Of a stretch of DNA of 17,782 nt, positions 1 to 17,782 are shown one piece after another (position 1 is the first letter of the stretch; every line of letters begins with the position of its first letter). The stretch comes from Methanomicrobiales archaeon. Lineage in GTDB: Archaea > Halobacteriota > Methanomicrobia > Methanomicrobiales > JACTUA01. The DNA is taken from NCBI GenBank assembly GCA_028678815.1, contig JAJRCS010000055.1:1-17782 (forward strand), given 5' to 3'. The notes beneath the pieces were generated by a model. That model was not told where the DNA came from, did not search any database, and saw only the letters and a list, made by a program, of their open reading frames with translations. Made by a program: the position numbers and the translations under genes.

Positions 1-688
1 GGTCGGGGCGTACGAGAACCTCGGGTGCCCCTGGTCGGAGCACGTGGCCATGGCCCGGGCGGATCCCGGGGAGAACCGGTGCCTGGACCTGGCACGCCGG
101 CACTTCCCGGCCACCCTGGGGGCCGTCCCCCCGCGGCTCATCAGCGTCTTCGATACCTCCCCGAACGAGAGCTCCTTCGTCTCCCGGGAGAAGCTCGCCG
201 GGTTCCTCGAGGGGGTCCTCCGGATGATGGAGGAGGACCCCTCCTCCGGCTACCTCTTCAAGATGAAGACCCCGTGGGAGGAGATCGCCCGGGACTTCCC
301 GGACCTCGCCCCGCTCTACGAGCGGATCCGGGCGTCCCCCCGGTGCCTCCTCCTGGAGGCGCTCTCCTCGGAGGTTTCGGAGGCCATCGCCATCTCGGAC
401 CTCGTGGTATCGGCCTGCTTCACCTCCCCCACCATCGAGGCCCTGGGGGCCCGGCAGAAGGCCATCTACTACGATGCCGACGGCTCTTTCAGGGGCTGCT
501 ACTATGACCGGTTCCCCCGGCTGGTCGCCCATGGTTACGGGGAGCTCCGGGAGATCGTGGACTACTGGCTCACCGCTGCCACCCGGGAGGACCTCGACCG
601 GTTCCTGGACACGCAGGTGCGGGGCGAGCTGGATGCCTTCGTGGACGGGAAGGGGATAACCCGGTTCCGGGCCATGCTCCTCGCCTGA
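1..688 (+). CDS. C-terminal part of a polysaccharide-biosynthesis protein with a PFTS-like motif (5' truncated)
   Basis: The reading frame is open from base 2 to a TGA at 686-688, so the gene begins left of the window; the ATG at 44 is internal. About 228 residues are visible. The C-terminal part resembles the second half of GT-B-fold enzymes: a stretch reading SDLVVSACFTSPTIEAL is followed by KAIYYDADG. This matches the pattern of bacterial and archaeal surface-carbohydrate proteins named for a PFTS motif, with Cys in place of Pro here. Such proteins occur in O-antigen and nonulosonic-acid clusters, but their reaction is poorly defined. The gene runs toward the leftward operon and is separated from it by a hairpin. 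It is probably the last gene of a glycan operon lying to the left. The family assignment is from memory of the motif; a glycosyltransferase or a UDP-sugar epimerase-like enzyme are alternatives. Confidence 0.6.
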   Translation, partial: VGAYENLGCPWSEHVAMARADPGENRCLDLARRHFPATLGAVPPRLISVFDTSPNESSFVSREKLAGFLEGVLRMMEEDPSSGYLFKMKTPWEEIARDFPDLAPLYERIRASPRCLLLEALSSEVSEAIAISDLVVSACFTSPTIEALGARQKAIYYDADGSFRGCYYDRFPRLVAHGYGELREIVDYWLTAATREDLDRFLDTQVRGELDAFVDGKGITRFRAMLLA

Positions 689-707
689 ACCCGAAGGCGG
701 CCGGGCA

Positions 708-732
708 CGGGGGAGGATTCCGCCCTCCCCCG
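708..732. terminator. Inverted repeat between convergent genes
   Basis: Two 9-base arms, CGGGGGAGG (708-716) and CCTCCCCCG (724-732), are perfect inverted complements around a 7-base loop. They lie in the 46-base gap between two convergent genes. The hairpin could end transcription from both sides or stabilise both 3' ends. There is no T-run after it on either strand, so intrinsic archaeal termination, which relies mostly on T-tracts, is not supported directly. Confidence 0.45.
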
Positions 733-734
733 GC

Positions 735-2147
735 TTACCGGCTCTCCGTGAGGGGAATCGCCGGGAATGCCGCCTCCGGGATCAGGTCGAGGGAGCGGAG
801 GTGCCCGAGGAACCGGAGGAGGAGCAGGTCGCTGTACCGCCGGGCAACGACCTGGACCCCGAAGGGAAGCCCCCGGGGGGAGGCGAAGGCCGGGGCACAG
901 ACCACGGGGAGGTGGGTCATGGTCCACATGAGGGCGGGATCGGGGCGCTCGGCCTCCTCCCGGGGCGGGGCCTCCCCCGCCGTCGCGAGGGAGACGAGGA
1001 TCTCCCGGTCCCCGAGGAACCGGTCCATGGAGCGGGCCATCCGCTCCTGGTCCCGCAGGGCAACCTGGTACCGGTCGACCGGGATCTCCAGGCCGGCCCG
1101 GATGAGGTCCTTCATGATGGGGGAGACGAGCTCACCCCGCCGGAACTCCTCCCGGAAGTAGTAGGAGAGGGTCTTGTTGTAGATGGTCGCATGGACCTCG
1201 TGGGCCCGCTCCATGCCGGCCGGGAGGTCCGGCTCGTCCACCACCACGTCCCCGTCGCCGGCCAGCCGGTCCACCCAGGCCCGGAGGGATCGCCGGGCAT
1301 AGGGGTGGGCCCCGTCCCAGGTATGGGTCTTTACGAGGGAGACCCTCCAGGGCCTCCCCCGGGGGAGCTCCTGCCGGCGCGGGTCCCGGAGGGCCCGGTC
1401 GCTCCGGGGGTAATTGGGGCCGTGCACCCGAAGCACGTCAAGGACCCGGGGGAGGTCGGCGAGGTGGAGGGTGAAGAACCCGACGGTGTCGAGGCTGTCG
1501 GTGGTCTTGAGCATCCCGGTCCGGGGGATGAGGCCGAAGGAGGGCTTGCAGCCGTACACACCGCAGAAGCTCGCGGGCCGGACGATGGATCCGGCGGTCT
1601 GGGTCCCGAGGGCCGCGGGCACCATCCCGCAGGCGACCGCCGCCGCGGAACCGCTCGACGAGGTCCCCGGCGTCCGGGACGGGTCATGGGGGTTCACGGT
1701 CCTCCCCGTGGTATGCACCGCGAACTCGGCGGTCACGGTCTTCCCCGGGATCACCGCGCCCGCCTGCCGGAGGGAGAAGACGGCCCGGGCATCGTTCCCC
1801 GGCGTGAAGCCCTTCCAGATGGGGCTCCCCATCTGGGTGGGGAAGTCCGCGGTGTTCATGATGTCCTTCACGCCCACCGGTATCCCCTCGAGGGGCCGGG
1901 GAGGTGCTCCCTCCCTGATCCTCCCCGCGGAGGCCCGGGCCTGGTCCAGCAGCTGCTCCGGGTCGAAGCAGGCCCATGCCGCGACCCTCCCGTCCAGGGC
2001 CTCCACCTGCCCGATGCACCGGCGGGCGACCTCCACCGGGTCCAGGGCCCCGCTCCGGTATCCCTCGAGGATGGCCCCGATGCTCAGGCCAAAGAACCCG
2101 CCTGGCACACCATCACCCCGGTTCTTCCTCCCGGGCTGCCGCGTCAC
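735..2147 (-). CDS. Amidase-signature family hydrolase (GatA-like fold)
   Basis: A 470-residue protein of normal family length. Amidase-signature enzymes hydrolyse amide bonds with a Ser-cisSer-Lys triad, and the triad is visible: Lys in VGVKDI (about residue 94), the cis-Ser in PGTSSSGSAA (about 163) and the nucleophile in TQTAGSIVRP (about 187). The C-terminal segment GLPFGVQVV is also typical. I chose the GTG at 2147 because it overlaps the TGA of the upstream amidotransferase as GTGA and has GAGG 7 bases before it; a GTG at 2108 preceded by GGTGAT is the alternative. It is the last gene of the seven-gene operon. The substrate cannot be read from sequence. The coupling to a sugar amidotransferase suggests it may release ammonia from glutamine or asparagine, as GatA does for GatB, or act on an amide of the sugar. 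A stand-alone catabolic amidase is the conservative reading. Confidence 0.88.
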   Translation of the reverse strand: MTRQPGRKNRGDGVPGGFFGLSIGAILEGYRSGALDPVEVARRCIGQVEALDGRVAAWACFDPEQLLDQARASAGRIREGAPPRPLEGIPVGVKDIMNTADFPTQMGSPIWKGFTPGNDARAVFSLRQAGAVIPGKTVTAEFAVHTTGRTVNPHDPSRTPGTSSSGSAAAVACGMVPAALGTQTAGSIVRPASFCGVYGCKPSFGLIPRTGMLKTTDSLDTVGFFTLHLADLPRVLDVLRVHGPNYPRSDRALRDPRRQELPRGRPWRVSLVKTHTWDGAHPYARRSLRAWVDRLAGDGDVVVDEPDLPAGMERAHEVHATIYNKTLSYYFREEFRRGELVSPIMKDLIRAGLEIPVDRYQVALRDQERMARSMDRFLGDREILVSLATAGEAPPREEAERPDPALMWTMTHLPVVCAPAFASPRGLPFGVQVVARRYSDLLLLRFLGHLRSLDLIPEAAFPAIPLTESR

Positions 2148-3370
2148 GATCCGGCCTCGTCCCCGGTGACCTGGAGGGGATAGGGCAGGATCTTCTCCCG
2201 GATCTTCCGTTTCCGCTTCTTCACCGGTATCCCGACCCCCTTCAGCTCGGGCAGCCGGTGCTTCTCCATGACCCGGTAGAACTCGTCCTCGGTCATGCCG
2301 GTGATCTCCAGGTAGTAGTCGAGGGCATCGGGGCGCTCGGAGTCGTACCGGCTGGCGAGGTCGAACCCCTCTTCCCGGGTGAGGAGCCCGCACCGGACGT
2401 CCATGCAGGCATGGAAGGTCCCCCGGCCGTACCCCCGCTTCAGGTAGCAGGTGAAGTCATGCATCCCGGGCATGATGCACTCGGCGCTCTTGTACCCCTT
2501 GTAGGTCCCCTCTATCTCGGTCTCCTTCCACCCGTAGGTATCCCGGACGAACTCGGTCTGCCGCTCGTCGTCCCAGAAGATGTAGTCCCCGAGGTGGATG
2601 CCCCTCACCCCGGCCTGCTCGATCTCCTCGTAGGACGGGAGCTGGAAGGGGAGGAGGTCGCGCCTCGTGATCCCGTCGGAGACCATCTGGTCCGCGGAGA
2701 GCTTGGCAGAGACCTTGGTGAAGTAGTCGCGGTCGAAGGTATGGACGGGTTTCCGGTAGGAGGCCCTGCCGGAGGACTCCGCGATGGACTCCCCCCAGAC
2801 GAGGAGGGGGATCCGGTAGCAGACGGCGACCCTGAGGGGGAACGCCCCGACCCCCGCGTGGCAGGTCCAGCAGGCATCCCCGATGGCCTCGAGGGACTTC
2901 CGGGCCAGCCGGTTGACCAGGTCCCGGTTGGGGGTGAACATGACATGGTCCACGCTGAACTTCTCGAGGGCATTCTGGAGGTTCCTCCAGCCGGTCCTGC
3001 TGTACCAGTTGTGGCTGAAGGTGACGGCGAGGGGCCTCATGCCATAGACCTTTACGAGGACGTGGAGCTGGAAGGTGCTGTCCTTGCCCCCGCTGATGGG
3101 GACGATGCAGTCATAGTTGTCCCCCGCCTTCGCCTTCGCCTCGCTGAGGATCTTCCGGAGGGCCTTCTCCCGCTTCACCCAGTCGATGTGGATCTTCTGC
3201 TCCGAGGACTGGCAGGCCTGGCAGATGCCCATCTCGTCGAAGGTGATCCCCTCCTGGGTCTCGGGCATGCAGCAGCGGCTGCAGTACTTCAGCTCCCTGA
3301 AGGGCTGCCTGCCCCGGCGCCCTGCCGGCGCCTTCCGTGCCTCAGCGGCTTTTCTTCCGGGCTTTTTCAT
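2144..3370 (-). CDS. N-acetyl sugar amidotransferase (PseA/WbpG/WbuX type)
   Basis: A 408-residue protein with the PP-loop ATP-binding motif SGGKDS at residues 93-98. It has an N-terminal cysteine cluster (Cys30, 33, 34, 50, 53, in KYCSRCCMPET and GICQAC) and a second pair in DACWTC (167, 170). This is the family that converts an acetamido group on a sugar into an acetamidino group, using ATP and ammonia: PseA makes acetamidino-pseudaminic acid in Campylobacter, and WbpG acts in Pseudomonas O-antigen synthesis. The start ATG at 3370 overlaps the preceding GNAT gene by 29 bases and has GGGAGG just upstream. The basic N-terminus (about 25 residues) is longer than needed, but no later Met precedes Cys30. 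WbpG-type enzymes usually work with HisH/HisF-like glutaminase and channel proteins; none is seen here, and an amidase follows with a GTGA overlap. Confidence 0.92.
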   Translation of the reverse strand: MKKPGRKAAEARKAPAGRRGRQPFRELKYCSRCCMPETQEGITFDEMGICQACQSSEQKIHIDWVKREKALRKILSEAKAKAGDNYDCIVPISGGKDSTFQLHVLVKVYGMRPLAVTFSHNWYSRTGWRNLQNALEKFSVDHVMFTPNRDLVNRLARKSLEAIGDACWTCHAGVGAFPLRVAVCYRIPLLVWGESIAESSGRASYRKPVHTFDRDYFTKVSAKLSADQMVSDGITRRDLLPFQLPSYEEIEQAGVRGIHLGDYIFWDDERQTEFVRDTYGWKETEIEGTYKGYKSAECIMPGMHDFTCYLKRGYGRGTFHACMDVRCGLLTREEGFDLASRYDSERPDALDYYLEITGMTEDEFYRVMEKHRLPELKGVGIPVKKRKRKIREKILPYPLQVTGDEAGS

Positions 3371-3911
3371 GCTCCTCCCGGGTCATGCCGAACTCCAGGA
3401 TGTCGAGGTACCGCCCGTCCTTCCAGGCGGCCTCCCTCCTCCGCCCCTCCTCCTGCATCCCGAGGGACCGGGCGAGGCGCTGCATGGGGAGGTTGTTCTC
3501 GTAGGTGCCGCAGCCGATCCGGTGGAGGTTCAGGGCCGAGAAGCCGTGGCTGCAGAGGAGCTCGCAGGCCTCCCCCGCGTACCCCTTCCCCCACGAGGCC
3601 TTCTCCCCGATGATGATGGCGAGCTCGGCGGAGAGGCAGACGGGATTGATCCTCTGGAGGGCGATGTTCCCGATGTGCCGGCCGTCCTTCTTCAGGGTGA
3701 TGGCAAGGATCAGCTCGTCCCGGGCAGCCCGGGCCCGGGCGAGGTACTCCCCGGCCTCGGCCGGGGTGAAGGGGAAGACATGGTGGCTGTTCCCGGCGCA
3801 GACCTCGGCGTCGTTCAACCAGGAGAGGTACGGGCCCGTGCAGTCCTCCTCCCTGAGGGGACGGAGGGCGACCCTCCTCCCGGAGAGGAATATCGTCGGA
3901 TCCCGGTTCAT
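3342..3911 (-). CDS. GNAT-family N-acetyltransferase (RimJ/RimL-like, PseH/SpsD-like role)
   Basis: A 189-residue GNAT protein. The acetyl-CoA-binding segment reads SWGKGYAGEA (residues 106-115), and the C-terminal part LNLHRIGCGTYENNLPMQRLARSLGM is typical of the RimJ/RimL branch (that stretch spans roughly residues 127-151). In nonulosonic-acid clusters such enzymes (PseH, LegH, SpsD) acetylate the amino group installed by the neighbouring aminotransferase, which fits the gene order here. The ATG at 3911 follows the TAG of the aminotransferase with no gap (TAGATG) and is in the same frame. The end overlaps the amidotransferase start. The exact amino-sugar substrate is unknown. Confidence is high for the family and moderate for the role. 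Confidence 0.88.
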   Translation of the reverse strand: MNRDPTIFLSGRRVALRPLREEDCTGPYLSWLNDAEVCAGNSHHVFPFTPAEAGEYLARARAARDELILAITLKKDGRHIGNIALQRINPVCLSAELAIIIGEKASWGKGYAGEACELLCSHGFSALNLHRIGCGTYENNLPMQRLARSLGMQEEGRRREAAWKDGRYLDILEFGMTREEHEKARKKSR

Positions 3912-5183
3912 CTACAGTTCCTCCAGCGCGCCGAAGACCTTCTGAAATCCCCCGGCAACGTCATCCAGATCCTCTCTCGTGACCTGCGCATGGCACACCC
4001 CCGTATACATCAGTTCATCGTAGTACATCCGTTCCGTGACGGGACAGATGCCCTTCCGGTAGTCCACCGTCCCGGTATACCCCGGGTAGGTGAAGGGGAA
4101 CCCGTCCCGCCCGAAGGCGATCCGCTGCTGGTACAGGGGCTGGAGGTAGATGGGCTCGACGTACCCGTTCACCACCGGGATGCCCTCGGCGACGAGGGCC
4201 GCGACCACCTTCTCCCTCGGGATCCCCGATCCTGCTCCCGTGTACCGCATCGCGTACAGGTAATACCCGTGCTTCACGCCGGGGCGGACGCGGGGCGGCA
4301 GGAGGCCCCTCGTGCCCTCCAGCCTGCCGGTGAGGTACGCCGCGGCCTCCTGCCGTGCCGCCACCAGCCGGTCGAGCTTCTTCAGCTGCTCCCGGGCGAT
4401 GGCTGCCTCGATCTCCGTCATCCGGTAGTTCCACCCGACCATGTTCACGAGGTCCTTCACGCCCCGGGCCTTCACCGCCACCTCGGCATGGTTCCGGATC
4501 ATCTGGACCCGCTCCGCGAGGGCGGGATCGTCGGTCACCACCATGCCGCCCTCGCCGCAGTGGATGGTCTTGTGGTAGTTCAGGGAGAAGACCCCCAGGT
4601 GGGCCAGGGTCCCCGCGGGCTTCCCGTTGAGGGAGGCGCCGGGCGCCTGGGCGGCATCCTCGATGACGGTGAGGTCATGGTCCCGGGCCAGGTCCATGAT
4701 CCCGTCCATGTCGGCCGGGTGCCCGAAGAGGTCCACCGCGATGACGGCCCGGGTCCGCGGCGTGAGCCGGGCCGCGATGGTGTCCGGGCTGATGCAGAAG
4801 GTTTCGGGATCGATGTCGGCAAAGACCGGGATGCCGCCGTAGATGAGCGCGGCGGTGGCCGAGGCGGTCATGGTGTAGGGGGAGACGATGACCTCGTCCC
4901 CCGGGCCGACCCCCGCCGCCCCCACCGCGGCGTAGAGCCCCGAGGTGGCGGAGTTGACGCTCACCGCGTGCCGGGCCCCGAACCGGGATGCCCACTCGGC
5001 CTCGAGGGCCCGGACCTGGGGCCCGCCGAGGTAGTCGGGTCCCCAGACGGCGAGGAACCGGGAGAGGACCGTGCTCTCGAGGACCCCGAGGACCGCCCGC
5101 TTCTCCTCCTCGCCGATGGTCACGCAGGCTGGGAAGGGACGGTCCCGTACGGGTCTCCCTCCCTTTACCGCGAGCCGCTCCAT
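3912..5183 (-). CDS. DegT/DnrJ/EryC1/StrS-family PLP sugar aminotransferase
   Basis: A 423-residue enzyme of the family that transfers an amino group, usually from glutamate, to a keto-sugar using PLP. Visible signatures are SVNSATSGL near residue 80 (phosphate binding), IEDAAQAPGA (Asp176 and Gln179) and the PLP lysine in NYHKTIHCGEGG (Lys205). The N-terminus LAVKGGRPVR is of the StrS type rather than the usual PseC start, so this may not be the C4 aminotransferase acting after PseB. It follows a Gfo/Idh/MocA dehydrogenase gene and a GT-B-like gene and precedes an acetyltransferase, which suggests amination of a keto group made by the dehydrogenase. The ATG at 5183 has GGAGG 6 bases upstream and overlaps the previous gene by 19 bases. 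It ends in TAG, directly followed by ATG of the next gene. Confidence 0.93.
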   Translation of the reverse strand: MERLAVKGGRPVRDRPFPACVTIGEEEKRAVLGVLESTVLSRFLAVWGPDYLGGPQVRALEAEWASRFGARHAVSVNSATSGLYAAVGAAGVGPGDEVIVSPYTMTASATAALIYGGIPVFADIDPETFCISPDTIAARLTPRTRAVIAVDLFGHPADMDGIMDLARDHDLTVIEDAAQAPGASLNGKPAGTLAHLGVFSLNYHKTIHCGEGGMVVTDDPALAERVQMIRNHAEVAVKARGVKDLVNMVGWNYRMTEIEAAIAREQLKKLDRLVAARQEAAAYLTGRLEGTRGLLPPRVRPGVKHGYYLYAMRYTGAGSGIPREKVVAALVAEGIPVVNGYVEPIYLQPLYQQRIAFGRDGFPFTYPGYTGTVDYRKGICPVTERMYYDELMYTGVCHAQVTREDLDDVAGGFQKVFGALEEL

Positions 5184-6331
5184 GACCCCCCTCCCCGACC
5201 GGATCCCTCAAGCATCCCCGTGATCAGCTGGACCACCCGTGCCGTGGCATCGCCGCCGGGAGAGGCCGATCGGAGGCGTTTCCTGTACTCCTCACGGACC
5301 CCTCTCCGGCAGAGCATCTCCTGCAGTACAGGTTCTATTTCTCCCTCTGAATAAACTGCACGGCTCAGGCCGTCACGGTTGGAGGGGAGGGGATCGGGGA
5401 GACGGGGGGATGGCTGGATGGAAACGACCGGGGTACCGAGGTAGCAGGCCTCGAGGAGGAGAACGCTCGTCATCCCGGTGACGAGGTCGGCTGCCATGGC
5501 CGTCTCCAGCCGGTCGCCGCCCTCCTGGACCAGGACCCGGATATGCTCCCCCTTCCACCGCCGGAGATCCCCTGCCTTCTCCCTCGGGTGGGGGCGGAGG
5601 ACGCAGGCGATCTTCCGCCCCTCCGCATGGCCGATCCGGTCCAGGGCCCGGATGACCGCGGGGATGACGCTCCTCTCCGTGTATCCGGGGAAGAGGGGGT
5701 TCTCCGCCGATTCCCCGGAGAGGGAGGAGACGGGCTGGGAGGCGAAGAGAACGAAGGCCTCGCCAGGGGCAAGCCCGAGCCCCTTCCTCACCGCGTCCCG
5801 CCTCCCGCGGGTGAACCCGGCCCTCAGCCGGGGAAGCCGGTCGAAGGCCGGCTGGCCCGTGACCTCGATCCGCTCTGCCGGGAACCCCTCGGCCACCATC
5901 TCTGCCCTGGCCCGGTCGTCCATGACGGCGATGATGTCCGGGAGGTCCGAGAGGTCACCTGCGGGATCGGCCCACCGCCTCCGGTAGTTCGTCCAGAAGT
6001 CGAGGATCGAGAGGGAGGGTATCCCCAGGTCCCGGGCTGCGGCGATGAAGACCCTCTCCAGCTGGTCCGGGTTCACGGAGCTCCCCGTGACGAGGGCCTT
6101 CGCCTGCTCGCGGGCAAGGAGATCCCTGGCAGCATCGCGGGACAGGGCGCCGGTCAGGGGCGCTGCCCTGAGGCCCCGGGCCTCCCAGAGGCGGATCGCC
6201 TCGCGGTAGGGGAAGAGGGCGGGGCGCACCCTGCCATCCCCGAGGAGCCGCTCGAGCACCGGTGCAAGGGCCTCGGCACCGCCGGGATCCCCCGCCACCG
6301 CGACAACGCAGGGCGCGGTCTCCCTACCCAT
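5165..6331 (-). CDS. GT-B-like protein of a surface-glycan operon, specific function unknown
   Basis: A 388-residue protein. The N-terminus (VVAVAGDPGGAEALAPVLE) looks like the first Rossmann strand of a GT-B fold. The C-terminal half contains VTGQPAFDRL, an arginine-proline-rich VLRPHP and MTSVLLLEACYLGTPVVS, which together resemble the nucleotide-sugar side of glycosyltransferases, 2-epimerase-like enzymes and polysaccharide proteins such as CDP-glycerol transferases. The start of PseG (a GHVMR-type motif) is not present, so a UDP-sugar hydrolase role is not supported by motif. I chose the ATG at 6331 over an ATG at 6388 because upstream residues are non-conserved and overlap the preceding gene; the chosen start overlaps it by 8 bases (ATGGGTAG). 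Candidate roles are a glycosyltransferase or the missing UDP-releasing enzyme of the nonulosonate pathway. Confidence 0.68.
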   Translation of the reverse strand: MGRETAPCVVAVAGDPGGAEALAPVLERLLGDGRVRPALFPYREAIRLWEARGLRAAPLTGALSRDAARDLLAREQAKALVTGSSVNPDQLERVFIAAARDLGIPSLSILDFWTNYRRRWADPAGDLSDLPDIIAVMDDRARAEMVAEGFPAERIEVTGQPAFDRLPRLRAGFTRGRRDAVRKGLGLAPGEAFVLFASQPVSSLSGESAENPLFPGYTERSVIPAVIRALDRIGHAEGRKIACVLRPHPREKAGDLRRWKGEHIRVLVQEGGDRLETAMAADLVTGMTSVLLLEACYLGTPVVSIQPSPRLPDPLPSNRDGLSRAVYSEGEIEPVLQEMLCRRGVREEYRKRLRSASPGGDATARVVQLITGMLEGSGRGGGSWSGSR

Positions 6332-7331
6332 GCCCGCCACCCGGGAGCCGGACCTGCCGCCCTTCCCGGGAGGAGCGGCGGATGGCATGCCCTATCCTCA
6401 GGGCCGCGAGGGCATCCTCCCCGGTACAGAGGGGCTCCCCGCCTTCCCTGAGGCACCGCACCAGGTCCCTGACCGCGAAGAGGGGCAGGTCCCCGAAGCC
6501 ATCGGTTCCGGTTTCCCGGACCACGAGGCTCCGGTAACCGGTGTAGTGGGGGCTGTCGCCGACGGTCGATATCTCGATCCGGTGGCCGGATTCCAGGATG
6601 CGGATCCGGCCCGCGCTCCCCAGGATATCGGCCTCGAAGATGCTGAAGGACCGGTGATCGCATGCCCTGAGAAAGCCGGAGGCCCCGTTCCCGAAGGTGA
6701 GCAGGGCATCCAGGGTCGGGTCCGGACCCCCCTCCCGGAGCGTATCGAATCCCCGGACCGAGACCACCTCGCCGACGAGGAACCGGGCCAGGTCGAACCA
6801 GTGGGTCCCGTTGTGGAGGCACCCCCTGGTGTAGGAGCCCTGGATCGACCGGACCGTCCCGATGGCTCCCCCTGCGATGAGATCGCGCATCCTCTGGTGG
6901 TTCGGTGCATAGCGGCGGGAGTAGTTCACGGCGAGGATCACCCCGGCCTCCCTCGCACGGCTGACCAGGCGTGCCCCCTCCGCGGGGTCCAGGGCAAGGG
7001 GCTTCTCGGCGAGGACGGCCTTCACCCCGGGGGTGGCGAGAACCCTGCCGAGGATCTCCGCGTGGGTGCTGTCCGGCGTGCAGATGCTCACCATCCCGGG
7101 TGCCGCCTCCTCCAGCATGACCCGGTAGTCCTGGTACCTGGCAGGCACCTGCCAGCGCTCGCCGCACCTCTCGACTCTCTCAGCATCGCTGTCGCAGACG
7201 GCGACGAGGGTGGTGTCCGGGCAGGCGGTGTAGGCCCCCGCATGGGTCGAGACACCCTTGATCCGGGGATCGTCGGCATACGCACTGCCCATCATGCCGC
7301 ACCCGATGAGGGCTGCCCGGAAGGCCATCAT
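6324..7331 (-). CDS. Gfo/Idh/MocA-family NAD(P)-dependent sugar oxidoreductase
   Basis: A 335-residue protein. It has a Rossmann motif ALIGCGMMG (residues 7-15), the family EKP motif in AEKPLAL (109-111), CTPDSTH (84-90) and GTHWFDLARFL with a likely catalytic His (177). Family members oxidise a ring hydroxyl of a sugar or nucleotide sugar to a keto group, or the reverse. WbpB does this at C3 before the aminotransferase WbpE in Pseudomonas O-antigen synthesis. Here a DegT aminotransferase, a GNAT and an amidotransferase lie downstream, so a comparable oxidation-then-amination step is likely, on an unknown sugar. Two ATGs are adjacent: that at 7331 overlaps the upstream TGA as ATGA, and that at 7328 has better spacing from GGTGA. 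It ends in TAG; the frame beyond is not conserved, so this TAG is a true stop. Confidence 0.9.
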   Translation of the reverse strand: MMAFRAALIGCGMMGSAYADDPRIKGVSTHAGAYTACPDTTLVAVCDSDAERVERCGERWQVPARYQDYRVMLEEAAPGMVSICTPDSTHAEILGRVLATPGVKAVLAEKPLALDPAEGARLVSRAREAGVILAVNYSRRYAPNHQRMRDLIAGGAIGTVRSIQGSYTRGCLHNGTHWFDLARFLVGEVVSVRGFDTLREGGPDPTLDALLTFGNGASGFLRACDHRSFSIFEADILGSAGRIRILESGHRIEISTVGDSPHYTGYRSLVVRETGTDGFGDLPLFAVRDLVRCLREGGEPLCTGEDALAALRIGHAIRRSSREGRQVRLPGGGHG

Positions 7332-8062
7332 CTCACCTTCTTCTGCATGACGTGGCGGTTGATCAGGGGGAGTTCGGGCCGGCGCCTGAAGAGCTCCAGG
7401 ATGTCCCCCAGGCCGAAGTCCTTCTTCACCGGGCAGAGCTCCTCGAAGATGGTGCGGATCAGGGTGAAGTCCTCGGGGGTGTCGAGGGTGAGCCGGAGGT
7501 CCCCGCACCCCGGGGGAAGGCCGCTCCCGACGTTCCGGAGGGAGAACCGCTCCGGGTGCTCGTAGATGTAGAGGGAGACATGCTCATGGTCGACCGGGTC
7601 GGCGGTGAGCCGGCTCACCTCGGAGAGGACCGCCCGGGAGAAGACCTGGGTATCCATCCCCCTTGGGAAGGTCCTCTCCAGGGTATTGGAGACATAATCA
7701 GCGGAACCGGCCTGGTAGGTCTCCACGACCCGGTCCACGATGGCGGGATCGATGAGCGGGCAGTCACCCGTCACCTCGACGATGGTATCGACCCGCCCTG
7801 CCTCCGCCGCCCTGAGCACCCGGTCCAGCACATCCAGCTCGCTCCCCCGGAAGCAGCCCACCGGGAGCTCCTCTGCCAGGTCCGCGATGGGATCATCGGC
7901 TGCATTGACGGTGGTGGCGACAATGATGGCATCGAGGGTCCCTGCCCTCTCCAGCCTCTCGACGAGGTGAGCGAGGAGGGGCCTCCCGAGGACCGGGAAG
8001 AGGACCTTCCCCGGTAACCGGGTGGAGGTCATCCGCGCTTCGATAATGGCCGCTGTCTTCAT
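7328..8062 (-). CDS. SpsF-like cytidylyltransferase, copy 1 (probable CMP-nonulosonate synthetase)
   Basis: A 244-residue member of the cytidylyltransferase family that includes SpsF, NeuA, PseF and KdsB. The nucleotide-binding segment IIEARMTSTRLPGKVL is at residues 6-21, VTGDCPLIDP near 100, RTFPRGMDTQV near 130, and HEHVS and LTLDTPEDF further on. In this family the enzyme joins CMP to a nonulosonic acid so that a transferase can use it. It is the first gene of the leftward seven-gene operon and lies head-to-head with the RmlD-like gene of the nonulosonate synthase operon. A clear paralogue lies at 11395-12132. Which sugar each copy activates cannot be decided from sequence. The ATG at 8062 has only a weak AAGG-type ribosome site. 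Confidence 0.9.
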   Translation of the reverse strand: MKTAAIIEARMTSTRLPGKVLFPVLGRPLLAHLVERLERAGTLDAIIVATTVNAADDPIADLAEELPVGCFRGSELDVLDRVLRAAEAGRVDTIVEVTGDCPLIDPAIVDRVVETYQAGSADYVSNTLERTFPRGMDTQVFSRAVLSEVSRLTADPVDHEHVSLYIYEHPERFSLRNVGSGLPPGCGDLRLTLDTPEDFTLIRTIFEELCPVKKDFGLGDILELFRRRPELPLINRHVMQKKVR

Positions 8063-8209
8063 GCCGGGGGAACCTTACCTGAATAGTTTCATCGGATCTC
8101 CCAAATTCTTTGTTGCTCAGCACCTCCCCCCGGCCCTCACCGCTGGGTTCTAGAGCCCCGGGGTCCAACCGGTTTCCATGGGCCGGATGGGGGTGGCCCT
8201 TCACCGGAT
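8063..8209. promoter_or_regulatory. Divergent intergenic region between the two nonulosonate operons
   Basis: This 147-base gap separates the leftward operon (first ATG 8062) from the rightward one (ATG 8210) and should hold both promoters. Its left part, about 8081-8115, is markedly AT-richer than the surroundings. On the minus strand AAAGAATTTG (8112-8103) could serve as a TATA element with a start near 8080; on the plus strand AAATTCTTTG occupies the same site. A GGGGGTGG run at 8190-8197 could be a distant ribosome site for the gene at 8210. No exact consensus is present, so individual element calls are tentative. Confidence 0.45.
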
Positions 8210-9145
8210 ATGACAGAGACAGGATCCCTCCTTCTCACGGGGGCAAGCGGCCTCCTCGGCTCCAACTTCGCCCTGGCCGCCGCCGCACGGGGGCTCGACG
8301 TCACCGCGGTCTACCACCGGAACCCGGTCCGGTTTCCCGGGATCAGGGGGCTGCGCCTGGACCTCACCGACGAGAGAGGAGTAACGGAGGCGGTCGCCTC
8401 CACAAGGCCTGACTGGATCGTCCATTGCGCCGCCGAGACGAGGGTCGACTGGTGCGAGGATCACCCGGAGGACTGCTCCCGCGTGAACGAGGGGGCGACC
8501 GGAACCCTTGCCCGGGCGGCCTCGGAGATCGGGGCCTCCCTGCTGTACGTGTCCACCGACTCGGTATACCCGGGGGACAGGGGGAACTACACCGAGGATG
8601 ACCGCACTGGCCCGGTGAACCACTACGGGAGGACGAAACTCCGGGGTGAGGGGGCGGTGAGGGCCACCCCCGGGGACCACCTCATTATCCGGACGAACAT
8701 CTTCGGCTGGAACCTCCAGGAGAAGCAGAGCCTCGCCGAGTGGTTCCTCGCCCATCTCGAGGGGGGGAGGACGGTGCCGGGGTTCCGGGACGTGATCTTC
8801 ACCCCCGTCCTCGTGAACGAGCTGGCAGAGATCTGCCTCGCCCTCATGGCCGCGGGTGCGACCGGCACGTACAACTGCGGGAGCCCGGAACCCTGCAGCA
8901 AGTACGAGTTCGGGGTCTCCGTGGCGAGGACCTTCGGCCTCGACCCCGGCCTGGTCCGCCCGATCCGGCAGGAGGAACTGGGGCTGCGTGCCCCCCGGCC
9001 CCTGGACACATCTTTAAATTCCCGGAAAATGCACCATCTCTTGAAACGGCCCGTACCCGGCCTCCCCGACCAGCTGATCCGGTTCCGGCTGCTCAGGGAA
9101 TCCGGGTATGCGGCGCGGTTGCGATCCTTCAGCGGGGGGCTTTGA
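8210..9145 (+). CDS. RmlD-like NAD(P)-dependent sugar reductase (extended SDR)
   Basis: A 311-residue extended short-chain dehydrogenase. The NAD(P) motif TGASGLLG is at residues 10-17, VHCAAETRVDWCE near 71-83, STDSVYPG near 115-122 and the catalytic YGRTK (Tyr139, Lys143). This pattern fits the dTDP-4-dehydrorhamnose reductase (RmlD) branch, whose members reduce a 4-keto group of a nucleotide-activated deoxysugar. RmlA, RmlB and RmlC are not seen nearby, so the substrate may differ; a reductase for a nonulosonate or its precursor is possible. It is the first gene of a rightward operon with nonulosonate synthase, whose ATG lies one base after this TGA. Around codons 268-270 (TCT TTA AAT) the codon use is strikingly AT-rich for this genome and creates a TATA-like sequence. 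Confidence 0.85.
   Translation: MTETGSLLLTGASGLLGSNFALAAAARGLDVTAVYHRNPVRFPGIRGLRLDLTDERGVTEAVASTRPDWIVHCAAETRVDWCEDHPEDCSRVNEGATGTLARAASEIGASLLYVSTDSVYPGDRGNYTEDDRTGPVNHYGRTKLRGEGAVRATPGDHLIIRTNIFGWNLQEKQSLAEWFLAHLEGGRTVPGFRDVIFTPVLVNELAEICLALMAAGATGTYNCGSPEPCSKYEFGVSVARTFGLDPGLVRPIRQEELGLRAPRPLDTSLNSRKMHHLLKRPVPGLPDQLIRFRLLRESGYAARLRSFSGGL
9011..9020 (+). promoter_or_regulatory. Possible internal TATA element (CTTTAAATT) inside the RmlD-like gene
   Basis: TCTTTAAATT is a near-ideal archaeal TATA sequence inside the 3' part of the reductase gene, in a GC-rich setting. A start of transcription would be expected near 9040, giving a leader of roughly 105 bases before the NeuB-like gene at 9147. 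It could allow the synthase and the glycosyltransferase to be transcribed separately from the reductase. The residues encoded there (DTSLNS) look conserved for the family, so only the codon choice is unusual. Confidence 0.35.
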
Positions 9146-9146
9146 C

Positions 9147-10217
9147 ATGATGCAGGTCAGGACGGGAACCCGGAGGATAGGTCACGGGGCTCCGGCGTAC
9201 TTCATTGCCGATATCGCGTCGAACCATGACGGTGACCTGGAGCGGGCGAAGGAGCTCATCCGGCTCGCGGCAGGGGCGGGTGCGGATGCCGCGAAGTTCC
9301 AGAGCTTCCGGGCAGAGAAGATCGTCAGCGACTACGGGTTCTCCCACCTGGGCACACAGGTCTCCCACCAGGCATCATGGAAAAAGCCCGTCTTCCAGGT
9401 CTACCAGGAGGCCTCGGTTCCCTGGGGGTGGATGCGTGAGCTCAGGGCCGAGTGCGACCGGGCGGGGATAGACTTCTTTTCCACGCCCTATGATCTCGAG
9501 GCCGTGGAGATGCTGGACCCCCTGGTGGAGATCTTCAAGATCGGGTCCGGCGACATCACCTGGCCGGAGCTGCTCCGGGCCGTGGCGGCGAAGGGAAAAC
9601 CGGTCATCCTGTCGACGGGGGCATCGGAGCTCGGGGAGGTCAGGGAGGCAGTCCGGATCATCGCCGGGATCAACCCCCGGATCTGCCTCCTCCAGTGCAA
9701 CACCAATTATACCGGGTCCCGGGAGAACCTGAGGCACATCAACCTGAACGTGCTGAGGACCTACCAGGCTCTCTTTCCCGATGCCATCCCCGGTCTCTCG
9801 GATCACACCGGCGGCCACCTCACCGTCCTCGGTGCCGTCGCCCTCGGGGCAAAGGTCATCGAGAAGCACTTCACCGACGACGATTCCCGGGAGGGGCCCG
9901 ACCACCGGTTCTCCATCACCCCGGGCGCCTGGAGGGCCATGGTCGGGGAGACGAGGGAGCTCGAGGCCGCCCTGGGGAGCACCGAGAAGATCGTCGAGGA
10001 GAACGAGCAGGAGACCGCGGTCATCCAGAGGAGGTGCATCCGGGCCGCCCGCCCGCTGGCCGCCGGGACGACCCTCCTGCGCGGGGATCTCGAGATGCTC
10101 CGGCCCGCACCTCCCGACTCGATACCTCCCTCCCGGGTAGAGGAGGTCATCGGGAAGCGGATCCGTTCTCCCCTGGTCCGGGGGGATTACCTGCGCTGGT
10201 CAGGGCTCGAACCCTGA
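9147..10217 (+). CDS. NeuB-family nonulosonic acid synthase (sialic/pseudaminic/legionaminic type)
   Basis: A 356-residue, two-domain enzyme that condenses phosphoenolpyruvate with a six-carbon 2-acetamido sugar to form a nine-carbon nonulosonic acid. The N-terminal TIM barrel shows FIADIASNHDGD, AAKFQSF, FFSTPYD and IFKIGSGD. The two metal-binding histidines of the family lie in LSDHT and EKHF, about residues 220 and 241, 21 apart as in Neisseria NeuB. After QRRC (about 295) a C-terminal SAF/antifreeze-like domain closes the active site of the dimer partner. The segment LLQCNTNYTG replaces the common HC-x-x-x-YP motif and marks a subgroup I cannot assign to one sugar. The start ATG at 9147 is one base after the previous TGA, with a G-run 8 bases upstream; an adjacent ATG at 9150 is equally possible. 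It is the only nonulosonate synthase in the window. Confidence 0.94.
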   Translation: MMQVRTGTRRIGHGAPAYFIADIASNHDGDLERAKELIRLAAGAGADAAKFQSFRAEKIVSDYGFSHLGTQVSHQASWKKPVFQVYQEASVPWGWMRELRAECDRAGIDFFSTPYDLEAVEMLDPLVEIFKIGSGDITWPELLRAVAAKGKPVILSTGASELGEVREAVRIIAGINPRICLLQCNTNYTGSRENLRHINLNVLRTYQALFPDAIPGLSDHTGGHLTVLGAVALGAKVIEKHFTDDDSREGPDHRFSITPGAWRAMVGETRELEAALGSTEKIVEENEQETAVIQRRCIRAARPLAAGTTLLRGDLEMLRPAPPDSIPPSRVEEVIGKRIRSPLVRGDYLRWSGLEP

Positions 10218-10227
10218 CGGGGTGGAC

Positions 10228-11382
10228 ATGAAGATCCTCTATTTCTCGGAGGGATATTCCCCCCACGACCACCGGTTTCTCTCGGCCATGGCAGGGACAT
10301 CCCACCGGGTCTCCTTCCTGATGCTCAGGGAGATCCCCGGGTTCAGGCCGGAGGGCCGGCTTCCCCCGGGGGTGTCCTTCGCGGGGTCCCTGGGATACCG
10401 GGGGGGCAGCATCCCGCACGGGGAGATGCACCGGTACCTCCCGGCCTTCAGGGACGTGCTCCGGGAGGTGCAGCCCGATCTCCTCCACGCCGGACCCGTC
10501 CAGACGTGCGGGTACCTGGGAGCCCTTGCCCAGGTCCACCCGTTCCTGCTGATGTCCTGGGGATACGACCTCCTCGGCGGGTCCCTGGACGACGTCGACT
10601 GGCTCCAGGTCACCGGGTTCGTTCTCGGCCACGCGGACTGGTTCCTCTGCGATTCCGATGCCGTGCGATCCAGGCTGAAGAGCATCGTGGCCTATCCCGA
10701 CGACCGGATCCTCCAGCTCCCCTGGGGGGTGGATACCGGGGTGTTCCATCCCCGCGAGGGCCCTTCCCCCCTCCGTTCCCGGCTCGGGTGGGAGGACTCC
10801 TTCGTCATCCTGGGGACGAGGATGTGGGAACCGGTGTACGGGATCATGACCCTCCTCTCCGCCTTCGAAGGGGCGTACCGGGAGGATCCCTCCCTCCGGC
10901 TCCTTCTCCTGGGAGACGGATCCCTCTCCGGCGAGGTACGGGATTTCATCTCCGGCCATGGGATTGCCGGGGTGGTCTGCACCCCGGGGGTCGTCCCCCA
11001 GGAGGAGGTGCCCTCCTGGTACGGGGCTGCCGACGCGTACATCGCCTGTTCCCGGGTCGATGGTGCCTCCGTCTCCCTGCTCCAGGCCCTTGCATGCGGC
11101 CTTGCGGTGATCGCCACCGACATCGAAGGAAACCGCGAATGGATCGCCCCGGGATCAAACGGCTGGCTCGTCCCCGGGGGAGATACCGGGGGATTCTCCC
11201 GGGCAGTCCTCGGGGTCGCCGGCCTTACGGGGCGGGAGCGATCCGCCATGGCCCGGCTGAACCGGGAGATCGCCGTGAGGCGTGCCGACTGGAACCGGAA
11301 TATCCGACTCCTGCTCGATGCGTACGATGGCATCGGGGCGATGGCGACGGGGCGGGGCGGAAAAGGGAAGATCTCCCCGTAA
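10228..11382 (+). CDS. GT4-type glycosyltransferase (GT-B fold)
   Basis: A 384-residue glycosyltransferase, probably cytoplasmic or membrane-associated, that would add one sugar to a lipid-linked or protein glycan. The N-terminus ILYFSEGYSPHDHRFL is common in archaeal GT4 enzymes. The donor-site region reads CSRVDGASVSLLQALACGLAVIATDIEGNREWI across about residues 274-306. In most relatives the EX7E-type motif has acidic residues at both ends; here they are Asp and Gln (DGASVSLLQ). The ATG at 10228 is preceded by GGGGTGG; a GTG at 10222 is in frame. It is 10 bases after the nonulosonate synthase gene and last in the rightward operon. It ends in TAA only 12 bases from the end of the convergent cytidylyltransferase gene. 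The sugar transferred is unknown. Confidence 0.88.
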   Translation: MKILYFSEGYSPHDHRFLSAMAGTSHRVSFLMLREIPGFRPEGRLPPGVSFAGSLGYRGGSIPHGEMHRYLPAFRDVLREVQPDLLHAGPVQTCGYLGALAQVHPFLLMSWGYDLLGGSLDDVDWLQVTGFVLGHADWFLCDSDAVRSRLKSIVAYPDDRILQLPWGVDTGVFHPREGPSPLRSRLGWEDSFVILGTRMWEPVYGIMTLLSAFEGAYREDPSLRLLLLGDGSLSGEVRDFISGHGIAGVVCTPGVVPQEEVPSWYGAADAYIACSRVDGASVSLLQALACGLAVIATDIEGNREWIAPGSNGWLVPGGDTGGFSRAVLGVAGLTGRERSAMARLNREIAVRRADWNRNIRLLLDAYDGIGAMATGRGGKGKISP

Positions 11383-11394
11383 TCATCCCGGGAA

Positions 11395-12132
11395 TCAGTC
11401 CGGGACCGGCTTCTGCCTGATGTGCCGGTTCATCTCCATGACCCCGGGATGCCGGTCAAGGTACTCCAGCACCTCCTCCCAGGTGAAGAGATCGTTCCCG
11501 AAGTGGTCATAGATGCACCGCACGAAGGTCAGGTCTTCCGGTGTATCCACCGTCCACCGGTGGAAGGAGAGATCGACCGGGTTCCTGACCAGGTGGAGCC
11601 GGAAGATCTCCGGATGCCGGACGATGTACTGGGTGACATGCTCCCGGTGGAGCGGGTTCCTGTCCCCGTGCCAGGCCTTCTCCAGGGCGGCAGCGCTCAT
11701 CACCTCGGTGTCCAGCCCCCGGGGAAAGGTGCGCACCGGGTTGACATTGGAGGCATAATCGATCCCGGGGAGGTGGCGGAGGTACTCCCCGATGACCCTG
11801 TCGACGATACCGGGATCGATCAGGGGGCAGTCGGAGGTGATGCGCACGACATGGTCCGCCTCAAAGGCCCCTGCTGCCCGGTAATAGCGGTCCAGGAGAT
11901 CGGTCTCGTGGCCCCGGAACCAGTTCCAGCCCCGCTCCTTGCAGAGTTCCACGATGGCGTCGTCCGAGGGGTGCGTTGTCGTGGCAATGACGATCCGGTC
12001 GATCTTCCCCGCCCGGGAGATCCGGTTCACGTCCCGGGCGAGCATGGGCTCACCGGCAAGGTCGAGGAGCACCTTGCGCGGCAGCCGGGAGCTCCCGGTT
12101 CTCGCCTGGACAATGGCCACGACACCGGTCAT
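11395..12132 (-). CDS. SpsF-like cytidylyltransferase, copy 2 (probable CMP-nonulosonate synthetase)
   Basis: A 245-residue paralogue of the gene at 7328-8062. It has VQARTGSSRLPRKVL (residues 8-22), TSDCPLIDPGIVDRV, RTFPRGLDTEV, LHREHVTQ and WTVDTPEDLTFVRC. The two copies share long segments but differ in the nucleotide-binding loop (TGSSRLPRK here, MTSTRLPGK there) and near the C-terminus. The role would be CMP activation of a nonulosonic or related acid. It lies 51 to 63 bases downstream of the PseB-like gene, so the pair probably forms one operon. I chose the ATG at 12132, with GGAGG 12 bases upstream; a GTG at 12144 lies directly after that GGAGG and is a poorer start. The frame is open from here back to the TAG of the PseB-like gene. 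Confidence 0.88.
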   Translation of the reverse strand: MTGVVAIVQARTGSSRLPRKVLLDLAGEPMLARDVNRISRAGKIDRIVIATTTHPSDDAIVELCKERGWNWFRGHETDLLDRYYRAAGAFEADHVVRITSDCPLIDPGIVDRVIGEYLRHLPGIDYASNVNPVRTFPRGLDTEVMSAAALEKAWHGDRNPLHREHVTQYIVRHPEIFRLHLVRNPVDLSFHRWTVDTPEDLTFVRCIYDHFGNDLFTWEEVLEYLDRHPGVMEMNRHIRQKPVPD

Positions 12133-12195
12133 GGGGCTGCCCACCCTCCGGCGGGCACCGGGAGGGGATGCCCGGGCGGAACGGAGGGACCGGGC

Positions 12196-13185
12196 CTACC
12201 CTTCATGGGATCCCTTGATGAGGTCCCGGAGGTCCCCGGCGCTGAGCCACTGGGGATTCTCGTTGCTCGTGTAATGGAAGCCCTCGGGGACCGGCCTCGC
12301 ATGGTCCCAGTGGGGGTTGTGGAGCCAGGGGCTGGAGGGGAGGATGACGAACCGGTCCGCGAGTTCCCGGGTCTGGGGGGCCTCGTCGGGGGAGATGAGC
12401 ACCTCGTGGATCTTCTCGCCGGCCCGGACGCCGATGTACTCGATCCCTGCCGAGGGTGCGATGGCCTTTGCGAGATCCATGATATTCATGCTCGGGATCC
12501 GGGGGACGAAGACCTCCCCGCCGTGCATCTCCTCGATGCTCTGGATCACGAAGTTCACGCCCTGGTCGAGGGTGATCCAGAACCGGGTCATCCGGGGGTC
12601 GGTGATGGTGATCTTGCCGTTCTTCCTCTGCTCGAGGAAGACGGGGACGACGCTCCCCCGGCTCCCGACGACGTTCCCGTACCGGGTGCAGGAGAAGACG
12701 GGCTTCCCGCCGCCCGCGTAGGTGTTCCCGTTCACGAAGAGCTTCTCGGCACAGAGCTTCGTCGCCCCGTAGAGGTTGACGGGGTTCACCGCCTTGTCCG
12801 TGGAGAGGGCCATCACCTTCTCCACCCCCTGGTCGATGGCGGCGTCGATGATGTTCTTCGCCCCCATGATGTTCGTCTGGATGGCCTCGAAGGGGTTGTA
12901 CTCGCACGCGGGGACCTGCTTCAGGGCCGCGGCATGGACCACGATGTCCACGCCATGCATTGCCCGGTTGAGCCGGTCCTGGTCCCGCACATCCCCGATG
13001 AAGTACCGGATGGGCGACCCGGGGGTATCCGGGTAGATTCCCCGCATCTCGTGCTGCTTCAGCTCGTCCCGGCTGAAGATGATGAGCTTCTTCGGCCGGT
13101 ACTTCGCGAGCAGGATCCCGGTGAACTTCCTCCCGAAGGAGCCCGTACCACCCGTAATGAGCACAGTCTGTGATTCCCAGTCCAT
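12196..13185 (-). CDS. pseB: PseB/FlaA1-type UDP-GlcNAc 4,6-dehydratase (5-inverting)
   Basis: A 329-residue extended SDR closely fitting the PseB (FlaA1) family, the first step of pseudaminic acid synthesis: UDP-GlcNAc to UDP-2-acetamido-2,6-dideoxy-L-arabino-hexos-4-ulose. Signatures are LITGGTGSFG (9-18), FSRDELKQHEM, HAAALKQVPACEYNP, and the catalytic STDKAVNPVNLYGATK with Thr129, Asp130, Lys131, Tyr139 and Lys143. These line up with the Helicobacter FlaA1 active site with a two-residue offset. TRYGNVVGSRGSV and the C-terminal YTSNENPQWLS are also family features. Length is normal, so the TAG at 12196-12198 is a natural end. A UDP-D-QuiNAc-type dehydratase of the same family is the alternative, but the short soluble form argues for PseB. 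A TATA-like element sits 51 bases upstream; the ribosome site is weak. Confidence 0.93.
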   Translation of the reverse strand: MDWESQTVLITGGTGSFGRKFTGILLAKYRPKKLIIFSRDELKQHEMRGIYPDTPGSPIRYFIGDVRDQDRLNRAMHGVDIVVHAAALKQVPACEYNPFEAIQTNIMGAKNIIDAAIDQGVEKVMALSTDKAVNPVNLYGATKLCAEKLFVNGNTYAGGGKPVFSCTRYGNVVGSRGSVVPVFLEQRKNGKITITDPRMTRFWITLDQGVNFVIQSIEEMHGGEVFVPRIPSMNIMDLAKAIAPSAGIEYIGVRAGEKIHEVLISPDEAPQTRELADRFVILPSSPWLHNPHWDHARPVPEGFHYTSNENPQWLSAGDLRDLIKGSHEG

Positions 13186-13230
13186 ATCGGCGCCCCGTGC
13201 GGAGTTGTCAAAGAATTATCTCGCCGCCCG

Positions 13231-13240
13231 GCATTTAACC
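13231..13240 (-). promoter_or_regulatory. TATA-like element for the PseB-like gene
   Basis: Read on the minus strand, GGTTAAATGC lies about 51 bases before the ATG at 13185, followed by an AT-rich stretch (GATAATTC). Transcription would start near 13211, giving a leader of about 26 bases. The element stands out against a G+C-rich 149-base gap between the ABC exporter gene and this gene. The rest of that gap holds 8-base arms GGCCCGGC (13261-13268) and GCCGGGCC (13301-13308), which may be chance. Confidence 0.5.
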
Positions 13241-13334
13241 TATCGCTCCCGGGGAGAACGGGCCCGGCCCAGCCCCGCTCCTCCCGGGACAGGCAGGGGT
13301 GCCGGGCCGGGCGCCCGTCCCCCTCCGGGCTCCT

Positions 13335-15161
13335 TCAGGGATTCCGCCCCTGCTGGAGGCCATGGTACTTCGCATAGGGCCCGCCCGCCGCCAGGAGCTC
13401 CCCGTGGGTCCCCTCCTCGACGACGGAGCCCTGCTCGATGATATAGATCCGGTCTGCACCCTCGATGGTGGAGAGCCGGTGGGCGATGGCGATGATGGTG
13501 TACTGCTCCTTGATCTCCCGGATGGAGTCCTGGATGATCTTCTCGGACTCGCTGTCCAGGGAGCTCGTGGCCTCGTCCAGGATGAGGATCTCGGGATCCT
13601 TGTACAGGGCCCGGGCGAGGGCGATCCGCTGCCTCTGGCCGCCCGAGAGCTTGGCCCCCCGCTCCCCGAGGACCGCCTGGTACCCGCCGGGGAGCTTCTC
13701 GATGAACTCGTGGGCGTTTGCCACCCTCGCCGCCTCCATGGCCCTCTCCGGGGAGATCTCCCCCGACCCGTAGCAGATGTTTGCGAGGACGGTATCGTTG
13801 AAGAGGTAGATGTCCTGGCTCACCACCCCGAGCCTCCGGCGGTACGAGCCGAGGGTGTACTCCCTGAGGTCCACCCCGTCGATGAGGACCGCCCCCTGGT
13901 CGGGATCGATGAGCCGGATGATCAGGTCCGCGATGGTGGACTTCCCCCCTCCCGAGGAGCCCACCAGGGCCACCATGCGGTTCCTCGGGATCCCCAGGCT
14001 GATCTCCCGGAGGACGGGATTCTTCCCGTCGTAGGAGAAGGAGACCTTCTCCAGCCGGATCTCCCCCCTGAACCCCGGGAAGGCCCGGGTCCCGTCCTTC
14101 ACCATCCGGTGGGACCTCGCCTCGGCGAGGACCCCGTCGATCTTCTGGAAGCTCGGTATCTGCCGTGCCAGTTCGTACCTCCGGGTGTTGACATCCCGGA
14201 GCGGGGCCGAGATCCGGACGAGGACGAAGAGGAAGAGGAAGATGAGGGCGACCTGGAGGTCCAGGATATCGATGGAGACGAAGAGGACCGCGACGGCGAT
14301 GATGAAGATGATGGACTGGAAGACCACCTCGATGTTCGTCCCCGCGATGCCGTAATCGGCGTGGCCGTCCCGGAACCGCTGGCTGATATCCCCGAAGTGG
14401 TGCACCTCCGCGGGCTCGGTGGAGGAGGTCTTGATGAGCCTGAGGAGGCCGAACCTCTCGGAGAGGAAATCGTTCTGCTCGGTGTTCAGCTCCACGAGGC
14501 GCTTCCCGTAGAGGTTCGACCTCCGGAGCCAGCGGTTCATGAAGTAGAAGGCGACGAGGGAGATGGCAAGGATGAGGATGGTTATCTCCACCGAGATGTA
14601 GAGGAGCATGGCGGCGTACACCGTGATGAAGAAGAGGTCGGTGAGGAGCTCGGTGAAGGCGAAGAGCCCGTAGCCGGCGTTCTCGATCTCGGTGACGAGG
14701 AGGTTCAGGAAGTTCCCCGTCTTCTGGTTGTGGTGGTAGGAGATATCGGCGGAGAGGATATCCTGGAACGCCCTCACCTTCAGGGTCCGGGTGAAGTCCA
14801 CCCTGAGGTTCACCTGGAGCTGCTTCTTCACGTAGAGGAGGACCTGCCCCAGGAGGAAGATGACGGTGATGAGGGCGAGGAGCGTGGTGAAGGTGAGCTC
14901 GATCCCCACGGCCGCGAACATGCCCTCCAGGATCCCCCAGAGGGTGCCCCCGGGCTCCTCCGGGCTCTCCATCATCTGGACGAGGGGCACGAGGGCGCTC
15001 AGGCTCACGGCCTCGAAGAAGGCGCAGACGATGGCGAGAGCGGTGAAGAGGGTGAGGCCCCGCCAGTAGGGGAGGAGGTACCTCCCCATGAGCAGGTAGT
15101 CATGGAGAAGGCCCCTCGGAACGGCCTTCAGCAGAAGGTTGAGGAGATCCCTGGCCTTCAT
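13335..15161 (-). CDS. ABC exporter, transmembrane and ATPase domains fused (MsbA/PglK-like)
   Basis: A 608-residue half-transporter that should work as a dimer in the cell membrane. The N-terminal half (about 30-325) has hydrophobic segments at roughly 36-60, 88-111, 165-206 (two) and 275-318 (two). The C-terminal ATPase shows Walker A GSSGGGKST (401-409), Q-loop VVSQD, signature LSGGQRQR, Walker B ILILDEATSSLD and H-loop IAIAHRLST. Such exporters flip lipid-linked glycans (PglK, MsbA) or export other compounds. The place beside glycan genes suggests glycan or lipid-linked sugar transport, but drug or lipid export cannot be excluded. The start is at ATG 15161, where the conserved protein begins; ATG 15191 is an alternative nearly at the predicted transcript start. 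The open frame reaches 15398 without conserved content. Confidence 0.92.
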   Translation of the reverse strand: MKARDLLNLLLKAVPRGLLHDYLLMGRYLLPYWRGLTLFTALAIVCAFFEAVSLSALVPLVQMMESPEEPGGTLWGILEGMFAAVGIELTFTTLLALITVIFLLGQVLLYVKKQLQVNLRVDFTRTLKVRAFQDILSADISYHHNQKTGNFLNLLVTEIENAGYGLFAFTELLTDLFFITVYAAMLLYISVEITILILAISLVAFYFMNRWLRRSNLYGKRLVELNTEQNDFLSERFGLLRLIKTSSTEPAEVHHFGDISQRFRDGHADYGIAGTNIEVVFQSIIFIIAVAVLFVSIDILDLQVALIFLFLFVLVRISAPLRDVNTRRYELARQIPSFQKIDGVLAEARSHRMVKDGTRAFPGFRGEIRLEKVSFSYDGKNPVLREISLGIPRNRMVALVGSSGGGKSTIADLIIRLIDPDQGAVLIDGVDLREYTLGSYRRRLGVVSQDIYLFNDTVLANICYGSGEISPERAMEAARVANAHEFIEKLPGGYQAVLGERGAKLSGGQRQRIALARALYKDPEILILDEATSSLDSESEKIIQDSIREIKEQYTIIAIAHRLSTIEGADRIYIIEQGSVVEEGTHGELLAAGGPYAKYHGLQQGRNP

Positions 15162-15218
15162 CCCCGTGCCGCCCTCGTCCGGGTCATCCATCCCCCGGGT
15201 ACCATCGTCCCTGCCTCC

Positions 15219-15228
15219 AGATAAAGGC
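15219..15228 (-). promoter_or_regulatory. TATA-like element for the ABC exporter gene
   Basis: On the minus strand CCTTTATCTG precedes GGAGG, in the 88-base gap between the end of the phosphoglycerate-mutase-like gene and the exporter start. A transcript starting about 25 bases on, near 15198, would give a 37-base leader to ATG 15161 or a near-leaderless start at ATG 15191. Confidence 0.4.
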
Positions 15229-15249
15229 CCCGCGGGTACGGGCGGCCCG

Positions 15250-16434
15250 TCATCCACCCTTCCCGGGCCCGGGGCGGGCCGCCTTCCCCAGGAGGAGGGG
15301 GAGGAGGTCCGCCGCCTCCCTGAGCCCGAGGGATCCCCCCGCCGCCTCCCGCTCGGTGAGCCGGCGGCAGCCGTCCGTGCCGATGCCCCGGACGGCAAAG
15401 GGCACCGGGTCGGCGGTGTGGGTCTTCAGCCGGATGGGGGTGGGGTGATCGGGGAGGACGGCGACGATGCCATCGAAGCTCTCCAGGATCTTCCCGAGCA
15501 TGCCGTCCACCCGCTCGATGGCCCTCACCTTCTCCTCCACCGAGCCCATGTGCCCGGCCTCGTCCGGGGCCTCGACGTGGAGGTAGAGGAAGTCGGAGCG
15601 CTCCAGGGCATCCCTCCCGTACCGGGCCTTCGCATCATAGTCGGTATCCAGGTACCCGGTCGCACCGGGCACCCGGATCACCTCCATCCCCGCGAGCCGG
15701 GCGATCCCGTTCAGGAGGTCCACCGCCGAGATCATGGCGCCGGAGACCCCGTACCGGTCCCGGAAGGGCTGGAGCCGGGGGGTTCTCCCGCCGCTCCAGG
15801 GCCAGATCATGGTCGCCGGGCGCTCGCCGCGGGCGATACGCTCCCGGTTCACCGGCTGCGCCCGGAGGATCTCCCGGGACCGCTCCATGGCCCGGATGAG
15901 CCGGGGGGCATCCTCTCCCTTCGGCAGGTAGGGGCCGGTGGGCTGCCCGACGATGTCATGGGGCGGCGTGGTCTCCGCCCCCGATCCATCCGGTACCACC
16001 ATGAGGTTCCGGTACGAGATCCCGGCATGGAGGGAAACCCCGTCCATCCCGGCGGCCACCGCCCGGATGAGGGGCGCCCCCTCGCGGCTCGGGATGTGGC
16101 CGGCCGAGAAGTCCTCCATCACGCCGTCCCTGACGGTCACCAGGTTGCACCGGTAGGCGATGTCCCCCCGCCCGAGGGAGATGCCCATGCTCGCCGCCTC
16201 GAGGGGGCCGCGGCCGGTGTAGTGCTCCCTCGGGTCATAGCCCAGGATGGAGAGGCTCGCGATGTCGGAGCCGGCCTCGCAGCCGGGGGGGATGGTCCGG
16301 AGGAGACCGCAGGCCCCCTCCCGGGCGATCCGGTCGAAGCTCGGCGTCCGGGCCGCCTCGAGGGGGGTCCTCCCGCCGAGCTCCGGGAGGGGCTCGTCGG
16401 CCATCCCGTCGCCGAGGACGAGGAGGACCTTCAC
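15250..16434 (-). CDS. apgM: Cofactor-independent phosphoglycerate mutase family protein (ApgM-like; proposed homoserine kinase branch)
   Basis: A 394-residue member of the alkaline-phosphatase superfamily. A metal-binding Asp lies in LVLGDGMAD (residue 9), the serine that carries the phosphate is probably in AGSDIASLSILGYDP (Ser56), and metal ligands occur in HVEAPDEAGH and LPDHPTP. The pattern YTGRGPLEAASMGI, YRCNLVT, SAGHIPS, TPPHDI and PATMIWPW fits the branch labelled cofactor-independent phosphoglycerate mutase or proposed alternative homoserine kinase (TIGR02535-like) more than classic archaeal ApgM. It may interconvert 2- and 3-phosphoglycerate in gluconeogenesis or phosphorylate homoserine. 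The start is GTG 16434 with AGGGG upstream; it overlaps the TGA that ends the extended frame of the GalE-like gene (GTGA), implying the two were translationally coupled. Confidence 0.88.
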   Translation of the reverse strand: MKVLLVLGDGMADEPLPELGGRTPLEAARTPSFDRIAREGACGLLRTIPPGCEAGSDIASLSILGYDPREHYTGRGPLEAASMGISLGRGDIAYRCNLVTVRDGVMEDFSAGHIPSREGAPLIRAVAAGMDGVSLHAGISYRNLMVVPDGSGAETTPPHDIVGQPTGPYLPKGEDAPRLIRAMERSREILRAQPVNRERIARGERPATMIWPWSGGRTPRLQPFRDRYGVSGAMISAVDLLNGIARLAGMEVIRVPGATGYLDTDYDAKARYGRDALERSDFLYLHVEAPDEAGHMGSVEEKVRAIERVDGMLGKILESFDGIVAVLPDHPTPIRLKTHTADPVPFAVRGIGTDGCRRLTEREAAGGSLGLREAADLLPLLLGKAARPGPGKGG

Positions 16435-16514
16435 CGCCCATCCCCTGCCGTGGCCCGGGCGGCGGCCGTCACGCTCTCCCGGGAGCCCATGCCGGGCCTC
16501 CACCCGAGGCCCTA
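16431..16514 (-). other. In-frame amber codon and conserved C-terminal tail of the GalE-like gene
   Basis: On the minus strand the TAG at 16514-16512 is followed in frame by 26 sense codons, beginning GLGWRPGMGSRESV, and then TGA at 16433-16431. GW-R/K-P followed by a short helix is how GalE-like proteins normally end, so this is coding sequence by family comparison from memory. With the tail the protein would be 312 residues, the usual length. The final TGA overlaps the GTG start of the next gene as GTGA, as coupled genes do elsewhere in this window. The TAG is therefore a nonsense mutation, a sequencing error, or a codon that is read through (for example as pyrrolysine). Confidence 0.75.
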
Positions 16515-17369
16515 CAGCCGCCCGACGGAGAGGAGCATCCGGGGGACGTCCCCCGCCCAGCCCCGATCGCCGCCGGTGAACCGGTACTCCACGCCGGAGA
16601 GGCCGAGGGCCGCGACCACGATGTCGGCGATGCCCTTCACGTCGATCCAGTCCTCGGACCCGATGTTATAGACGTTATAGATATCCTGCGCCCGGTCCAT
16701 GGCATGGAGCATGGCCCTCACGCACTCCCGGACCTCGAGGTACGACTTGGCCTGCTTCCCGTCCCCGAGGATCTCGAGGCTCCGGGGGTTCTCCCGGAGC
16801 TTGTGGACGAAGTCCCAGATCACCCCGTGGTTCGACCGCTCCCCGATGATGTTCGCGAACCGGAAGATCCAGGCCTGCATCCCGTAGGTGTGGCAGTAGG
16901 CCGAGATGAGGGCCTCGCAGGCGAGCTTGCTCCCCGCGTAGACCGAGATGGGCTCCAGGGGGGTGTAGTCCTCGGGGGTCGGGATGACCGCCGCCTCCCC
17001 GTACACGGTGGAGGTGGAGGTGAAGACGAGCCGGCGGACATCCTGCCTGCGCATGGCCTCGAGGACCCGGGCCGTGGCGAGGAGGTTGTTCCGGATCACG
17101 GGCTCCGGCTGGAGCCCGCTCATCCGGACGTCCGGGTCGGCCGCGAGGTGGTAGACCGCCCCCGCGCCCTCGAGGATCTGCTCCCACCCCCCGCCGTTCA
17201 GGTCCATGCGGTGGAAGGTGATCCTCCCGGTCGGGAGGGATGCCGCGAGGTTCCCCAGGCTCCCGGTGCTCAGGTTGTCGATGACCGCGACCTCCTCCCC
17301 CCGCTTCGCGAGGGCGTCCACGAGATGCGACCCGATGAAGCCGCACCCGCCGGTGACCACCGCGCCCAT
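16512..17369 (-). CDS. GalE-like NAD-dependent nucleotide-sugar epimerase/dehydratase ending early at TAG
   Basis: A 285-residue extended SDR. The NAD motif is TGGCGFIGSH (6-15), STSTVYG (118-124) and YAGSK with Tyr144 and Lys148; the substrate-side GDGKQAKSYLEV and NIGSEDWIDV segments follow. The family includes archaeal UDP-glucose/UDP-GlcNAc 4-epimerases, which supply galactose-type sugars for glycans; the exact substrate is open. The frame stops at TAG (16512-16514) right after DVPRMLLSVGRL, where relatives normally continue with about 25 more residues starting GW. That tail is present in the same frame after the TAG (see the next feature). The protein is therefore about 27 residues shorter than usual unless the TAG is read. 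It has a near-leaderless promoter upstream. The Rossmann core and catalytic residues are intact. Confidence 0.87.
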   Translation of the reverse strand: MGAVVTGGCGFIGSHLVDALAKRGEEVAVIDNLSTGSLGNLAASLPTGRITFHRMDLNGGGWEQILEGAGAVYHLAADPDVRMSGLQPEPVIRNNLLATARVLEAMRRQDVRRLVFTSTSTVYGEAAVIPTPEDYTPLEPISVYAGSKLACEALISAYCHTYGMQAWIFRFANIIGERSNHGVIWDFVHKLRENPRSLEILGDGKQAKSYLEVRECVRAMLHAMDRAQDIYNVYNIGSEDWIDVKGIADIVVAALGLSGVEYRFTGGDRGWAGDVPRMLLSVGRL

Positions 17370-17408
17370 GAGAGCTTATTTGCCCCCCCATGTAAAATAC
17401 CTGTTCGC
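17370..17408. promoter_or_regulatory. Divergent promoter region of the epimerase and LigD-like genes
   Basis: Only 39 bases separate the two opposite starts. On the minus strand GTATTTTACA (17400-17391) lies about 26 bases before ATG 17369, so the epimerase transcript may start at or next to its ATG. On the plus strand CTTATTTG (17375-17382) lies about 30 bases before ATG 17409, giving a leader of a few bases at most. Neither gene has a clear ribosome site, which fits leaderless transcripts. The two elements overlap the opposite promoter, so the genes may compete for transcription. Confidence 0.5.
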
Positions 17409-17782
17409 ATGGCAGGGAACCGGCAGGGTCCCCTTACAAAGGTCGAATTCACCCACCTCCCGAAGGTCCTCTATCCGGAGGCAGGGATCACCAAGCTCCA
17501 GGTGATCAAGTACTTCATCCGGATCGCCCCGAGGATCCTCCCCTTCCTCGCGGGGAGGCCCCTCGTCCTCACCCGGTACCCCGGCGGGGTGGGCGGGAAG
17601 GGCTTCTACGAGAAGGACGCGCCGATGGGGACCCCGGACTGGGTCGAGACCTACGAGCACTACTCCGAAACAGCGGAGAAGGTGGTCCACTTTATCGTCT
17701 GCAATAACCTGGACACCCTCCTCTGGGTTGCGAACCTGGATGCCCTCGAGCTCCACCTGATCCTCGCCCCTGTCCGGTCACC
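17409..17782 (+). CDS. ligD: LigD-type polymerase/primase domain protein of non-homologous end joining (3' truncated)
   Basis: The frame runs from ATG 17409 past the right edge; 124 residues are visible. KVLYPEAGITK, VIKYFIRIAP, GRPLVLTRYPGGVGGKGFYEKDAP, TPDWVETY and TLLWVANLDALELH follow the order of the LigD polymerase domain (archaeo-eukaryotic primase superfamily), which fills in DNA or RNA at broken ends during Ku-dependent end joining. In archaea this domain is often a separate protein next to ligase and Ku genes. The catalytic aspartates lie beyond the window edge, so activity cannot be judged, and a fusion to a ligase or nuclease domain cannot be excluded. The start has no ribosome site but a TATA-like element about 30 bases upstream, suggesting a leaderless transcript. 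Confidence 0.85.
   Translation, partial: MAGNRQGPLTKVEFTHLPKVLYPEAGITKLQVIKYFIRIAPRILPFLAGRPLVLTRYPGGVGGKGFYEKDAPMGTPDWVETYEHYSETAEKVVHFIVCNNLDTLLWVANLDALELHLILAPVRS

Follow-up and report, generated by a model that had tools for sequence, protein, structure and literature searches.

Among the described systems, the WbuX/WbpG/PseA sugar amidotransferases come closest to the locus analysed here. They are PP-loop enzymes with a Cys motif that are encoded in glycan gene clusters and work with the HisH/HisF-like partners WbuY and WbuZ. The combination of a PP-loop ATP pyrophosphatase with an ammonia-producing module is familiar from GMP synthetase, NAD synthetase and asparagine synthetase, whose ammonia modules are of the class I, nitrilase or Ntn type. 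To our knowledge, no PP-loop enzyme has an ammonia module of the amidase-signature type, and GatB, the partner of the amidase-signature protein GatA, is not a PP-loop enzyme. GatA of the GatCAB complex does, however, set a precedent for an amidase that passes ammonia to its partner, which it does via a tunnel (PMC4027206).

Many microbes have surface sugars marked by acetamidino groups, whose biosynthetic enzymes are described as little studied (PMC10607449). The same paper, which reports the structure of a family member, gives as family hallmarks the PP-loop SGGXDS and a tetracysteine motif, CXXC...[GN]XCXXC; amidase, HisH and HisF go unmentioned in its main text. WbuX is listed together with HisF2 and HisH in PMC11340318. 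We found no published description of a WbuX–amidase pair in the open-licence PMC literature, which does not in itself prove novelty. The locus described below shares the PP-loop family, the Cys motif and the type of glycan cluster with the WbuX/WbpG/PseA systems, but differs from them in that the partner is an amidase-signature protein rather than WbuY/WbuZ, that its WbuX belongs to a separate branch, and that the two proteins are often fused.

Gene content of the locus

The window, a stretch of 17,782 nucleotides from a Methanomicrobiales archaeon, is the entire contig JAJRCS010000055.1 of a 71%-complete assembly (GCA_028678815.1), so that the flanks of the contig cannot be seen. Its relevant features are as follows, where fractions of 80 refer to the amidase-type family loci surveyed further below.

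735..2147, minus strand: amidase-signature enzyme, 470 aa from a GTG start (PF01425, 252 bits; cut-off 27)
Base 2108, minus strand: alternative GTG start of the amidase at codon 14 (from the sequence)
1866..1868, minus strand: amidase catalytic Lys94 (K in all 81 aligned family members)
1659..1661, minus strand: amidase cis-Ser163 (S in 81 of 81; aligned with Ser131 of malonamidase E2)
1587..1589, minus strand: amidase nucleophile Ser187 (S in 81 of 81; aligned with Ser155 of malonamidase E2)
1578..1580, minus strand: amidase Arg190, at the Arg158 position of malonamidase E2 (R in 80 of 81 sequences, K in the other)
2144..2147, minus strand: GTGA start/stop overlap of the amidase GTG with the WbuX TGA (from the sequence; start choice uncertain)
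2144..3370, minus strand: WbuX-type PP-loop N-acetyl sugar amidotransferase, 408 aa (TIGR03573, 350 bits; cut-off 203.2)
3077..3094, minus strand: WbuX PP-loop SGGKDS, residues 93-98 (the same in all 58 aligned fusions)
3342..3911, minus strand: GNAT acetyltransferase overlapping the WbuX start; cassette gene (PF13302; homologue in 67 of 80 loci)
3912..5183, minus strand: DegT/DnrJ aminotransferase, PseC-like; cassette gene (PF01041, 307 bits; 63 of 80 loci)
5165..6388, minus strand: PseG-like or surface carbohydrate protein, the first label being our own (weak match, TIGR04396 at 22.7 bits, below the cut-off of 125; 38 of 80 loci)
6324..7334, minus strand: Gfo/Idh/MocA oxidoreductase; cassette gene (PF01408; 59 of 80 loci)
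7328..8062, minus strand: cytidylyltransferase, CMP-sugar synthase type (PF02348; 24 of 80 loci)
9108..10217, plus strand: NeuB-family nonulosonate synthase (PF03102, 244 bits; 43 of 80 loci)
12196..13185, minus strand: PseB, UDP-GlcNAc 4,6-dehydratase (inverting) (TIGR03589, 489.8 bits; cut-off 407.75)

Both genes of the pair lie where the sequence-only reading had placed them, and their family assignments are borne out by the profile scores. In addition to its TIGR03573 score, the translated WbuX carries the complete set of family hallmarks, with C30xxC33 and GxC50xxC53 (G48-I-C50-Q-A-C53) as the tetracysteine motif and SGGKDS at residues 93-98; it is a predicted maker of acetamidino sugars. 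The amidase combines its PF01425 score with the full Lys-cisSer-Ser triad (K94/S163/S187) that had been claimed for it, and none of the NCBIfam equivalog models scored above its cut-off against this protein. A further claim, that the two genes overlap as GTGA, fared less clearly: the four letters are present at 2147-2144, but the overlap is not certain, because an amidase start 13 codons further in is no less likely. The database record of the protein (P0003, 457 aa) uses this later start, which also agrees better with most relatives in an alignment judged by eye and would leave a gap of ~35 nt to WbuX. A scan of window positions 600-3500 for promoters and terminators found none.

Judging from their domain matches, the genes around the pair are a nonulosonate-type sugar cluster, and the window encodes two cytidylyltransferases. 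The cluster is flanked by an apgM-type phosphoglycerate mutase (15250-16503) and by the beginning of a LigD-type primase-polymerase frame (17403-17780).

Recurrence of the amidase–WbuX pair

The sequence-only reading predicted that the adjacency of the two families would recur. When species genomes were scanned with amidase sequences alone, each of the 80 best loci (out of 378) was found to carry a WbuX homologue adjoining the amidase and in the same orientation, and the prediction thus proved correct. These loci span 23 named phyla, with 76 loci from Bacteria, three from Archaea and one without assignment. According to a recount, WbuX lies upstream of the amidase in 77 loci, in one frame with it in two and downstream in one. 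The sole downstream case is L122; in L076, a long open frame begins ahead of WbuX. Moreover, 38 contigs are apparently common to the best-120 protein match lists of the amidase and of WbuX. An overlap of the two genes is possible in 53 of 76 scored loci, 26 times as ATGA, in a scoring that used the furthest upstream start found within 60 nt and is therefore biased toward overlap.

We rejected chance adjacency as an explanation, since WbuX stands beside all 80 of these amidases versus none of 29 generic GatA-like amidase loci, which were fetched with ~1.5 kb on each side and drawn from 143 genomes of the window's order with a GatA-like amidase. The pair is real, widespread and well defined. Within the window's own order (150 genomes), 144 genomes have an amidase match at 1e-30, which extends over the whole length in the window genome only and is partial in the other 143. 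Since the nearest tree rows of the window pair are bacterial, the pair was probably acquired horizontally. A search of plasmids with the amidase at 1e-60 gave no match, and one with WbuX at 1e-40 gave four.

HisH/HisF genes at WbuX loci

The absence of HisH/HisF-like genes from the window, noted earlier from the sequence, was confirmed, with no HisH/HisF-like match on the contig. Nor did anything in the host assembly score above the HisH or WbuZ model cut-off, which is weak evidence given that 29% of the genome is missing. One gene of this assembly, L011, was first taken as HisH; it proved weak as a query and is presumably a GMP-synthase amidotransferase subunit. Because of this weakness, the counts given here are based on HisH and HisF profiles seeded with L079 and L073 and then extended by the matches that these gave.

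Within 3 kb of the amidase-linked WbuX, HisH/HisF genes were found in none of the 80 loci. In 54 of these, the sequence extends for ~3 kb or further to either side of the pair, and in 50 it extends for 5 kb or further to either side of the amidase. Strong HisH/HisF genes occur in only three of the loci (L073, L078 and L079), and there they lie beside a second, amidase-free WbuX; L105 and L123 gave HisH matches of 18-20 bits only. Each of these three is a single sugar locus with both an amidase and a HisH/HisF system, and the two amidotransferases perhaps serve two acetamidino positions on one sugar.

WbuX genes at large were surveyed in two phylum samples, using TIGR03573 placements because our own A2 profile misses some distant WbuX. 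In the phylum of L078 (297 genomes; E-value limit 1e-40), 39 of the 40 WbuX above the cut-off were examined: 31 have HisH/HisF nearby, seven have neither partner and one has an amidase, this last case being the centre genome's own fusion. The phylum of L070 (398 genomes; E-value limit 1e-58) contributed 50 of 53 WbuX, the three left out being those of the centre genome; HisH/HisF accompany 39, and 11 are without either partner in reach. One of these 11, L256, belongs to the amidase type; its amidase lies 2.2 kb from WbuX. By eye, the intervening stretch (L256:2820-4381) encodes a PIG-L-like deacetylase and a methyltransferase.

HisH/HisF thus lie beside 70 of the 89 sampled WbuX, compared with none of the 80 amidase-linked ones, and HisH/HisF and amidase together were found at 0 of 89, in line with the mutual exclusion that had been predicted. 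Neither partner is nearby in 17 of 89 cases (7 + 10; several on short contigs), so a neighbouring partner is not always needed. In an annotated HisH-type locus on a plasmid, hisH overlaps WbuX by 4 bases, which is the slot that the amidase takes here. A HisH/HisF partner is usual, though not universal, in the TIGR03573 family and is missing beside the WbuX of the window, where the amidase seems to take its slot.

The amidase-linked WbuX also separate in phylogenetic trees, where they all fall on one side of a single branch. This branch comprises 75 rows in the smaller tree (SH-aLRT 99) and 76 rows (SH-aLRT 100) in the larger one, which adds the 32 of 50 WbuX from the second phylum sample that the A2 profile found over 200 residues. 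Both are quick trees without bootstrap, and both leave out six of the 80 loci in which WbuX is cut at a contig end. The smaller tree has two HisH/HisF-type rows on long branches owing to a wrong reading frame (L197 and L202), and with these rows replaced in the larger tree the amidase-linked WbuX still form a single branch.

Fusion proteins

A search with the L078 fusion as query (E <= 1e-60; scoring covered the 7996 candidates with the most shared words) returned 102 proteins, which we classified with our own profiles as 66 complete WbuX–amidase fusions (58 standard and 8 longer), 5 partial ones and 31 proteins without an amidase. WbuX comes first in all 66 complete fusions. The eight longer proteins (1123-1183 aa; P0279, P0281, P0282, P0284, P0286, P0289, P0290 and P0295) carry, between WbuX and the amidase, an additional WbuX-like domain. 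As its SGGKDS motif is lost in all three sequences that were inspected, this domain looks like a pseudo-enzyme copy.

In a tree built from the joined pairs, six switches between the fused and the unfused state are seen, at least four of them by the starred branches. An example of an unfused pair is that of Massilia sp. Root351 (L109). The partner distances in 73 unfused pairs are correlated (0.86), which shared ancestry alone could explain. An AF2 model of one fusion (pLDDT 88.1, pTM 0.78) suggests, without proving it, that the two halves have a defined packing; the VIA-align listing covers mainly the amidase half and is therefore uninformative on the WbuX half.

Proposed function of the pair

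Recurrent adjacency together with the exclusion of HisH/HisF supports a dedicated two-part enzyme. In view also of the recurrent fusions and of the conserved catalytic residues in both halves, we consider it fairly probable that the amidase and WbuX act as a single functional unit, an acetamidino-sugar synthase of two often fused parts in which the amidase supplies the ammonia. In such an enzyme, the PP-loop half would activate the acetamido group of the sugar with ATP, and the amidase half would split a small amide and pass the ammonia on, replacing HisH/HisF. The ammonia released by the amidase would be what WbuX uses, an acetamidino sugar would be the product, and the unfused pairs would presumably be physically coupled as well. 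An ammonia role of the amidase is likely on these sequence-based grounds. A two-part sugar amidotransferase had already been proposed in the sequence-only reading, and this core of the proposal gains from the pairing and the HisH/HisF exclusion; the likeness to GatA that accompanied it does not hold in detail, as discussed below.

The sugar cassette offers a different view of the amidase. Its three genes (Gfo/Idh, aminotransferase and GNAT) are all present in 40 of 50 well-flanked amidase-type loci. Within ~4.5 kb, they occur in 53, 58 and 64 of 74 amidase-type loci, respectively, compared with 9, 23 and 7 of 83 sampled comparison loci, which are mainly of the HisH/HisF type, with some partnerless ones, L256 and some short ones included. 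The cassette suggests a predicted order of oxidation, amination, acetylation and amidination, which would fit the acetamidino assignment. Because the cassette accompanies the amidase type, the amidase could be tied to the sugar pathway rather than to ammonia: it would then hydrolyse an amide of the sugar or of an intermediate, either ahead of the amidination or following it, and WbuX would use free ammonia or a HisH/HisF pair encoded elsewhere. Such a role would agree with the lack of a GatA-type glutamine site and with the deacetylase and methyltransferase genes that lie between WbuX and amidase in L256. The 66 fusions, however, link the amidase with WbuX, and this counts against a separate pathway step, although a fusion may also join consecutive steps, since WbuX–GNAT fusions exist (six proteins, one of them checked: P0317, P0323, P0324, P0327, P0330 and P0332). 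The pairing with WbuX is also stricter than that with any cassette gene (80 of 80 loci, against 67 for GNAT, 63 for the aminotransferase and 59 for Gfo/Idh, some misses being due to contig ends), and for this reason we still favour ammonia supply. In L052, the pair is kept although the 21 kb of the locus yielded no Gfo/Idh, aminotransferase or GNAT gene. Furthermore, the WbuX of the amidase branch should need ammonia, yet they lack the usual HisH/HisF alongside. On this evidence, we regard a role of the amidase as a sugar-pathway step as rather unlikely, though worth keeping in view as the chief alternative.

Amidase type and possible ammonia donor

If the amidase does supply ammonia, GatA suggests itself as a model, and the sequence-only reading had drawn on this analogy. 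GatA shares the amidase-signature fold and the catalytic triad with the amidase of the window. The best match in a sequence search of solved structures was, however, malonamidase E2 (252 bits), with GatA giving a lower and less full match (189 bits), and malonamidase E2 was also the top match in Foldseek. The triad and the Arg158 position of malonamidase E2 (PDB 1obi, 1ocl and others) are both found in the amidase, where R190 aligns with Arg158. In contrast, the amidase scores 173 bits with the GatA model TIGR00132, far under the cut-off of 481.1.

The two differ further in the glutamine site, for which we assume, partly on the basis of an alignment, that R334 and D418 of yeast GatA fall on two GatA motifs. 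These are the residues that recognise glutamine in the yeast protein (PMC4027206). When 12 family members were aligned with 12 archaeal-type GatA-like sequences, both the Arg (EV(K/Q/R)RRIMLGT) and the Asp (MYLSDILTVPANLAG) of GatA were missing from the amidase family, and the position of the Asp fell within a 9-residue gap. From the sequences, it is thus unlikely that the amidase is a GatA-like glutaminase with GatA's mode of glutamine binding, and we give this possibility little weight.

For the proposed two-part synthase, the donor would probably not be bound in the way that GatA binds glutamine and may instead be a short amide with a carboxylate. A fuller version of the proposal can be put forward more tentatively, as plausible but short of probable: a widespread and horizontally spread synthase in which a malonamidase-like amidase channels ammonia to the PP-loop enzyme from a donor not bound in the GatA manner, as a non-homologous replacement of HisH/HisF. 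That the two genes are plain operon neighbours without a direct functional link is scarcely credible, even though shuffling of sugar clusters between genomes is common, given the adjacency in 80 of 80 loci, the 23 named phyla, the 66 fusions and the single WbuX branch.

If true, the proposal would extend the range of ammonia modules of PP-loop enzymes by one more type. Fusions occur in cultured bacteria, for example in Solidesulfovibrio alcoholivorans DSM 5433 (L078) and Thalassospira (L070), and a one-chain enzyme with both halves would allow the reaction to be tested in a single protein and the feeding amide to be revealed. WbuX is found in other domain combinations as well, fused with a partial formyltransferase domain in P0319 and placed behind an APS-kinase-like domain in P0328.
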